From Prolixibacter bellariivorans ATCC BAA-1284 (GTDB taxonomy: Bacteria; Bacteroidota; Bacteroidia; Bacteroidales; Prolixibacteraceae): DNA of 64,000 nucleotides. The DNA lies in assembly GCF_000621705.1 (NCBI RefSeq), contig NZ_JHXO01000005.1, positions 186,001 through 250,000 of the forward strand. The letters run 5' to 3'. A program made the position numbers and the translations under genes. The number at the start of each line of letters is the position of its first letter. The stretch's first letter is position 1. Of this stretch, positions 1 to 64,000 are shown piece by piece. Below the pieces are notes generated by a model. That model did no database searches. It worked only from the letters and a program-made list of their open reading frames with translations, and had not been told where the DNA came from.

Positions 1-251
1 AAGATGGTTCCTATCTCCGTTTGAAAACGGTGACACTGAGCTACCAGCTTCCGAAAACTTTGACTGAAAAGGTGAAAATGCAGAATGTGAAAGTGTATGC
101 AACCGGAGAGAACCTCTGGACACTCACCAACTATTCCGGATTTGACCCGGAAGTGAATGCCTTCGGTACGCAAAATACGGCAAAAGGCATCGATTACGGT
201 ACCTATCCGCAGACCCGGAACATCATCTTTGGTTTAAATATAACTTTCTAA
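1..251 (+). CDS. SusC-like TonB-dependent outer membrane transporter, C-terminal end only
   Basis: The reading frame is open from the window edge, so the start lies upstream. About 82 residues remain, beginning DGSYLRLKTVTLSYQLP, which is the typical penultimate beta-strand region of SusC/RagA transporters, and ending in GLNITF with a terminal Phe as expected for a beta-barrel recognised by the BAM machinery. SusC forms the TonB-powered outer membrane channel that imports glycan oligomers under a SusD lid. The SusD gene follows 13 bp later, so the two are surely co-transcribed. Only the last strands are visible, so the substrate cannot be inferred from this part. Confidence 0.9.
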   Translation, partial: DGSYLRLKTVTLSYQLPKTLTEKVKMQNVKVYATGENLWTLTNYSGFDPEVNAFGTQNTAKGIDYGTYPQTRNIIFGLNITF

Positions 252-264
252 AAAAGATTGAGAT

Positions 265-1755
265 ATGAATTTGTATTCATTCAAAAAATATATCCTCAGC
301 GCAGCTCTCCTTTTTTCGGCGGCTGCCTGTGACAACTATCTCGATTTGACTCCTATCTCGGAAGAGACGAGCAGCATTGCGTATTCTACCGCTAATCAAA
401 TCGAGGCCGCACTGACCGGTGCGTATGAGACTTTTCAGTCGTCTGACTATTATGTGTGGGATCAGATTCTCCTGGAAGATGTTCGCACGGATAATGACTA
501 TGCCGGAGGAGACAACCCGGAGATTTTTGCGATTGATCTATTCAATATTACTCCCACGAATAGTCGTGTACTGGGATGGTGGTCGTCTCTCTATAACGGG
601 ATTTTGAAGGCCAACACCGTACTTGACCGGATTCAGGACGTTACCGATCCGAAATTGACTGATGAACGCAGACAGCAGATTAAAGGAGAAGCTCTGTTTC
701 TGAGAGCGCTGCACTACTACAACCTGGCAAAAAACTGGGGCGGGGTACCCCTGGTTCTCGAATCGACAACAACGACGGATCCGGGTAAAATACAACTGCC
801 TCGTGCTACCGAAGCAGAAGTGTATGCTCAGATTCTGAAAGATCTGGACGAAGCAGCCAAACTGTTACCGGATACATATGGTCGCGATGCAACGGTGAAC
901 AAGGCCCGTGCCACTGCCGGTGCCGCTTATGCGCTTGCCGCGAAAGCCTGTGCTCAGGAGCCTGCGCATAACTATGCCAAAGCGTTGGAATACATTGCCA
1001 AAGTGGAAGCCAGCACCGCCAATTACCGTTTGCTGGATAGCTATGCCGATCTGTTTGACGGTAATCATTACAACAATGCCGAATCGATTCTGGAAGTACA
1101 ATATACCGGCGGAAGTGAAGGAAACTGGGCCCCGCAGATGATGTTGCCTCCGTCGCTGAGTGGTGACACCTGGCGAAAATTTGTTGTACCATCGCATAAC
1201 CTGATTGATGCTTACGATGCGGAAGGCGATGTGGTGCGGAAAAATGCCAGTGTTATTTTCGAAAAAGTAACCGACTGGGTTGATGAATATTGGGGCAATG
1301 CCAAAGGCAGTAGTATTCCGTTTGCCTACAAAATGAAGAACGCCATGGGATGGGCCAGTACCGACCGACTTTATATTCTTCGGTACGGCGACATTGTCTT
1401 GCTGAAAGCAGAAGCTTTGAACGAAACCGGTGACTTGACCGATGCAGCTGCTGAGGTAAATAAAATCCGCGCCCGCGTAAACCTGGCACCACTGACTGCC
1501 GCGCAAACGGCTACGAAAGATGCCTTGCGTACGGCGATTCTGAACGAACGCCGTCTGGAGCTGGCCCAGGAAGGACAACGTTGGGATGACCTGAAACGTC
1601 ACAACCTGGTGGTTTCGACCATGAACAACTTGCAGGAAATTGACCTGAGAACCGGTCAACCAACCCAGTACAATGTAACGGAAGCCAAAACACTGCTCCC
1701 GATTCCGCAGCAGGAACTGGACCGGAACCCGCAACTGGTTCAGAATCCTTTGTAA
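265..1755 (+). CDS. SusD/RagB family glycan-binding outer membrane lipoprotein
   Basis: This 496-residue protein has a lipoprotein signal peptide with lipobox SAAAC (Cys22) followed by DNYLDLTP, the standard mature start of SusD proteins. The TPR-rich helical core includes LFLRALHYYNLAKNWGGVPLV near residues 147-167, a hallmark SusD segment. The C-terminus has NERRLELAQEGQRWDDLKR and ends in LLPIPQQELDRNPQLVQNPL, the family's usual ending. It caps the SusC channel at the cell surface and binds glycan. It sits directly after the SusC gene and before a SusE/F-like lipoprotein and two GH30 enzymes, so all five belong to one polysaccharide utilization locus. Length is normal for the family. Confidence 0.96.
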   Translation: MNLYSFKKYILSAALLFSAAACDNYLDLTPISEETSSIAYSTANQIEAALTGAYETFQSSDYYVWDQILLEDVRTDNDYAGGDNPEIFAIDLFNITPTNSRVLGWWSSLYNGILKANTVLDRIQDVTDPKLTDERRQQIKGEALFLRALHYYNLAKNWGGVPLVLESTTTTDPGKIQLPRATEAEVYAQILKDLDEAAKLLPDTYGRDATVNKARATAGAAYALAAKACAQEPAHNYAKALEYIAKVEASTANYRLLDSYADLFDGNHYNNAESILEVQYTGGSEGNWAPQMMLPPSLSGDTWRKFVVPSHNLIDAYDAEGDVVRKNASVIFEKVTDWVDEYWGNAKGSSIPFAYKMKNAMGWASTDRLYILRYGDIVLLKAEALNETGDLTDAAAEVNKIRARVNLAPLTAAQTATKDALRTAILNERRLELAQEGQRWDDLKRHNLVVSTMNNLQEIDLRTGQPTQYNVTEAKTLLPIPQQELDRNPQLVQNPL

Positions 1756-1889
1756 ATAGGGTGATATAGATATTTATGTGACATGAAAGGACATGGAAAG
1801 GTGGTTGCCGGTTGTATTCTCCGGAATAGAGAGCAGCGATTTAAGGGCATTTATGGTGACGCCCGGACCATGTCTCTTTCAAACAACCA

Positions 1890-3623
1890 ATGAAAAAAAT
1901 GAAAACAAGATATAGTTTATTGCTCACCATCATCGTGCTGTTGTTTGCCGGATGGTCGTGCACCGAAAAAGATAATCTTGCGCCGGAAGGAAACTGGAAG
2001 TTAAGTGATCCTGCCATTGTTTCTCCAGCGGCGAATTCATCCATTGTTCTGGATGAAACCAAACCCGATTCTACCATCGTCTTTACCTGGACGGGAGCTT
2101 CTTCCACGGCCGGCTTTGGGGTTTACTATTCGGTCGTGATTGATACGGCTGGTTCAACGAGTTTCGATACACCTATTCTTACCGTTAAATCGGGGAATAG
2201 CGGTACGGCTCTTTCAGCTTCCATTACCTTTAGTCAGTTGAACGAAGCAATGTCGCTGGCCGGTTATCCGGCGGATGCCGAGTCGAAAGTGACCTGGGCC
2301 GTGGTGGCTAGTTGTTTGACGAAAAGTAGTTACTCATCAGGTGATCTGTCCGTGACTCGCTTTAAGCACGAAATTATTCCGACCTCTCTGTATGTTTCAG
2401 GAGAAGCTACAGAGACGGGGACTGATTTGTCGAAGGCGATTCCCATGCGTCGCCTGAAGGATGCCAACGGAAACGGTCTGAACCGGTACGAAGCTTATAC
2501 ACATTTGGATAAGGGAAAAGCCTTTAAGTTTTTTAGCGCTACCAGTTTACCGGCTCACCAGTATGGTGGTTCCGACGGAAACCTGGTAAAGTCGGGTACG
2601 TCAATTGTTGCTCCTGATTCAGCTGTTTATCGTATTTCAGTTGATCTGGATAATAATACTTATGCACTACAGAAAATTGATAAATGGAGCATTGTTGGTG
2701 GTATCATCGACGGCGGCTGGGGAGGCGACGAACCCCTGCAGTACCAGGGAGGCGGTGTCTGGAAAGGCAGTATCAACTTGGTTGATAAAGGTGGATTCGT
2801 ATTCCGCGCTAACGGCGACTGGGGCTATCTGTTGAAACACATTGTCGGTACCGACAATTCGCTCATCATGGAATCAGAAGGAAATGAATTGGGTATCGCC
2901 TTCGAAGATGATCAGTCAACATTGTCCGGTCAGTGCATCTTCACCCTCGACTTGTCAGCCGATCCGTACACCTACACCATTGAACGCGATCCGAATGCTG
3001 TGGGTCCGGTAACCACACCCGATCATCTTTATTTGCTGGCTGATGGAACAATTATGAAGGAATTGACCAAAGATGGTGATACCTTTACGTCGGGAACTTA
3101 TCTGGCATTGCAAAGCAGCGTAACGTACACGCTCAACAGTGCATCCGATGGTTCGGGAACCAGTTACGCATTGAGTGGGAATGTGGGAGCTTCTGATAAT
3201 CCCACTGCCGATAGGGTAGCCGGAACTTCTGATTTGTCAGAAGGCGCTGATGGTATGACGGTTGAGCAAGACCAGGCTTACATGCTGAATATTGATTTCT
3301 CTTCAGCGAAAGCGAGCTGGTATTATTACAACCTGAAGTTGTTCCACTGGTCGAATTGGGATACGCGCGATGAGATTGTGATGACTTATGTTCATCCGTA
3401 TACCTTTACAGTAACAGCAGATTTGAAAGCTAGTTACCTGATGAAGTTTAACTCACCGTGGGATATACAGTTTGGTGCTGATGATCCTTCGGCCCTGAGT
3501 GGCACGATGACCAATAATGGTGGAGACAACTTTGACAACCTCACAGCCGATGGTAACTATACGGCAACGATTGTTGTAAGTGATGATTATCAGACAGGAA
3601 CTTACGAGTTTGTCAAAAACTAA
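1890..3623 (+). CDS. SusE/SusF-like surface glycan-binding lipoprotein
   Basis: This 577-residue lipoprotein has lipobox AGWSC (Cys24). Residues about 30-165 look like the SusE N-terminal domain (LSDPAIVSPA, then a Thr/Ser-rich FTWTGA segment with the TAGFGVYYSVVID motif). After it come repeated beta-rich modules starting at about 175 (SLYVSGEATETG), 265 (WSIVGGIIDGGWGGD) and 380 (HLYLLADGTI), resembling the tandem SusE/SusF carbohydrate-binding modules. It would sit on the cell surface and help capture the same glycan that the GH30 enzymes act on. The 134-bp gap after susD holds no gene. The assignment rests on position plus domain character; the exact subfamily is uncertain. Confidence 0.82.
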   Translation: MKKMKTRYSLLLTIIVLLFAGWSCTEKDNLAPEGNWKLSDPAIVSPAANSSIVLDETKPDSTIVFTWTGASSTAGFGVYYSVVIDTAGSTSFDTPILTVKSGNSGTALSASITFSQLNEAMSLAGYPADAESKVTWAVVASCLTKSSYSSGDLSVTRFKHEIIPTSLYVSGEATETGTDLSKAIPMRRLKDANGNGLNRYEAYTHLDKGKAFKFFSATSLPAHQYGGSDGNLVKSGTSIVAPDSAVYRISVDLDNNTYALQKIDKWSIVGGIIDGGWGGDEPLQYQGGGVWKGSINLVDKGGFVFRANGDWGYLLKHIVGTDNSLIMESEGNELGIAFEDDQSTLSGQCIFTLDLSADPYTYTIERDPNAVGPVTTPDHLYLLADGTIMKELTKDGDTFTSGTYLALQSSVTYTLNSASDGSGTSYALSGNVGASDNPTADRVAGTSDLSEGADGMTVEQDQAYMLNIDFSSAKASWYYYNLKLFHWSNWDTRDEIVMTYVHPYTFTVTADLKASYLMKFNSPWDIQFGADDPSALSGTMTNNGGDNFDNLTADGNYTATIVVSDDYQTGTYEFVKN

Positions 3624-3673
3624 ACTGAAATAACACCAGGTGGTTTCGGCCACCTGGTTACTTAACGAATTGA

Positions 3674-5122
3674 ATGATGGTTGGAAAAAGAAAATTAACT
3701 GTTGGACTGACTGCTCTGCTGACGTTGAGTATGATGGGATGGAGATGCAATGACAAAAAAGAAGCAACTCCAACACCACCACCTCCACCTTCGGTGCCGG
3801 TAGATGTGGCTTTTTATCTGACTAAACCCGATAAATCGGTGCTTTTTACACCGCAGGAAAACAGTGTATCCGAGGCGACGAATAGTAATTTGCCGCTGAT
3901 TGAAATAGATCCCGCAACAACATTTCAGACAATGGATGGTTTTGGCTTCGCCCTGACTGGTGGAAGCGCCATGCACCTCCATAACATGTCAGCAGCGAAG
4001 CGACACGCCTTGCTGATGGAGTTGTTCGATGACAACGACAACAACATCGGTATCAGCTACCTTCGTGTCAGCATCGGAGCTTCCGATTTGGATGCTTCCG
4101 TATTTTCATACGATGATTTACCTTCCGGGGAAACCGATGTCAACATGGACCACTTTTCGTTGGCTCCCGACCGGCAATACCTGATTCCGGTTCTGAAGGA
4201 AATTCTGACGATTGATCCGAATATCAAAATCCTGGGTTCCCCCTGGTCGGCACCACTGTGGATGAAGACCGATAACAATTCCGTCGGCGGAAGCCTGAAA
4301 CCTGAATATTACGATGCGTATGCGAAATATTTTGTAAAGTATATCCAGGGAATGGCCCAGGAAGGCATTACCATTGATGCGATTACCATTCAGAATGAGC
4401 CGCTGCACGACGGAAACAATCCGAGCATGTACATGCCGGCCTCGGAGCAGGCGGCGTTTATCAAAACCAGTCTCGGGCCTGCATTTAAAGCGGCCGATAT
4501 CAACACGAAAATTATTGTATACGATCATAACTGCGACCGCACCGATTATCCGGCTGAGATATATAAAGATGCTGATGCCTTGCAATATGTCGATGGAGCG
4601 GCTTTTCACCTTTACGCCGGCTCTATCAACAGCCTGGCGGCTTTGCATAACAGCTATCCTGATAAGAGTCTGTACTTCACCGAACAATGGATTGGTGCTC
4701 CGGGCGACTTCCCGAACGATTTGAAATGGCACACCCGCGAATTGATTATTGGCGCCAGCCGGAACTGGTGCAAAACCGTTCTGGAATGGAACCTGGCAGC
4801 AGATTCGAGTCTTCAGCCACACACCGATGGAGGTTGTTCCCAATGTCTGGGAGCATTAACCATCGACGGCGATAATGTTAAACGGAATCCGGCGTATTAT
4901 ATCATCGCTCATGCTTCCAAGTTTGTTCGTCCAGGCTCTAAGCGCATCTCAAGCAATCAACCTAACAATTTGCCAAATGTGGCTTTTAAAACACCCGACG
5001 GTTCAACCGTGCTGATTGTTCTGAACGATGCTTTGGTTACACAGGCATTCAATATGAAACTCGGCGACGAAACAGTTAGCAGCACACTTGCGGGAGGTGC
5101 CGTAGGTACGTATATTTGGTAG
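3674..5122 (+). CDS. GH30 family glycoside hydrolase, lipoprotein (copy 1)
   Basis: This 482-residue protein has a signal peptide and probable lipobox MGWRC (Cys25), followed by a Pro-rich linker. The (beta/alpha)8 barrel carries the clan GH-A signatures of family 30: TMDGFGFALTGGSAMHL, LGSPWSAPLWMK, the acid/base motif TIQNEP (Glu242) and the nucleophile motif YFTEQW (Glu337). The C-terminal beta domain follows SKFVRPGSKRI. Families of this type include beta-1,6-glucanases and glucosylceramidases; Bacteroidota PUL members often act on beta-1,6-glucan. It lies 50 bp after the SusE/F-like gene and 21 bp before a second GH30 that is related but clearly diverged. The exact glycan is an inference. 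Confidence 0.93.
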   Translation: MMVGKRKLTVGLTALLTLSMMGWRCNDKKEATPTPPPPPSVPVDVAFYLTKPDKSVLFTPQENSVSEATNSNLPLIEIDPATTFQTMDGFGFALTGGSAMHLHNMSAAKRHALLMELFDDNDNNIGISYLRVSIGASDLDASVFSYDDLPSGETDVNMDHFSLAPDRQYLIPVLKEILTIDPNIKILGSPWSAPLWMKTDNNSVGGSLKPEYYDAYAKYFVKYIQGMAQEGITIDAITIQNEPLHDGNNPSMYMPASEQAAFIKTSLGPAFKAADINTKIIVYDHNCDRTDYPAEIYKDADALQYVDGAAFHLYAGSINSLAALHNSYPDKSLYFTEQWIGAPGDFPNDLKWHTRELIIGASRNWCKTVLEWNLAADSSLQPHTDGGCSQCLGALTIDGDNVKRNPAYYIIAHASKFVRPGSKRISSNQPNNLPNVAFKTPDGSTVLIVLNDALVTQAFNMKLGDETVSSTLAGGAVGTYIW

Positions 5123-5143
5123 TCCCAATATAAATATAATCCG

Positions 5144-6604
5144 ATGAAGTATTCCCTATTATTAGTTAGCGCCTTTCTGGCCTGGTCATGTGCTCAGCCG
5201 GTGCAGGAAAAGAAAGAGACTGCCGCTCCCGGTTTTTCAACCAGCGGAAAGAAGATTGAGGTATTTACCACGGCGAAAGATACCAACTTACGTCTGGCTC
5301 ATACCGGTGAGTTAGCGTTTCAGAAAGCCGTTCAGCCCAAAGAAACGGAGATTTCCATCTTCGTTAATCCGAAGAAATCTTTCCAGTCATTCCTGGGAAT
5401 TGGTGGTGCCATTACCGATGCATCAGCAGAAGTATTTGCTAAGCTTCCTGCTGATAAGCAAAAAGAGTTCTTAGCCGCTTATTACGGAAAGAGTGGCATC
5501 GATTATTCGTTGATGCGGACGAACATTGGTAGTTGCGACTTCAGTAGCGAAAGTTACACTTATGTGGAAGATGGGGATAAAGACCTGAAAACATTCTCGG
5601 TTGCTCACGATATGAAGTATCGTATTCCGATGATTAAAAGAGCGATTGCCGAGGCTGGCGGTCATATGGTTTTGTTTGCCAGTCCGTGGAGTCCGCCGGC
5701 TTTCATGAAAAGTAACAAGAGTTTGCTGCATGGCGGTAAATTACTTCCGGAATATGATCAGGCGTGGGCGAATTACTACGTGAAATTTATTCAGGCATAC
5801 CAGAAACAAGGAATTCCGATTTGGGGAATCACCATTCAAAATGAGCCGATGGCTGTGCAGACATGGGAATCATGCGTGTATACTGCGGATGAAGAGCGGG
5901 ATTTTCTAAAAAATTTCCTCGGCCCTACTATGGAAAAGGCAGGTTTGGGCGATAAAAAAATCATTGTTTGGGACCACAACCGCGATTTGATGGTCGACCG
6001 TGCCAATACCATTTTCGGTGATCCGGATGCAGCCAAATATGCCTGGGGAATGGGGATGCACTGGTACGAAACCTGGACAGGTGCAAAACCCAAATGGGAC
6101 AATGAGCAAGTGGTGAAAGAATCCTATCCGGATAAAAATTTGCTCTTCACCGAAGGGTGTAACGAAGCATTTACTCCCGAAGGGTACCAACGCTGGTCGA
6201 ATGCCGAACGCTATGGTAGCAATATGATTCACGATTTCAATAACGGAACGGTAGGCTGGACCGACTGGAACATTCTCCTCGATCAGAATGGTGGTCCGAA
6301 CCATGTGGGCAACTTCTGCTTTGCTCCGGTTCATGCCGATACCCGCACCGGTGAACTGATTTTTACACCGGCCTATTATTACATCGGCCATTTCTCCAAA
6401 TTCATTCATCCGGGGGCGAAGCGAATCAGTACAGCTTCCAGTCGGAGTACCTTGCTCAGTACTTCATTCCTGAACAAAGACGGAAAGATGGCTACCGTCG
6501 TGATGAATGGTTCTGACAGTCCGGTTACCTACAACCTGATTGTAGGAGAAGCCGAAACCCAACTTGAAATTCCGGCACGCGCCATTCAAACACTGGTATA
6601 TTAG
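5144..6604 (+). CDS. GH30 family glycoside hydrolase, lipoprotein (copy 2)
   Basis: This 486-residue protein has lipobox LAWSC (Cys16). Family 30 signatures are SFLGIGGAITDASAEV, FASPWSPPAFMKS, the acid/base motif TIQNEP (Glu234) and nucleophile LLFTEGCNE (Glu337), with the tail SKFIHPGAKRIST. The KSNKSLLHGGKL stretch and GTVGWTDWNILLDQNGGPNH match glucosylceramidase/beta-1,6-glucanase-type GH30 proteins better than copy 1 does. Both enzymes are lipidated and probably periplasmic or surface-exposed. Having two diverged GH30 enzymes in tandem suggests complementary endo and exo activities on one beta-linked glycan. This is the last gene of the PUL; a strong terminator follows. Confidence 0.94.
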   Translation: MKYSLLLVSAFLAWSCAQPVQEKKETAAPGFSTSGKKIEVFTTAKDTNLRLAHTGELAFQKAVQPKETEISIFVNPKKSFQSFLGIGGAITDASAEVFAKLPADKQKEFLAAYYGKSGIDYSLMRTNIGSCDFSSESYTYVEDGDKDLKTFSVAHDMKYRIPMIKRAIAEAGGHMVLFASPWSPPAFMKSNKSLLHGGKLLPEYDQAWANYYVKFIQAYQKQGIPIWGITIQNEPMAVQTWESCVYTADEERDFLKNFLGPTMEKAGLGDKKIIVWDHNRDLMVDRANTIFGDPDAAKYAWGMGMHWYETWTGAKPKWDNEQVVKESYPDKNLLFTEGCNEAFTPEGYQRWSNAERYGSNMIHDFNNGTVGWTDWNILLDQNGGPNHVGNFCFAPVHADTRTGELIFTPAYYYIGHFSKFIHPGAKRISTASSRSTLLSTSFLNKDGKMATVVMNGSDSPVTYNLIVGEAETQLEIPARAIQTLVY

Positions 6605-6643
6605 AAGAATTTAAACGTATAGGATTTCAAAGGTTTGCAAGTC

Positions 6644-6690
6644 AGCTGACGACGGATATGGACGTATCTGTTGTCAGCTTTTTTATTTTC
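6644..6690 (+). terminator. Rho-independent terminator of the SusCDE-GH30 operon
   Basis: A 10-bp stem (AGCTGACGAC with GTTGTCAGCT, one G-T pair) has an inner GGATA/TATCT helix and is followed directly by TTTTTTATTTT. It lies 40 bp after the second GH30 stop codon, closing the operon. The rest of the 315-bp gap to 6920 is AT-rich leader sequence with no other gene seen. Confidence 0.85.
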
Positions 6691-6919
6691 CGGAAGGGTA
6701 ATATTGCCTGAAATGTAAAATTTAAAGGAAGAAACTGATTTAGTGTAGATTATTTTCGAATCGATGTAGGGTAAAGTTCGTCTCATGCGGTACAGTGAAA
6801 AAATGTGGTATTTGTTGAGAATAACTCACTGTTAAATAGTTGTTTGCCGACAAATATACTGAGACTTTACAAATGCTGCATTTTTTGAATTATTTGTAGT
6901 CTAACTAAAATCAGTTGTG

Positions 6920-7576
6920 ATGAAAAAGACAAGTTTCTTTATTGCATTCCTTGCAATAGCAGCATTAATTATCGTAACCTCCTGTAGCGAAAACCCCTCC
7001 GTATCTGCCGATGAAGTTCAGACTTCTGAAGTAAAAGCACTCTCTTTAATAATTGACGATGATGGTAATTTGGCCGGTGACCTGACAGATGAGGAAGTCG
7101 CCAGTTTGCAGTTTATGATTGAAGAAGAAAAACTCGCCCGGGATGTGTATCTGGAGATGAACGATCTTTATGGACTTAAAGTATTTGCCAATATCTCAAA
7201 TAGTGAACAGCGGCACATGGATGCTGTCCTGTTTCTAATTGATGGTTACAACATTGTAAATCCGGCTTCCGATGAGCGTGGTGTTTTTGTTAATGAAACA
7301 TTAGCCCAACTATATGCCAATTTGATTGAAGATGGAAAACAGAGTTTGGAAGACGCTCTGAAAGTCGGTGCATTTATCGAGGAGTCGGATATTGTCGATC
7401 TGAATAACTGGCTGACGAAAGTTGAGAATGCCAATGTAGAGTTGGTTTATGCCAGTCTGCTGAAAGGGTCGACAAATCATCTACGTGCTTTTGTCCGTAA
7501 CCTGGCTTCATTGGGAATTACTTACGAGCCACAGGTTCTGGATGCCGATGCTTATAATGCAATTATTGGACAATAA
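6920..7576 (+). CDS. DUF2202 ferritin-like lipoprotein
   Basis: This 218-residue protein is counted from the ATG at 6920; a GTG lies just before it. It has a lipoprotein signal with lipobox VTSC. The domain has the DUF2202 pattern: FMIEEEKLARDVYLEM (near residue 70) supplies a carboxylate-rich helix, then SNSEQRHMDAVLFLIDGY supplies an E..H motif, and a second pair appears as EDALKVGAFIEESDIVDL and TNHLRAFVRNL. These Glu/His patterns are typical of ferritin-like four-helix bundles that can bind a di-metal centre. The biological role of DUF2202 proteins is not established; a link to metal or peroxide handling is only inference. It is a single-gene unit bounded by terminators. Confidence 0.85.
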   Translation: MKKTSFFIAFLAIAALIIVTSCSENPSVSADEVQTSEVKALSLIIDDDGNLAGDLTDEEVASLQFMIEEEKLARDVYLEMNDLYGLKVFANISNSEQRHMDAVLFLIDGYNIVNPASDERGVFVNETLAQLYANLIEDGKQSLEDALKVGAFIEESDIVDLNNWLTKVENANVELVYASLLKGSTNHLRAFVRNLASLGITYEPQVLDADAYNAIIGQ

Positions 7577-7672
7577 TATTTTAACGCTCGTTCGAATTCC
7601 GATTGTTATTACTTTGAGCATTTCGTTATCATACTAAGAGTTAGTAGCTTTTTTCATAGGTTTGGGAATTAA

Positions 7673-7722
7673 TAGCTGGCTATTTACGATACTTTATATC
7701 ATATCAGTAGTCAGCTATTTTT
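7673..7722 (+). terminator. Rho-independent terminator after the DUF2202 gene
   Basis: A 10-bp stem (TAGCTGGCTA with TAGTCAGCTA, one G-T pair) is followed by TTTTT. The stem encloses a 25-nt AT-rich loop. The remainder of the 339-bp gap (7577-7915) is AT-rich. It holds the leader of the next gene, with TTTAACCTAACTCAC before the ATG and no clear Shine-Dalgarno sequence. Confidence 0.7.
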
Positions 7723-7915
7723 GCTCAATCAGCTCGGAGTATGAGTTTTTATGTTTTGATTTCTATATGTTTTGCAATATAATTTGAACAGTTTAGCACT
7801 TTAATTATTAAATTCAGGAGAAACCTAACCTTCTCCTGTCGTCTAACTGACCAATACTGAAATTCCGATATGCGATATGGAGAGGTGGAATTGTATTTAA
7901 CCTAACTCACGTCCC

Positions 7916-9199
7916 ATGTCGAAGCGAAGAAAAAAACGACCATCGGCACAGCAACGAAAACAAGAGCAAGCCGAACAGCGCAAAAAGTTTTACCGGAAAA
8001 TCAGGCTTTTTTTTACCCTTATTGAAAAGGAACATTTATTCGGACAGATTTCCGAACGTGAATTGCAATATCTCTGGAAGTTGAGAATGCGCGCACCAAA
8101 AGTAAAACCGGAAGACGGTTGTTCTCTATCTGCAAAGCATGTGAAAATGATGACAGAGGCTTTGTATTATTACCTGAATGATTATCAAGTGGATATTCCG
8201 GTTGCTGGTAATCAAATCAATGCGTATGAGTATTTGACTACAGGTTTGACTGTTTATTCTTTTATCCTGCGGGAACCAAATCAGAATTTTCCGAAAGGTG
8301 ATGAGTTTTATGAGGAAATGCGCCCAATTGTAGAAAATCTGTTTGGTGACGAACTGGAGCTGATGATCAAACAACTAGAAACAGTTCTGGGAATGATTTA
8401 TGATGGAATTGATATCGATCATTACCCGGTTCAGTTCGAGTGGGGAGGAGGGCAAGGTGCCCACCAGGGAGTGTTTGCTGCATTTATCGTTAGTAAAGTG
8501 ATAAATCCAATCATTCATATTAAAACCAACGGTTCACGGCGCCCGGCTTACCAGGTAGGCTTTGCTCTCGAACATTTTGTGCCGCTGCAACTTAAAGCTG
8601 AAGTACTACATCTCGAAAAATCGGAATATCCCGAACTATTAAATGTTTATATACAAAGTCATGCACTTCGCCGATTGGGTGAGCGGGTGGATTTGTTAGC
8701 TCCGGGAGAGCTTCGCTGGTGTATGTATGATTCTCTCGCAGAGCCAACGGTTATTCCGTATCGCCACCATTCCTATTTAATTGAGTATCGTGTGCTGGGA
8801 TATAAAATCGGTTATCTGGTTGCCGACTTGATGAAAAGGAAGATAATTATTCGGACTTTTCTTCTGGTTACGCAGTGCGGTACACCGGAAGAACAAAAAT
8901 TGTGTTCGAATACCGGTTTGTCCAAAGAAGACATTACCTATCTGAATTTATGCAAGTTGAGTTCATTTGCCGATTCGGATATTTATGAAAATCAAACATT
9001 AAGAGTAATGTTTGAAGAGGCGGGGTGCGGTCCTGTCCTCGAATTTGCGAAAGACAAAACTAAAAAGCCAGCAAAAAAAATTCCCCGGGCTGAACAGATT
9101 TTGAATTACCTGAAAGCAGAACCGCCAATGCTGGAATTTGAGCTAAAAAAACATTATGCCCTCCGTAAGGATGGAAAGGCATACGTTGCTATTCTGTAG
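7916..9199 (+). CDS. Protein of unknown function (427 aa)
   Basis: I do not recognise this family. The protein has no signal peptide or membrane segment. It starts with a very basic, Gln-rich tail (MSKRRKKRPSAQQRKQ) that could contact nucleic acid. Residues about 35-210 are helical and acidic; a Gly-rich segment EWGGGQGAHQGVFAAF falls near 176-191; residues about 200-310 look beta-rich (HALRRLGERVDLL, HSYLIEYRVLGYKIGYLV). The C-terminus is lysine-rich (AKDKTKKPAKKIPRAEQ) and could be a separate helical piece. It ends 11 bp inside the convergent hemerythrin fragment. Codon use is like its neighbours, so it appears to be a resident gene and not a recent import. Confidence 0.8.
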   Translation: MSKRRKKRPSAQQRKQEQAEQRKKFYRKIRLFFTLIEKEHLFGQISERELQYLWKLRMRAPKVKPEDGCSLSAKHVKMMTEALYYYLNDYQVDIPVAGNQINAYEYLTTGLTVYSFILREPNQNFPKGDEFYEEMRPIVENLFGDELELMIKQLETVLGMIYDGIDIDHYPVQFEWGGGQGAHQGVFAAFIVSKVINPIIHIKTNGSRRPAYQVGFALEHFVPLQLKAEVLHLEKSEYPELLNVYIQSHALRRLGERVDLLAPGELRWCMYDSLAEPTVIPYRHHSYLIEYRVLGYKIGYLVADLMKRKIIIRTFLLVTQCGTPEEQKLCSNTGLSKEDITYLNLCKLSSFADSDIYENQTLRVMFEEAGCGPVLEFAKDKTKKPAKKIPRAEQILNYLKAEPPMLEFELKKHYALRKDGKAYVAIL

Positions 9200-9548
9200 G
9201 TGTTCGCGGTGTGAACTGGTTCAAATCATAAATGCCCAACTGTTTTTCCTGTGCTGCCACATTTTCCACCACATTTTCAAAGCCGTTCTGGCCAAACAGT
9301 TCATGTTTTTTTTCAAAATCTTCGCCTAGCGCATAGAATTCATTTTTGGAAATGATCTTCCGCAGTGCGGGGAAAAGCACCGTATCTTCTCTTGCTTCGT
9401 GTGGGCGGTACATGGTAGTGAACGACTGTAATAACTGGATCATCTGTCTTAGTACGGATTTTTGGAAGGGTTCTTCTGTGGTTGACTCAATTTTTTCCTG
9501 GATAGTAACAACATATTTACATAGTGCGTGGTCAAATTGCTGTGTGTG
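9189..9548 (-). pseudogene. Hemerythrin-like protein, N-terminally truncated
   Basis: The open frame runs from just after an in-frame TAA (9551-9549) to the stop at 9189. It encodes about 119 residues beginning LTQQFDHALCKYVV. The C-terminal part, FTTMYRPHEAREDTVLFPAL followed by LGEDFEKKHELFGQNGFE, matches the second half of bacterial hemerythrin-like proteins and keeps one HxxxE metal motif (PHEARE). The first half with the other metal-binding His residues is absent. No ATG occurs before codon 36 of the open frame, and sequence beyond the TAA does not resemble a hemerythrin. A protein started at the internal ATG (9443) would have 84 residues and could not form the four-helix bundle. It is best read as a decaying gene. 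Confidence 0.75.
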
Positions 9549-9742
9549 AGTTATTTAATAGGTGATTTGTTGTCGGTGGTATACAAGTCACACCAAAATA
9601 TGTTTAAGCAAATTGTAAATGGAGAGTTAGATTACCAGAATGTGAAGAAATATATCCTTCGTAAATTTTTTGGAAAAATGTTTGGATGGCATTTTTATTA
9701 TTTGTTCATTTAACTACTGAAAAACGAATTCGGTCGAAAAAT

Positions 9743-10330
9743 ATGTCAGTGTCAAAAGATGAAATCGTAAAAGCTGAAATTCTGGAACAAGCGCAAAAGT
9801 TGTTTCAGCAGTTTGGACTGAAAAAGACAACCATGGATGAGATTGCTCTTGCCTGTGGTAAAGCCAAGAGTACACTATATCACTATTTTAAAAGTAAAGA
9901 GGAGGTTTTTGATGCAGTCATTCATATGGAAGTGATTAATCTCAGACAGCATGTGAAAGATAAGGTGGAAGAGCACAAGAAAATGCTGGACAAACTCCAA
10001 GCTTATGTGATTGAGTTCAATTTAGGAATTATTCAAAAGACTAATCTTTATCATATTGTAAAACAGGATAGTATGTTTGAAGCCAGAGCGAAAAAGCATT
10101 TCTTTCAGATGCTTGATTTTGAAAAATCGTACATTATGCGAATTTTGGAAGATGGTTATGATTCAGGAGAATACCGTGGTGTTGAACGGGAGGATATTCC
10201 CTGGATTGCTGAACTGTTTCTGGCAGCATTTTATGGCGTGGTACAATATTCAGTTGAGCGGGATGGGACATTTGATGAAGAGAAATTAACCAAAGCAGCT
10301 CTGCTTTTTGTCCCTAAGCTTTTCAGCTAA
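9743..10330 (+). CDS. TetR/AcrR family transcriptional regulator
   Basis: This 195-residue protein is counted from the ATG at 9743 (MSVSKDEIV). A longer frame starts 57 bp upstream, but its extra residues (MAFLLFVHLTTEK...) are unlike the family. The N-terminal helix-turn-helix is typical of TetR (ILEQAQKLFQQFGLKKTTM, then ALACGKAKSTLYHYFKSKEE). The C-terminal helical ligand domain is poorly conserved, as usual. It lies 171 bp upstream of a co-oriented RND efflux operon. Family precedent suggests it represses that operon and perhaps itself, releasing DNA when it binds a drug-like ligand. Two similar sequences in the gap are candidate operators. Confidence 0.92.
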   Translation: MSVSKDEIVKAEILEQAQKLFQQFGLKKTTMDEIALACGKAKSTLYHYFKSKEEVFDAVIHMEVINLRQHVKDKVEEHKKMLDKLQAYVIEFNLGIIQKTNLYHIVKQDSMFEARAKKHFFQMLDFEKSYIMRILEDGYDSGEYRGVEREDIPWIAELFLAAFYGVVQYSVERDGTFDEEKLTKAALLFVPKLFS

Positions 10331-10347
10331 TTTTTTTATTATGAAAT

Positions 10348-10484
10348 CGACCAAAATACCAAATGAGTAGTATCGTTTTTGCGATGTATCTGCGGATATC
10401 AAGCAATAATTTGTCAAATTATTCTTTAATGATGAGGGCATGATTTTTTTTGACCAGAAACCGACTAAAAAACCAAAATAGTAT
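10348..10484. promoter_or_regulatory. Candidate TetR operator: pair of direct repeats
   Basis: Two 23-nt segments, at 10348-10370 and 10462-10484, match at 18 of 23 positions. Their shared pattern is CGACyAAAAwACCAAA followed by AGTA. The second contains an ACTA...TAGT dyad. Both lie between the tetR stop and the start of the efflux adaptor gene, 114 bp apart. Conservation here but not in the sequence between them suggests a protein-binding site, most likely for the adjacent TetR. This is inference only. Confidence 0.4.
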
Positions 10485-10501
10485 TGAGGTTTAATTAAAT
10501 T

Positions 10502-11554
10502 ATGATAGCGAAAATGAAACATGTAAGGATAAGCCTGCTCCTGATAACGACTGTATTGGCAGGATGCAACTCCAACGTAAAGAATACCGTAGGAGAAAAA
10601 GGTAAGGAAGGCATCAAGGTCGCGATTCAAAAGATTGAAGCGGATGCAGGTAGCCAGGAGGAATCCTATATCGGAACCGTCGAAGAATCCGTTTCCATTC
10701 CGCTTAGTTTCCTGATTCCAGGAACAGCTGATCAGGTGAAAGTTGAAGAGGGACAATCTGTAGTAAAAGGTCAGTTACTTGCAGCACTGGATAATGAAAG
10801 CTACGAGAATGCGTATCAAATGGCATTGGCCAAAGAACAACAGGCTCAGGATGCTTATGACCGGTTGGAACCGGTTTACCGGAAAGGGAGTCTTCCTGAA
10901 GTGAAATTTGTAGAGGTTAAAACCGGTTTGGCCCAGGCGCATGCGGCAGCGCTCCTTGCAAAAGGGAAAGTGACCGACTGCTTACTTTATGCACCAACCA
11001 GTGGAGTTATCGGTCGGAAAATGATTGAGCCAGGCATGAACATTATTCCTGGAAATCCTGCATTACAGCTTGTTAAAATCAGTACGGTAAAGGTCAAGGT
11101 TCCGGTTCCTGAAAATGAGATTGCCGGCATTTCCAAAAGAATGGATGCCGTTGTAAAGGTGTCGGCACTTGGAGAGCAGCAGTTTAAAGGGCAGGTAACG
11201 GAAATTGGTGTCATCTCTAATCCACTTTCGCATACCTATGCGGTGAAAGTGGAACTCGATAATCCTGATAAGGTATTGAAACCGGGTATGATTTGTTCTG
11301 TGAACATTAGTAATCCGGTTCTTGGCAGCCGGATTGTTATTCCGCTTTCGGCCGTTCAAACTGATGGGAATGGTAAGCGGTTTGTTTTTATTGCTGATGC
11401 AAAGTCGAAGAAAGCCAGAAAAGAATACATCGAAACAGGTGCTTTAGTAACCAATGGAGTGACTATCAATAAAGGTCTTTCCAATGGTGATTTGTTGATC
11501 ACCGAAGGGTCCCAGAAACTGGAAGATAACTCAATCATTCAAATGATTAAGTGA
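10502..11554 (+). CDS. RND efflux periplasmic adaptor (membrane fusion protein), lipoprotein
   Basis: This 350-residue lipoprotein has lipobox LAGC (Cys22). It has the AcrA/HlyD-type layout: a beta-barrel/lipoyl half near residues 65-95 (SFLIPGTADQVKVEEGQSVVKGQ), a short helical hairpin (about 96-150), the second lipoyl half (LLYAPTSGVIGRKMIEPGM) and a membrane-proximal C-terminal domain (GALVTNGVTINKGLSNGDLL). It links the inner-membrane RND pump to the outer-membrane channel. Its stop codon overlaps the next start by one base (TGATG), so translation is probably coupled. Confidence 0.93.
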   Translation: MIAKMKHVRISLLLITTVLAGCNSNVKNTVGEKGKEGIKVAIQKIEADAGSQEESYIGTVEESVSIPLSFLIPGTADQVKVEEGQSVVKGQLLAALDNESYENAYQMALAKEQQAQDAYDRLEPVYRKGSLPEVKFVEVKTGLAQAHAAALLAKGKVTDCLLYAPTSGVIGRKMIEPGMNIIPGNPALQLVKISTVKVKVPVPENEIAGISKRMDAVVKVSALGEQQFKGQVTEIGVISNPLSHTYAVKVELDNPDKVLKPGMICSVNISNPVLGSRIVIPLSAVQTDGNGKRFVFIADAKSKKARKEYIETGALVTNGVTINKGLSNGDLLITEGSQKLEDNSIIQMIK

Positions 11555-14500
11555 TGAGGAAAACGTTGGGTATTGTTGAGTCTGCCATGCGGCACAGACA
11601 GATTGTATTTTTGATTACCACCATGTTATTGGTGTTAGGAGTCTATGCACTTTTTGTGATGCCTCGCCAGGAGTTTCCGTCGTTTACCATCCGGCAGGGA
11701 TTGGTGATTGGCGTATATCCGGGAGCCAGCTCGGCGGAAGTTGAAGAGCAACTGACTTCGAAAGTTGAGAAGTATTTGTATAGTTTCCAGGAAATTAAAA
11801 AGAAGGATACCTATTCCATATCCAAGGATGGCTTGATGATTGTTTACGTCAAGCTGAACGACGACGTTAAGGATAAAGATAAGTTCTGGGCAAAGCTGAA
11901 TGACGGGTTAAGCAATTTCAAAGCCCAGTTACCGGCAGGTGTGCTGGCTTTGTACACGAATAGTGACTTCGGCGATACTTCTGCCTTGTTGGTAACGATT
12001 GAATCGGACCATAAGTCCTATCATGAGTTGCAAAACTATATGGACGAGTTGGAAAACCGATTGCGCAGGCTTCAATCCGTATCCAAATTGCGGAATTACG
12101 GGTTGCAGAATGAGCAAATCAGTATTTACCTGAACAAGGAAAAACTGACCAATTATGGAATAACTCCAACAACACTGTTGACGAACTTATTCACGCAAGG
12201 TTTTACTACGATCAGCGGAACGGTGGATAATACTGATTATAGTGCCCCTATTCATATAGCGCCAACCTATAACAACGAAAAGGAGATTGGAGAGCAGATT
12301 CTTTATGCAGATCCTGCCGGGAATATCATTCGCCTGAAAGATGTTGCCCGCATTGTGAGGGAGTATCCCAAGCCTGATAGCTACATCACCAACAATGGGC
12401 ATAAATGTTTGCTGATTTCGATGGAGATGCAGTCTGGAAATAATATTGTTCAGTACGGAAAGGATGTGGAAGAGGTACTGAATCAGTTTCAGTCTGAACT
12501 ACCCGATGGCGTCAATATTGAGCGTGTGGCCAATCAACCGAAGGTGGTTAGCGATTCCATTTCCACCTTCCTGCTCGAAATGCTTTATGCCATCATAGCG
12601 GTCATTTTGGTTACGATGGTTCTGTTGCCATTCCGGGTAGCTGCCGTCGCATCGACTTCCATTCCGATTACCGTTTTTATTTCGCTTGGAATCATGTACC
12701 TGACCGGCATTGAGCTGAACACGGTGAGTTTGGCAGCTCTGATCGTAGTACTGGGGATGATAGTCGATAACTCCATTGTTATTGTGGATAGTTATATGGA
12801 AAAACTCGATCTGGGTATGTCGCGTTGGCATGCATCTGTTAGTAGTGCAAAAGGCTTTTTTAAAGCAATTTTTTCGGCAACACTCGCCATCAGTATCACC
12901 TTCTTTCCATTTCTGGCCACGACCAAAGGAATGATCAATGATTTCGTCCATTTTTTCCCATGGACTGTTACCCTTACATTGGGTATTTCCCTGCTCGTTG
13001 CCATGTTTTTGATCCCATTCCTTCAGTATGTTTTTATTAAAAACGGATTCGAAAAATCGAAGCGGAAGAAAAAAGAAGGTGGGCATAGCTTTCTTGATAT
13101 TATACAACAAACCTATGAAAAATGGTTGGGCAGGGCTTTTAGACATCCCAAAGTAACCATTGGATCAGGAGTTGTTGCGATTTTGGTGGGAGGCATCTTG
13201 TTCGCTGTTTTGCCACGACAACTAATGCCTATTGCCGAACGTGACCAGTTTCCGGTTGAGATTTATCTGCCACAAGGGAGTTCTCTGGAGCAGACTGCGC
13301 AGGTGGCTGATAGTTTGGAGCAGATTTTGAATAAGGATGCCCGGGTAAAATCGATTACGGCATTTATTGGAACTAGCTCACCGCGATTTCACACCACCTA
13401 TGCCCCTCAGATGCCGGCTAAGAATTATGCCCAGTTCATTGTCAATACACATTCAAATCGCGAGACAGAGGAAATGTTGAATGAATATTCTCAAAAGTAT
13501 GCCGATTATTTTCCCAATGCCCATATTCGTTTCAAACAGCTGAGCTATCAGGAGGCCGCAAATCCTATTGAAGTGAGAGTTTCCGGGAGTAATCTGAGTG
13601 ATTTGAAATCGATAGCTGATTCGCTTATCACCAAAATGAGAACAGTTCCGGGAATAATCTGGGTACATACTAATTTTAAAGGAATGCTGCCCGGAACGGA
13701 GGTGAGTATCAATGATACGGAGGCCAATCGTTTAGGGATTACCAAAACACTTGTTTCGACGAATCTGGCTATTGATTTTGATGGGTTGCCATTAACCACG
13801 CTGTGGGAAGGTGATTATAAGATTCCGGTTAAATTGAAAAGCGAACGCCATTATAAAGCTGCTTCATATGGAGATATTGAAGATGAGTATATCCATTCAA
13901 TTATACCGGGCATTTCGGTTCCGTTACGGCAGATCGCCAATGTGAAACCGGATTGGACACAGGGACAAATAGTCCGTAGAAACGGCGTTCGGACAATCAC
14001 CATTCAAGGAGATGTTGTTATGGGAGCTAATACCAATAAGGTTTTCGAGGCGGTGAAAGAAATAGCGGATAATCAGAAGTTACCGGAAGGAAATAGCATC
14101 TCATATGGCGGAGCACATGAGGCTGATTCCGAGATGCTACCTCAAGTGATTGGAGCTTTGCTCATCAGTGTTTTTATCATTTTTATGATTCTGGTTTTCC
14201 ATTTCAAGAAGCCTAGCCTGGCCCTGCTCGTTTTGAGTTCGGCTACATTGAGTATTGTTGGTGCTGCTCTTGGCATGTTAATCATGGGAAAAGATTTTGG
14301 TGTTACCTCTATTCTGGGAGTTATCAGCCTGATTGGAATTCTGGTGCGAAATGGTATCATCATGCTTGATTATGCCGAAGAATTGAGGCATAAGCATAAG
14401 AAAACGGTTCTCGAAGCGGCTTTTGAAGCCGGCAAACGGAGAATGCGCCCCATCTTCCTCACTTCCGCCGCAGCATCAATGGGCGTTATCCCCATGATTA

Positions 14501-16014
14501 TTAGTAATAGTTCGTTATGGGCACCCATGGGAACCGTTATCTGTTTCGGTACGCTAACCTCAATGGTTTTGCTGGTATTGATTCTTCCGGTAGCCTACTG
14601 GTTGATCTTCCGGGGCACCGATAAAATAAGGGAAAAGGTAACTGTCGATGAACTTTCAAACAGAGGAAAGATGAAACCGGTTATATTAACGTTGCTGGCT
14701 TTACTGGTGATGAGCCCGGTGGTTCAGGCGCAGGACCGTGAGTACTCCCTGGAGCAATGCAAAACACTGGCTTTACAGAATAATGCTCAGGTCAAAAATA
14801 AAATGCTGGATGTTCAATCGGCCGAACAGGAGAAAAAGGCAGCCTTTACCAAATATTTTCCGCAAGTTGAAGCGACGACTATGGCTTTCAAATACAATAA
14901 GTCGATTTTTGATATGAGCATCCCGGGAGGAGATCTTCCGGTGTACGATGGAAATCCGGCGAATCTGAGTTCGGCCACACAGTATGCTTACTTTCCGGGG
15001 ATGAATATTTCCCTGCTGGAGAAAGGTGCAGTGGGATTGGTCACTGCCACGCAACCGGTTTTTGCAGGAGGACGGGTGACTACCGGAAACAAACTAGCCA
15101 ACCTGGGCATTGAGGTCAACCAACTTCAGCTGAATTCTACCGAAAAGGAAGTCGCTCTCAATACTGAAAAGCAATATTGGCAGATTGAGGCATTGAACGA
15201 AAAGATGAAAACGCTGGAACGTTACATGCAGATGGTGGATACGTTGCACAAAGAGGTGACTGATTCATATCAGGCTGGTTTAATTACCCGAAACGATTTG
15301 CTAAAGGTGGAATTGAAACAGAATGAATTAAAGATGAACCACCTGAAGCTGGAAAATGGGATTGAACTGGCCAAGATGGCTTTCTGCCAGTACATCGGCA
15401 TGGACTATCAAACAGGAATTCATTTTGCTGATACCATCCCTCAGGCGAAGGCTCCGGAAGCGTATTATATCAATCATGCAGAAGCATTGACGCAACGGCC
15501 GCAATACCAATTGCTGCAAAAAAGTTCGGAAGCCGAGAAGTACAAAACAAAACTGCAACGCGGCGAGTATATGCCTCAGGTGGGAGTGGGAGTTGGTGGT
15601 CAGTACCTGGATATCGACAACAATAGCTCCACCACAGGTATGGTTTTCGGAACTGTTAAAATTCCGATTTCCGGGTGGTGGGAAGCCTCGTACAAGTTAA
15701 AAGAGCGCCGGCTGAAGGAGGAGCAGAATGTGAACACAGTAAATGATAACACGCAGAAGTTGCTGCTGCAAATGCAACAGGTCCGCGACCAGCTCGACGA
15801 AGTTTATCAACAGGTGCAGTTGGCAAAGATATCCGTTCAGCAGGCGGAGGAAAATCTGAAGGAGAACAATGATAATTACAAAGCCGGAATGATACGGGTT
15901 TCAGATATGATGGAGGCCCAGGCTCAGGTTCAGCAGTCACACGACCGGTATGTAGATGCCCTCACGCAATATCTGGTTGCGAAAGTTCATTACCTGGAAG
16001 TGACAGGACGTTAG
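11554..16014 (+). CDS. RND efflux permease continuous with a TolC-like outer membrane channel
   Basis: One uninterrupted frame of 1486 codons. Residues 1 to about 1030 are an AcrB-type (HAE) permease with 12 expected membrane segments, including the TM4 motif GMIVDNSIVIVDS with its proton-relay Asp and the later GILVRNGIIMLDYAEEL. Residues 1040-1486 are a full TolC/OMF protein: a signal peptide MKPVILTLLALLVMSP with a good signal peptidase I site after VQA (about 1059), then YSLEQCKTLALQNNAQVKNK, two OEP repeats, and FAGGRVTTGNKLANLGIE. Between them, AGAGGAAAG precedes ATG 14671, a strong Shine-Dalgarno by Bacteroidota standards. The channel may therefore be made as a fusion that is later cleaved, from an internal start, or both. 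A GTG at 11551 is an alternative first start. Confidence 0.9.
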   Translation: MRKTLGIVESAMRHRQIVFLITTMLLVLGVYALFVMPRQEFPSFTIRQGLVIGVYPGASSAEVEEQLTSKVEKYLYSFQEIKKKDTYSISKDGLMIVYVKLNDDVKDKDKFWAKLNDGLSNFKAQLPAGVLALYTNSDFGDTSALLVTIESDHKSYHELQNYMDELENRLRRLQSVSKLRNYGLQNEQISIYLNKEKLTNYGITPTTLLTNLFTQGFTTISGTVDNTDYSAPIHIAPTYNNEKEIGEQILYADPAGNIIRLKDVARIVREYPKPDSYITNNGHKCLLISMEMQSGNNIVQYGKDVEEVLNQFQSELPDGVNIERVANQPKVVSDSISTFLLEMLYAIIAVILVTMVLLPFRVAAVASTSIPITVFISLGIMYLTGIELNTVSLAALIVVLGMIVDNSIVIVDSYMEKLDLGMSRWHASVSSAKGFFKAIFSATLAISITFFPFLATTKGMINDFVHFFPWTVTLTLGISLLVAMFLIPFLQYVFIKNGFEKSKRKKKEGGHSFLDIIQQTYEKWLGRAFRHPKVTIGSGVVAILVGGILFAVLPRQLMPIAERDQFPVEIYLPQGSSLEQTAQVADSLEQILNKDARVKSITAFIGTSSPRFHTTYAPQMPAKNYAQFIVNTHSNRETEEMLNEYSQKYADYFPNAHIRFKQLSYQEAANPIEVRVSGSNLSDLKSIADSLITKMRTVPGIIWVHTNFKGMLPGTEVSINDTEANRLGITKTLVSTNLAIDFDGLPLTTLWEGDYKIPVKLKSERHYKAASYGDIEDEYIHSIIPGISVPLRQIANVKPDWTQGQIVRRNGVRTITIQGDVVMGANTNKVFEAVKEIADNQKLPEGNSISYGGAHEADSEMLPQVIGALLISVFIIFMILVFHFKKPSLALLVLSSATLSIVGAALGMLIMGKDFGVTSILGVISLIGILVRNGIIMLDYAEELRHKHKKTVLEAAFEAGKRRMRPIFLTSAAASMGVIPMIISNSSLWAPMGTVICFGTLTSMVLLVLILPVAYWLIFRGTDKIREKVTVDELSNRGKMKPVILTLLALLVMSPVVQAQDREYSLEQCKTLALQNNAQVKNKMLDVQSAEQEKKAAFTKYFPQVEATTMAFKYNKSIFDMSIPGGDLPVYDGNPANLSSATQYAYFPGMNISLLEKGAVGLVTATQPVFAGGRVTTGNKLANLGIEVNQLQLNSTEKEVALNTEKQYWQIEALNEKMKTLERYMQMVDTLHKEVTDSYQAGLITRNDLLKVELKQNELKMNHLKLENGIELAKMAFCQYIGMDYQTGIHFADTIPQAKAPEAYYINHAEALTQRPQYQLLQKSSEAEKYKTKLQRGEYMPQVGVGVGGQYLDIDNNSSTTGMVFGTVKIPISGWWEASYKLKERRLKEEQNVNTVNDNTQKLLLQMQQVRDQLDEVYQQVQLAKISVQQAEENLKENNDNYKAGMIRVSDMMEAQAQVQQSHDRYVDALTQYLVAKVHYLEVTGR
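14662..14673 (+). promoter_or_regulatory. Internal ribosome binding site and start for the TolC-like domain
   Basis: AGAGGAAAG lies immediately upstream of an in-frame ATG at 14671 that begins a textbook Sec signal peptide. This is where a separate outer membrane channel gene would start if a stop codon were present. No stop separates it from the permease frame. Confidence 0.55.
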
Positions 16015-16053
16015 CAGGTTTGTTTTTTCTTTGGTAGTTTTAGTCGTTAAGAT

Positions 16054-16105
16054 GAGAGAGGTTACTGTTCTTTTTGATTGAGCAGGTAACCTCTCTCTTT
16101 TTTTT
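16054..16105 (+). terminator. Rho-independent terminator of the efflux operon
   Basis: A perfect 12-bp stem (GAGAGAGGTTAC with GTAACCTCTCTC) is followed by a run of eight or nine T. It lies 40 bp after the efflux ORF stop. Confidence 0.92.
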
Positions 16106-16164
16106 GACCTTTTACTAACAGATTTTTTATATATTGATCTTATTTCAAGGTGGTTTTTGCAGAC

Positions 16165-16198
16165 TACAAAAAGAGGCTGCCTCTACTCAGAGACAACC
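16165..16198 (-). terminator. Rho-independent terminator of the ammonium transporter operon
   Basis: Read on the minus strand, GGTTGTCTCT pairs with AGAGGCAGCC (two G-T pairs) around a GAGT tetraloop, followed by TCTTTTTG. It lies about 32 bp beyond the transporter stop codon. Confidence 0.8.
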
Positions 16199-16229
16199 CC
16201 CTTTTAATCTAAGTCTGACTATATGTTAA

Positions 16230-17453
16230 TTACAATGCACCTTCGTCATAAGCTCTTTCTCCGTGCAGTGATTCATCGAGTCCCAGGTCTTCCATTTCCT
16301 CACTCACTTTTACCTTGGTGAACAGATTGATAACGGCAAGCATTAAATAGGTAAAGACAAATGCATATACAGCTCCAATCAAAACAGCTACCACTTCTTT
16401 CATAAAGAAACCACCGTTTCCTTCAATCAATCCGGATTGTCCGTTTACCGCAGCGGATGCGAAAATTCCAAGGCTGATGGTTCCGATAACACCACCCATT
16501 CCATGAACTCCCCAAACGTCCAATGCGTCGTCCCAGCCCCACTTGTTTTTCAGCTGAACTGCAACATAACATAGTGATCCGGCAGCAATGCCAATAACGA
16601 TGGCAGCCCAAAGCGGAACGAAACCAGCTGCCGGTGTAATGGTTGCCATACCGGCAACTGCTCCGGTGAGCAAGCCGACGAACTTCGGTTTTCCTTCGCG
16701 TACCCATTCGATAATTAACCAGGTAATGGTAGCAAACGAAGCGGCTACGTCGGTATTGAGAAATGCCAATGTGGTAACGGCATTCACTTTCAGTTCGCTT
16801 CCTGCATTAAAACCGTACCAGCCAAACCAAAGCAAACCGGTGCCGATAGCAACGAGCGGAATGCTGTTAGGCTTAGAAGCTTTATCGCGGCGTTTCCCGA
16901 CATAGAATACCGAAGCCAACGCGGCAAATCCAGCTGTTGCATGAACCACAACTCCACCGGCGAAATCGAGAACACCCCATTGAGCCAGAATTCCTCCACC
17001 CCAAATCATGTGTACGAATGGGTAGTAAACGAATAGTTGCCAGAGTACGAGGAAAACCAGATAAGCCTTAAAGGTAACCCGGTTGACAAAAGCTCCGGTG
17101 ATAAGGGCCGGGGTAATAATCGCGAACATCATCTGGTAAGCAATGAAAATATAGACAGGGTATTGCTCCCCGGCCCCACCGAAGCTTTCAGTAAATGGAA
17201 TACCCTTAAGGAAAGCATGTGACAAGTCACCGATGATGCCGCCTTCTCCACCACTAAAACAAAGTGAATATCCCACCGAAATCCACATGATGGTGGTAAT
17301 TCCTAATGATACAAAGGTTTGCATCATAATGCCCAGAATATTTCTTTTCCCGGCTAACCCACCATAGAAGAAGGCGAGTCCTGGTGTCATGAGCATCACC
17401 AAGCTGGTGCTGAGAATCATAAAGGCTGTTGTGCCAGTGTCGAACGTAGCCAT
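16230..17453 (-). CDS. amt: Ammonium transporter (Amt family)
   Basis: This 407-residue protein has about 11 membrane helices. Diagnostic motifs are LAFFYGGLAGKRNILG near residue 27, DFAGGVVVHATAGFAALAS near 165 with the first pore His, and DVWGVHGMGGVIGTIS with the second pore His of the twin-His pair. It conducts ammonium/ammonia across the inner membrane. No cleaved signal peptide is present, unlike E. coli AmtB. No glnK gene is adjacent; the partner 34 bp upstream is an outer membrane protein, a pairing often seen in Bacteroidota and Proteobacteria. Expression is probably tied to nitrogen supply, but no site was recognised with confidence. Confidence 0.96.
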   Translation of the reverse strand: MATFDTGTTAFMILSTSLVMLMTPGLAFFYGGLAGKRNILGIMMQTFVSLGITTIMWISVGYSLCFSGGEGGIIGDLSHAFLKGIPFTESFGGAGEQYPVYIFIAYQMMFAIITPALITGAFVNRVTFKAYLVFLVLWQLFVYYPFVHMIWGGGILAQWGVLDFAGGVVVHATAGFAALASVFYVGKRRDKASKPNSIPLVAIGTGLLWFGWYGFNAGSELKVNAVTTLAFLNTDVAASFATITWLIIEWVREGKPKFVGLLTGAVAGMATITPAAGFVPLWAAIVIGIAAGSLCYVAVQLKNKWGWDDALDVWGVHGMGGVIGTISLGIFASAAVNGQSGLIEGNGGFFMKEVVAVLIGAVYAFVFTYLMLAVINLFTKVKVSEEMEDLGLDESLHGERAYDEGAL

Positions 17454-17487
17454 ATGAATTACGTTTTAAAGTGTTTATTGGTTTGTT

Positions 17488-18306
17488 TTAAAGAGAAAAT
17501 CCAAATACGAAGAATACTTTTTGCGTCTGCGGATTAGTTATTATTGAGGCAGAAAGTGGCAAAAAGAATTTTTCTGTAACCGGAAGACTTTCGGTGGCCG
17601 TAATACCCAGATTGACAATTCCTGGACCGGTTCCGTAATAACCTAATTCGCCTAAATAGCCCGTGAGGTTATCGGCTTTATTAACCTGGTTGAGTGTGCC
17701 GCCCACAAACGCATTACATGAGATATCATTCACATTGAATGAGTAGCCCAACTCGAAGTAATTGGAATACTTGATACCATCCCTGGAGTTGAAACCGGGA
17801 CTTGACGGATCGTCATTTACTTTAGTGGCATCCGCTCCGTAGAAGTTGACAGCAACGAGAAGTGTCAACGGCACCTTATCAGTTCCGTTAAATGCCAGCG
17901 AGGCTTCGAGTACATGGCCCGTTATATCTTTATTCCAGTTGAAGTATTGGTAATCGGCTGACTCCTCAGGGAAATAATAATCGCAGATACCCGCAGTTAA
18001 TGCATCGTTCAGAAAGGTATAATTGAGCGATAAATCGAATTCCTGACCGGTATTGGAACCGCTTAAAGAATAAGCTCCCCATGCACCCAATGTCAGGTTT
18101 CCGTAACCAACGGACACCGAAGGTTGCAAACTGGGTGAATTTCCGCCAAACTGCGAGCCGCGCCAAATGTAACGACTCATAACATCGGCACCCATCTCGA
18201 AAGAAACTTTGGTTGCCTTTTGAGTGGCATCCTTGGCCCAGAGCTGATTTCCGAAGAAAAGGATAATAATAAGCAGAATAGAAGCGAAGAGTTTCTTTTG
18301 ATTCAT
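17488..18306 (-). CDS. Outer membrane protein, TorF/Gcw_chp-like putative porin
   Basis: This 272-residue protein has a Sec signal peptide ending near LWAKD. The mature part has alternating hydrophobic residues of a beta-barrel and ends in FVFGFSL, close to the terminal aromatic signature. FEMGADVMSRYIWRG near the mature N-terminus and the ending are typical of the family annotated as TorF putative porin (Gcw_chp). It is first in a two-gene operon with amt. A plausible role is outer membrane passage of the nitrogen compound the Amt protein moves, but this is inferred from the neighbourhood. The 282 bp upstream carry repeated TACGGA motifs. Confidence 0.75.
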   Translation of the reverse strand: MNQKKLFASILLIIILFFGNQLWAKDATQKATKVSFEMGADVMSRYIWRGSQFGGNSPSLQPSVSVGYGNLTLGAWGAYSLSGSNTGQEFDLSLNYTFLNDALTAGICDYYFPEESADYQYFNWNKDITGHVLEASLAFNGTDKVPLTLLVAVNFYGADATKVNDDPSSPGFNSRDGIKYSNYFELGYSFNVNDISCNAFVGGTLNQVNKADNLTGYLGELGYYGTGPGIVNLGITATESLPVTEKFFLPLSASIITNPQTQKVFFVFGFSL

Positions 18307-18369
18307 TCCCGTTAGGTTTTAATTGCAAAAGCGTTGATTAAAACTATCAGGGAATGTCCGGTCAATAAA

Positions 18370-18430
18370 TACGGAGTTATACGGAAATTATCTGTACGGG
18401 AAACGGGAATATTTCTACGTAATTTCCGTA
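18370..18430. promoter_or_regulatory. Cluster of TACGGA heptamers, candidate response-regulator sites
   Basis: TACGGAG (18370), TACGGAA (18380) and TACGGGA (18395) lie in one orientation and TTCCGTA (18424) in the other. TACGGAAATTA and TAATTTCCGTA form a perfect 11-bp inverted repeat with 29 bp between the arms. The cluster lies in the 282-bp gap upstream of the porin-amt operon and just after the response regulator gene. NarL-type regulators bind heptamers that begin TAC, so the neighbouring NarL-like protein is the natural candidate. No promoter box was identified in the gap. Confidence 0.45.
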
Positions 18431-18588
18431 GGTGTCGAAAATTGAGGTAATGATTTTCACTGAATTCAAAAGTTGGAATATCAAATAGAAAGTTAATCCT
18501 GCAAAGAGGATGAACTATTCACAAACTGTTTTAAAACACGCAGATTATTTACTCCGGACGTCAATAGAGGGAAAAGCAGATTTCTGTC

Positions 18589-19245
18589 TTACAGTTGAAT
18601 AATTTCATTTTTGATGGCGTATTTCACCAGCTCGACTGTTGATTTCATTTCCAGTTTGGACAGAATGTTGCTTTTGTGTGTATCGACGGTTCGGATGCTA
18701 ATGCACAACTCTTCAGCTATTTCCTTGTTCATCATTCCTTCGGAAACGCATTTGATGATTTCCAGCTCCCTGGGAGTTAGCTGGTGATGCTGTTCAGTCT
18801 TCTTTGCGTCTGATTTTGTTTGTTTCAGATAACCCTTGGCAATGGTTTGGGAAACATCGTTGGTGAAATATTCGTCACCGGCATTCAATGTGCGAATAGC
18901 TTTCAACAGTTCATCACAGCCTACATCTTTGGGCAGGTATCCCGAAGCACCGGCTTTGATGGCGTTCATAACGAATTCCTCATTGGTATGCATCGACAAC
19001 ATCAGCACCCGAACATATGGATACTTGGCCGTTAACACACGGGTCGCCTCAATTCCTGAAAGGTCAGGCATCGTAATGTCGGTGATGATGACGTTGGGAA
19101 TGGTATGATGAAGCAACTTGATGAGTTCCTCTCCGGTGGATGCTTCCCCGATAATCTGGATATCGGGTTCTTCGCTGAGCAACGACTTAATGCCGTCACG
19201 AAACATCTGATGATCGTCTGCTAAAATGACCTGAATCTTTTTCAT
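18589..19245 (-). CDS. NarL/FixJ family response regulator
   Basis: This 218-residue protein has a receiver domain at about 1-120 with acidic pocket ADD (residues 9-11) and phospho-acceptor Asp56 in ITDITMPDLSG. A LuxR-type DNA-binding domain spans about 150-215 (LTPRELEIIKCVSEGMMNKEIAEELCISIRTVDTHKSNIL is the region; the core is NKEIAEELCISIRTVDTHK). Its start overlaps the histidine kinase stop by 4 bp, so it is the kinase's cognate output. The kinase and regulator lie upstream of and co-oriented with the porin-amt operon, suggesting but not proving control of nitrogen uptake. Confidence 0.95.
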   Translation of the reverse strand: MKKIQVILADDHQMFRDGIKSLLSEEPDIQIIGEASTGEELIKLLHHTIPNVIITDITMPDLSGIEATRVLTAKYPYVRVLMLSMHTNEEFVMNAIKAGASGYLPKDVGCDELLKAIRTLNAGDEYFTNDVSQTIAKGYLKQTKSDAKKTEQHHQLTPRELEIIKCVSEGMMNKEIAEELCISIRTVDTHKSNILSKLEMKSTVELVKYAIKNEIIQL

Positions 19246-20993
19246 AATAAACTACTTGGAACTGTAACTATAATACGGCAACCTTTTCCTTCTTCGTTTT
19301 TACCCATCGTTAATTTGCCCCCAATGAGACTGGCTCGCTCTTTCATGTTGGGTATTCCGTTTCCCCAATGAATATTTTCGTCCAATCCCTTCCCGTCATC
19401 TGATATTTCGAGCACGAGTTCGTACTCGGTTTCCTGAAAATGAACTTCAATGTGGGTTGCTCCGGCATATTTAATGGCGTTGTTGAGGGCTTCCTGAGCA
19501 ATCCGGTAGAGATAGGTGTCGGCTCTTTGGTTGTATTTCTCTTTGGTATTTTCTCTACGGAAGGTTACTTCTGCCGGTGTGTTTTTATCGATTTCCGATA
19601 CCAGATTTCGGAGTGCTGTGATTAATCCGAATTCATTTAAAACGGCCGGCATAAGGTCATTAGAGATGTTTCTCACTTCCTGAATGGTGGATGAGAACAG
19701 CGTCTGGGTTTCCTGAATAATGTCACGCGACTTCATGAAGTTGGTGTGCAAGGCTCTTTCCAGTTTCATCTTGATGGCCAGCATCATCTGCCCCAAACTG
19801 TCGTGTAATTCGCGGGAAAGCCTTTGCCGTTCCATTTCCTGCCCGTCAATCATCGATGACAAACGCAACATCCTTTCTGTTTCGAGCCTCTCTGTCTGCT
19901 CCTTTAGTTGCATAGTCATTTGGTTGAAAGATGTAATCAACGCCCCAATTTCATCTTCACGCGCCTCCTGAATGGTTTCGCCGAAAATTCCCTGCGAAAC
20001 CTTTTCGGTTTCCAGCTTGAGCTTTTTAATGGGAGCAGCTATCATATTGGCCAACACCGCAACAATACTTACCAGAAAGAGGGCGATCAGTACACTTAGG
20101 TAAATGATGTTGTTGCGAATGTTGGTAATCGGAATCATCGCTTCCTGCACATCTATTTCTGCCAGAATGACCCAGTCTAATCCTTCAATATTGACTTTTG
20201 AAAAAGAGCTAAAAACAGGAATATTGCGGTAATCCCGGATTTTTTTCGTACCGGTTTTGTTTCGGAAGGCTTCCTCTACACCCACCGTTTTAACCGATAT
20301 ATTATAAGGAGCATCTTTCTTAAAACGGGAATTGCTCCGCATCAGATAATCTTTCCCAACTAGGTATGTTTCACCCGTTTTTCCCAATCCATTGTACGGA
20401 TTGTTCTCGAACATGATGTTGTTAATTGAGGCAGCACTGACTTCGAGTAAGAGAATGCCAGGTTGGTGGTTTATCTGGTAAGGCGTACAAACCAGTACGG
20501 ATGAAAAATGATGGTTTAACCCGGGGTGAAGCTCGGTGATAAATGGTGTGGTTTGGTTTTTATGAATCTTAAAGAAATGAATCAATGCCTGGTTGGGAGT
20601 CGATTGCGATTCAATGGGATGTTGAGAGTCTTTGGAATAATCTAATGTAATCAGACTCGAATCGGAGTTCATCAGCATCAGGTGAGTGTAACTCTTGCTT
20701 GCCTGCAAGTAGCCATTCAGATATTTAAGAAAATTTTTGTCCTTTGTGATTGAGGAACTTTGATTCTCGGTAGAGAATAAACCGGCAATGGACGAGATAT
20801 CGTTGATACGTTGATTGAAGAAACCTTTGAGCCGGTTCTGTTTTTCGGTACGAAGCGAGATCAATTGTTCAAAGGTACGGTCGATTAGCGCCTTTCGGGC
20901 TTTGTCGTAGGAGTATAAACCAACGATTGCTGTAGAGATTAAACTGAGCAGCAGAAAGTAAACAATGAGTTTTTTAGCAATCGACTTTTTCAT
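19242..20993 (-). CDS. NarX-type membrane sensor histidine kinase
   Basis: This 583-residue protein is counted from ATG at 20993 (MKKSIAKKLIVYF); a TTG six codons earlier is less likely. Layout: TM1 at about 8-28, a periplasmic sensor domain at about 30-275 that looks like a CACHE domain, TM2 near 280-300, a HAMP linker (AAPIKKLKLETEKVSQGIF), a HisKA_3 dimerisation domain with ELHDSLGQ (His397), then an HATPase domain with NALNNAIKYAGATH-like N box and DDGKGLDENIHWGNGIPNM. It autophosphorylates and passes the phosphate to the overlapping NarL-type regulator. The ligand cannot be read from the sequence. Confidence 0.93.
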   Translation of the reverse strand: MKKSIAKKLIVYFLLLSLISTAIVGLYSYDKARKALIDRTFEQLISLRTEKQNRLKGFFNQRINDISSIAGLFSTENQSSSITKDKNFLKYLNGYLQASKSYTHLMLMNSDSSLITLDYSKDSQHPIESQSTPNQALIHFFKIHKNQTTPFITELHPGLNHHFSSVLVCTPYQINHQPGILLLEVSAASINNIMFENNPYNGLGKTGETYLVGKDYLMRSNSRFKKDAPYNISVKTVGVEEAFRNKTGTKKIRDYRNIPVFSSFSKVNIEGLDWVILAEIDVQEAMIPITNIRNNIIYLSVLIALFLVSIVAVLANMIAAPIKKLKLETEKVSQGIFGETIQEAREDEIGALITSFNQMTMQLKEQTERLETERMLRLSSMIDGQEMERQRLSRELHDSLGQMMLAIKMKLERALHTNFMKSRDIIQETQTLFSSTIQEVRNISNDLMPAVLNEFGLITALRNLVSEIDKNTPAEVTFRRENTKEKYNQRADTYLYRIAQEALNNAIKYAGATHIEVHFQETEYELVLEISDDGKGLDENIHWGNGIPNMKERASLIGGKLTMGKNEEGKGCRIIVTVPSSLL

Positions 20994-21177
20994 CCAAATA
21001 AATAAGGACAATATTAGTTGTTTGCGGATGAATAATTGCCTAAAAATGAATGCTTTTAGACATGAGAAGCTTTGTGGAAGAATGATTTATGTCAGGTTAG
21101 ATTTTGAACTGACAGACTTACAGTAGATTTGAAATCTGAGGTGAGATGAAAAGATTTTTTATTCAGATGAGAGTGAC

Positions 21178-22137
21178 TCACAAATCCAGCGGACTTCGGA
21201 CAGTGAACTTATTTTTATTCAATACCTGCCGGTATATCATTGTATTCCGAATGTCCTTGTGTCCAAGTAGTTTTTGAACTGTTTCGATGCAATAGCCGTC
21301 TTCCAGCAGATGCGTGGCAAAACTGTGACGGAAGGTATAACACGAAACATGCTTGGTAATTCGGGTGTGACGAACGGCTTCTTTAACTGCTTTCTGCAGA
21401 TAGCTTTCGTTTAGGTGATGTTGGCGTAGTTTATCAGTTCCGTTTTCAGCAGTTGGTTTCCCGGATGGGAAAAGATATTGCCAATCCCATTCCATGGCAT
21501 ATTCCGGATGGGCTTCTTCGATATGGTCCGGAAGGGTAGCACCCGTGAAATCAGGTATCAACCTATTTTCTTCGAATTGAATACTTATTTTTTGAATTTG
21601 TCTGGACAATCGTGGAACGATCCGGTTGGGTAACAACGTCTTTCGTTCGGTTTCATCGTTGTCATTCCGGATGGTAATCTCTTCTTTTTCAATATGAATG
21701 TCACGAATACGTAAACTCAGGCATTCGTTTAGTTTGAGGCCACTACCATAAATTAAGGATGTCATGAGTTGATATTCACCCTGGAGATTGTCAAGAATTT
21801 CCTGCACTTCTTCACGACTTAGCACCACCGGTAGCCGTTTCCTGATTTTTGCATGTTTAAAGTTCAGGCTGGAAAGTGGAGTGTTCAATACTTTGTCGTA
21901 TAGAAAAACAAGTGCATTCATTGCCTGGTTGCGGGTCGAAGGCGACACATGGCGTTTTTCTGTCAGGTAGTTGAGGTATTCAGTTACCTCGCTATCGCCC
22001 ATTTCCTTCGGGTGTCGCTTGTTATTAAAGATAATAAACCGGTAAATCCAACCTACATAACTTTTCTCAGTACTGTTGCTAAAACGGTTGGCCTGGATGA
22101 CATCCCTGATTTCATTAAAAAGAATGGTTTGTTCCAT
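21178..22137 (-). CDS. Integron-integrase-like tyrosine recombinase with altered active site
   Basis: This 319-residue protein has a SAM-like N-terminal domain (about 8-90) and a catalytic domain. The segment HPEYAMEWDWQYLFPSGKP (210-228), KLRQHHLNESYLQKAVKEA and the ending VRSPLDL are characteristic of IntI integron integrases, including the extra patch absent from XerC/D. Usual catalytic residues are changed: Arg I is Lys135 (GSGLKLNECL), the beta-hairpin Lys region reads RNDND (about 157-161), and the His of HxxR is Tyr267 (YTFR). Arg270, His293 and Tyr302 remain. The codons at 135 and 267 are each one transition away from the usual residue. No convincing attC sites or cassette array were found nearby. 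The protein may be inactive or act differently. Confidence 0.85.
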   Translation of the reverse strand: MEQTILFNEIRDVIQANRFSNSTEKSYVGWIYRFIIFNNKRHPKEMGDSEVTEYLNYLTEKRHVSPSTRNQAMNALVFLYDKVLNTPLSSLNFKHAKIRKRLPVVLSREEVQEILDNLQGEYQLMTSLIYGSGLKLNECLSLRIRDIHIEKEEITIRNDNDETERKTLLPNRIVPRLSRQIQKISIQFEENRLIPDFTGATLPDHIEEAHPEYAMEWDWQYLFPSGKPTAENGTDKLRQHHLNESYLQKAVKEAVRHTRITKHVSCYTFRHSFATHLLEDGYCIETVQKLLGHKDIRNTMIYRQVLNKNKFTVRSPLDL

Positions 22138-22605
22138 TTTGGGATAATCATTTAATGCATATTACTACAAATCTAAGCTATTATCTCTCAAAAAGCTATG
22201 TTCTGACGGTATATCTCGTACTATGCTTTTTGTATATCCTGTTGATGCCCTGTGTAATGTGTTGTAAATTTAGTGATGCGGTCGTGAAAGATAATAAACC
22301 GAAGCAAAGAGGTAGTTTTTATGAGCTTCGCCTGCTCAATGTACCAACGACCGTACTTGTTTCTTTTTTATAGCGTGACAAACTAAAAAATCGTCGAACT
22401 CTCCCCAAGATGCATCCACTTCATCTCGTCCTTGTTGTGGCAAAACATTGTGAAAAATCTTCCTACCGGGAAATATGAAACGGTAAGGAGATGTTGACAA
22501 CAAAGACATTTATTCCAACAGATGTTGATGCGATTGCATACGATACCGCAATTAGTAAAAAGCTACATCTGGTATGATAATCACTAAAAGGAAGGAGTTT
22601 GGATC
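22138..22605. other. Structured non-coding gap between the integrase and the next gene
   Basis: No gene is supported in these 468 bp. The segment 22279-22353 can fold as nested arms: CGGTCGT pairs perfectly with ACGACCG (75 nt overall), enclosing CGAAGC paired with GCTTCG. A 15-nt direct repeat, AAAGATAATAAACCG, occurs at 22287-22301 and inside the integrase gene at 22027-22041. Size and nesting recall attC-type recombination sites, but the canonical RYYYAAC/GTTRRRY boxes are absent. It could be a recombination site, a structured RNA or a relic. Confidence 0.4.
22168..22175 (-). promoter_or_regulatory. Bacteroidota -7 box (TAGATTTG) for the integrase gene
   Basis: TAGATTTG matches TAnnTTTG exactly and lies about 31 bp upstream of the integrase ATG. 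No TTG box at the expected 19-bp spacing was seen. Confidence 0.4.
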
Positions 22606-22911
22606 ATGCGTATGTTAATGATTGTCCGGATGCCGCACAAGAATTTTAATGCGTCAGTTGGCGACGGAAGTGTGGAAAAGAAAATGAAAAGCATTTTGGA
22701 AGCGACGAAACCCGAAGCTGTTTATTTCACTGAATTGGAAGGCCTGCGGGCCGCTGTTATTCTGGTTAACCTGGAAAAACCATCTATGATTCCATCGTTG
22801 TCAGAACCCTGGTTCCTGGCATTTGAAGCCAATGTAGAGTTTCATGTGGTAATGGGACCTGATGAACTGGGACAAGCCGGATTGGATAAACTGGGTGCCC
22901 GCTGGGCTTAG
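22606..22911 (+). CDS. Small protein, probable dimeric alpha/beta-barrel fold (101 aa)
   Basis: The start is well supported by GGAAGGAG 9 nt before the ATG. The protein has no signal peptide. MRMLMIVRMPHKNFNASV, then KSILEATKPEAVYFTELEG and FEANVEFHVVMGPDELGQAG, resembles small uncharacterised proteins, sometimes annotated as pantothenate-synthetase-like, with a ferredoxin-like barrel fold in which two chains pair. Function is unknown. It precedes a secreted protein that appears to carry two similar folds, and the two may be co-transcribed (68-bp gap). It lies beside the integrase and could once have been cassette-borne, but no recombination site supports that. Confidence 0.75.
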   Translation: MRMLMIVRMPHKNFNASVGDGSVEKKMKSILEATKPEAVYFTELEGLRAAVILVNLEKPSMIPSLSEPWFLAFEANVEFHVVMGPDELGQAGLDKLGARWA

Positions 22912-22979
22912 AGGTCTAACCAACATTATTCCGGAATATAAAAAATTCAATTTGAATAAATTAACTTAAAAAAAGTACT

Positions 22980-23747
22980 ATGAAAAAGAGAACACTGCTA
23001 ATTGGTTTGATGGTCGTTTTTATGTTCGGCCTTACTGGAAATGACTTGTTTGCTCAGTCGAAGAATTTGGCTAAGGTATATTTCATAAAAGTAAAGAATG
23101 GTGAGAGTGGGGCATTTCAAACTGCCTTGAAGCAACATGCTCAATGGAGGATGGAAAATGGTGATCCCTGGAGCTGGAATGTTTATGAGGTGGTAAATGG
23201 TAAAAACATGGGAGATTTCATCATCCGTTCGGGCGGACATAGCTGGGCTGATTTTGACAGTTATCAGGATTTTAATGCAAAAGGCTCAGCTGAGTTTGGA
23301 AAGAATGTGAGCCCGTACATAGCCAAAATTACGAGCACGATATCAGCCAACGACACAACGCTTGTGAACTGGTATCCCAATAATAATGATGTGAATCTTG
23401 TTCAGGTATATATGTACAAACTAAAGCCAGGGCATGGAGCGGATTTCTATAAGGCCATCAGTGAATACGGTAAAGCCATAAAGAAGGAGAACCGGAAGGA
23501 TTACTATGGAGTAATCTGGACTGTTAACGGAGGAGCTTCGGAGCTAATTGCTGAACTGGTTTTTCCCTATAAAAACTGGGCAGAAATGGAAGGCCCCAAA
23601 GAAAAGTGGAGAGATTTTACCAAACGTGTTTTGGGAGAGGAAAAGGCAAAAAAGGTGAGTGAGGAATTCATGAATAGTTATTCAGATGTTCATGGATTTA
23701 TTGTGCATCGTCGAAAAGATTTATCGGTTACCAAGAAGGGTATGTAA
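22980..23747 (+). CDS. Secreted protein with two internal repeats, unknown function
   Basis: This 255-residue protein has a Sec signal peptide (MKKRTLLIGLMVVFMFGLTG) ending near LFAQS. The mature part holds two related halves: NLAKVYFIKVKNGESGAFQT (about 29-110) and NLVQVYMYKLKPGHGADFYK (about 139-235), each followed by a WxWNVYEVVNG- or YGVIWTVNGG-type strand and an acidic/aromatic helix (SWADFDSYQDF; NWAEMEGPKEKW). This pattern fits two tandem dimeric alpha/beta-barrel domains folding on each other. I do not recognise a named family. It is probably periplasmic. A strong terminator follows. Confidence 0.78.
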   Translation: MKKRTLLIGLMVVFMFGLTGNDLFAQSKNLAKVYFIKVKNGESGAFQTALKQHAQWRMENGDPWSWNVYEVVNGKNMGDFIIRSGGHSWADFDSYQDFNAKGSAEFGKNVSPYIAKITSTISANDTTLVNWYPNNNDVNLVQVYMYKLKPGHGADFYKAISEYGKAIKKENRKDYYGVIWTVNGGASELIAELVFPYKNWAEMEGPKEKWRDFTKRVLGEEKAKKVSEEFMNSYSDVHGFIVHRRKDLSVTKKGM

Positions 23748-23794
23748 GCACAAAAGACTTCAAACCTCAGATGTGTAGTTGAATCGTTGAATTC

Positions 23795-23831
23795 AGGGCA
23801 GTACATTTTACGTACTGTCCTGTTTTCTTTT
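23795..23831 (+). terminator. Rho-independent terminator after the secreted repeat protein
   Basis: AGGGCAGTAC pairs with GTACTGTCCT (one G-T pair), followed by GTTTTCTTTTT. It ends right at the stop of the convergent hydrolase gene. Confidence 0.85.
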
Positions 23832-24548
23832 TCAGGCAAAAACTTCCTCAAAAAAGTCGCTCATGCCTTTCCATGCACGATTGCTCGATGCGGGCTGATA
23901 AAAGACTCCTCTTTCGGGGGCGTTGGCTTTCGGATTGGTGAACGCATGTCCGGTATGACCAAAGGCGTGCATCTGCCAGTCGGCTTTTCTTTCGGTCATT
24001 TCATGGGCGAACTCCACAAACATTTCGGGTTTAGCCATCGGATCGTCCCAGCCATGCATAACCAGAATAGAAGCTTTTATTGACTTCTCTTCCGGAAGAC
24101 CGGGTTTATCGAACATCCCGTGAAAACTAACAACGCCTCGCACATCGGCGCCTGAGCGGGCCAAGTCGAGCACGCATTTTCCACCAAAGCAAAAGCCGAT
24201 GGCTCCTGTTTTCGATGCGTCAACTTCCGGATGTTTTCGAAGAGTATCCAGTGATAGTTCCATGCGTTTCAGCAACAAGGCGCGGTCGTTGTTGAATTCG
24301 GACATTAGCTTCGCAGCTTCTTCCAGATTGGAAGCCCGGCGCCCTTTCCCGTAAATGTCGATGGCCATTCCTACATAACCGAGTTTTGCCAACTCGACCG
24401 ATTTACCGGTTTCAAAATCTGACTGGCCACCAAAGGCGTGAGCAATAAGAATGCCCGGTTTTTTCCCGTTAAGGGAATCGTCCCAACTAATTTTGCCTTC
24501 AAAAGTTTGTTCTGAATCAGTGTAAGTGATGGTTTCCGTACGTATCAT
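23832..24548 (-). CDS. Dienelactone hydrolase family protein
   Basis: This 238-residue alpha/beta hydrolase is cytoplasmic (no signal peptide). The catalytic triad follows the dienelactone hydrolase pattern: Cys120 in GFCFGGK, Asp169 in MHGWDDPM and His201 in GHTGHAFTNP. LIAHAFGGQSDFE near residue 35 supplies the oxyanion region. Such enzymes hydrolyse lactones or small esters, and many bacterial members have no known substrate. It is a single gene facing the terminator at 23795. Length is typical. Confidence 0.92.
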   Translation of the reverse strand: MIRTETITYTDSEQTFEGKISWDDSLNGKKPGILIAHAFGGQSDFETGKSVELAKLGYVGMAIDIYGKGRRASNLEEAAKLMSEFNNDRALLLKRMELSLDTLRKHPEVDASKTGAIGFCFGGKCVLDLARSGADVRGVVSFHGMFDKPGLPEEKSIKASILVMHGWDDPMAKPEMFVEFAHEMTERKADWQMHAFGHTGHAFTNPKANAPERGVFYQPASSNRAWKGMSDFFEEVFA

Positions 24549-24631
24549 ATAACTTCGTTTTATCAGGAGTAATCTTTCCTCATAACGAACAGTTGGTACG
24601 CAGAGTTTCGGAGAGGGGGTTAAAGAGTAAT

Positions 24632-24667
24632 AAAAAAAGACCAGCGAATTTAATATTCACTGGCCTT
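24632..24667 (-). terminator. Rho-independent terminator downstream of the 299-residue secreted protein gene
   Basis: Read on the minus strand, AAGGCCAGTGAAT pairs with ATTCGCTGGTCTT (13 bp, two G-T pairs) around a 5-nt loop, followed by a T-run. It lies about 52 bp past the stop at 24719. Confidence 0.88.
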
Positions 24668-24718
24668 TGTCCCTAGATAGAGGGTATAGTTGATAGTTAG
24701 GCAATTGGTTCTTACCCG

Positions 24719-25618
24719 TTATTTCGTCAATTGCTCCAGCATATCTTTAATGTTGCCGGGTGTCGACATGATTTTGGTAAAGGTTCCCATGGTCAGGTCA
24801 GGGAACGCGATGGCAATGCGGTACCGGCCGTGTAGCATCAGTACTTTGTTGCCGTCCACGAGCACTTCGTAAGGCAGAAAGGCGGTATGCTTCGGTTGGC
24901 TAATGTCGATCGTCGGAAGGAAATCGCTTTCGCCGTCTTCTCCCGAAAGGGCAAAGCCATACAGGGTCAAATCCTTGCCGGGAATCGTCACTTTGTATAC
25001 CTCTTTTACATTCGGTACGCCCTTGTTAACCGACGAATTGACTTTATTCAAAGCCGTCTGATAGTTGTCAAATTCACCCAGTTCCACGGTATCGTCGAAA
25101 CGAGGCATGCCCATCATGTAATGGTATTTGCGCAGGTTTTTTATCGCCAGGCCCTTTTCTGAGCCAAACGGTTTTCCCACGAAGGTGCCGGTGGCTTTCA
25201 TGGCATTTTCCAGGTGAGCCGTCAGGGCTGCGTAATCGGAAGCTACTTTGTCGTAATCATCGCGAAAATAGGCGTTTCCCCAATACACGGGATTGGTGTA
25301 AGTAACCAGCGTTTTTCCGTCCTCTTTTGTAATGGCTACGCGCAGGGTGGAGGCAAAGCCGGTGAGGCCGCCAACGGTTTCCACCGCTTTTTGCAATTCG
25401 GGCGAGGTAACCACTATCAACCATCGGTTGGCATCGGCGGCAGGTTCGTATTGTCCCACGATTTGAATGCCGTTTTCTTCCAGGTTCGAAGCAACTTTTC
25501 CTTTGAGGTCAGCTACGCTTTCAGTCGACTCCACCCCGAGGATGTAGGGTTTCAGGTTTTGGGCCACCGCCCATTGAAAAGACAAAAAGGTTAGCAGGAT
25601 GATTCCCGTAATTCTCAT
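24719..25618 (-). CDS. Secreted protein of unknown function (299 aa)
   Basis: A clear signal peptide (MRITGIILLTFLSFQWAVAQ) predicts export. The mature N-terminal half (ESVADLKGKVASNLEENGIQ, RWLIVVTSPELQKAVE, LRVAITKEDGKTLVTYTNP) loosely recalls DUF302-like domains, while KYHYMMGMPRFDDTVEL and HGRYRIAIAFPDLTMGTF in the second half are distinctive but not recognised. No catalytic motif or metal cluster is evident. It is monocistronic with its own terminator. Confidence applies to the gene, not to a function. Confidence 0.72.
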   Translation of the reverse strand: MRITGIILLTFLSFQWAVAQNLKPYILGVESTESVADLKGKVASNLEENGIQIVGQYEPAADANRWLIVVTSPELQKAVETVGGLTGFASTLRVAITKEDGKTLVTYTNPVYWGNAYFRDDYDKVASDYAALTAHLENAMKATGTFVGKPFGSEKGLAIKNLRKYHYMMGMPRFDDTVELGEFDNYQTALNKVNSSVNKGVPNVKEVYKVTIPGKDLTLYGFALSGEDGESDFLPTIDISQPKHTAFLPYEVLVDGNKVLMLHGRYRIAIAFPDLTMGTFTKIMSTPGNIKDMLEQLTK

Positions 25619-25761
25619 GATTGGTTTGATTTAAAGGTTATGATTTTAGTTATCCATGTAAAAATATATTTAACCTTTTAAATAGTTATGTGATTTCATC
25701 ATTACCCGCATGTGTTTGATAGCATGTGGGGACGTGATAAAGGCGGGAGCGGAAAGTAATG

Positions 25762-26349
25762 TCAGGCTTTCCGGAAGTTGGCAGTGTAATTCCGTTCGTT
25801 ACCGTGAATTTTGTCCAACTTGAATCCGGCATTTTCACAAAGCTCCTTGATTTCGGCGGTGCTCATTTTGTCCGGGTCGCCAGCTAATTCTGAAATGGAG
25901 AGGATGCCTCCCTTTTTCAGTATCCGGAGGAATTCTTTCTGGTAAGCTTCCTTGTTTTGCACTTCTCCGATAACGGTTACCAGGAATATGCGGTCGAAAT
26001 GGTTATCGGGAAAGGGGAACGTATGACCGTCGCACAACGAATACGATACGTTGGTGAGGCCGCGTTTGTCGACGCGCTTTTTAGCGTAATCGAGCATCTC
26101 CTGCTGAATGTCCGCCAGTACCAGTTGGCCCTGAGGAATGGCTTTCGCCACTTTCACACTAAAATAGCCCGGTCCGGGACCGACTTCCAGTACTTTGGAC
26201 GATTCATTCAGTTCGAGTCGTTTGATGAGCTGCCTGGGCGAGAGAAACATATTCCGCAAGGGAATGAGCAGGGTAAACGCCATCTCGTGTGGAAACACGC
26301 CTTTACCGGCCAATCTGCTGCTGATATCTTTTTTCTCTTTCTTGCTCAT
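25762..26349 (-). CDS. Class I SAM-dependent methyltransferase
   Basis: This 195-residue protein is counted from the ATG at 26349 (MSKKEKKDISS); a TTG 39 bp upstream is less likely. Motif I is KVLEVGPGPGYFSVKVA, motif II QLVLADIQQEMLDYA, then FPDNHFDRIFLVTVIGEV and ILKKGGILSISEL, the standard order for UbiE/Methyltransf_11-type enzymes. It has no membrane segment. The substrate is unknown. The upstream region is the 21-nt-phased repeat array described separately, which would lie in or before its leader. Confidence 0.9.
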   Translation of the reverse strand: MSKKEKKDISSRLAGKGVFPHEMAFTLLIPLRNMFLSPRQLIKRLELNESSKVLEVGPGPGYFSVKVAKAIPQGQLVLADIQQEMLDYAKKRVDKRGLTNVSYSLCDGHTFPFPDNHFDRIFLVTVIGEVQNKEAYQKEFLRILKKGGILSISELAGDPDKMSTAEIKELCENAGFKLDKIHGNERNYTANFRKA

Positions 26350-26420
26350 GAGCTGAATGTTCCGAAAATTCCGGGCCGAAAGGTACAAAATTTTGTTTGC
26401 AACATGTTAGCGTTGCTTCC

Positions 26421-26672
26421 AACACGTCTTGATGTTTTGGAAAAATCTCAAGGTATTATTTTAGAATGTCCTTATGAAATTTAAAAACATCAAGACTTTA
26501 TTTTTAAACGTCTTGACATTTAAGGGGAAACATCAAGACATTTTGGTAAAAACATCAAGAGATTTTATAATAATGTCTTGAGAAAAATAAAAAAGGTCTA
26601 GACTTTTTCTTAAAAGATAAAGACAAAATAAAAAAAGCTCAGGACCTTTTTGTTGTATGGTTCTGAGCTTTT
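26421..26672. repeat. 21-nt-phased degenerate repeat array with alternating unit orientation
   Basis: Starting at 26421, ten 21-nt units can be laid end to end. Each has a core related to ACATCAAGAC or its reverse complement at nearly the same offset, with AT-rich flanks. Cores begin at 26424 (reverse), 26444, 26465 (reverse), 26487, 26508 (reverse), 26530, 26552, 26573 (reverse) and 26595. Steps are 20-22 nt. The two arms of the terminator hairpin at 26635-26670 (GCTCAGGACC, GGTTCTGAGC) fall in the same register as further forward and reverse units. The stretch has stop codons in its frames and lies between the HU-like gene and the methyltransferase gene. The regular spacing of about two helical turns suggests a protein-DNA scaffold or repeated recombination. 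Confidence 0.7.
26625..26670 (-). terminator. Rho-independent terminator of the HU-like gene
   Basis: On the minus strand, AAGCTCAGAACC pairs with GGTCCTGAGCTT (12 bp) and is followed by TTTTTATTTT. It lies about 40 bp after the stop at 26711. Confidence 0.9.
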
Positions 26673-26710
26673 AGATAAAACTAATATTCAGCTATCTGAA
26701 ATAGCAGACT

Positions 26711-27106
26711 TTATTCTGTTCCATCGTGTATCTTAACGTATTCGGCTCCTCCCAGTTCTTTTTTGAACAGTTTACCGGGGCGGAAGATTACCTTGGAGCC
26801 ATCTATTAAGCTGGCATTGAATTCTTCTTCGGTGTCGGCGGGCTGGCTTTTTGCCGAAAGTCCCATGGTGCCGAAGTCACCCAGGTCGACTGTATAGCCG
26901 TCGGTTAGGGTGGTGGGAACAATTTGCAGGAAACCTTCGATAACCGATAATACATCCATTTCGTTGAGGGAAGAGCGGTCGGCAATTTCTTTAGCTATAA
27001 AGCGATGATTTCTGCGTCCTTTGCTGTTGATCGACGCATAATACTTGGGATTGGCGGCAACATCGCGCGGATTTTTCCGTGGTATCACCTTGTAATTGAT
27101 ACTCAT
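26711..27106 (-). CDS. HU-like DNA-binding protein, Bacteroidota type
   Basis: This 131-residue protein matches the longer HU-related family common in Bacteroidota: MSINYKVIPRKNPRDVAANPKYYA is the expected start, followed by a HU fold with IAKEIADRSSLNEMDVLSVI and a DLGDFGTM turn ahead of FRPGKLFKKEL. Such proteins bend and compact DNA. It has its own terminator and a 162-bp upstream gap. It is the gene next to the 21-nt-phased array, which makes HU-type binding to phased sites an attractive but untested idea. Confidence 0.92.
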   Translation of the reverse strand: MSINYKVIPRKNPRDVAANPKYYASINSKGRRNHRFIAKEIADRSSLNEMDVLSVIEGFLQIVPTTLTDGYTVDLGDFGTMGLSAKSQPADTEEEFNASLIDGSKVIFRPGKLFKKELGGAEYVKIHDGTE

Positions 27107-27268
27107 TCGGTTAAAAATTAAAGTTAGTAAAATAGGATTCTATCCTGGTAATTGTCTCTTAAAGTTAGCATAATAACTATTTAGAGTCAATTTAAATTTT
27201 TAACGGTATGGATATTATGATTGGAGAAGAATGTAGAGGTTTTATTGTTCTTATCGTGTTTTAATCTT

Positions 27269-27745
27269 TCAAGGTGCTATTCTGCTATATCTGATGGGTG
27301 ACTGGCTCGGAGCAGCGCTGCCTGTTCCAAGGCCAAAGGTATTATTATCAATAAACTCAGCCTTGTAATCCTGAGTCGTATCTAATCCATAAAGTGAAAA
27401 CAATTGACTGGCAATTTTCTTTTCGGTAAGAACAAACTCAAAATTAGATGAACGACCGATGCCGGTTACCCATGTATCTCCTACACTGACAAACAGGTCG
27501 ACATATTTGTTGTCATTCAGTTCCACTACTTTGCCCACAAAATTACCATTCTTATCCTCAGTGATTTTAATTTTAATTCCGTCGAACATAGTTCTTCCCT
27601 GAAGTTTCCATGTTCCCTTGAAATTATCGATTGGGGTTTTATGAAGAAGATTTGAATTGCAACCGAAAAATAAGAAGCTAATAAAAATAATAGCGATAGC
27701 CTTTAAGACCAACGGTTGGGATTTGTGATTGGGCATGTCTTGCAT
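27269..27745 (-). CDS. Small lipoprotein of unknown function
   Basis: This 158-residue protein has a signal peptide and lipobox LFFGC. An alternative start lies three codons in (MPNHKSQP). The mature part begins with a short linker and then FKGTWKLQGRTMFDGIKIKI and NGNFVGKVVELNDNKYVDLFV, a beta-rich, possibly lipocalin-like small barrel. I cannot name a family. It is followed downstream by the HU-like gene in the same orientation, with a 162-bp gap and no obvious terminator. Confidence 0.7.
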   Translation of the reverse strand: MQDMPNHKSQPLVLKAIAIIFISFLFFGCNSNLLHKTPIDNFKGTWKLQGRTMFDGIKIKITEDKNGNFVGKVVELNDNKYVDLFVSVGDTWVTGIGRSSNFEFVLTEKKIASQLFSLYGLDTTQDYKAEFIDNNTFGLGTGSAAPSQSPIRYSRIAP

Positions 27746-27841
27746 AATATAGAGGATGAAAATCTAATTTTGTTTCCCAATTTATAAAAATTTATGTTTG
27801 GTTGCAGAAGTCTGAAGAATAGTGAAAGATATTTACCGTAA

Positions 27842-29152
27842 TTATGGTTGTGTAGAGCTTTTGTTCGGGCGAATGCCCATTTCCCGGTATACCGGAAGAA
27901 TGGTTTCCTGGATTTTGGGAAGCTGGCGGGCAAACAGAAGGGCTCCTGCCACAACCGCAGCACCGCCAATGGCTAAGGTCAGTGGGGCGCCCACTACTTT
28001 GGCTACGGCTCCGGCAAACAGACTGCCGAATGGAGCGGTTCCCATAAAAGCCATGGCATAAAAGCTCATTACGCGGCCTCGTTTGCTGTCATCAACAACG
28101 GTTTGAATGATGGTATTGCTGGAAGCCATCGTGAGCATCATCCCGAGGCCAGTCAAAACCATGAGTATCATCGACAGCCAGAATAGGCGCGACTGTGAAA
28201 AGGCAATGAGTCCCAGCCCAAACACAGCAGCCGCTGCAGGAATGAGACGTTCCAATCCGTCCACGCTTTTGCGTGAAGCCAGGTACATGGCTCCGGTAAT
28301 GGCGCCCAGTCCGGTAGCTCCCATCAGAAATCCGAAGGTATGCGAATCGCCGTGAAGCACTTCCTTGGCGAAAACCGGCATCAGCACATTGTAGGGCATG
28401 CCCATCAGGCTGACGAGCGCCAGCAACAGAATGATGGATTTGATGGGAGCAAAGCCGAAGGTGTAATGAAAACCCTCCTTCAATTCTTGCATAACGCGGG
28501 TTGATTTCTTCGCGATAACGCGCGGGGTTACTTTCATGCCTATCAGCGATGCGATGACGACGAGGTAACTCAGCCCGTTGATAAGGAAGCAGACGCCTTC
28601 GCCGGTAGTGGCAATCAATACTCCGGCAACGGAAGGACCGATCAGGCGGGCACCGTTCACCATGGAGGAGTTTAGGGCGATGGCGTTGCCCAAATCCTTT
28701 TTCTTCTCGACCATTTCGATGACAAACGATTGCCGGGCCGGCACATCGAACGCGTTAATGAGGCCGAGCATAACGCTCAATGCCAGTATGTGCCATACCT
28801 CGATGATGCCGAGAAAGTAGAGCAGCGCCAGGGTGAGTGCCTGGAGCATAGCCAGCACTTGAGTCGCAATGAGAATATGGTATCGGTTCCGGCGGTCGGT
28901 GATGACACCTGCGTAAGACGCCAACAGAAAGGTGGGAATCTGGCCCGCAAAACCGACAACTCCCAACAACACGACCGAGCCGGTTAAGTGGTAAACCAGC
29001 CAGGGCATGGCAATCCGTTGAATCCAGGTGCCGGTGAGCGAAATGCTTTGTCCGCCAAAAAAGAGCCGGTAATTCCGGTATTGCAGCGAACGAAAAGTAT
29101 TTTTTAGTCCGTTGAGAGGTCTCGAGAGATAATTGTTTCCGGGTGTATGCAT
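27842..29152 (-). CDS. MFS exporter, MFS_3/EntS-like
   Basis: This 436-residue protein has about 12 membrane helices. LQYRNYRLFFGGQSISLTG at about 22-40, the MFS motif A-like loop GVITDRRNRYHILI near 79, and GLINAFDVPARQSFVIEMV are characteristic of the MFS_3 group that includes the enterobactin exporter EntS. Members usually export siderophores or drugs. The second half carries the matching loop DDSKRGRVMSFYAMAFMG. It lies 58 bp downstream of a co-oriented Vat-like acetyltransferase gene, so the two may form an antibiotic-tolerance pair, which is an inference. Confidence 0.93.
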   Translation of the reverse strand: MHTPGNNYLSRPLNGLKNTFRSLQYRNYRLFFGGQSISLTGTWIQRIAMPWLVYHLTGSVVLLGVVGFAGQIPTFLLASYAGVITDRRNRYHILIATQVLAMLQALTLALLYFLGIIEVWHILALSVMLGLINAFDVPARQSFVIEMVEKKKDLGNAIALNSSMVNGARLIGPSVAGVLIATTGEGVCFLINGLSYLVVIASLIGMKVTPRVIAKKSTRVMQELKEGFHYTFGFAPIKSIILLLALVSLMGMPYNVLMPVFAKEVLHGDSHTFGFLMGATGLGAITGAMYLASRKSVDGLERLIPAAAAVFGLGLIAFSQSRLFWLSMILMVLTGLGMMLTMASSNTIIQTVVDDSKRGRVMSFYAMAFMGTAPFGSLFAGAVAKVVGAPLTLAIGGAAVVAGALLFARQLPKIQETILPVYREMGIRPNKSSTQP

Positions 29153-29210
29153 AATTCTTTTCGAACCCCAAAATTAACAAATCCGCACCATGTTGTTCGG
29201 AAAAATCAGG

Positions 29211-29828
29211 TTAATCCTCGTCTGTTTTTTGGGTTAAGAAGGCAAGGTTGTCAGTGATTTTGTCCAGCTCCCAGTTCCACCACTGCATTTCCAGTAATTC
29301 CTTAATTTTCTTTTCCGAAAATCGCTTTCGCAGGACTTCGGCCGGATTTCCGCCGACAATGGAATAGGGGGCCACGTCTTTGGTGACGGTTGAATTGGTG
29401 GCAATGATGGCGCCGTCGCCAATATGTACTCCCGGCATGATAGTGGCGTTGGAACCAATCCAAACATCATTGTCGATAACTGTATCGCCTTTGTATGGTA
29501 ATTCTCCTGGTTGTGGCGTTGCTTTCTCCCATCCGTTTCCGAAAATGTAAAACGGGTAGGCGGTAATCCCATCCATCGGGTGGTTGGCTCCGTTCATAAT
29601 GAAGGTCACTCCCGAAGCAATCATGCAAAACTTCCCGATAATCAGTTTATCGCCGATAAAATCGAAATGGTATTTCACATTCTTCTCGAAGTTGTGTACA
29701 TCTTCAAAATCATCGTAATAGGTGTAGTCGCCCACAATAATGTTGGGGCGGGTAACGATGTTCTTCAGGAAGCAAAGACGATTGTAGCCTTCCAGTGGGA
29801 ATTTGGCATCTTTTGAGGGACCGGGCAT
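29211..29828 (-). CDS. Vat-like xenobiotic acetyltransferase (hexapeptide family)
   Basis: This 205-residue protein shows the left-handed beta-helix repeats of hexapeptide acyltransferases. It closely follows streptogramin A acetyltransferases (VatD type) as I recall them: VGDYTYYDD, IGKFCMIASGVTFIMNGANH with the catalytic His83, FGNGWEK, LPYKGDTVIDNDVWIGSNA, IMPGVHIGDGAIIATNS and SIVGGNPAEVLRKRF. The enzyme transfers acetyl from acetyl-CoA to a hydroxyl on the drug. Chromosomal relatives exist in environmental bacteria, and actual resistance should not be assumed. It is first in a possible two-gene unit with the MFS exporter. Confidence 0.9.
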   Translation of the reverse strand: MPGPSKDAKFPLEGYNRLCFLKNIVTRPNIIVGDYTYYDDFEDVHNFEKNVKYHFDFIGDKLIIGKFCMIASGVTFIMNGANHPMDGITAYPFYIFGNGWEKATPQPGELPYKGDTVIDNDVWIGSNATIMPGVHIGDGAIIATNSTVTKDVAPYSIVGGNPAEVLRKRFSEKKIKELLEMQWWNWELDKITDNLAFLTQKTDED

Positions 29829-30261
29829 ATGTAATTTTAAGTTGTTAAGCTGCGAGCAACTGTGTCAAAAACAATAGATACTGGTAAATGTTCTCTTTGT
29901 GGAAAAGGTGTTGGCTGACTAGCTGTAAAACATATTATTTTTTATTTAGATATTATATTTCATAACAAGCAATACTAGAGTGATTTATCCGGATTGATGA
30001 GACCGTTTCTTTTGGTGAACTGCAATAAACCTTCCGTATTTCCCGTTTTAACTGTTTTTTTTGGTTAAGAAATCTTATTTTTGGTTCGGTAAGTTTTCGG
30101 TAGAATGTATTTTGTAGGAGCAAACAAAGTTTTGCTGGAAACTTTGGATTAAGGAAAATAAGTAAACCTAACCATTAAAATGTCTTTTTACCATTTAATT
30201 GGTATCCTTTCCTGACGAAATGGTCTAGGTATTAGGCAATTTAGGAGTAAATATTGAACAT
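29829..30261. other. Gene-free AT-rich gap upstream of trehalase
   Basis: No gene was found in these 433 bp. TATTTTTG at 30076-30083 matches the TAnnTTTG -7 consensus on the plus strand, about 180 bp before the trehalase start, so a long leader is possible. No TTG box at the right distance was seen. AAACCTAACCATTAAAATG at 30164-30182 is another A/C-rich leader-like stretch. Confidence 0.35.
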
Positions 30262-31896
30262 ATGAAGAATTATTTTGCTTTCCGGCAGGCAATCCACCGT
30301 CCGTTTTTCTGGCTGTTTCTAACCTTATTGGTTGCGTTTTCAACCAGTTGTCAGAAACAAGCCACCGAACCCGTAGATGTTGGCACTCCCGAGGCCCTTT
30401 ACGGCCAGTTGTTCTACGATGTACAAAAGACAGATATCTTCCCCGATAGCAAGACGTTTGTCGATTGCGTTCCCAAGGAATCTCCGGCCAAAATTCGTGA
30501 AGCATACGAAGGTATTGCAGGAAAGGATGATACTAAGGTGTTGAAGCAGTTTGTAGAGAAGCACTTTATTATTCCAGCCTATCATCCTATGAGTAATCCG
30601 GATACGTTAGCTATCCAAAAACATATCCGGCACTTGTGGTCGGTTTTGTTGCGGCAACCCGATGTTGCTCATTCAGGAACACTTATACCTTTGCCTAATA
30701 AGTATGTAATCCCCGGAGGACGTTTCCGTGAAGTTTATTACTGGGATAGCTATTTTACGATGTTGGGATTGGCTACCGACGGAGAGATAGATGTAATCAA
30801 TTCGATGATTGATAACTTTGCCTATATTATCGATACCATTGGATTTATTCCCAACGGAAACCGGACCTATTACCTGACACGTTCACAACCACCTTTCTTT
30901 GCGTTAATGGTCAGTTTACTTGCCCGACTGAAGAAAGATGATTCCGTTTATGTACACTATTTACCCCAAATGGTTGAGGAATATCATTTTTGGATGCATG
31001 GCGCAGATAAAGTCAGTGCTGATAAAACAGCGTGCGGGCATGTTGTTCGAATGGAAGACGGTACTTTATTGAACCGTTATTATGACAAAGGGGATTTTCC
31101 GCGTTCGGAGGCTTACAGCGAAGATGTTCATACGGTTAGACAGGCACTGGCTCTCAATCCGTCGTTGGATACGTTGAAGATGTATCGTGATCTCCGTTCG
31201 GCTGCCGAGTCGGGATGGGATTTTTCCAGCCGTTGGCTGAAGGAATCACCGGACGGAAGTTTTCCTTTATATACCATGCACACGACGGATATTGTTCCGG
31301 TCGACCTGAATGCATTGATGTTCAATATGGAAAAAACCATTGCTCATGCATACAAGGTAAAGGGCGATTCGGTTTCGTCAGCCCGGTTTGAGCAAAAAGC
31401 GCAAAAAAGGCTGGAAGCATTGAACCGCTATTGCTGGAATAGTGAGAAAGGCTATTATTTCGACTACGATTATACCACGGGAAAACAGACAAGTATTGTT
31501 TCGCTCGCTGCTGTTTATCCGCTATTCTTTCATATGGCTTCCGCGAAACAAGCTTCCGAAGTGATGAAAGTGGTAGAGGACGAACTCCTGAAGACCGGAG
31601 GGGTAGTCACGACTCCTTATGCTACCGGACAACAATGGGACTCGCCTAATGGGTGGGCACCACTGCAGTGGATTTCGATTCAGGGACTTCGCAATTATGG
31701 TTACGATGCGCTGGCGAACGAAATCAAACAGCGTTGGATGAAAGTGAATGAGGAAGTATACCGGAAGTATCACCGAATGGAAGAAAAGTACAATGTGGTG
31801 AATCCCGAAGTTCCCGGCGGTGGTGGCGAATATCCTAATCAGGATGGGTTTGGCTGGACAAATGGAGTATACCAGCGGTTGGCTGCAGAGAAGTAG
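30262..31896 (+). CDS. Alpha,alpha-trehalase (GH37), lipoprotein
   Basis: This 544-residue protein has a signal peptide and lipobox STSC (Cys30), placing it in the periplasm or at the surface. Both trehalase signatures are present: PGGRFREVYYWDSYF near residue 152 and QWDSPNGWAPLQW near 455. By comparison with E. coli Tre37A the catalytic acid is Asp320 (ESGWDFSSRW) and the base Glu523 (GGGEYPNQDGFGW). It hydrolyses trehalose to two glucose. It stands alone, with an inverted repeat at 31953-31977 (GTCGAAAAAA paired with TTTTTTCGAC) in the 140-bp gap before the next gene. Confidence 0.95.
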   Translation: MKNYFAFRQAIHRPFFWLFLTLLVAFSTSCQKQATEPVDVGTPEALYGQLFYDVQKTDIFPDSKTFVDCVPKESPAKIREAYEGIAGKDDTKVLKQFVEKHFIIPAYHPMSNPDTLAIQKHIRHLWSVLLRQPDVAHSGTLIPLPNKYVIPGGRFREVYYWDSYFTMLGLATDGEIDVINSMIDNFAYIIDTIGFIPNGNRTYYLTRSQPPFFALMVSLLARLKKDDSVYVHYLPQMVEEYHFWMHGADKVSADKTACGHVVRMEDGTLLNRYYDKGDFPRSEAYSEDVHTVRQALALNPSLDTLKMYRDLRSAAESGWDFSSRWLKESPDGSFPLYTMHTTDIVPVDLNALMFNMEKTIAHAYKVKGDSVSSARFEQKAQKRLEALNRYCWNSEKGYYFDYDYTTGKQTSIVSLAAVYPLFFHMASAKQASEVMKVVEDELLKTGGVVTTPYATGQQWDSPNGWAPLQWISIQGLRNYGYDALANEIKQRWMKVNEEVYRKYHRMEEKYNVVNPEVPGGGGEYPNQDGFGWTNGVYQRLAAEK

Positions 31897-32036
31897 TTAT
31901 ATGGTATACCTTCCCTGGCTATTTTATCCGATTATCTGTTCTGATATTTAGTGTCGAAAAAATGTTTTTTTTTCGACAACATAAAGATTTTAATTAACTT
32001 ACCAATCTTTAACCTGCTAACCTGGACGCTTGTTTC

Positions 32037-35000
32037 ATGATGAAGAATTTAACCCCGGAAGCCAGCCTGACGCAAAGTGATAACGATATTGCTGAAAAAG
32101 CCTTTGACAATTTTCTGGCAATTATTTCGAGAGACGGTTCCTTCTCGATGTCTTTGTTGTCTTTGCTTCAGGATTTAGCGAAAGCCCGGGCCATCTCGGT
32201 TTTGTCTCGTGTCAACGGGAAGGATTTTGATATTGTTTTTTCCAACCTCTCAGTAATTGCGGCAGGTAAGGATTTCTCCGATTTATCCCCTATCATACAT
32301 CGATGGAGCAACCTTCGTCAACCCCACATAATTTGCTCAGACGACGTGGTTTTGGTTGAAGAGTTGTTGTCCGAAAATACAATTCCCGTTTTCAGTCTTC
32401 CGCTTTTGGTTGGAGGCAGGTTAACTGGACTGATCCTGTTCTGGGGTATTCCGGAAGATGCAGATATTGATGATGACTCCTTTCAGCAACTGGCCCGGAT
32501 GGCTCCGGTGTTGGCTTTATTGGTTGAGCAAGGTGTCGGGAAAATATCCGGGGAGATAACTGCAAATCAGATTTTGGAAGAATCTTCTCCGCTGCCAGAT
32601 ATCTCCTTACAAGATAATCTTCGATTGTACTCATCAATCCTGGGAAATGTTCCCGGCCTAATCTATCGCTGCAAAAACGATCGCGACTGGACAATGGAAT
32701 TTGTCAGTCAGGGATGCCTCAGCCTGACAGGATATCAACCGGACGAGATGATTGGAAGCAAGGCAATATCGTATGGAGAGTTAGTTCTCGAAGAACATCG
32801 GGAATCATTGTGGGAACAATGGCAGAAAGTTTTAGAGAATGGAGATGTTTTTCAGGGAGAATATCAGATTCGTTCTGCAGACGGGAAAATAAAATGGGTG
32901 TGGGAGCAGGGAAGTGGCATATACAATGGCGATGGTGAATTGATTGCACTGGAAGGCATCGTCATGGATATTACCGGGAAAAAGGAGACTGAAAATGAAT
33001 TGAAAGCGAGCCGGGAGTATAATCGGACTCTGTTTAACCTGGCGTCGATTGGATTGGTATTGACGACGCTGGACGGAAAATTGGTTGATATGAATCCCGC
33101 CATGCTCGGTATTATCGGATATACAAGGGAAGAAGCGCTGAGATTGGCTTATCGGGATTTAATACCATCGGTGTACCGTGAGCAGGAAGAGGAGCAGCTG
33201 AATAGTTTACTAAACCAGGGACATTTTGGCCTATGTGAAAAGGAATATATCCATAAGGACGGGCATTTGATACCGGTTCGGTTGAAAGGGCAGATTCTGG
33301 TAGAGAAGGGGGTGAAATATATATGGGCAAGTGTAGAAGATATTTCTGAGCAAAAACAAGCTGAAAAAGCGCTGAAAGAGAGCGAATCATTGCTGAAAGA
33401 GGCGCAGCGCGTTGGACGAATGGGACATTATGTTCTTGATATGGCTTCAGGAACGTGGACCAGTTCTGAAACGTTGGATCGATTGTTTGGTATTGAATCA
33501 ACGGAAATGAAGACCGTGGAGTCGTGGCTGGGATTTATTCTTCCGGAATACCGTAAAAGCATCGAAAATTATTTCCTGAATGAGGTTATAGGAGAAGGCA
33601 AACCTTTTGACAGAGTTTATCCTGTTCGTCGAAAAAATGATCAGGAGGTTCGTTGGTTGCACGGAATAGGTGTGTTGGAGTTTAATGATGCCGGCCAACC
33701 GGTAAAGATGTTTGGCGTCATTCAGGATATCACTGAGGATAAGAGAGCCGAAGAGGCCTTAGTGGAAAGTAAGCAGAAGTACAAATACCTGTTTCACAAC
33801 AATCCGCATCCCATGTGGATTTATGATCTGGAAACGTATCAATTTATCGAAGTAAATAATGCTGCAGTAAAACATTACGGATACTCAAGAGCTGAGTTTC
33901 TGTCGATGACCATTAAAGATATTCGCCCGGAGGAAGATGTTGCGCAATTGATGATAGATTTGGGAAGACATGAAGATGACTTTGATTGGGCAGGAGAGTG
34001 GCGGCATAAAAAGAAAAATGGTGAGATCATCAGTGTCGCAGTCAGTTCCCATCGTTTAACCTTTAACGATCGTCCTGCCCGACTGGTATTGACAACCGAT
34101 GTTACCGAACGAAATAAAGCCCTGAAAGCTTTGCATGATAGTGAGGAGCGTTACCGGACACTGTTCAGTAATAACCATGCAACCATGTTCCTGATTGATA
34201 AAAACACCGGAAACATTATCGATGCAAATCAGGCGGCTGTGGATTTTTATGGTTGGACGTACGAAGAGCTCACATCCATGAATATCGCGGATATTAACAC
34301 GCTTCCGTCAAATGAAATTAGAGATAAGCTGCAGAACGTCGATTATTCAACACATAATCACTACGAATTTAAGCACCGGAAAGCCGATTATTCTACCTGT
34401 AGTGTAGAAGTATTCAGCGGCCCAATAGTTCTTCGTGGTATACCGATGGTTCATGCCATTGTGCATGATGTTACTCCACGAAAAAAGGCTGAGGAAATGC
34501 TGTTGACCCTAAGTGTCGCGGTAGAGCAGAGTCCGGCATCTTTTATCATTACCGGAGCCGATGGATTGATACAGTATGTTAATCCGCGTTTTTCTTCCTT
34601 GACCGGCTATTCATTGGAAGATGTGAAAGGCCGTAGCCCGAGAATTATGAACCCTGGGCACCTTCCTGAAGAAGATTTTAATACGATGCTGGCAGCCCTG
34701 CGACAAGGGAAAGAGTGGAAAGGCGAATTTCTGAATAGAAAAAAGGACGGTAAGTATTACTGGGAAAATGTTACTGTATCACCCATTGTTAATAATGTCG
34801 GTGAAATCACGCAGTACATTGTTATCATGGAAGATGTGACTGACAAGAAGCGGGCTGAAAATGAACTGAAGAAAAGTGAGGCATCGCTGAGGGAAGCGCA
34901 GGAAATTGCCCGGATGGGGGACTGGGAGTATGATTTGGTCAATGAAACCATGCATTCTTCAGATAATTGCAACAAGATATTCGGTCTGCAACCGGCAAAG

Positions 35001-35978
35001 GGAATGCGATCTTATAATGACTTTCTGGAGCGTTTGATACCCGACGATCAATATCTGATTCAGAAATTATTCGATCGACTCTCGGTCGAGAAACAGATGC
35101 TTGAGGATGAGATACGTATTGTTCTTCCCGATGGACAGCAACGATGGTTAAATAACCGCATTGTTCCGATTTTTGAAAACGGTGTGCTCATCAGGCTTAA
35201 GGGGGTGATAATGGATGTTACCGAATATAAGCAAATGGAAAAAGCCCTGGTGAAAGCGAAGGAGCAGGCGGAAGAAGGTGATAAGCTGAAGTCTGCTTTT
35301 TTGGCAAATATCAGTCATGAGATCAGAACGCCAATGAATGCTATCGTTGGTTTTACCAATTTGCTGGAAGAACACATCGCATCGGATGAGCGTGAGCAGT
35401 TTATTCGTATCATCAATTCAAATGCTGACCATCTGTTGAATATTATCGACGATGTGATGGCAGTTTCCCGCTTAGATACTGAGTCGATTCCGCTTAAAGA
35501 AATGGATTTCAGTCCATTGGAGTTGATGGAGGATTTGCATCTCTCGTTTCGGCGGGAAGTGCGTAACAAGCCGATTGCCCTGACTAAGAGTCTTCCGGCA
35601 GGAGCCGAACACGACAAGCTGAAGGCTGATCGGGAGAAAATTCGCCAGGTTATGTCCAGTTTCCTTTCCAATGCAATAAAATATACCCATGAAGGAATCA
35701 TCGAAATCGGCTATTCAATTGCTTCCAATCAGGTGCGCTTTTTTGTTCGGGATACAGGAATGGGAATTCGGAAGGAAGAGCAGAAAAAAATATTCGAACG
35801 CTTTTACCGGACCGTGAGTGTTCAGAAACAAGCCATTGGTGGAACCGGTTTAGGACTCAGTATTGCTGAAAGTCTGGTACATCTGATGGGGGGAGAGATA
35901 GGTGTTGAATCGAATCCCGAAAAAGGCTCTGTTTTTTACTTCACAATTCCTTTGTCAGGAAAGCCAGGATACATATAG
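32037..35978 (+). CDS. Cytoplasmic multi-PAS sensor histidine kinase
   Basis: This 1313-residue protein lacks a signal peptide and membrane helices. Residues about 20-170 look like a GAF-type module (SLLSLLQDLAKARAISVLSR). About seven PAS/PAC modules follow between 195 and 1070, recognisable from repeated ends such as ALEGIVMDITGKKETENEL, FGVIQDITEDKRAEEAL, VIMEDVTDKKRAENEL and LKGVIMDVTEYKQMEKAL. The kinase core has FLANISHEIRTPMNAIVGF (His1094), then an HATPase domain with FLSNAIKYTHEGI, DTGMGIRKEEQ and GGTGLGLSIAESL. No receiver domain is attached, and no response regulator is adjacent. PAS modules sense redox, light, gas or small ligands; which one is unknown. Confidence 0.93.
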   Translation: MMKNLTPEASLTQSDNDIAEKAFDNFLAIISRDGSFSMSLLSLLQDLAKARAISVLSRVNGKDFDIVFSNLSVIAAGKDFSDLSPIIHRWSNLRQPHIICSDDVVLVEELLSENTIPVFSLPLLVGGRLTGLILFWGIPEDADIDDDSFQQLARMAPVLALLVEQGVGKISGEITANQILEESSPLPDISLQDNLRLYSSILGNVPGLIYRCKNDRDWTMEFVSQGCLSLTGYQPDEMIGSKAISYGELVLEEHRESLWEQWQKVLENGDVFQGEYQIRSADGKIKWVWEQGSGIYNGDGELIALEGIVMDITGKKETENELKASREYNRTLFNLASIGLVLTTLDGKLVDMNPAMLGIIGYTREEALRLAYRDLIPSVYREQEEEQLNSLLNQGHFGLCEKEYIHKDGHLIPVRLKGQILVEKGVKYIWASVEDISEQKQAEKALKESESLLKEAQRVGRMGHYVLDMASGTWTSSETLDRLFGIESTEMKTVESWLGFILPEYRKSIENYFLNEVIGEGKPFDRVYPVRRKNDQEVRWLHGIGVLEFNDAGQPVKMFGVIQDITEDKRAEEALVESKQKYKYLFHNNPHPMWIYDLETYQFIEVNNAAVKHYGYSRAEFLSMTIKDIRPEEDVAQLMIDLGRHEDDFDWAGEWRHKKKNGEIISVAVSSHRLTFNDRPARLVLTTDVTERNKALKALHDSEERYRTLFSNNHATMFLIDKNTGNIIDANQAAVDFYGWTYEELTSMNIADINTLPSNEIRDKLQNVDYSTHNHYEFKHRKADYSTCSVEVFSGPIVLRGIPMVHAIVHDVTPRKKAEEMLLTLSVAVEQSPASFIITGADGLIQYVNPRFSSLTGYSLEDVKGRSPRIMNPGHLPEEDFNTMLAALRQGKEWKGEFLNRKKDGKYYWENVTVSPIVNNVGEITQYIVIMEDVTDKKRAENELKKSEASLREAQEIARMGDWEYDLVNETMHSSDNCNKIFGLQPAKGMRSYNDFLERLIPDDQYLIQKLFDRLSVEKQMLEDEIRIVLPDGQQRWLNNRIVPIFENGVLIRLKGVIMDVTEYKQMEKALVKAKEQAEEGDKLKSAFLANISHEIRTPMNAIVGFTNLLEEHIASDEREQFIRIINSNADHLLNIIDDVMAVSRLDTESIPLKEMDFSPLELMEDLHLSFRREVRNKPIALTKSLPAGAEHDKLKADREKIRQVMSSFLSNAIKYTHEGIIEIGYSIASNQVRFFVRDTGMGIRKEEQKKIFERFYRTVSVQKQAIGGTGLGLSIAESLVHLMGGEIGVESNPEKGSVFYFTIPLSGKPGYI

Positions 35979-35986
35979 TGAAAAGA

Positions 35987-36013
35987 GCCCGGAGGGAGAT
36001 TCCGGGCAGCTTT
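35987..36013 (+). terminator. Probable terminator after the PAS kinase
   Basis: GCCCGGA pairs with TCCGGGC across an 8-nt loop (GGGAGAT plus flank), followed by AGCTTTTG. The T-run is short, so this is a moderate call. Confidence 0.55.
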
Positions 36014-36085
36014 TGTACGGGAAATGGATTACTGTTATTTGATAAATAGGGAGGGACTGTGTGTGTATTATTGCGACTCAGTCGG

Positions 36086-37156
36086 TTAGTCAGCTAATTC
36101 ATATTCGGGTACATTGGTGTGTTGATATTTCGTTGTAGATACTTCTCTATTATAAAACTTTATAAGCCATTCGATGTGTTCTTCAAATATCTTTTTAACA
36201 ATACTCCGTGTTTGATCGGGATAGAATACCGGAATGGGCTCGCCATTCGTTAACCAGTCACCAATCTTCGGCAGATTCTTTTCTTTTAGATTTTTGATAA
36301 CAGGTACACCCATCTGCTTCAGAGCAGCTGCATTACATTGCTGTTCGTACTGGCCTTTCATCGGGACAACCATCAACTTCTTGCCCAAATACAAGGCTTC
36401 GGCAGGGGTTTCAAAACCAGCTCCGCAAAGTACACCAGTCGATTCGGACATACTTCTAAGAAATGCCTCATTCGAAATGGGACGAACTGTGATATTTCCC
36501 TTCCGGTAAGTTGATTGTGCGTGTTTGGAAAAAATCTCCCAGCGTGTGTCCTGAAAAAATGATAGTTTCTTTATCAACTTTTTATCGTCAAATGCCGGGA
36601 GGTACACTGTGTAGTGTCCTTTGTCATCAGGTTCGGTATTCCGGACCTGTTTCCGTATGACCGGCGTGAAAATATGCTCGTCGTAGGGGGCGAAATGAAA
36701 ACTGATCTGAAAATCGGTAGGAGCATAGTTTTCTAACAGGAAAGTCGCTACCGGATCTTTTTTCGATGGGCGCGGCACTTTTTTGCTTAACAGCGAAGCC
36801 TGATGACTGAGTGAAATGCACGGTACGTTTTTCCGACGGCAGGCCCATGCCGAAACCGGTTCGAAATCATTGATGACCAAATCGTAGCTTTCTACCGGAA
36901 GAGTCTCAATCTCTTTCAATAGATTGGAAATGTTGGCATCGCGATAAGTGCCCAGCAGGTCAATCCCTCCGTTTTTACCGAAAACAAAACCCAGGCCTTT
37001 CTTCCGAAATTTCACCGGATATCCCAGCGCAACTTCCGCCTGCGTTCCGCTTACCAGAATGTCCAGTTGCGCATATTCTTCCAAAATTGGAATAATGTCT
37101 CTGGCCCGGCTCAGATGGCCGTTTCCGGTTCCTTGTATGGCATAGAGTACTTTCAC
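36086..37156 (-). CDS. GT-B fold glycosyltransferase (MurG/UGT-like)
   Basis: This 356-residue protein is counted from the GTG at 37156, which overlaps the upstream stop as GTGA. A longer frame adds 44 residues that merely overlap the neighbouring gene and look unlike protein. The N-terminal VKVLYAIQGTGNGHLSRARD has the Gly-rich acceptor loop seen in MurG-like enzymes. The donor-site segment is CGAGFETPAEALYLGKKLM followed by KGQYEQQCNAA. It would transfer a sugar to a lipid or other acceptor. Coupling to a phosphoesterase of LpxH type suggests an envelope lipid or glycolipid pathway, but the substrate is unknown. Confidence 0.82.
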   Translation of the reverse strand: MKVLYAIQGTGNGHLSRARDIIPILEEYAQLDILVSGTQAEVALGYPVKFRKKGLGFVFGKNGGIDLLGTYRDANISNLLKEIETLPVESYDLVINDFEPVSAWACRRKNVPCISLSHQASLLSKKVPRPSKKDPVATFLLENYAPTDFQISFHFAPYDEHIFTPVIRKQVRNTEPDDKGHYTVYLPAFDDKKLIKKLSFFQDTRWEIFSKHAQSTYRKGNITVRPISNEAFLRSMSESTGVLCGAGFETPAEALYLGKKLMVVPMKGQYEQQCNAAALKQMGVPVIKNLKEKNLPKIGDWLTNGEPIPVFYPDQTRSIVKKIFEEHIEWLIKFYNREVSTTKYQHTNVPEYELAD

Positions 37157-38004
37157 GCTTCCGTTTGAAATTCGTTTAACAGAATTTGGAAAAGCTCCTT
37201 GGGGTCGAAGTCCACCAGCTGTTCGCGTTCGTTCGGTGTAAAACCATCTTCTTCCACAAAATCGTCGCGAAAGCTGAATATTTTCCATTCACCATTGTTA
37301 TACTCCAAACTGGTGAGGTTTTCAATCCAATCGCCCGAATTCAGGTATGTAATGTTTCCTTGCGGGAATTCCAGTTCCTTGATTTCCGGGTGGTGAATGT
37401 GTCCGCAAACAATATTTTTATAACCTTTCCGGGCACCTAGTGCTGCAGCGGTATCTTCGAAAGAGTTGATGTACTTAACAGCGCCCTTCACTGAGTTTTT
37501 TATCTTTTTGGAGAAAGAAACCGGTTCGAAACCCAGTTGACGGTTCAGCCAGTTGATTTTAGTATTCAGCCAAATCAGACTATCGTAGCCAATTGCTCCG
37601 AGTTTCGCCAGCCATTTGGAATATTGCATCACCACATCGAATACATCGCCATGGAAAAACCAGCTGCGGTTGCCGTCCAAATCAAGTTCAAGCTGATTCA
37701 CAATCTTCAGTTTCCCGATTTTTAGTCCGCTGAAACGGCGGAACATTTCGTCGTGGTTGCCGGTAATATAATAAACGGTGGTGTGCTTGGAGGCCATTCC
37801 CAGCAGATGCTTAATTACTTTCAGGTGTGATTTTGGGAAATAGCGTTTCCTGAATTGCCAGATGTCGATGATGTCACCATTCAGGATTAAGGTTTTCGGA
37901 CGAATGCTTTTCAGGTATTTTAGCAATTCGACGGCGTGGCTGCCTGTTGTTCCAAGGTGGATGTCGGATAGAACCACCAGGTCAATTCTTCTTCGTTTAG
38001 TCAT
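37153..38004 (-). CDS. Metallophosphoesterase, LpxH-like
   Basis: This 283-residue protein carries the full calcineurin-like set: SDIHLG (residues 13-18), LNGDIID, TGNHDE, FFHGDVFD and CGHIHHPE. These residues bind two metal ions. The spacing resembles UDP-2,3-diacylglucosamine pyrophosphatase-type (LpxH-like) proteins of the UPF group widespread in Bacteroidota; an amphipathic insert (YDSLIWLNTKINWLNRQLG) may contact membrane or lipid. It overlaps the glycosyltransferase start by 4 bp, so the two are translated together. True LpxH activity is not proven by sequence. Confidence 0.88.
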   Translation of the reverse strand: MTKRRRIDLVVLSDIHLGTTGSHAVELLKYLKSIRPKTLILNGDIIDIWQFRKRYFPKSHLKVIKHLLGMASKHTTVYYITGNHDEMFRRFSGLKIGKLKIVNQLELDLDGNRSWFFHGDVFDVVMQYSKWLAKLGAIGYDSLIWLNTKINWLNRQLGFEPVSFSKKIKNSVKGAVKYINSFEDTAAALGARKGYKNIVCGHIHHPEIKELEFPQGNITYLNSGDWIENLTSLEYNNGEWKIFSFRDDFVEEDGFTPNEREQLVDFDPKELFQILLNEFQTEA

Positions 38005-38350
38005 ACGTTTTAATCAAAATTGGCATATGGCAATTAAGTCATGTTCAGTGACTTGCTTGTTAAGCTGAAATGATGGTATGGTGAACAAAACGAAAGGTTA
38101 TTGTTAGCGGAGTACTATCTGTCATATGATTGTAGCATCGACTTAATTCGTGCATAACAATAGCGCACGGAATACGCTGTTGAAGGGTAATTGTGGCAGG
38201 AATTCTGAGGATTTCTTGTAATAGTTAATCCTTCATCATAGATTTTACGTTTATTGTACAGAGCGATGACTTTACCTACTAACGGGATTCTGACTGTAAT
38301 CTGAAAGCCGTGGTTTCGTATAGCGAGTAATCGTGTAAATTATTATTGAT
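38005..38350. other. Divergent intergenic gap, no gene seen
   Basis: These 346 bp separate the phosphoesterase (minus) from the SDR gene (plus). I see no ORF, terminator or exact TAnnTTTG box. It must hold the promoters of both genes if they are not read from further away. Confidence 0.4.
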
Positions 38351-39805
38351 GTGAAGATATTACTTACCGGTGCAACGGGATATATTGGAAAACGGCTTCT
38401 TCCGGTTTTATTGGAGCAAGGACACGAAGTGATTTGCTGCGTGCGTGACAAACAACGCTTCTCCACGATTGGTTTACCATCCAGGCAGCTCTCGGTTCTG
38501 GAGATTGATTTTTTGAATATTCAGTCGGTTGATCAATTTCCTGCCGGAATTGATGTTGCATACTATCTGATACATTCCATGTCTTCGTCTATCGATTCGT
38601 TTGATGTATTGGAAGCTCAAACGGCCATGAACTTTCGGAAGTTTGTGGAGGAAGTTGGTGTTAAGCAGGTAATTTATCTGGGCGGCATCAGTAACGACCA
38701 AAAACTTTCGAAACATTTACGTTCGAGGCAGAAAGTTGGCGATATCTTAGCCGGTGGTGAGTATCATACAACCATTTTGCAGGCCGGGATTATTGTCGGT
38801 TCCGGGAGTGCCTCGTTTGAGATTATGCGTGATTTGGTAGAAAAGCTCCCTTTTATGCTAACACCCCGCTGGGTACTCACCAAGTCACAGCCCATTGCCA
38901 TCCGGGATGTTATTTATTACCTGACGCAGGTTCTGTTGGATGAGCGATTTTTCGATCAACGCTTTGATATTGGTGGTCCGGAGATACTTACCTACCGGGA
39001 AATGATGCTTGAATTTGCCGGGGTGAGAGGGTTGAAGCGATACATTGTAACGGTTCCGGTTATGACGCCCCGTTTGTCGTCTTACTGGCTCTATTTTGTT
39101 ACGGCCATATCATACAACCTGGCTGTTAATTTGGTCGACAGCATGAAAGTTGAAGTGGTGTGCAAGGACAATCGTCTTGCCGAAATATTAAAACACCAAC
39201 CTGTTTCCTTCCGGGACGCAGTGAAATTGGCATACGACCGGATTGAGCAAAATATGGTCATTTCGAGCTGGAAGGATGCCTTTGCAAGCGGGCGACTGGA
39301 AGGTAGCCTGTCCCGGCACATCGAGGTACCGCATTTTGGATGTTTTAAAGTAGTAAAGCGCAAGAAAGTGGATGTGTCTGAAAATGCTGTCATGGAAAAT
39401 ATTTGGTCAATCGGTGGAGACCGGGGCTGGTACTATGCGAATTGGCTTTGGCGTCTGCGCGGATTTCTCGATAAATTGGTAGGAGGAGTTGGTTTAAGGA
39501 GAGGCCGGCGACTTCCTAATGAAATAAGAACCGGCGATGCATTGGATTTCTGGCGGGTTTTGTATGCTGATAAAGAAGAGAGAAGACTATTGCTTTTCGC
39601 TGAAATGAAACTGCCGGGCGAGGCTTGGCTCGAATTTAAATTGGTCCGTGGGAATGAGCATACCTGGTTGTATCAGGTGGCTACTTTTCGTCCGAAGGGA
39701 GTGTTTGGACGTTTATACTGGTATTTGAGCCAGCCATTTCACTTCTTTATTTTTCGTGGGATGATTCGTCGAATCGTTCGGTTCCGCCACGATTCAGCAA
39801 AATGA
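38351..39805 (+). CDS. NAD(P)-binding SDR protein with DUF2867 C-terminal domain
   Basis: This 484-residue protein uses a GTG start; the nucleotide-binding motif follows at once (MKILLTGATGYIGKRLLPVL), so the start is secure. The first 300 residues form an NmrA/atypical SDR Rossmann domain, with VIYLGGISN and the segment RSRQKVGDILAGGEYHTTIL. The last 160 residues (WSIGGDRGWYYANWLWRLRG, GDALDFWRV, MKLPGEAWLEFKL) match the DUF2867 domain often fused to it. Such proteins are common but uncharacterised; a role in redox or lipid metabolism is only a guess. The sRNA array lies downstream, convergent with this gene. Confidence 0.9.
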   Translation: MKILLTGATGYIGKRLLPVLLEQGHEVICCVRDKQRFSTIGLPSRQLSVLEIDFLNIQSVDQFPAGIDVAYYLIHSMSSSIDSFDVLEAQTAMNFRKFVEEVGVKQVIYLGGISNDQKLSKHLRSRQKVGDILAGGEYHTTILQAGIIVGSGSASFEIMRDLVEKLPFMLTPRWVLTKSQPIAIRDVIYYLTQVLLDERFFDQRFDIGGPEILTYREMMLEFAGVRGLKRYIVTVPVMTPRLSSYWLYFVTAISYNLAVNLVDSMKVEVVCKDNRLAEILKHQPVSFRDAVKLAYDRIEQNMVISSWKDAFASGRLEGSLSRHIEVPHFGCFKVVKRKKVDVSENAVMENIWSIGGDRGWYYANWLWRLRGFLDKLVGGVGLRRGRRLPNEIRTGDALDFWRVLYADKEERRLLLFAEMKLPGEAWLEFKLVRGNEHTWLYQVATFRPKGVFGRLYWYLSQPFHFFIFRGMIRRIVRFRHDSAK

Positions 39806-39846
39806 AATTTATTAGCATGCTGAATTTTCATCTGAAGTGAAGGCAT

Positions 39847-39932
39847 AAAAAAAGGATAGACGGGCATCTATCCTTTCCAACCTAACTAAACCAATAAAAC
39901 TAACTAAATCCAAACCTATGAATAAAAAATCT
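39847..39932 (-). ncRNA. Predicted small RNA, array copy 1
   Basis: On the minus strand the unit has TATATTTG (39944-39937), a perfect TAnnTTTG -7 box, preceded by a conserved AACACATGTTTTTCAGCA-type stretch. A transcript starting near 39932 would be about 86 nt. Its body contains TTTGGATTTAGTTAGTTTT and TTGGTTTAGTTAGGTTGG, and it ends in GGATAGA-tgcccg-TCTATCC followed by seven T, an ideal intrinsic terminator. On the plus strand the same sequence reads as an A/C-rich leader ending in AACCTATGAA. No -33 TTG box is evident. Four more copies follow. Transcription has not been shown. Confidence 0.65.
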
Positions 39933-40078
39933 GTTACAAATATATGCTGAAAAACATGTGTTTGTGTTAAGCTACTTTTAAAAATATTTTAAAAAGAACT
40001 GAATTGCGATTGAAAAGCACAAATTTCAGTCTCTTCGGATTTCCGTGCCAGGATTGAGTGGAGATAATTTAATGGCGT

Positions 40079-40167
40079 AAAAAAAAGGATAGATGCCATC
40101 TATCCTTTTCCAACCTAACTAAACTAACTAATCCATAAAACGAATTCCAAACTTGTGTTTGAAAATC
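40079..40167 (-). ncRNA. Predicted small RNA, array copy 2 (divergent)
   Basis: The -7 box is TATATTTG (40179-40172). The terminator is GGATAGA-tggca-TCTATCC with eight T, so the loop differs from the other copies (TGGCA in place of TGCCCG). The GTTAGTTTAGTTAGGTTGG segment is kept, while the region near the predicted 5' end differs, with CAAACACAAGTTTGGAATTC replacing the ATTCATAGGTTTGGA part. That the -7 box and terminator are kept while the rest drifts argues for function as a transcription unit. Confidence 0.6.
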
Positions 40168-40354
40168 GCTGCAAATATATGTTGAAAAACATAATTTGTA
40201 TGTTAAGCGTGCTTTAAAAAATGAAGACGAGGTCAAAATATTTTTCATCGCCATAAGCTTCATTTTTGTTTGTAACTAGTATCGGCAGCGGGGGTGCGGT
40301 GATGGTCACCTGCGAGCTGAATTGCGGATTTTGAAGGCAGCAATTTTAAGGCAT

Positions 40355-40440
40355 AAAAAAAGGATAGACGGGCATCTATCCTTTCCAACCTAACTAAACC
40401 AATAAAACTAACTAAATCCAAACCTATGAATAAAAAATCT
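40355..40440 (-). ncRNA. Predicted small RNA, array copy 3
   Basis: Almost identical to copy 1 from the -7 box (TATATTTG, 40452-40445) to the terminator (GGATAGA/TCTATCC with seven T). One difference lies near the predicted 5' end. The sequence separating it from copy 2 is unrelated to the other spacers. Confidence 0.65.
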
Positions 40441-40600
40441 ATTACAAATATATGCTGAAAAACATGTTTCTGTGTTAAGTCATTTTTAAAAGAAGATTAA
40501 ATCGATAATAAGTCATACCAATATCGGAGTTGATTCTGCCTGAAATTCAATTTCTGTTTACGATTCAAAACACATTGGAAAATTCCAGAATTTAAGGCAT

Positions 40601-40685
40601 AAAAAAAGGATAGACGGGCATCTATCCTTTCCAACCTAACTAAACCAATAAAACTAACTAAATCCAAACCTATGAATAAAAATCT
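40601..40685 (-). ncRNA. Predicted small RNA, array copy 4
   Basis: Near identical to copies 1 and 3, with one A deleted in the plus-strand A-run after ATGAATAAAA. That deletion shifts the frame of the short plus-strand peptide, which argues against that peptide being the conserved product. The -7 box is TATATTTG (40697-40690), and the terminator stem and seven T are intact. Confidence 0.65.
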
Positions 40686-40869
40686 ATTACAAATATATGC
40701 TGAAAAACATGTTTGTGTGTTAAGCTACTTTTAAAAGAATTTTAAAAAGGTGATCTTTTTGGAATGGCTGTTTTTCATTGTCCTTATATTTTTTGTTTCG
40801 ACCATTTTACATCTTTCCTTACGACTCAATCTTTTGTTAACCTGGTTGTCTTTCAGGTTTTTGTCAATG

Positions 40870-40967
40870 AAAAAAAGGATAGACGGGCATCTATCCTTTT
40901 CCAACCTAACTAAAACTAACTAAACCAATAAAAACTAACTAAATCCAAACCTATGAATAAAAATCAC
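40870..40967 (-). ncRNA. Predicted small RNA, array copy 5 (longest)
   Basis: The -7 box is TACATTTG (40979-40972), still a perfect match to TAnnTTTG although two of the eight bases around it changed. The body has an extra TTAGTTTTAGTTAGG repeat, so the predicted RNA is about 98 nt. The terminator GGATAGA/TCTATCC with the same loop as copy 1 and seven T is intact. Upstream of the box the conserved ACATGTTTTTCAGC stretch is largely lost. Confidence 0.62.
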
Positions 40968-41068
40968 ATGACAAATGTATGTTTTAAAACACTTGATTTC
41001 ATTAAGACAATGTTAAAAATATTTCGCAAACGATTGCAGTGGGCAATTTTTTAGGAAGGAACGTAAGC

Positions 41069-41097
41069 AAAAAAAGGAACGATTATTCGTTCCTTTT
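41069..41097 (-). terminator. Rho-independent terminator of the floA operon
   Basis: On the minus strand AAGGAACGA pairs with TCGTTCCTT around ATAA, followed by TTTTTTT. It lies about 28 bp past the floA stop and stops read-through into the sRNA array. Confidence 0.9.
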
Positions 41098-41124
41098 CCT
41101 TTTGATATAATGAGTGATTTTTTT

Positions 41125-42120
41125 CTATTCCGATTGATTGCCGATGGATGATGATGAACTGCTTTCATCTTTTGCAATCGAATCACGCATGGCTGTGTCG
41201 GCATTAATGTTTTTGTACTTCATATAGTCCATAATGCCAAGGTTACCATTTTTAAAAGCCTCTGAAATGGCAAGCGGTACCTGCGCTTCGGCTTCAATTA
41301 CTTTGGCACGTGCTTCCTGAGCTTTGGCTTTCATTTCCTGCTCGAGAGCGACAGCCATCGCGCGGCGTTCTTCGGCTTTTGCCTGAGCGATATTTTTATC
41401 CGCTTCGGCCTGGTCCATTTGCAATACCGCACCAATGTTTTTACCAATGTCGATATCGGCAATATCGATAGACAGAATCTCGAAAGCAGTACCGGCATCC
41501 AACCCTTTTTCCAACACTACGCGTGAGATAGAATCCGGATTTTCCAACACTTCTTTATGCGAGAATGACGAACCAATTGATGATACAATACCTTCACCAA
41601 CACGGGCCAGAACAGTCTCTTCGCCAGCTCCACCTACCAGCTGCTTGATATTGGCCCTGACGGTTACGCGGGCTTTACAAATCAGCTGAATACCATCTTT
41701 TGATACGGCTGTTACCGGTGGTGTATCGATAACTTTGGGATTCACCGACATTTGTACTGCCTGGAAAACATCGCGACCTGCAAGGTCGATGGCTGTAGCC
41801 ATATTAAAGGAAAGTTCGATGTTGGCTTTTTCAGCGGAAACCAGTGCGTGCACCACACTCTCAACATGCCCACCGGCAAGGTAGTGCGCTTCAAGCAAAT
41901 CACGTTTGATTCCTCCCAATCCTGCTTTATGTGCTTCAATCATCGCCCGGGTTATCACACCCGGAGGAACTTTACGGAAGCGCATCAGAAATAGTTGCAT
42001 CAACGAAATTCGTACCCCTGATACAATGGCTGAAAACCAAAGTCCAATAGGTATAAAATAAAGGAAGATAATCAGCAGGACGACTATCCCGACAATTATT
42101 CCCACAGTACCTGGAATCAT
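41125..42120 (-). CDS. floA: Flotillin-like protein FloA
   Basis: This 331-residue protein matches the FloA/YqfA (UPF0365) family in length and sequence. It has an N-terminal membrane hairpin ([20 protein letters not shown]), a PHB-like domain starting [20 protein letters not shown], then [22 protein letters not shown], and an Ala/Glu-rich coiled coil ([20 protein letters not shown]). FloA organises membrane microdomains. Its start overlaps the nfeD stop by 4 bp, the usual partnership. The C-terminal tail is Ser-rich ([12 protein letters not shown]), unlike many homologues. Confidence 0.96.
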
Positions 42121-42596
42121 AACTCTTCTTTTTTTATAGGTTTAACGATTATTTGATTCTTTAAAACTTTTACAATTTCAACTTCGGTACCGGCGTCCAT
42201 CATGGGGCCGGTTGATTTCCCTTCCATCACCTGCCCGTCAAATTCAACCTTCCCGACAGGGCCAAGCCGGGTAACTGTTACTCCCTTGTCTCCTGCATGA
42301 AACCGGGTATCCTCAATCAGGTTCGTTTTTCCGATTATGGTGGATTTCAATGACATTTTATCTCCTATTTTTCCTTTAAGGAGCTTAAACATCAGGATGG
42401 GAACAACAATAATAATGAAAAGCAGTGTTCCGATTCCTGCGGCTGTACCATAGGCTCCAAACGCCAGGTAGATGCTGTAACCAAAGAGTACTATACCTCC
42501 GATTCCGGCAATGGTGATTCCGGGGATTACGGCAAATTCAAGAAGTAATAATATGATTCCCAGGAAAATGAGAAGCAGTATGGTCAGGATTGTCAT
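42117..42596 (-). CDS. NfeD-like membrane protein
   Basis: This 159-residue protein has three to four membrane helices in the first 85 residues ([41 protein letters not shown]), followed by a C-terminal OB-fold domain ([38 protein letters not shown]). This is the short NfeD type without the protease domain, typically encoded beside flotillin. It probably helps scaffold FloA microdomains. Confidence 0.93.
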
Positions 42597-42633
42597 TTGT
42601 GTATGAAAGTGGGTGAATAAATTAATTTATACC

Positions 42634-42909
42634 TTATTTAATTGTCGCTTTAAGGCTTCTGCCTGCAAGGGCCTGACGCATTGGCCGCAGAAATTCCATA
42701 GAGCCTTGCTTAATGTCGCACTTCCCCTTGAAATGAATAAGGTAAGTACATTGTGTGGCTTGTTGCGTACTGTGATGACAAATATCCATTAGCGCATCGA
42801 TAACAAAATCGAATGAATGGAAATCATCGTTATGAAGAAACAACGAATATCTTTTTTCCTTGTCGACCTCTTCTGTTAAACTGTGTTGCTTTTTTTTCTG
42901 TGTTCCCAT
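42634..42909 (-). CDS. clpS: ATP-dependent Clp protease adaptor ClpS
   Basis: This 91-residue protein is counted from the ATG at 42909 (MGTQKKKQHSLTEEV); the longer frame adds a 36-residue extension unlike ClpS. The core KRYSLFLHNDDFHSFDFVIDA carries the N-degron pocket residues HNDD, followed by HHSTQQATQCTYLIHFKGKC. ClpS delivers N-end rule substrates to ClpAP-type proteases. It lies 37 bp upstream of nfeD in the same direction, so it may be co-transcribed with nfeD-floA. Confidence 0.88.
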   Translation of the reverse strand: MGTQKKKQHSLTEEVDKEKRYSLFLHNDDFHSFDFVIDALMDICHHSTQQATQCTYLIHFKGKCDIKQGSMEFLRPMRQALAGRSLKATIK

Positions 42910-43017
42910 GTAAAATCGTTGTTTTGCATACTGAATCTTTTGCAGGTAACTCTCCACTAAAATTAGTAACAATTTCCAAATTTCACGGAAAGAAAGAACA
43001 TTGGTTAGCAAAAACAT

Positions 43018-44544
43018 TTATTTACCCTTCTGAATTTTCAATGCATCACTCACCTTAATCCTTTCCCCGTTCTTGTATGCAACCACAAATGCGTCACTGG
43101 CACCTTCCTGCCGAAGTTGTTTTTTTAGATTGACTGCCGCATGATAATCACTCAGTTTTCCAACGGTATAGACAACGACTCCCTTATCGTCGGTATAATG
43201 ATCGATTTTCCTGAACTTGGAAAGTTTATCGTACAAGCGTTGTACGTAAGACGGTAAGCCTTTGCTAAATGAACCGATTTGAACGCGATACTCAATTTCA
43301 TCGGAAGCTGGTGTTACGACCGGTTTTTTTACCACTGGCTTATTTACTTTCGGGGCAGGAGGTGCCGGTTGTTCGGCGGCTAATGCTTCTTCCCGCTTTT
43401 TAACGTGCTGCTCTTGTTTTTTTAATAGAGTTGCGGAGAATTGTTCAATCTCATTGTCGGGTTGATTGTCCCAGTATTGCTGTTCTTCCTGGCGAGCCCT
43501 TCGGAAAAAATCCTCTCTTTCTCTCATTAATTTGTAAGAAAGCTGTTCTGCCTGAAGAATTTTTTGTGACAGTTCGGCATTATTCTTCGGATCTTGCCCT
43601 TCATATTCTTTCCGCAGATGATGTGTTGCTGCTGCCAGTGAGTCCTGACGTATGCTGGCAATCCAACCTTTTGCAAAAATGGATTTTCCGTCCGGTGTGC
43701 GGAAGTCTTTCAGCTCGTGGTATTTAATGCGGCTGTTTACCTGGAAGTTGAACCAGGCATTATCGAGGCCCGCTGGCGGAGAAAATGTCTTCGTTTGAAC
43801 TGGAACAGGGATGTTATCTTCTGCAGATTCCTGTCCGGAATTGATCTTCTCGGTAGCAAATAAATGAGGATATCTTTCTTTCTGTTCCGCTGTTACTTCC
43901 GATACCGGAACGTTGGAACTGTCAATATTCTCAGTTGCTACTGACTGAGCTTCGTCTGTCGAAAATAACTCCGGATGATGTTTTTTCTGTTCCGCAGTTA
44001 ATGCGATAAATGATTCATACGATGGCTTTTCCTGAGCCTGAGCCGGCTTAACCGTATCTTTCGGTGTTTTTTTATCTGCGGTGGCTGCTTTAAATGGATT
44101 GATTTTCCGGGAACATAAATCCATGTACTCCCGTAATCCCAATCGTTTTAAATCTTTATTCCGGCCGTAATCGGCAAAACGCTGATAGTATTTCGTGGCC
44201 AAATCCCAATCCGATTCGGCGTGGAAACATTTTCCCAGGTAGAAGTAAACATCCGCAGGAACCCGCCCAAGTGAGGCAGTCAACAACGCTTTCCAGGCAT
44301 CGGGGCCGTAGTGCTCCGTTTCTACCATGGAAACTCCATAGCAGTAATTGAGTTCTTCATCTTCGGGATACATTTTAATAAGCTCTTTGTAGAGTGGTAG
44401 TGCATCCTGATAATTCTGATCGTGAAAATAATTCGCGGCCTTAGCCTCCATATCTCTTTCCCTTTGTGCCGATACATTAAATGGCAACAGAAAGAGTAGA
44501 ATTAGTGCGAGGAAAATGTTTAAAATCCGGTGCTTTGGTTTCAT
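43018..44544 (-). CDS. Exported TPR-SPOR domain protein
   Basis: This 508-residue protein is counted from the ATG at 44544 (MKPKHRILN), which gives a clean signal peptide ending near NVSAQ; an ATG ten codons earlier is possible. Residues about 25-150 hold TPR-like repeats (ANYFHDQNYQDALPLYKELI, DVYFYLGKCFHAESDWDLA). A long charged, Pro-rich middle (EQPAPPAPKVNKPVVKK) leads to a C-terminal SPOR domain (EYRVQIGSFSKGLPSYVQ, YTVGKLSDYHAAVNLKKQL). SPOR domains bind denuded peptidoglycan at division sites, so a role in envelope or division is likely. It is the first gene upstream of clpS-nfeD-floA. Confidence 0.85.
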   Translation of the reverse strand: MKPKHRILNIFLALILLFLLPFNVSAQRERDMEAKAANYFHDQNYQDALPLYKELIKMYPEDEELNYCYGVSMVETEHYGPDAWKALLTASLGRVPADVYFYLGKCFHAESDWDLATKYYQRFADYGRNKDLKRLGLREYMDLCSRKINPFKAATADKKTPKDTVKPAQAQEKPSYESFIALTAEQKKHHPELFSTDEAQSVATENIDSSNVPVSEVTAEQKERYPHLFATEKINSGQESAEDNIPVPVQTKTFSPPAGLDNAWFNFQVNSRIKYHELKDFRTPDGKSIFAKGWIASIRQDSLAAATHHLRKEYEGQDPKNNAELSQKILQAEQLSYKLMREREDFFRRARQEEQQYWDNQPDNEIEQFSATLLKKQEQHVKKREEALAAEQPAPPAPKVNKPVVKKPVVTPASDEIEYRVQIGSFSKGLPSYVQRLYDKLSKFRKIDHYTDDKGVVVYTVGKLSDYHAAVNLKKQLRQEGASDAFVVAYKNGERIKVSDALKIQKGK

Positions 44545-44690
44545 GTTTTTTCTCTTTGGGAGTGAAAAGCTCATTTTGATTGATGTCCGTGAGTTAAAAA
44601 TACAAATTTTGGGTTATTTTCCGCTATACCTGTCATCAATTTGAACTCCACTTTTAATAATCTGTTTTATGTGGTGATCCTATTTTAAAG

Positions 44691-44698
44691 TATATTTG
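44691..44698 (+). promoter_or_regulatory. Bacteroidota -7 box (TATATTTG) for bcp-recA
   Basis: TATATTTG matches TAnnTTTG exactly and lies 19 bp before the bcp start codon. The upstream box is not clear. Confidence 0.5.
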
Positions 44699-44717
44699 TA
44701 ATAAGCAGCCCAAATTT

Positions 44718-45188
44718 ATGGTTATGAAAGAACTAAACGAAGGAGGTAAAGCTCCTGATTTTAAAGGTAAAAACCAAGAAGGTAAAACTATTTCGCTCGA
44801 TGATTTCAAAGGGAAGAAGTTAATTCTGTATTTTTACCCGAAAGATAATACACCGGGATGCACTGCCGAAGCCTGTGACCTGAATGATAACTACGATTAC
44901 TGGATTTCAAAAGGATATGAAGTAGTTGGAGTCAGTCCCGACTCCGAAGAATCGCACCGGAAATTTATCGATAAGTTCGGATTGAAATTCAATTTAATTT
45001 CTGACCCGGAAAAAGATCTCCTTCAGGCATATGGTGCCTGGGGTGAAAAAAATTTGTACGGCAAGACTTACATGGGAGTGTTGCGTACCACATTTGTTAT
45101 TAATGAAGAAGGAATTATTGAGAAAATCTTCCGGAAAGTAAAAACGAAGGAACATACAAAACAAATAGCCGGAGAACTCAACCTCTGA
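44718..45188 (+). CDS. bcp: Thioredoxin-dependent thiol peroxidase (Bcp/PrxQ)
   Basis: This 156-residue peroxiredoxin has the peroxidatic Cys48 in TPGCTAEACDL and the resolving-type Cys53 five residues later, the Bcp/PrxQ pattern. ILYFYPKDNTPGC, VVGVSPDSEESHRKFIDKF and RTTFVINEEGIIEKIF complete the thioredoxin fold. It reduces hydroperoxides using thioredoxin. A second ATG two codons in is equally possible. It lies 21 bp before recA, so peroxide defence and DNA repair appear to be in one operon. Confidence 0.95.
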   Translation: MVMKELNEGGKAPDFKGKNQEGKTISLDDFKGKKLILYFYPKDNTPGCTAEACDLNDNYDYWISKGYEVVGVSPDSEESHRKFIDKFGLKFNLISDPEKDLLQAYGAWGEKNLYGKTYMGVLRTTFVINEEGIIEKIFRKVKTKEHTKQIAGELNL

Positions 45189-45209
45189 AACTAAATTACG
45201 CTTAATTAT

Positions 45210-46232
45210 ATGGCTAAAGAAGAACAGCAGAATGTAAACAAAGAAAAGCTGAAAGCACTTCAGCTGACAATGGACAAAATTGAGAAGAGCTACGGAAAAG
45301 GCTCTATCATGCGTATGGGCGACCGTGCGCACGAAGATGTTCCGGCCATTCCTTCAGGCTCAATCTCACTCGACGTGGCTTTGGGAGTTGGTGGATTCCC
45401 CAAAGGTCGTGTCATCGAAATATACGGACCGGAATCGTCGGGTAAAACCACGCTGGCCATTCATGCCATTGCTGAATCACAAAAACAGGGTGGTATTGCT
45501 GCCATCATTGATGCGGAACACGCATTCGACCCGTTTTATGCCCGTAAGCTAGGTGTCGATATCGATGAGTTGCTGATTTCGCAGCCCGATAACGGTGAAC
45601 AGGCACTGGAAATTGCTGATAACCTGATTCGCTCCGGAGCAGTTGACCTGGTTGTGATTGACTCAGTAGCTGCTTTGACTCCGAAAGCGGAAATTGAAGG
45701 TGAAATGGGTGATGCACGTGTTGGCTTGCAGGCCCGCCTGATGTCGCAGGCGTTGCGTAAACTGACAGGTAACATTAGCCGCACCAAAACCTGCTGTATC
45801 TTTATTAACCAGTTGCGTGAAAAAATCGGTGTGATGTTCGGTAACCCGGAAACAACCACCGGTGGTAATGCTCTGAAATTTTATGCTTCCGTTCGTCTCG
45901 ATATCCGCCGTATCGGTCAGATTAAAGATGGCGAAGAGGTACAGGGAAACCATACGCGCGTGAAGGTTGTGAAAAATAAAGTCGCTCCACCTTTCCGCAA
46001 AGCGGAATTCGACATCATGTATGGTGAAGGAATTTCGAAAACAGGTGAAATTATTGACCTGGGGGTTGATTTGAATATTATTAAGAAGAGTGGTTCCTGG
46101 TTCAGTTATGGTGAAACAAAACTCGGACAGGGGCGCGAAAGTGTGAAAAACCTATTGAAAGATAACCCGGAGTTGGCAGAGGAATTGGAAACAAAAATTC
46201 TGGAAGCCATTACTTCGTCGGTCGAGCAATAA
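45210..46232 (+). CDS. recA: Recombinase RecA
   Basis: This 340-residue protein is full length. Walker A is [10 protein letters not shown] (residues 73-82), Walker [11 protein letters not shown], and the L1/L2 regions read [17 protein letters not shown] and [18 protein letters not shown]. It catalyses homologous strand exchange and triggers the SOS response. No LexA site was recognised upstream because the gene directly follows bcp. A strong terminator follows. Confidence 0.99.
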
Positions 46233-46258
46233 ATTTTTCTTAAGAAATACATGTGATT

Positions 46259-46293
46259 CTGGACCGGGGAAATCCCGGTTCAGATTTTTTTTA
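46259..46293 (+). terminator. Rho-independent terminator after recA
   Basis: CTGGACCGGG pairs with CCCGGTTCAG (10 bp, one G-T pair) around a 5-nt loop, followed by eight T. It separates bcp-recA from the threonine operon. Confidence 0.93.
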
Positions 46294-46337
46294 ACCTTTG
46301 TGCAAGTGAATAGCTGATAATTCATAATATTTTGCCC

Positions 46338-48761
46338 ATGAAGATTTTGAAATTCGGAGGAACGTCAGTCGGATCGCATGAAAATGTAAGAAGGATTGAC
46401 GAAATAGTAAAAGGACAAAATACCCCTGTCATCGTGGTGGTATCGGCACTGAGCGGCATTACGGATACATTGCTGCTGACAGCCCGAACAACAGCTGAGG
46501 GCGGAGAATTTACAACAGGTTTATCAGCCATTCGAACACGGCATGAAGAGATGGCCGGACAACTTTTTGCCGGTGAGCAATTGAACCGGGTGTTGTCCAA
46601 ATTGCATCCTTATTTCGAAGAGCTGGAAAAAATTTTTCAGGGTGTTTCATTGATTTATGAACTCACTCCGAAAACCCTCGATAAAATTGTGGGCTTTGGA
46701 GAGCGGATGTCGTCGTTGCTGATTAGCGAATTTTTGAAGGCAGAACTGATTGACAGTGCGGCAGTCATCAAAACGGATGAGAATTTTGGCCGGGCGTATG
46801 TGGACTTGGACAAAACCTACCAATTAATAGCTGAACGATGTGGTAACCTGAAAGGGGTAGCTGTGGCTCCCGGTTTCATTTCGTCTTCGTCAAATGGCGT
46901 GATGACCACGCTTGGACGCGGAGGTTCCGATTATACAGCGGCATTATTCGCTGCAGCGATGGACGCTGAAAAGCTGGAAATTTGGACTGACGTAGATGGA
47001 TTTATGACCGCTGATCCACGTGTCATCAGCAAAGCCTATCCTATTCCCTCGCTGACTTATTCGGAGGCAATGGAGTTGTCGCACTTTGGTGCGAAGGTGA
47101 TTTATCCGCCTACAATCTTACCCGTTTATAAAAAAGGCATTCCGGTTCAGATAAAGAATACGATGGCCCCCGAAGCCGAGGGAACACTCATTGGGTTGGA
47201 GGAGACTGATTGGAAAGATCGGCCCATCAAAGGGATTTCATCCATGTCGGGGATTACGCTGATTACCGTTCAGGGCCTCGGAATGATTGGCGTAACCGGA
47301 ATATCGTCCCGGATTTTCGGTGTCCTGGCGCGGAAAGAAATCAATGTGATTCTCATTTCACAGGCTTCGTCGGAGAACTCCATTAGTTTTGCGGTTGATT
47401 CGGGATGTGCCGAGGTGGCGCGTGAAGGAATTGAAGAAGAGTTTACCGCGGAAATAGCTTCCGGGCGTATCAATAAGATTACGGTGGAGGAAAATCTTTC
47501 TATCGTGGCAATTGTCGGTGAGCACATGAAACATTCTGCCGGTATTGCCGGAAAATTGTTCCATACCATCGGGAAAAACGGGATTAACGTGGTCGCCATT
47601 GCACAGGGGGCTTCCGAGCAAAATATTTCGTGGGTCGTGAAGCATTCCGATTTACGGAAAACATTGAATGTGGTTCATGAATCATTCTTTCTGTCGCCAT
47701 ATATCGAATTAAACATCTTTCTGGTCGGAATAGGGACGGTGGGACGCGACCTGTTGAAACAGATAGAACAGCAGCAACCACGTTTGATGCGCGATCATCG
47801 TTTGAAGATAAAGCTGGCCGGCGTGGCTAACTCCCGGAAGATGTATTTCGACCGGGCCGGGATTCAAATCAGTGAGGTGGAGAGCCTTTTGAAATCCTCG
47901 GAAGAGAAGTCCAATATGACGGCATTCTGCCAGGAAATGATTGGAATGAACATGTTCAACTCGGTGTTTGTCGATTGTACGGCTAATGCCGAAATAGCAG
48001 AACATTACCACCATATTCTCGATAACTTCATTTCAGTGGTGGCCGCAAATAAGGTAGCAGCTTCATCGTCTTTTAGCCGGTACAAAAAACTGAAAGATAC
48101 GGCCAGTAAAAAAGGTGTGAAGTTTTTGTTCGAAACGAATGTGGGTGCAGGATTACCATTGATTTCCACCATTAACGATCTGCAACGTTCGGGTGATCGT
48201 ATCCAACGCATCGAAGCGGTTCTTTCCGGAACACTGAACTTCATTTTCAATACGCTAAGCGAAGAAATTCCGTTGAGTCAGGCCATCCGAATGGCAAAGG
48301 AAGAAGGATATGCAGAACCTGATCCGCGCGTCGATTTAAGCGGTATCGATGTGGTACGTAAGCTGGTTATCCTTGCCCGTGAATCGGGGTACGAAATAGA
48401 GAAGGAAGATGTGAAAATGGAACCATTTATTCCGCAGAAATACTTTGATGGAATGCTGGACGAATTCTGGAAAAACATCAACGAGATGGATGAAGAGTTT
48501 GAACAGCGCCGGAAAGAACTGGCAGCAAATAATCAACGCTGGCGTTTTGTCGGAAAGCTCGAGAATGGTCAGGCTGAAGTGGCTTTGCGCATAGTAGATG
48601 CCCGTCATCCATTCTTCGACCTCGAAGGCAGTAATAATATTGTATTGCTTACCAGCGAACGGTACAACGAGTTTCCGATGCTAATCAAAGGATACGGAGC
48701 AGGTGCCGCCGTAACAGCAGCCGGCGTATTTGCCGATTTGATTAAGGTTTCGAATATCTGA
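46338..48761 (+). CDS. thrA: Bifunctional aspartate kinase/homoserine dehydrogenase
   Basis: This 807-residue protein is counted from the ATG at 46338 (MKILKFGGTSVGSHEN); a TTG two codons earlier is less likely. The aspartokinase half (about 1-300, with KFGGTSVG and TTLGRGGSDYTAAL) is followed by ACT domains (about 310-450) and a homoserine dehydrogenase half (from about 460) with LVGIGTVGRDLL, VAANKVAAS and FETNVGAGLPLIST. It catalyses the first and third steps of threonine/methionine synthesis. It heads the threonine operon with the PGM-like gene and thrC; threonine feedback through the ACT domains is expected. Confidence 0.97.
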   Translation: MKILKFGGTSVGSHENVRRIDEIVKGQNTPVIVVVSALSGITDTLLLTARTTAEGGEFTTGLSAIRTRHEEMAGQLFAGEQLNRVLSKLHPYFEELEKIFQGVSLIYELTPKTLDKIVGFGERMSSLLISEFLKAELIDSAAVIKTDENFGRAYVDLDKTYQLIAERCGNLKGVAVAPGFISSSSNGVMTTLGRGGSDYTAALFAAAMDAEKLEIWTDVDGFMTADPRVISKAYPIPSLTYSEAMELSHFGAKVIYPPTILPVYKKGIPVQIKNTMAPEAEGTLIGLEETDWKDRPIKGISSMSGITLITVQGLGMIGVTGISSRIFGVLARKEINVILISQASSENSISFAVDSGCAEVAREGIEEEFTAEIASGRINKITVEENLSIVAIVGEHMKHSAGIAGKLFHTIGKNGINVVAIAQGASEQNISWVVKHSDLRKTLNVVHESFFLSPYIELNIFLVGIGTVGRDLLKQIEQQQPRLMRDHRLKIKLAGVANSRKMYFDRAGIQISEVESLLKSSEEKSNMTAFCQEMIGMNMFNSVFVDCTANAEIAEHYHHILDNFISVVAANKVAASSSFSRYKKLKDTASKKGVKFLFETNVGAGLPLISTINDLQRSGDRIQRIEAVLSGTLNFIFNTLSEEIPLSQAIRMAKEEGYAEPDPRVDLSGIDVVRKLVILARESGYEIEKEDVKMEPFIPQKYFDGMLDEFWKNINEMDEEFEQRRKELAANNQRWRFVGKLENGQAEVALRIVDARHPFFDLEGSNNIVLLTSERYNEFPMLIKGYGAGAAVTAAGVFADLIKVSNI

Positions 48762-48862
48762 TGCGGATTTGAAATTGGTTACTTACAAATTGTAAGTTGA
48801 TTTAATGTAACAGGATGAGGTAATCTTTCCTGATTGATAATTTATGAATGTAACTTAATGCC

Positions 48863-50074
48863 ATGAAATATATAGTAATCCTTGGAGACGGAATGGCTGA
48901 TTTGCCCGAGCCATCAAAAGGAAACCTCACTCCGCTGATGGCCGCCAATACACCGCATTTGGACAAGCTGGCGGCGATGGGGAAGAGTGGGTTGTTCAAA
49001 ACCATCCCCGAATCGTTGCACCCGGGAAGTGAAGTGGCCAATATGGCGGTGCTGGGTTACGATGTGGAAGCGGTTTTCGAAGGCCGTGGTGTGCTCGAAG
49101 CGGCCAGCATTGGTGTCGAACTTCAGCCTGATGATTTAGCCATGCGCTGTAACCTGGTGTGTGTCGAAGGTGACATCCTGAAAAACCATTCAGCCGGACA
49201 TATCGGTACCGAAGAAGGTGCCGAACTGATTGCTTATCTGAATGAAAAACTGGGAACCGACAAGGTTCGGTTTTATCCGGGTGTTTCATATCGTCATTTG
49301 CTGGTTATTAAAGGCGGAAACAAAATGGTGAAATGTGTGCCTCCGCACGATGTGCCGGAGAAGCCTTTTGCCGGTTTGCTGCCCGAAGCTTCATCGCCGG
49401 AAGGCGAAGAAACAGCCGCACTTATCCGTCAGCTGATTTTGGATTCACAGAAAATACTGGCCGATCATCCGGTTAACCGGAAGAGGAGAGAGGCCGGAAA
49501 AGATCCGGCAACTTCCGTGTGGCCATGGTCACCCGGTAACAAACCGAAAATGCAGACTTTGCAGGAGATGTATGGTCTTGGGCCTGCAGCCGTAATTTCC
49601 GCAGTCGATCTCATTCAGGGCATTGGCGTGTATGCCGGCATGGATGTGATCAAAGTGGAAGGCGCCACCGGTTTGTACGATACCAATTACGAAGGCAAGG
49701 CGCAAGCCACCATCGATGCATTGCGCGATCACGATTTTGTCTATCTTCACATTGAAGCGAGTGACGAAGCGGGCCACGAAGGTGATTACGATTTGAAGGT
49801 AAAAACGATTGAATATCTCGATAATCGTGTGGTTCGTTTCCTTTTGGAAGAAACGGAGAAAATGGACGAATCGGTAGCGCTGTCATTGTTGCCCGATCAT
49901 CCCACGCCCTGGAAAATACGGACGCACACGCGGGATGCCATTCCTTTCGTGATTTACCGCCCGGGTGAAACACCTGACGAGGTGACCGCTTACACCGAAC
50001 AAGCTGCGGCCAAAGGCGCATATGGCACGGTGGAAGGTAACCAGTTTATGAAAAAATTTCTCGGAATCGAATAG
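48863..50074 (+). CDS. Cofactor-independent PGM-like enzyme, proposed homoserine kinase
   Basis: This 403-residue alkaline-phosphatase-superfamily protein has ILGDGMADLP at residues 5-14, EGRGVLEAASIGVEL, and metal-site motifs HIEASDEAGHEGD and LLPDHPTPWKIRTHTRDAIPF. It resembles archaeal-type ApgM. In Bacteroidota the gene between thrA and thrC has been proposed to replace the missing homoserine kinase, and that exact arrangement is seen here (4 bp before thrC). No GHMP-type thrB is visible in the window. Phosphoglycerate mutase activity remains an alternative. Confidence 0.9.
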   Translation: MKYIVILGDGMADLPEPSKGNLTPLMAANTPHLDKLAAMGKSGLFKTIPESLHPGSEVANMAVLGYDVEAVFEGRGVLEAASIGVELQPDDLAMRCNLVCVEGDILKNHSAGHIGTEEGAELIAYLNEKLGTDKVRFYPGVSYRHLLVIKGGNKMVKCVPPHDVPEKPFAGLLPEASSPEGEETAALIRQLILDSQKILADHPVNRKRREAGKDPATSVWPWSPGNKPKMQTLQEMYGLGPAAVISAVDLIQGIGVYAGMDVIKVEGATGLYDTNYEGKAQATIDALRDHDFVYLHIEASDEAGHEGDYDLKVKTIEYLDNRVVRFLLEETEKMDESVALSLLPDHPTPWKIRTHTRDAIPFVIYRPGETPDEVTAYTEQAAAKGAYGTVEGNQFMKKFLGIE

Positions 50075-50078
50075 AGTC

Positions 50079-51380
50079 ATGAAATATTACAGTACCAATA
50101 ACGAAGCACCTAACGTTGATTTACGCACGGCCGTAACCGAAGGTCTGGCACCCGACCGCGGATTGTATATGCCCGAACGCATTGTTCCGTTGCCGGAATG
50201 GTTTTTCAAAGAGATGGAATCATTCACTTTCCGTGAAATTGCATTCGAAGTAGCGAAGCATTTCTTTGGCGAGGACATTCCGGAAGCCGATTTGCGGGAG
50301 ATTGTGTTCGATACGCTCTCGTTCGATGCGCCGCTGGTGCATGTGCGCGATTCCATTTATTCGCTCGAACTTTTCCATGGCCCGACACTCGCGTTCAAAG
50401 ATGTTGGCGCCCGGTTCATGGCTCGTCTGCTTGGCTATTTTCTGTCGCAGCAAAAGGGAAAGGTAAATGTGCTGGTGGCCACTTCGGGCGATACAGGAAG
50501 TGCTGTAGCCAATGGTTTTTTCAACGTACCCGGAATTCACGTTTACGTACTGTACCCGAAAGGGAAAGTGAGCGAAATTCAGGAGAAACAGTTCACCACG
50601 CTGGGACATAACATTACCGCGCTGGAAATTGACGGTACGTTCGACGATTGCCAGCGATTGGTGAAATCAGCCTTTATGGATGAAGACCTGAAGAAACAAC
50701 TGACGCTAACTTCGGCTAATTCCATCAATGTGGCGCGTTTTCTGCCGCAGGCGTTTTACTATTTCAATGCCTGGGCCCATCTTCCCGAAAAGGATAAAAA
50801 ACTAGTCTTCTCGGTGCCCAGTGGCAATTTCGGAAACCTGACCGCCGGCTTATTTGCCAAACGAATGGGCCTTCCGGTGCATCGTTTTATTGCAGCCAAC
50901 AACCGCAACGATGTGGTGTTTGAGTACCTGAAAACAGGAGACTTCAAGCCACGGCCGTCGGTGGCTACCATTGCCAATGCCATGGACGTAGGCGATCCGA
51001 GCAACTTTGCCCGCATTCTCGATTTGTATCAGAATGATGTGAAAGCCATTCGGAAAGATATCTCCGGAACTCGATATACCGACGAAGAGATTCGCGAAAC
51101 GTTGGGCCGTGTATACAAACAGACGGGCTACCTGCTCGATCCGCATGGAGCCATCGGCTACCAGGCGCTGGAAGATAATCTTCATCCCGGTGAGGCCGGA
51201 ATTTTCCTGGAAACAGCCCACCCGGCCAAATTTACTGAAACGGTAGAGGGTGTGATTGGGAAAGGGAATGTACCGATGCCCGAACGCCTGGAGAATTTCC
51301 TACGCAACGAACACATGATTGATTCGCTTAACGCTTCGTTCGATGCATTCAAAACCTTCTTGCTGGAGCACGCTGAATAG
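50079..51380 (+). CDS. thrC: Threonine synthase
   Basis: This 433-residue PLP enzyme has the cofactor lysine Lys107 in LAFKDVGARF and the phosphate-binding loop ATSGDTGSAVANGF. The N-terminal YYSTNNEAPNVDLRTAV and SGNFGNLTAGLFAKRMG are typical of the bacterial long-form enzyme. It converts O-phosphohomoserine to threonine. It is the third and last gene of the operon; no simple intrinsic terminator follows at once, but a palindromic repeat and hairpin lie within the next 220 bp. Confidence 0.98.
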   Translation: MKYYSTNNEAPNVDLRTAVTEGLAPDRGLYMPERIVPLPEWFFKEMESFTFREIAFEVAKHFFGEDIPEADLREIVFDTLSFDAPLVHVRDSIYSLELFHGPTLAFKDVGARFMARLLGYFLSQQKGKVNVLVATSGDTGSAVANGFFNVPGIHVYVLYPKGKVSEIQEKQFTTLGHNITALEIDGTFDDCQRLVKSAFMDEDLKKQLTLTSANSINVARFLPQAFYYFNAWAHLPEKDKKLVFSVPSGNFGNLTAGLFAKRMGLPVHRFIAANNRNDVVFEYLKTGDFKPRPSVATIANAMDVGDPSNFARILDLYQNDVKAIRKDISGTRYTDEEIRETLGRVYKQTGYLLDPHGAIGYQALEDNLHPGEAGIFLETAHPAKFTETVEGVIGKGNVPMPERLENFLRNEHMIDSLNASFDAFKTFLLEHAE

Positions 51381-51414
51381 AAATTGATTCTTCATTGTAA
51401 GTTTTCTCCGTTTT

Positions 51415-51475
51415 ACCCCTCCAAACTTCCCCTAAAGGGGCGGCTTAAAGTCCCTTTTAGAGGATTTAGGGGGTT
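51415..51475. repeat. Palindromic intergenic repeat (CCCCTAAAGGGG type)
   Basis: The element has a perfect inner palindrome CCCCTAAAGGGG (51429-51440) and C-rich/G-rich outer arms (ACCCCTCCAAAC and ATTTAGGGGGTT). Repeats of this kind, rich in CCCCTAAA, are common between genes in Bacteroidota. It may act as a weak terminator or be a small mobile relic. Only one copy is visible here. Confidence 0.55.
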
Positions 51476-51571
51476 AATGCGAAGCATTTTTATTTCAGGG
51501 AACTGGTTAACGTAATCTATTAGGTTGTTTAGTCAAAAAATTGGGTCCCCTGGCTAAAATTTTCAGTCCGG

Positions 51572-51594
51572 AAACTAATCGATTAGTTTTTTTA
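51572..51594 (+). terminator. Possible terminator hairpin in the thrC-nigD gap
   Basis: AAACTAATCGATTAGTTT is a perfect 18-nt palindrome followed by TTTT. It can form a short hairpin with a 4-6-nt loop and a T-run. Confidence 0.45.
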
Positions 51595-51657
51595 GTCTAT
51601 TCTTTAACTCTTTTGGGGCTTCGATTACGTTATTTAATGTGTGGAAGGGTAAATTTA

Positions 51658-51861
51658 TCGTGTCACACCTCAAAATCATCGGATTGATCCATTATTTTAC
51701 TTCCTGGAAAGACAACTTCAGACAAGAACTTCGATGATTTTGTACTTGCAAAGGTTAATTAAAGGGATGAAAGGAGAAAAAGAATTATTCCCGGCAATGA
51801 TTTACGCTATCACTTCGATGATTTTCTGAATTAACACTCCGGAACGCAACCTTTGACACGA
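51658..51861. repeat. Segment bounded by inverted repeats with repeated CGATGATTTT
   Basis: TCGTGTCA (51658) and TGACACGA (ending 51861) are perfect inverted repeats. Inside them AAAATCATCG (51672) mirrors CGATGATTTT (51816), and a further direct copy lies at 51732. The direct copies are 84 bp apart, which is four times 21, and TGATTT recurs at 51735, 51798 and 51819. The segment may be a small non-autonomous element or a third phased array. No gene lies in 51381-51915. Confidence 0.4.
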
Positions 51862-51915
51862 TTTTTGTCGTCATGTTTATACCAATTGAGTTAATAAAGA
51901 GAGAAAGGTCTGATT

Positions 51916-52617
51916 ATGAGAAAGGTGTTTTTATTGCTGTTAGGCGTATCGTTTCTGGCTGTTGTAACAACATCCTGCGATACCGATGATGATGGAAAAT
52001 ATTCCGTCGGTGATTTTATTGTTAGCCTCGGCGTTGTCCAGAAAGAGAGTCCGGATGCGAGCTCGTATGTCATTAAAATGGACAATGGCGATTCGTTTGT
52101 TCCGGTAGCTACGTCGGTTCCCTTTGCGAACATCTATAACAATCAACGGGTATGGATGAATTTTAATCCACTGGACGATAAAACCAATAGTGATGGTTCG
52201 CTCATTTATTACGGAAAATTGAACGATTTACGGAATATTCTTTATAAGGATATTTCCGTTGCTTCACAAGTGGATGCTGACAGCATGGGCTATGATCCCA
52301 TCGATGTGAAAGACATCTGGATGTCGCAGGATAGTATCCTGAATGTTGAGATTTCCTTCTACACGGCCGGTTCAACGCACTACATTAACCTGGTGAACGA
52401 TGAAACCGGGGATGGAGTGGCACAACCGTATATGCTCGACTTGAAACACAATGCACGCGGGGATGAGCAGGCTTACCGGACTTCGGGCATCGTCAGCTTC
52501 AAGCTGGGAACCCTGAAGGCAGCTGGCAATAATTCGATTAATTTTATTGTTCGGTACACCAACTATGACGGACAGACTATTCAAGAACCGGTTATGACCT
52601 ATCATTACGGGACCTGA
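51916..52617 (+). CDS. NigD-like lipoprotein
   Basis: This 233-residue lipoprotein has lipobox VTTSC (Cys21) followed by an acidic stretch. The domain order matches NigD-like proteins: an N-terminal small beta-barrel (FVPVATSVPFANIYNNQRVWM, LIYYGKLNDLRNILYKDI) and a C-terminal beta-sandwich (VEISFYTAGSTHYINLV, GIVSFKLGTLKAAGNNSINF). NigD was first named from a bacteriocin-linked locus, but most family members have no known role. No bacteriocin genes are adjacent here. It is a single gene with a terminator. Confidence 0.88.
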   Translation: MRKVFLLLLGVSFLAVVTTSCDTDDDGKYSVGDFIVSLGVVQKESPDASSYVIKMDNGDSFVPVATSVPFANIYNNQRVWMNFNPLDDKTNSDGSLIYYGKLNDLRNILYKDISVASQVDADSMGYDPIDVKDIWMSQDSILNVEISFYTAGSTHYINLVNDETGDGVAQPYMLDLKHNARGDEQAYRTSGIVSFKLGTLKAAGNNSINFIVRYTNYDGQTIQEPVMTYHYGT

Positions 52618-52645
52618 GCAGGGATAATTCATAGGCAGAAAGTCG

Positions 52646-52680
52646 AAACCCGCTGTGTAACATAGCGGGTTTTGTTTTGT
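52646..52680 (+). terminator. Rho-independent terminator after the NigD-like gene
   Basis: AAACCCGCT pairs perfectly with AGCGGGTTT around a 9-nt loop, followed by T-rich sequence. Confidence 0.9.
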
Positions 52681-52686
52681 CCTTTC

Positions 52687-52716
52687 TTGACCGAATGATT
52701 ATTCGGATTAAATTTG
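52687..52716 (+). promoter_or_regulatory. Bacteroidota promoter (TTG-N19-TAAATTTG) for the S9 peptidase
   Basis: TTG at 52687-52689 is followed after 19 nt by TAAATTTG (52709-52716), matching the -33 and -7 consensus and spacing of Bacteroidota sigma factor promoters. The start codon is 26 bp downstream. Confidence 0.65.
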
Positions 52717-52741
52717 TGTCAAATCAGAAAATTGTTGTACA

Positions 52742-54841
52742 ATGAAAAAACTAGCTCTTTTTACACTTCCGCTGTTGATGGTTGGCCTGATGGCCTGCAC
52801 CACTGCCACTAAAGCGCCGAAAGTGGAGAAAAAGAATTTTGTGCCTGAGGTTCCCAAATTGACCTCCGACATCATGACACCGGAAGTGCTCTGGTCCTTT
52901 GGACGAATGAGCGAAGCCGAAGTTTCGCCTGACGGAAAATCGGTGGTGTATGCTGTAACCTATTTCAATATTCCGGAAAATAAATCGTACCGCGACTTGT
53001 ATTCGGTTTCCACCGATGGGGGAACTCCGGTACAACTGACCGACACACCGGAAAAAGAGTTTAATCCGCAATGGCGCCCCGACGGCAAGAAGATTGGTTA
53101 CCTTTCTTCCAAATCCGGTAGCGTGCAGTTATGGGAAATGAATCCCGACGGTTCCGGTCAGCACCAGGTTTCTCATATCGATGGTGGCATCATCGGATTC
53201 AAGTATGCGCCTACCCAGGATCGCATTCTCTACGTTCAGAATGTGAAACTCGACAAGAGTGTGCACGATCTGTTCCCGGATCTTCCGAAGGCCAATGCCC
53301 GCCTCGAAACCGACCTGATGTATGTGCACTGGGATCAGTGGCACGATTACACTTACCAGCATGTGTTTGTAACCGATTACAACGAGAACAACGTGGTAGC
53401 CGGAACCGACATCATGAAAGGCGAGCGCTTCGATACGCCAATGAAACCGTTCGGCGGCATCGAGCAGATTAATTTCTCGCCCGACGGAAAAAAGATTGCC
53501 TACACCTGCAAGAAGAAAGTGGGCCGTGCCTATGCGCTTTCCACGAATTCCGATATCTATCTGTATGATATCGCTAATGGCGAAACCATCAACTACACCA
53601 AAGGGATGATGGGCTACGATATTAACCCGGTTTTCTCGCCCGACGGCAAAAAACTGGCGTGGGAGAGTATGGAACACGATGGTTACGAATCGGATAAAAA
53701 CCGCCTCTTCATTGCCGATTTGGCAACCGGTGACAAGATGGATTATTCGAAGAATTTCGATCAGAATGCCAACGGACTGGTTTGGTCAGCCGATAGCAAG
53801 AAGATTTATTTTATCTCGGATTTTCATGCTACCGACGAAATGTATGCGCTCGATGTAGCTGCTGACAGCATTACCCGTATTACCGATGGCGTTCACAATT
53901 ACCAGAGTGTGATGCCGGCCGGCGACAAGCTTATCGGGCAGCGTGTTTCAATGTCGCATCCGGCCGACCTGTACAGTGTGAATCCGGCAGATGGCAAAGA
54001 GACACAGATTACCGCTATCAATAAGAAATATCTCGACCAGCTCACGTTTGGGAAAGTGGAAAAACGTTGGGTGAAAACCGTCGATAACAAAAAGGAACTG
54101 GTGTGGGTGATTTATCCTCCGCATTTCGATCCGAATAAGAAATATCCAACATTGCTGTATTGCGAAGGTGGACCGCAGAGTACGGTTAGTCAGTTTTGGT
54201 CGTACCGCTGGAATTTCCAGATGATGGCGGCTAACGACTACATCATCGTGGCTCCGAACCGCCGTGGACTACCCGGTTTCGGGACCAAGTGGAACGAAGA
54301 AATCTCCGGCGATTACGGCGGTTTGGCGATGGACGATTACATGTCGGCCATCAAAGACGTAGCCAAAGAGCCTTATGTTGATAACAACCGACTGGGAGCA
54401 GTGGGCGCGAGCTTTGGTGGTTATTCGGTTTACTACCTGGCCGGACACAATAACGGCTACTTCAAAGCCTTTATTGCACACGACGGTATCTTCAACTTCG
54501 AAGCGATGTACACCACCACCGAAGAGATGTGGTTTGTGAACTGGGATTTGGGCGGTTCGTACTGGGACTTCAAAAACCCGGTAGCGATGAAGTCATATGC
54601 CAAGTTCTCTCCGCATAAGTACGTTCAGAATTGGGATGCCCCGATTTTGGTCATTCATGGCGGACATGACTACCGGATTCCTTATACACAAGGCGAAGCT
54701 GCCTTTAATGCCGCACGTTTGCGCGGAATTCCGGCTGAGTTCCTTTATTTCCCGGAAGAAAGTCATTGGGTGCTGCAGGCACAGGATGGTATTCTGTGGC
54801 AACGGGTCTTCTTCAACTGGCTTGATAAATACCTGAAATAA
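52742..54841 (+). CDS. S9 family peptidase (prolyl oligopeptidase type)
   Basis: This 699-residue protein has a signal peptide with lipobox GLMAC, so it is probably a periplasmic or surface lipoprotein. An N-terminal seven-bladed propeller shows repeated SPDGK motifs (SEAEVSPDGKSVVYAVTY, INFSPDGKKIAYTC, NPVFSPDGKKLAWES). The C-terminal alpha/beta hydrolase has Ser557 in GASFGGYS, Asp643 in HGGHDYRIPY and His675 in PEESHWV. It resembles acylaminoacyl/dipeptidyl peptidases that trim oligopeptides. It is a single gene with its own promoter and terminator. Confidence 0.95.
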   Translation: MKKLALFTLPLLMVGLMACTTATKAPKVEKKNFVPEVPKLTSDIMTPEVLWSFGRMSEAEVSPDGKSVVYAVTYFNIPENKSYRDLYSVSTDGGTPVQLTDTPEKEFNPQWRPDGKKIGYLSSKSGSVQLWEMNPDGSGQHQVSHIDGGIIGFKYAPTQDRILYVQNVKLDKSVHDLFPDLPKANARLETDLMYVHWDQWHDYTYQHVFVTDYNENNVVAGTDIMKGERFDTPMKPFGGIEQINFSPDGKKIAYTCKKKVGRAYALSTNSDIYLYDIANGETINYTKGMMGYDINPVFSPDGKKLAWESMEHDGYESDKNRLFIADLATGDKMDYSKNFDQNANGLVWSADSKKIYFISDFHATDEMYALDVAADSITRITDGVHNYQSVMPAGDKLIGQRVSMSHPADLYSVNPADGKETQITAINKKYLDQLTFGKVEKRWVKTVDNKKELVWVIYPPHFDPNKKYPTLLYCEGGPQSTVSQFWSYRWNFQMMAANDYIIVAPNRRGLPGFGTKWNEEISGDYGGLAMDDYMSAIKDVAKEPYVDNNRLGAVGASFGGYSVYYLAGHNNGYFKAFIAHDGIFNFEAMYTTTEEMWFVNWDLGGSYWDFKNPVAMKSYAKFSPHKYVQNWDAPILVIHGGHDYRIPYTQGEAAFNAARLRGIPAEFLYFPEESHWVLQAQDGILWQRVFFNWLDKYLK

Positions 54842-54863
54842 GGATTTTTCCTGATAAGATATA

Positions 54864-54894
54864 AAAGGCTGCCTCGGTTGAGGTGGCCTTTTTT
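54864..54894 (+). terminator. Rho-independent terminator after the S9 peptidase gene
   Basis: AAAGGCTGCCTC pairs with GAGGTGGCCTTT (12 bp, two G-T pairs) around GGTT, followed by six or seven T. Confidence 0.9.
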
Positions 54895-54959
54895 GTGTAA
54901 TAACGTTTTTCCAGGAAATGCGTACAATGTTGTCGCTGTTTAGGAACCATTTTCCCCGC

Positions 54960-55232
54960 GGAGGAAAACATCGAAAGAATGGAGGAAGACACTGAAAGAG
55001 GTGGGAAAAAGGTCGAAAGAGAGGAGAAAATGAGTGCTAAACTGGCGAAAAACATTGAAAGAGACGCGGGAATATCTGAAAGAGTGGTGATAGTGTTAAC
55101 CAGAAGAGAGAAAAACTCTCCCAATGTAGAGAAAGACTCTACCAGCGATGAGGAAATATTGGCCAAAGGAGAGAAAAGAATTACAAAAGCGGAGGAAATC
55201 TTCACCTATTGGGAAAACGGGAGCAAACGAAA
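54960..55232. repeat. 21-nt-phased purine-rich degenerate tandem repeat, 13 units
   Basis: From 54960 thirteen consecutive 21-nt units fit without a gap. Most begin GGAG, AGAG or GGCG followed by AAAA or GAAA; the first half of the array ends in GAAAGAGn (54960, 54981, 55002, 55044, 55065). Later units drift (CTCTCCCAATGT, CTCTACCAGCGA). All units point the same way. Because 21 is a multiple of three, a frame stays open and yields heptad-like peptides (plus strand ERGGKKV-type; minus strand SLSxFF-type), which I take as a by-product. The array lies between the terminators of two convergent transcription units, and the rnf terminator arms continue close to the same register. Confidence 0.72.
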
Positions 55233-55264
55233 AAAAGCTGCCCCGACAGTATCGAGGCAGCTTT
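55230..55264 (-). terminator. Rho-independent terminator of the rnf operon
   Basis: On the minus strand AAAGCTGCCTCGA pairs with TCGGGGCAGCTTT (13 bp, one G-T pair) around a 5-nt loop, followed by a T-run. Confidence 0.92.
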
Positions 55265-55293
55265 TGTATATCGAATTTGTATGAATTTTCGGC

Positions 55294-55866
55294 TTAAACG
55301 ATTCCGGAGAATCCCATGAAGGCCATGGCCAGAATACCGGCTGTAATCAAGGCGATAGGCGTTCCTTTTAAACCTTTCGGTACATTCATCAGGTCGAGGT
55401 GCTCGCGCAATCCGGCGAAAATCACCAGCGCCAGTCCAAAACCGATAGCGGTAGAGATGGCATATACTACACCTTCCATCAGGTTAAAGTCTTTCTGAAT
55501 GGTCAGAATGGCTACACCCAAAATGGCGCAGTTGGTAGTAATCAGCGGAAGGAAAACGCCCAATGCCTGATAAAGCGCGGGACTTACCTTTTTCAGGATG
55601 ATTTCGACCAGCTGAACCAGTGCAGCAATCACCAGAATAAATGATATGGTTTGCAGGTACTCTACGTGTAGCGGATTCAGAATATTGTGCTGAATCAGGT
55701 AGGTAACGATGGTGGCCAGTGTCATTACAAAGGCAACGGCTCCGGCCATCCCTACGGCAGTTGAGGTCTTTTTTGAAACACCAAGGAACGGACAGATTCC
55801 GAGGAATTGCGCCAGTACGATGTTGTTGACAAAAATGGCCGATATGATAATGATAATGTATTGCAT
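55294..55866 (-). CDS. rnfA: Rnf complex subunit RnfA
   Basis: This 190-residue protein has six membrane helices. NNIVLAQFLGICPFLGVSKK near residue 14 and TNCAILGVAILTIQKDFNL are RnfA/NqrE signatures; conserved Cys residues in CPFLG and TNCA ligate the iron at the RnfA-RnfE interface. The Rnf complex couples ferredoxin oxidation and NAD+ reduction to ion pumping. It is the last gene of the operon B-C-D-G-E-A, 6 bp after rnfE. Confidence 0.95.
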   Translation of the reverse strand: MQYIIIIISAIFVNNIVLAQFLGICPFLGVSKKTSTAVGMAGAVAFVMTLATIVTYLIQHNILNPLHVEYLQTISFILVIAALVQLVEIILKKVSPALYQALGVFLPLITTNCAILGVAILTIQKDFNLMEGVVYAISTAIGFGLALVIFAGLREHLDLMNVPKGLKGTPIALITAGILAMAFMGFSGIV

Positions 55867-55872
55867 AACTTA

Positions 55873-56457
55873 TCAGGCTTTTTTGAGTTTATTGATGATG
55901 GCAATCAGGTAGCCCAGCGCGATGAAGGCTCCGGGAGCGAGTACGAAAATCAGGCTGCCGTAGTGTTCCGGATAGATGGTTAATCCGAAAACCTTACCGC
56001 TTCCGAGGAATTCGCGAACGGCACCCAGCAAAGTCAGCGCGAAGGTGAAACCCAGTCCCATGCCCAATCCATCGACGATGGACGACCATACGGTGTTTTT
56101 GGAAGCAAACGCTTCGGCACGTCCCAGTACGATACAGTTGACCACGATAAGCGGGATAAACAATCCCAGGCTTTCGTAAAGCGAAGGCAGGTAAGCCTGC
56201 ATGGTTAGCTGGACAATGGTCACGAAGGTGGCGATGATAACGATGAAGCTCGGGATACGGACCTTATCGGGAATACCACTTTTCACCAGCGATACCACAA
56301 AGTTGGCCATCACCAGCACAAAGGTTGTGGCTAATCCCATGCCCATCCCGTTGATGGCAGATGAGGTGACTCCCAGTGTGGGACACATTCCCAGCAGGAG
56401 TACAAATACCGGATTCTCTTTCAGGAATCCTTTGGTGAAGTTTTTCATCTGGCTCAT
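55873..56457 (-). CDS. rnfE: Rnf complex subunit RnfE
   Basis: This 194-residue protein has six helices and is a homologue of RnfA in inverted topology. Motifs are [20 protein letters not shown] and [17 protein letters not shown]. The Cys in MCPTLG and NCIVLG pair with those in RnfA. Its start overlaps the rnfG stop by 4 bp. Confidence 0.95.
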
Positions 56458-57098
56458 GAGTTACCTCCTTTCGTTTGATCGTCTTTTTTCGTGGTTGAAC
56501 CAATCGTTGCATCCGATTCGTTTTTCCAGGTGTTGTAAGCTCTGCGTACAGCATCCAGAAAAGCGCGTGATGAAATGGTGGCCGCCGTAATGGCATCGAT
56601 ATCTCCACCGTCTTTCGATACGTGGAAATTAACCTTACCGGGATTCTTCCCGATGATATCTTGTTTCGGTTTGTCCTTGTTCCGGAACCATTGGCCCATT
56701 TTGGAACCCAAACCCGGTGTCTCCTGGTGTTGCAGTACTTCGTATCCGGAAATAGTGCCGTCGGGTTTGAAGCCTACCATGACGGTGAAGTGACCAGAGA
56801 AACCTTTGTTGGTATACGTTTTAACGGCCGTTCCAACTTCGTTACCCCGTGCATCGTACGCCGGGAATAATTCAAGGCTGTCGGGCCCGTCCTTTGGGAG
56901 TATTTTCAAACTTTTGCCCAGCTTGTCGAAGTTGGGAAGCACCGAGGCAATGGCTTTTTCCTGTGCCTTGGCATTCGCATTCTTAATGGCATCGCGGGTG
57001 AATTCGTTCACCAGACCCAGTGATGCTGATGCGATGAAGGTAACGGCAAACAGCGTTACCAGCATATTAATGAAGTTCGATTCTCTTTTAGCCATCAT
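56454..57098 (-). CDS. rnfG: Rnf complex subunit RnfG
   Basis: This 214-residue protein has one N-terminal helix ([20 protein letters not shown]) and a periplasmic FMN-binding domain. [18 protein letters not shown] and [19 protein letters not shown] carry the expected region for covalent FMN, with the threonine of TAATISS as the likely attachment residue, as in RnfG/NqrC. The C-terminal tail is charged and Lys-rich. It overlaps rnfD and rnfE by 4 bp on both sides. Confidence 0.94.
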
Positions 57099-58075
57099 GC
57101 AACCCTCCCGAATCTAGTAGGTTTGACATAGGCGTTAATCAACGGAGTGAAGGCGTTCATGATGAGTATCGCGAAGGAAATACCTTCCGGATACGCCCCA
57201 AAATTTCGGATGAGTACGGTGATAATTCCGATACCGACTCCGAAAATCAATTGTCCAACACGCGTCATCGGTGAGCTGACCATATCAGTTGCCATGAAAA
57301 TGGCTCCGAGCATGGCACCACCGGTAAACAGGTGGAACATCGGGTCCATGAAACGTTCCGGATTAGCCAACCATAAAATACCTTCGAAAATAAAGATGGT
57401 TCCCAAAACGGCAACAGGCGTATGCCAGCTGATGATTTTCTTCCACAGCATGTAAAGGCCACCTAAAAGAAGTGCTACCGCTGAAATTTCACCCAGCGAA
57501 CCACTCATGTTCCCCCAGAACAGGTCGAAATGATTGGGAAGTTGAGATGTAATCTCGCTGATGGTTTTTCCGCTTTTCAGGCCCTCTTTCAAAAGTCCGA
57601 GCGGAGTCGCTCCCGAAAATCCGTCGGCAACCAGCTTGTTCGGAGCCCACGTGGTCATCTGAACCGGGAAGGAGATGAGCAGGAAAACACGTCCTACCAA
57701 TGCGGGGTTGAACGGGTTTTGGCCCAGGCCGCCAAACGACATCTTTCCAACGCCAATAGCTACCAATGCTCCCAGAACAATGAGCCACACCGGCAATCCC
57801 ACCGGTACGTTGAAGGCCAGCAGAATTCCCGTAACGATAGCAGAACCATCGTCAACCGTGGGCTTGACCTTCATGAGATACTTTTGAATTACATATTCGA
57901 AGAATACACTCGCCGCTACGGCAATGAGTGTCACCTTTACGCTTTCCCAGCCGAAAAACATGGCCGACATGGCAAAGGCCGGTAACATGGCCAGTACCAC
58001 TCCGTACATGATTTTCCGTATAGACTCGTCACCCTTTACGTGCGGGGAAGGTGATACGGTTAGCAGTTTATTCAT
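57095..58075 (-). CDS. rnfD: Rnf complex subunit RnfD
   Basis: This 326-residue integral membrane subunit has about nine helices. GFSGATPLGLL carries the threonine for covalent FMN (the SGAT motif), and GKMSFGGLGQNPFNPALVGRVF plus SSPMTRVGQLIFGVGIGI are family signatures. The N-terminus (LTVSPSPHVKGDESIRKIMY) matches RnfD/NqrB. It forms part of the ion-translocating core. Confidence 0.96.
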   Translation of the reverse strand: MNKLLTVSPSPHVKGDESIRKIMYGVVLAMLPAFAMSAMFFGWESVKVTLIAVAASVFFEYVIQKYLMKVKPTVDDGSAIVTGILLAFNVPVGLPVWLIVLGALVAIGVGKMSFGGLGQNPFNPALVGRVFLLISFPVQMTTWAPNKLVADGFSGATPLGLLKEGLKSGKTISEITSQLPNHFDLFWGNMSGSLGEISAVALLLGGLYMLWKKIISWHTPVAVLGTIFIFEGILWLANPERFMDPMFHLFTGGAMLGAIFMATDMVSSPMTRVGQLIFGVGIGIITVLIRNFGAYPEGISFAILIMNAFTPLINAYVKPTRFGRVA

Positions 58076-58114
58076 CGGTATTTTTGCTGTTTGATTTGTC
58101 TGATTAATATTCGT

Positions 58115-59452
58115 TTAGTTTTGCGATTTCCTTGCCCGGATGAGTTTGCCCACTGTTCCTTTTCCCAACCGGATATAATCCAGTAAAGGACGATTTGACG
58201 GACAAGTGAACGAACAGGAACCACACTCGATGCAATCCATCACATGGCGGTCCTCACTGCGTTCCCACAGTTTCTTTTCCGACATGGTCATCAACAGAAA
58301 TGGCTCGAGTCCCATCGGGCAAACGCTCACACATTTGCCGCACCGGATACACGGTTCCATCTCATTCCGTTTCGATTCTTTATCACGAATGAGCAAAATT
58401 CCGGATGTACCTTTGGTAACCGGAACCTCCAGCGTGGTAACGGCGCGTCCCATCATGGGGCCACCGCTAATCACTTTACCGGTATCTTCGGGCATGCCAC
58501 CAGCGGCCTCTACCAGTTCGGTAACCGGTGTTCCGACACGCACCATCAGGTTCGACGGTTCTTTGACCGATTTTCCGGTTACGGTAACCACTCGCTCAAC
58601 AAGGGGTTTATTTTTCATCACCGCTTCGTAAACGGCGAAGGCTGTACCTACGTTATTGACCACCGCACCAACGGCAATAGGCAATGCTCCCGAGGGAACT
58701 TCTTTGCCGGTAACGGCTTTGATGAGTTGTTTTTCTCCACCCTGCGGATATTTTACTTTCAGCGGTTGAACACTGATCTCCGGTTCGTTGGCAGTGAGAT
58801 CCTTCATGCGGGTAATTGCATCGGGTTTGTTGTTTTCGATGCCAATCACCGCTTTATTCACGCCCAGCGATTTCATCAGCAACTTGGTGCCGACGATAAT
58901 TTCGGCGCCTTTTTCCAGCATCAGACGATGGTCGGAGGTGAGGTAAGGTTCACATTCCACACCGTTGATGAGCAGTACCTCGGCGGTCATTCCCGGAGGC
59001 GGACTCAGTTTCACGTGCGTGGGGAAAGTCGCTCCACCTAAACCAACGATTCCGGCTGCCAAAATTTTGGCATTGATTTCCTTAGCGTCCAGATGAGTTT
59101 CTTTAATCAGGTTATTGGATGTATCGATACCTTGTTCCCATTCATCACCTGCTACATCGATGATGACTGCTTTTTTCTTGTATCCCGAAGAATCCATCAC
59201 ATCATCAATCTTCTTCACTTTTCCGGAAACGGATGAATGGATATTGGTGGATACAAATCCCGAACTTTGCGCGATTATCGTACCGACTTTCACTTCGTCG
59301 CCGCGTTTAACCACTACGGTGGCGGGAGCACCGATATGTTGAGCAACGGGAATACTGACGGTTTTCGGGAGGGGAAGCTTTTCGATGGCTTTACCGGCTG
59401 ACAATTTATTTTCGACCGGGTGAACACCTCCCATTTTGAATGTCTTTAACAC
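58115..59452 (-). CDS. rnfC: Rnf complex subunit RnfC
   Basis: This 445-residue peripheral subunit begins with a barrel-sandwich domain (GAPATVVVKRGDEVKVGTII). The FMN/NADH region has GLGGATFPTHVKLSPP and LLINGVECEPYLTSDHRLM. Near the C-terminus two [4Fe-4S] motifs appear: CIRCGKCVSVCPMG and CIECGSCSFTCPSN. It is the entry site for NADH electrons. A 39-bp gap separates it from rnfD. Confidence 0.96.
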   Translation of the reverse strand: MLKTFKMGGVHPVENKLSAGKAIEKLPLPKTVSIPVAQHIGAPATVVVKRGDEVKVGTIIAQSSGFVSTNIHSSVSGKVKKIDDVMDSSGYKKKAVIIDVAGDEWEQGIDTSNNLIKETHLDAKEINAKILAAGIVGLGGATFPTHVKLSPPPGMTAEVLLINGVECEPYLTSDHRLMLEKGAEIIVGTKLLMKSLGVNKAVIGIENNKPDAITRMKDLTANEPEISVQPLKVKYPQGGEKQLIKAVTGKEVPSGALPIAVGAVVNNVGTAFAVYEAVMKNKPLVERVVTVTGKSVKEPSNLMVRVGTPVTELVEAAGGMPEDTGKVISGGPMMGRAVTTLEVPVTKGTSGILLIRDKESKRNEMEPCIRCGKCVSVCPMGLEPFLLMTMSEKKLWERSEDRHVMDCIECGSCSFTCPSNRPLLDYIRLGKGTVGKLIRARKSQN

Positions 59453-59492
59453 GTTGACCTCCAGTTTATCGTTAATTATTCGTTTAGTTTTA

Positions 59493-60380
59493 TCAGGCTT
59501 TATCTGTTGTATCGGGTCCGGCTGATGTCGGCTCGGCTACCTTTTCGGTTTTGATTTTCCTTGGCGGGAAATTCTCTTCGATGATAGCTCCCGTCGGACA
59601 AACGGCTACACACTTGCGGCAAAGTTTACACTTATCCGAATCGATGAAGGCCAGGTTGTTTTCCATGGTAATGGCATCGAACGGACACTCTTTGACACAT
59701 TTGCTACAACCGATACAGGCTACTTCGCATGATTTCTTTGCTGCAGCTCCTTTATCCTCATTACGGCAAGCCACATAAATCTTACGGTCTTTCGGCATTT
59801 TCTTGCGAAGCTCGAACAAGTCTTTCGGACAAGCATCGACGCAGGCACCACAAGCCACACATTTTTCATCATCTACTTCCGGAAGACCGGTTTCAGGATT
59901 CATGTGCAGGGCATCGAAATCGCAGACATCAACGCAATCACCATAACCGAGGCAACCAAAGGCACAACCAGTTTCGCCGCTGTAAAGCGCGGAAGCGGCT
60001 GTACAGGACTTAGCTCCGTCGAACGCGTTAGTTTTTGGACGAAGGTCGCAAGTTCCGTTACAACGAAGAACAGCAACTTTGGGTGCTTTCTGCACTGCTT
60101 CCAATCCGAGAATACCGGCGATGTCATTCATGCAGTCATTGCCGCCAACCGGACAGAAAAGGTTGCTCAGTTCGTTTTCTGCCACACAGGCTTCGGCGAA
60201 AGCACGACAACCGGCATATCCACAACCACCACAATTGGCGCTGGGAAGCGCTTCCTCGATCTGGTCGATACGCGGATCTTCGTGAACCATAAATTTTTGT
60301 GATACGTAGTACAGGATGATCGCAGCGACGATCCCGATGGCGCTGAGAACAACAACAGTATAGATCAGTGTAATGCTCAT
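59493..60380 (-). CDS. rnfB: Rnf complex subunit RnfB (polyferredoxin)
   Basis: This 295-residue protein has one N-terminal helix ([20 protein letters not shown]), then the [19 protein letters not shown] cluster domain with a fourth Cys further on. Several ferredoxin motifs follow: [43 protein letters not shown] and [14 protein letters not shown]. This gives about five [4Fe-4S] sites by reading. It takes electrons from reduced ferredoxin. The C-terminus is a short Pro/Thr tail. It is the first rnf subunit gene, 12 bp after the RseC-like gene. Confidence 0.96.
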
Positions 60381-60392
60381 TTTATCTGAGGT

Positions 60393-60815
60393 TTAGTTCA
60401 GTTTTCGAATACTAAAATTCAGTGTTTGTTTGATTTTTTCTTTCAGGAGATATAGAATACCGTAATAAGGCACCAAAATACCCAATGCAGCCAGCGCCGC
60501 CAGCGATTCGTCGCCAGTAGTCTGAAGCAAAATAATGAGTGTGAATAAAAGTATGATAAGGGGCAGGATGTATGCAACAAAAAGTGCCCGGAATCCCTGT
60601 GATTCACTGGCAATTACTTCGACAAATTCTCCCCTGGAATAGGTACCATTCCAATTTTCAATCTCCACTTCCTTCTCCTTCATATCGGACATGTTGCACG
60701 AGCCACCGACCTGACATGATACGCAGGCTGACTGGGAAACGATTCCAACCACAATCCGATGGTCATCCACAAACTTTACAACTCCCCGATGGAAGATATT
60801 TCCCTTGTTTTCCAT
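60393..60815 (-). CDS. RseC/MucC family protein, Rnf-associated
   Basis: This 140-residue protein begins with a small soluble domain holding a Cys cluster (SACVSCQVGGSCNMSDM), then two membrane helices (ALFVAYILPLIILLFTLIILL and a Leu/Ala-rich second). It belongs to the RseC family that accompanies rnf genes and, in enterics, the SoxR-reducing system. The Cys cluster may bind an iron-sulfur cluster. It is the first gene of the Rnf operon. Confidence 0.92.
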   Translation of the reverse strand: MENKGNIFHRGVVKFVDDHRIVVGIVSQSACVSCQVGGSCNMSDMKEKEVEIENWNGTYSRGEFVEVIASESQGFRALFVAYILPLIILLFTLIILLQTTGDESLAALAALGILVPYYGILYLLKEKIKQTLNFSIRKLN

Positions 60816-60843
60816 TTTTCCTAAACGGTAGAAAATTTTCCCG

Positions 60844-60851
60844 CAAATGTA
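60844..60851 (-). promoter_or_regulatory. Bacteroidota -7 box (TACATTTG) for the rnf operon
   Basis: TACATTTG on the minus strand matches TAnnTTTG, 28 bp before the start of the RseC-like gene. No clear TTG at -33. The rest of the 210-bp gap to 61026 shows nothing else. Confidence 0.5.
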
Positions 60852-61025
60852 ACGAGCTTTTTTATCTATCAGATTATTGAGGATATATCTTTAAACACCT
60901 ATTGGTAATTTAGCATTGTTTTAAATAAAATATATACAATTCGATATATAGATAATTCGAAATGACAGGCATGATAATATTATTGATAATCAGGAGAGAG
61001 CGTATTTTTCAAAAAAACAAGAAAG

Positions 61026-62876
61026 TTATGTGTTCTCAATTTCCGATGCGGGAAGCCGAAATCGGAAGGTGGTTCCTTTGTTTTCGGCGCTTATTACTTC
61101 GATCGCGCTATTGTTTTTTTCCAGGAATTCTTTAGACAGGATCAGACCAATACCTGTTCCCGATTCATTTTCGGTTCCTTTGGTATAGAATTTATGTCCT
61201 ACCTGAAATAATTTCTTCTGATTGCTTTGTGAGATACCTACGCCAAAATCCTGAATACTAATGAGAATATGATTATTGATTGGTTCAGCGCTAATAATTA
61301 CTTCGTTTTCGCGGAATGAGAATTTGATAGCATTGGAAACGAGATTCCGGATGACCGTAGCAATCATTTTCGGGTCGGCATAAGCGTGTAATCCTTCGTC
61401 GATACGAGTAACCAGTTTGATATCCTTTTTTTCTGCCTGACCGGATGGTAAGATTAATACCGCTTCAACCAGCTCTTTTACATCGAAGTCTTCGGCCTGA
61501 ACCGTGAGTGTTCCGCTTTGCGCATTCCACCAGTCAAGCACATCGTCAATTAATTCGACCATGCTGCGTGATGAATAACGAATGACTTTGGCAAAACTTC
61601 GTCGTTGCTCTTCCGAGAAGGCTTCATCCTTGCTTTGCAAAACTTCCGCAAATCCCATGATGGATGAAAGCGGATTTTTCAGGTCATGTGCCAGCAGACT
61701 AATGAATTTATCCTTGGTAACATTGGCTTTGCGCAATTCCTCTTCAGAGAGCTTTAGTTTAATCTCATCCAGCCGGCGGTAAGTGAGGGTTTTGGCGACG
61801 GAACGTGCCAGGAAAAGCAACAGGATAACGACTGCCGAAAACAGCGCCCCCAATCTTCCGTATATTCTGCGTATGCCCTCTTGTATTCTCGATTCGGGTA
61901 CATGTGAAATTACTTTGAAGAGATAATCCTGCGATTCCCCAAAGATGGGAAGACTGTCGAGCGGGAGATTCAAGGCACGGTAAACTTCTTTTATTCGTGT
62001 TAGTGGATGCAGGGTTTGGAAGGTAAAAAGGCCTTCTTCGTTCTGGAACTGACCGTTTTTTTCGGCCCATATTTTTTTATGAGCCTCCGGAAAATCTTCC
62101 CGGAAGGTCTTGCGTGAACTTCCGTCATTAATAAACGACCAGGTCCTTGTTGGGTCGGGATGGAGGAGGTAATAGCCCGAACGATTTACGAGCAGTGAAT
62201 TTCCCTGACGGCTTCCGTCTCCTTCCAGGTATTTTCGCAAGGCATAGCCGGCATTCAGATTGAGAACCAATATGCCTTTCACCGAACCGTCTTTGTCAGG
62301 AATGGGCGTTGCAATACGGATGATGGGCTTCAGCGGAAGTTCAATTTTGCCGTTTTCTTCATTCATATCGAGTGGAGAAAGATAAACTTCGTATGGTTTG
62401 AGATGAATGGTATGGATAAAAAATTCCTGATCGGCTTTACTCTGTAAGGCATCTTCCTTCACCAGATAAGGTTTTCCGTCTTTATTCATTTTCATCCGCA
62501 GACGTTCCATCCCGTTTCTGTCGATATACCGAATCTGGTCGTAGAAAGACTTTTGTATCATCAGGTTACTGAACTCATGCGAAAGTGCCGTTTTATCCTG
62601 AATATTTGGCTTGTTGACATACTCACTCATGTGCTCTTCGTGCGAAAGGAACATGATATCGGTAACCACGAAAGCGATATCGTCAAGCAAACTCCGGTAT
62701 TGAACGGCAATCTTATTCTTTTCCTGCAATTCAATATTGCTGGTGAATTCGTCGATACGAATGCGCAGATACGGAAGGAAAAACAGGGCCGCGAAACCAC
62801 CGAAAAGCAGCGCATAGGTGAAAAAGTACCGGTAAAAGATGCTTCGTTGGTCGTTATTTCCGGATGTATTATTCAT
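61026..62876 (-). CDS. Membrane sensor histidine kinase with large periplasmic domain
   Basis: This 616-residue protein has TM1 at about 15-32 and TM2 near 340-360. The intervening region (about 35-335) looks like a double CACHE sensor (EFTSNIELQEKNKIAVQYRS, IRYIDRNGMERLRMKMNKDG, SVKGILVLNLNAGYALRKYL). The HisKA domain has FISLLAHDLKNPLSSIMGF (His397) and the HATPase has LVSNAIKFSFRENE, FGVGISQSNQKK and GTGIGLILSKEFLEKNNS. No response regulator is adjacent. It lies 45 bp after recG in the same direction and may be co-transcribed. The ligand is unknown. Confidence 0.93.
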   Translation of the reverse strand: MNNTSGNNDQRSIFYRYFFTYALLFGGFAALFFLPYLRIRIDEFTSNIELQEKNKIAVQYRSLLDDIAFVVTDIMFLSHEEHMSEYVNKPNIQDKTALSHEFSNLMIQKSFYDQIRYIDRNGMERLRMKMNKDGKPYLVKEDALQSKADQEFFIHTIHLKPYEVYLSPLDMNEENGKIELPLKPIIRIATPIPDKDGSVKGILVLNLNAGYALRKYLEGDGSRQGNSLLVNRSGYYLLHPDPTRTWSFINDGSSRKTFREDFPEAHKKIWAEKNGQFQNEEGLFTFQTLHPLTRIKEVYRALNLPLDSLPIFGESQDYLFKVISHVPESRIQEGIRRIYGRLGALFSAVVILLLFLARSVAKTLTYRRLDEIKLKLSEEELRKANVTKDKFISLLAHDLKNPLSSIMGFAEVLQSKDEAFSEEQRRSFAKVIRYSSRSMVELIDDVLDWWNAQSGTLTVQAEDFDVKELVEAVLILPSGQAEKKDIKLVTRIDEGLHAYADPKMIATVIRNLVSNAIKFSFRENEVIISAEPINNHILISIQDFGVGISQSNQKKLFQVGHKFYTKGTENESGTGIGLILSKEFLEKNNSAIEVISAENKGTTFRFRLPASEIENT

Positions 62877-62921
62877 TAGTAAAAAAGCAAAATCAGGTTA
62901 AGTTCAAGTTCCAAGTTGTCG

Positions 62922-64000
62922 TCAACTTATCGAGCTCCAATTTAAATGGTTTTTTCGTAAAGCAATCAATTGTTTACGAAGCAAATTGTTTTCAGGCTTC
63001 GCCAACGCCGGGTCCTCGGTCAGAATATCAGTTGCAATATCACGGGCGTATTGTAAAATCTGACCGTCTTTAGCCAGGTTGGCAATCTTCATGTCGAAGG
63101 CCATACCCGATTGTTGTGTGCCTTCGATATCACCAGGCCCACGAAGTTTCATATCCGCTTCGGCAATTTCGAAACCGTCGTTTGTTGCCACCATGGTTTC
63201 AATGCGTTTCCTGCTTTCGGCGCCTAACTTGTATTTCGACATCAGGATACAAAACGACTGCTCGGCACCGCGTCCCACACGACCGCGTAACTGGTGCAGT
63301 TGTGACAGGCCAAAACGTTCAGTACTTTCGATGATCATCACAGAAGCATTGGGAACATCTACACCAACTTCAATCACGGTGGTAGCTACCATGATGTTGG
63401 TTTCTCCGTTCTTGAAACGCATCATCTCGGCATCTTTGTCTTTCGGACGCATTTTCCCATGCACCATACTCACATGATACTTGGGCTCGGGAAAAGCTGT
63501 TTTGATGTGTTTGTATCCTTCTTCAAGATTTTTGAAGTCCATTTTTTCCGATTCGGAAATGAGTGGGTAAACCATATAAATCTGGCGGCCAATCTCAATC
63601 TCCTTCCGCATAAAATCATACACTTTTTTGCGGTTATTCTCGAAATAGTGCATGGTTTTAATGGGCTTTCGTCCCGGTGGCAGTTCGTCGATGACGGAGA
63701 CATCCAAATCACCGTAAACGGTCATGGCCAGCGTACGCGGAATAGGAGTTGCTGTCATCACCAGCACATGAGGCGGGACATAGTTCTTTCGCCATAAACG
63801 GGCACGCTGAGCCACGCCAAACCGGTGTTGCTCGTCGACGATGACCATCCCGAGATTTTTGAACTTTACTTTTTCTTCCAGTAGGGCATGGGTTCCAATC
63901 AGAATATGAAGTTCGCCGTTTTCCAGCTGTTCATGGATTTCTTTTCGTTCCGATTTCTTCGTAGAGCCGGTGAGCAAACGGACATTTACCGACATATTGC
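62922..64000 (-). CDS. recG: ATP-dependent DNA helicase RecG, C-terminal part
   Basis: The frame is open past the window end, so only about the last 358 residues are present. Motif II is VIVDEQHRFGVAQR (a DEQH box), motif III MTATPIPRTLAMTVYGDLD, then VVEVGVDVPNA-like TTVIEVGVDVPNASVM and LHQLRGRVGRGAEQSFC (motif VI). TGSTKKSERKEI before the DEQH box and ELPPGRKPIKT are RecG signatures. RecG remodels stalled forks and branched DNA. The missing part is the N-terminal wedge domain and motif I. Confidence 0.97.
   Translation of the reverse strand, partial: NMSVNVRLLTGSTKKSERKEIHEQLENGELHILIGTHALLEEKVKFKNLGMVIVDEQHRFGVAQRARLWRKNYVPPHVLVMTATPIPRTLAMTVYGDLDVSVIDELPPGRKPIKTMHYFENNRKKVYDFMRKEIEIGRQIYMVYPLISESEKMDFKNLEEGYKHIKTAFPEPKYHVSMVHGKMRPKDKDAEMMRFKNGETNIMVATTVIEVGVDVPNASVMIIESTERFGLSQLHQLRGRVGRGAEQSFCILMSKYKLGAESRKRIETMVATNDGFEIAEADMKLRGPGDIEGTQQSGMAFDMKIANLAKDGQILQYARDIATDILTEDPALAKPENNLLRKQLIALRKNHLNWSSIS

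Follow-up and report, generated by a model that had tools for sequence, protein, structure and literature searches.

In the 64,000-nucleotide stretch of Prolixibacter bellariivorans DNA analysed here (the window, to which all positions without a contig label refer) five sRNA-like units were found in tandem on the minus strand, each with a C-poor body between a TAnnTTTG box and an intrinsic terminator. The predicted sRNA of unit 1 (body and terminator) occupies 39847-39936, with the hairpin and T-run at 39847-39876 and the seed stretch TTTTTTATTCATAGG at 39915-39929, and its promoter (39937-39981) combines a TATATTTG box at 39937-39944 with an upstream TTAA-N7-TTAA repeat. All the other promoters are built in the same way. 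Unit 2 (40079-40171; promoter 40172-40217, TATATTTG box 40172-40179) is a diverged copy that has the seed AACACAAG instead of TTCATAGG and has retained its terminator. It is followed by the predicted sRNAs of unit 3 (40355-40444, seed stretch 40423-40437; promoter 40445-40489, TATATTTG box 40445-40452) and unit 4 (40601-40689, seed stretch 40669-40682; promoter 40690-40734, TATATTTG box 40690-40697). Unit 5 (40870-40971, seed stretch 40950-40963) is a longer copy with an additional TTTTAGTTAG repeat, and its promoter (40972-41016) carries a TACATTTG box at 40972-40979. The upstream neighbour of the array, in other genera too as judged by synteny, encodes a FloA flotillin-like protein (41125-42120, minus strand, PF12127) and is itself preceded by a gene for an NfeD-like protein (42117-42596, minus strand, PF01957). 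Between floA and the array, 3' of floA, lies a terminator-like hairpin on the same strand (41067-41098; GGAACGA..TCGTTCC, T7), which gave a chance match to a plastid family in the Rfam search.

The terminators of all five units have a GGATAGA..TCTATCC hairpin followed by 7 or 8 T, and the distance from box end to T-run end is 90, 93, 90, 89 and 102 nt for units 1 to 5, respectively. An earlier note on this DNA had described five minus-strand units of shared layout, and both the coordinates and the layout were confirmed; the body length of 85-98 nt that it gave has to be replaced by 89-102 nt when measured from box end to T-run end. Its statement that the spacers are unrelated needs a limit, as the roughly 45 nt that precede each box are conserved too; beyond them it holds. 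It had also regarded copies 2 and 5 as diverged with box and terminator kept, in agreement with the changed seed of unit 2, the greater length of unit 5 and the boxes and terminators present in both. A motif from the body had three matches at up to two mismatches (units 1, 3 and 4) and none in shuffles. A coding role for the units was ruled out from sequence, as units 1, 3 and 4 have no ATG in the body ahead of the terminator and the single ATG in the body of unit 5 is directly followed by TGA; the body of unit 2 also contains one ATG. Single-sequence folding returned the terminator hairpin in all five units, with body folds that differ among them, and folding z-scores of -1.4 to -2.1 for units 1, 3, 4 and 5 and of -5.5 for unit 2. 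The seed of unit 2 (window 40110-40171) reads AACACAAG in P. bellariivorans, AACACAGG in the genus-mate G003 and AGCATAGG in the genus-mates G001 and G002. Unit 2 has thus lost its start-codon seed in P. bellariivorans, and may be drifting or aimed at another target.

In all five promoters the TTAA-N7-TTAA direct repeat precedes the box by 22 or 23 nt, near the expected position of the -33 box, and its halves are 11 bp apart, corresponding to one helical turn. The composite pattern of repeat plus box had exactly five matches in the 64 kb, one per unit, where 0.02 were expected, and five matches were reached in 0 of 100 shuffles. The missing -33 TTG box had previously been taken to weaken the promoter call; its absence was confirmed, but every promoter carries TTAA-N7-TTAA at this place. 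In many activator-dependent promoters such repeats are located near the -33 position. Relatives of the units are of two types, A (the window array) and B (with two copies in the P. bellariivorans genome, at C2:467.5 kb). Where 60 nt of upstream sequence were available, 60 of 87 distinct type-A copies had the repeat; among type-B copies the number was 6 of 76, and shuffled upstream stretches had it in 0.6% of cases. This arrangement suggests that an activator, acting at TTAA-N7-TTAA in place of the -33 box, switches on all five genes jointly.

By blastn the family was detected in 34 of 61 sampled genomes, namely in 34 of 37 Prolixibacteraceae and in 0 of 24 genomes from other families of the order; the order of this sample is wider than the Marinilabiliales in which NCBI places Prolixibacteraceae and, by inference, is the GTDB Bacteroidales. 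A pattern scan of named genomes, among the matches listed (80 of at least 119), pointed to Prolixibacter, Maribellus, Draconibacterium, Mangrovibacterium, Sunxiuqinia, Mariniphaga and Tangfeifania, all Prolixibacteraceae in the NCBI listing, and additionally to many MAGs with names at class or phylum level only and to single records labelled Nostoc, Flavobacterium and Chitinophaga. In an alignment of 40 sequences the 12 pairs of the terminator stem are kept in 97.7% of cells. The stem, which was specified for this analysis, had 52 doubly changed cells; shuffles gave 16.2 ± 4.2, and slid controls never more than 16. Mean column identity was 0.889 in the core (31 columns), 0.784 in the stem (16) and 0.39 in the loop (4 scorable columns). 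A stem that covaries while the unpaired body is conserved in sequence looks like the pattern of an RNA gene. Among four species of the genus, units at the same position are 95-100% identical (unit 2: 82-97%), whereas identity in the 100 nt that follow the terminator ranges from 19 to 92%; as units 1, 3 and 4 are mutually 91-96% identical, the positional assignment relies on order and spacers. Four of the five units are present in the genus-mate G003. The same-position conservation indicates that the array is no younger than the sampled species and has been retained by selection, and the earlier view of an sRNA gene family under selection is borne out by the family-wide layout, the covarying stem and units that are more conserved than their spacers. 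No published report of the family was found in literature searches with the seed string, with Prolixibacteraceae and sRNA, and with Bacteroidetes, sRNA and SusC, as judged by titles and in a coverage that excludes most subscription journals; among the Bacteroidetes literature on sRNAs, SusC and paralogous sRNAs the RbpB paper was the only one on topic by title.

The array is not the only cluster of such units in the genome. A covariance model built from type-A and type-B Prolixibacteraceae sequences (R1) gave seven strong copies in P. bellariivorans and nine weaker tandem matches (E 0.001 to 0.1), the latter at C1:302.0-302.7, C9:215.7-216.6 and C10:174.8-175.2 kb. Reading of these three stretches revealed 4, 4 and 2 units, respectively, with the layout of box, U-run with CAU, GUUAG-rich tail, hairpin and T-run; one C1 unit has CAUUGA instead of CAUAG. 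In total, the genome contains 17 units in five clusters (5 in the window, 2 of type B and 10 distant). The type-B pair (G000:C2:467508-467805, L262), with copies 200 nt apart, is located near two tandem tRNA genes, and an 8-kb stretch of Prolixibacter denitrificans aligns around it at 83% over its length. The four tandem relatives on C1 (G000:C1:302036-302739, L259) lie between an epimerase-family gene and a gene that by eye is metK-like, and G001 and G002 share this gene order, having 3 and 4 cores, respectively; at the C1 locus of G003 the genes are kept and no core was found by the pattern used. Directly upstream of the metK-like gene a SAM-II riboswitch was matched (L259:8815-8873, 66.4 bits, cut-off 44). 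The four C9 relatives (G000:C9:215738-216643, L260) are located beside an AhpC peroxiredoxin gene and an ORF that by eye is Fur-like, and one more UUUUUUUCAUAGG element with a hairpin is present on the opposite strand, at C9:214723. It was a search of 41 genomes for near-perfect complements (AATCAAACCTAAACTTATGAAA, up to two mismatches) that exposed type B: the loci read were sRNA copies, and no mRNA was noticed among them. The pattern TTTGN{4,30}TTTTTTCATAG, run over 295 genomes, was noisy (11 matches in the P. bellariivorans genome compared to 5 in the reversed control) and provided leads only; most of the 30 loci read from it were not sRNA-like.

Rfam returned nothing meaningful for the window or for the relatives of the array. 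The covariance search proposed earlier brought no Rfam family for the units; the nearest named family is FopS (RF04319) of Bacteroides. With RF04319 the window had no match at the 56-bit cut-off and none around the units even at E ≤ 10, and the window units are outside the membership of that family. The same model gave 42, 32 and 26 bits on the C9 cluster, below that cut-off; three of four bridging RNAs of family f30 reached 30.5-36.6 bits, and the fourth had no match. Over 100 genomes it reached E ≤ 0.001 in 12 of 40 genomes outside Prolixibacteraceae (7 above cut-off) and in 4 of 60 inside (0 above). R1, searched in 393 genomes of the order, had matches in 13, of which 5 were Prolixibacteraceae and 8 belonged to other families, and in G047 and G065 R1 and RF04319 matched the same loci. 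By blastn the RNAs from other families led to records of Bacteroides, Phocaeicola, Parabacteroides and Prevotella and to five phage records, and Rfam identified 5 of the 6 such loci tested as FopS, RF04319. Among 15 loci that had been chosen for FopS or its blastn relative, R1 matched the FopS position in 14 and missed L295; these scores are weak, with one of 42 bits and the others from 19 to 36, at E up to 0.14 in 40 kb. The FopS-like superfamily is patchy across the order, and the window family is likely homologous with FopS, through stepwise and weak links between covariance models. FopS-type sRNAs outside Bacteroidaceae (L295, L298, L282, L286) scored 70.2 bits in Parabacteroides (Tannerellaceae) and 65 bits in each of two other genomes, and a Prevotella stretch of the same set gave 32.8 bits with R1, the only model applied to it. 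Bacteroides phage BX-TP2 (L294) carries a FopS match of 78.9 bits with RF04319, and a DNA methyltransferase gene lies about 0.3 kb away. A second sRNA-like type, with UUUUUUCAUAG followed by UUAAGGUUUAGGUUAA, was observed at L281, L285 and L287 in other families; L281 scored 33.9 bits with FopS, and L281 and L287 gave weak scores with BTnc231.

Like FopS, the window units are multicopy (5 close copies, 7 with type B and 17 with the distant clusters) and have, by sequence, a TAnnTTTG-type promoter and an intrinsic terminator, together with a 5' seed containing (U)UUCAUAG and a C-poor tail. They differ in that UUAGUUAG repeats stand where FopS has the GGUUAACAAAGAUUGGCUG block, in their tandem arrangement beside floA, in the upstream TTAA-N7-TTAA and in being longer. 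The GibS model RF04182 had no match in the window; GibS is a single longer sRNA (model of 142 positions) with a second seed, R2. LhrC of Listeria is likewise a set of multicopy paralogous sRNAs, from another phylum and unrelated in sequence to the window units. In the accessible text of the FopS study (PMC11697453) LhrC1-7 of Listeria are named, GibS shares the R1 seed with FopS, and FopS itself is present in many copies per genome in Bacteroidaceae, the family within which its conservation is described. According to the same text, FopS bands on Northern blots are 65-70 nt, compared to the 89-102 nt from box to T-run end, minus a few nt and with predicted ends, for the window units (PMC11697453). 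FopS pairs with susC mRNAs at their start codon, blocking translation, and RbpB, an RRM protein, binds FopS and relieves the block in vitro, as stated there (PMC11697453). SusC mRNA targets are thus published for FopS and only predicted for the window units.

To this prediction we applied the 30 best-scoring of 56 SusC-model matches (43 above cut-off) in the P. bellariivorans genome; as controls, ORFs of at least 150 aa were taken from the window and 24 further stretches, each read from its first ATG (n = 363, or 361 once two SusC-like ORFs were left out). The SusC starts share ancestry and composition, which bears on all the following comparisons with controls. One SusC-model match (G000:C3:183384-186248) extends into the start of the window (1-248). 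CTATGAAAAA was present in 11 of 30 SusC starts compared to 2 of 361 controls (Fisher p 5e-12 against 2/363), and TATGAAAAAA in 16 of 30 compared to 3 of 361. Duplex energies, computed for the 30 SusC starts and 150 sampled controls with 8 dinucleotide-shuffled versions per unit, gave an AUC of 0.80 for unit 4, compared to a mean of 0.51 and a highest value of 0.66 for its shuffles. The AUC was 0.70-0.82 for 14 of the 17 units, and 16 of 17 exceeded all 8 of their own shuffles, the averages of which were 0.36-0.51. Unit 2 and the units C2_2 and C1_1 showed little preference (0.60-0.61), and C1_1 was not above its shuffles. The CAU of unit 4 pairs with the AUG in register in 25 of 30 SusC starts compared to 127 of 363 controls, and seven further units that were examined lean the same way. 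When pairing was confined to the sequence upstream of the start, the AUC dropped to 0.71 for unit 4, and the preference was absent for a C9 unit (0.53). In G031, from another genus (30 of 61 SusC matches, 200 sampled controls), an AUC of 0.75 was obtained with its own sRNA as well as with unit 4, so no lineage-specific match was seen. The base at -1 of the SusC starts gave CTATGAA 15 times and TTATGAA 6 times in the P. bellariivorans genome, and 4 and 7 times in G031; a match of CAUAG or CAUAA seeds to this base by genus was set aside, as the controls favour TTATGAA in both genomes.

We consider it probable, from the sequence comparisons, that the five units are FopS-like anti-start-codon sRNAs that repress SusC translation and have been expanded into arrays. 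Each unit would be a separate sRNA gene of a paralogous family, the Prolixibacteraceae branch of a superfamily of the broad-sense Bacteroidales that includes Bacteroides FopS. The RNAs, with a predicted length of about 85-100 nt, would end in the intrinsic terminator, and their body would run from a U-rich stretch through UUCAUAGG to a C-poor GUUUGGAUUUAGUUAG... tail. The body would be antisense to the mRNA starts of SusC-type receptors (typically ...CUAUGAAAAAA), with CAU pairing to AUG, and a leader covered in this way would be blocked for ribosome binding, lowering SusC translation. An activator at TTAA-N7-TTAA would turn on the five genes together. The comparisons show the anatomy of the genes, their conservation, the covarying terminator, the recurring locus and a complementarity to starts that is in register and biased towards SusC; transcription, repression, the activator and a single regulon for all clusters are what we infer.

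It is unlikely, although it is the strongest of the alternatives, that these are real sRNAs with other mRNAs as their main targets, and that the SusC match stems from A-rich, G-poor leaders and from an MKK start common to many secreted proteins. SusC leaders are indeed G-poor (0.10 compared to 0.16), and other genes account for 19 of the 32 best partners predicted for unit 4, SusC for 13. However, dinucleotide-shuffled sRNAs lose the SusC preference, and the preference persists when both sets start with ATGAAA: with unit 4 the AUC was then 0.83 in the P. bellariivorans genome (20 compared to 82 genes) and 0.80 in G031 (17 compared to 52), so the effect is not just that of the MKK start.

A lower probability still is given to a role of the RNAs as protein ligands or sponges, in which the repeated single-stranded UUAGUUAG would titrate an RRM-type protein and mRNA pairing would be secondary. 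The binding of FopS by RbpB (reported in the accessible text of PMC11697453) would fit such a role, as would the number of UUAGUUAG repeats, which differs between copies, and the three RRM_1 matches in the P. bellariivorans genome, one of them in a gene about 3.4 kb from the C1 cluster. RRM protein matches were found in 51 of 61 genomes, but G013 and G032, which both carry arrays, had none, indicating that an RbpB-like partner may not be needed everywhere; moreover, a sponge does not predict the register with the SusC start.

Among the testable loci of the matches listed, 12 of 21 have the array directly downstream of nfeD-floA. Among the matches listed (80 loci), 27 of 43 type-A copies followed floA in the same orientation at a distance of at most 2.5 kb, 11 did not and 5 were too close to an edge, with 1 to 5 copies beside floA per locus, whereas of 50 type-B copies 0 were downstream of floA, 46 were not and 4 were too close to an edge. 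This recurrent site argues that the array is not a transposon. In the P. bellariivorans genome blastn detected five close copies only, all in the array, and the remaining clusters, although built in the same way, are related only distantly and do not represent copies of one element. The case that would have spoken against RNA genes in the earlier note, a transposon family scattered through the genome, was not encountered, and a transposon reading was ruled out by the five-copy blastn result, the floA site common to several genera and the same-position conservation within the genus. That the units are some mobile or repeat DNA element, a transposon remnant or REP-like, is therefore very improbable, despite their multiple copies and the distant clusters elsewhere in the genome, given also the covarying terminator stem and the floA site of 27 of 38 copies among the matches listed.

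Returning to anti-start-codon sRNAs, a wider reading can be offered tentatively, with somewhat less than even confidence. An ancient superfamily of such sRNAs, mirroring the consensus SusC start, may be spread patchily through the broad-sense Bacteroidales and may have been expanded differently by its lineages, as many copies in Bacteroidaceae (published) and as tandem arrays in Prolixibacteraceae. The five arrays of P. bellariivorans, with their different upstream elements, could then feed different signals into one seed and act as a global translational brake on nutrient receptors. Clusters with a common seed but different upstream sequences would allow the question of why a bacterium retains many copies of a single sRNA to be tested directly. 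If the relatives in environmental Prolixibacteraceae, with their tandem arrays at a recurrent site, do act in this way, sRNA control of SusC translation would be a wider trait and not a gut speciality.
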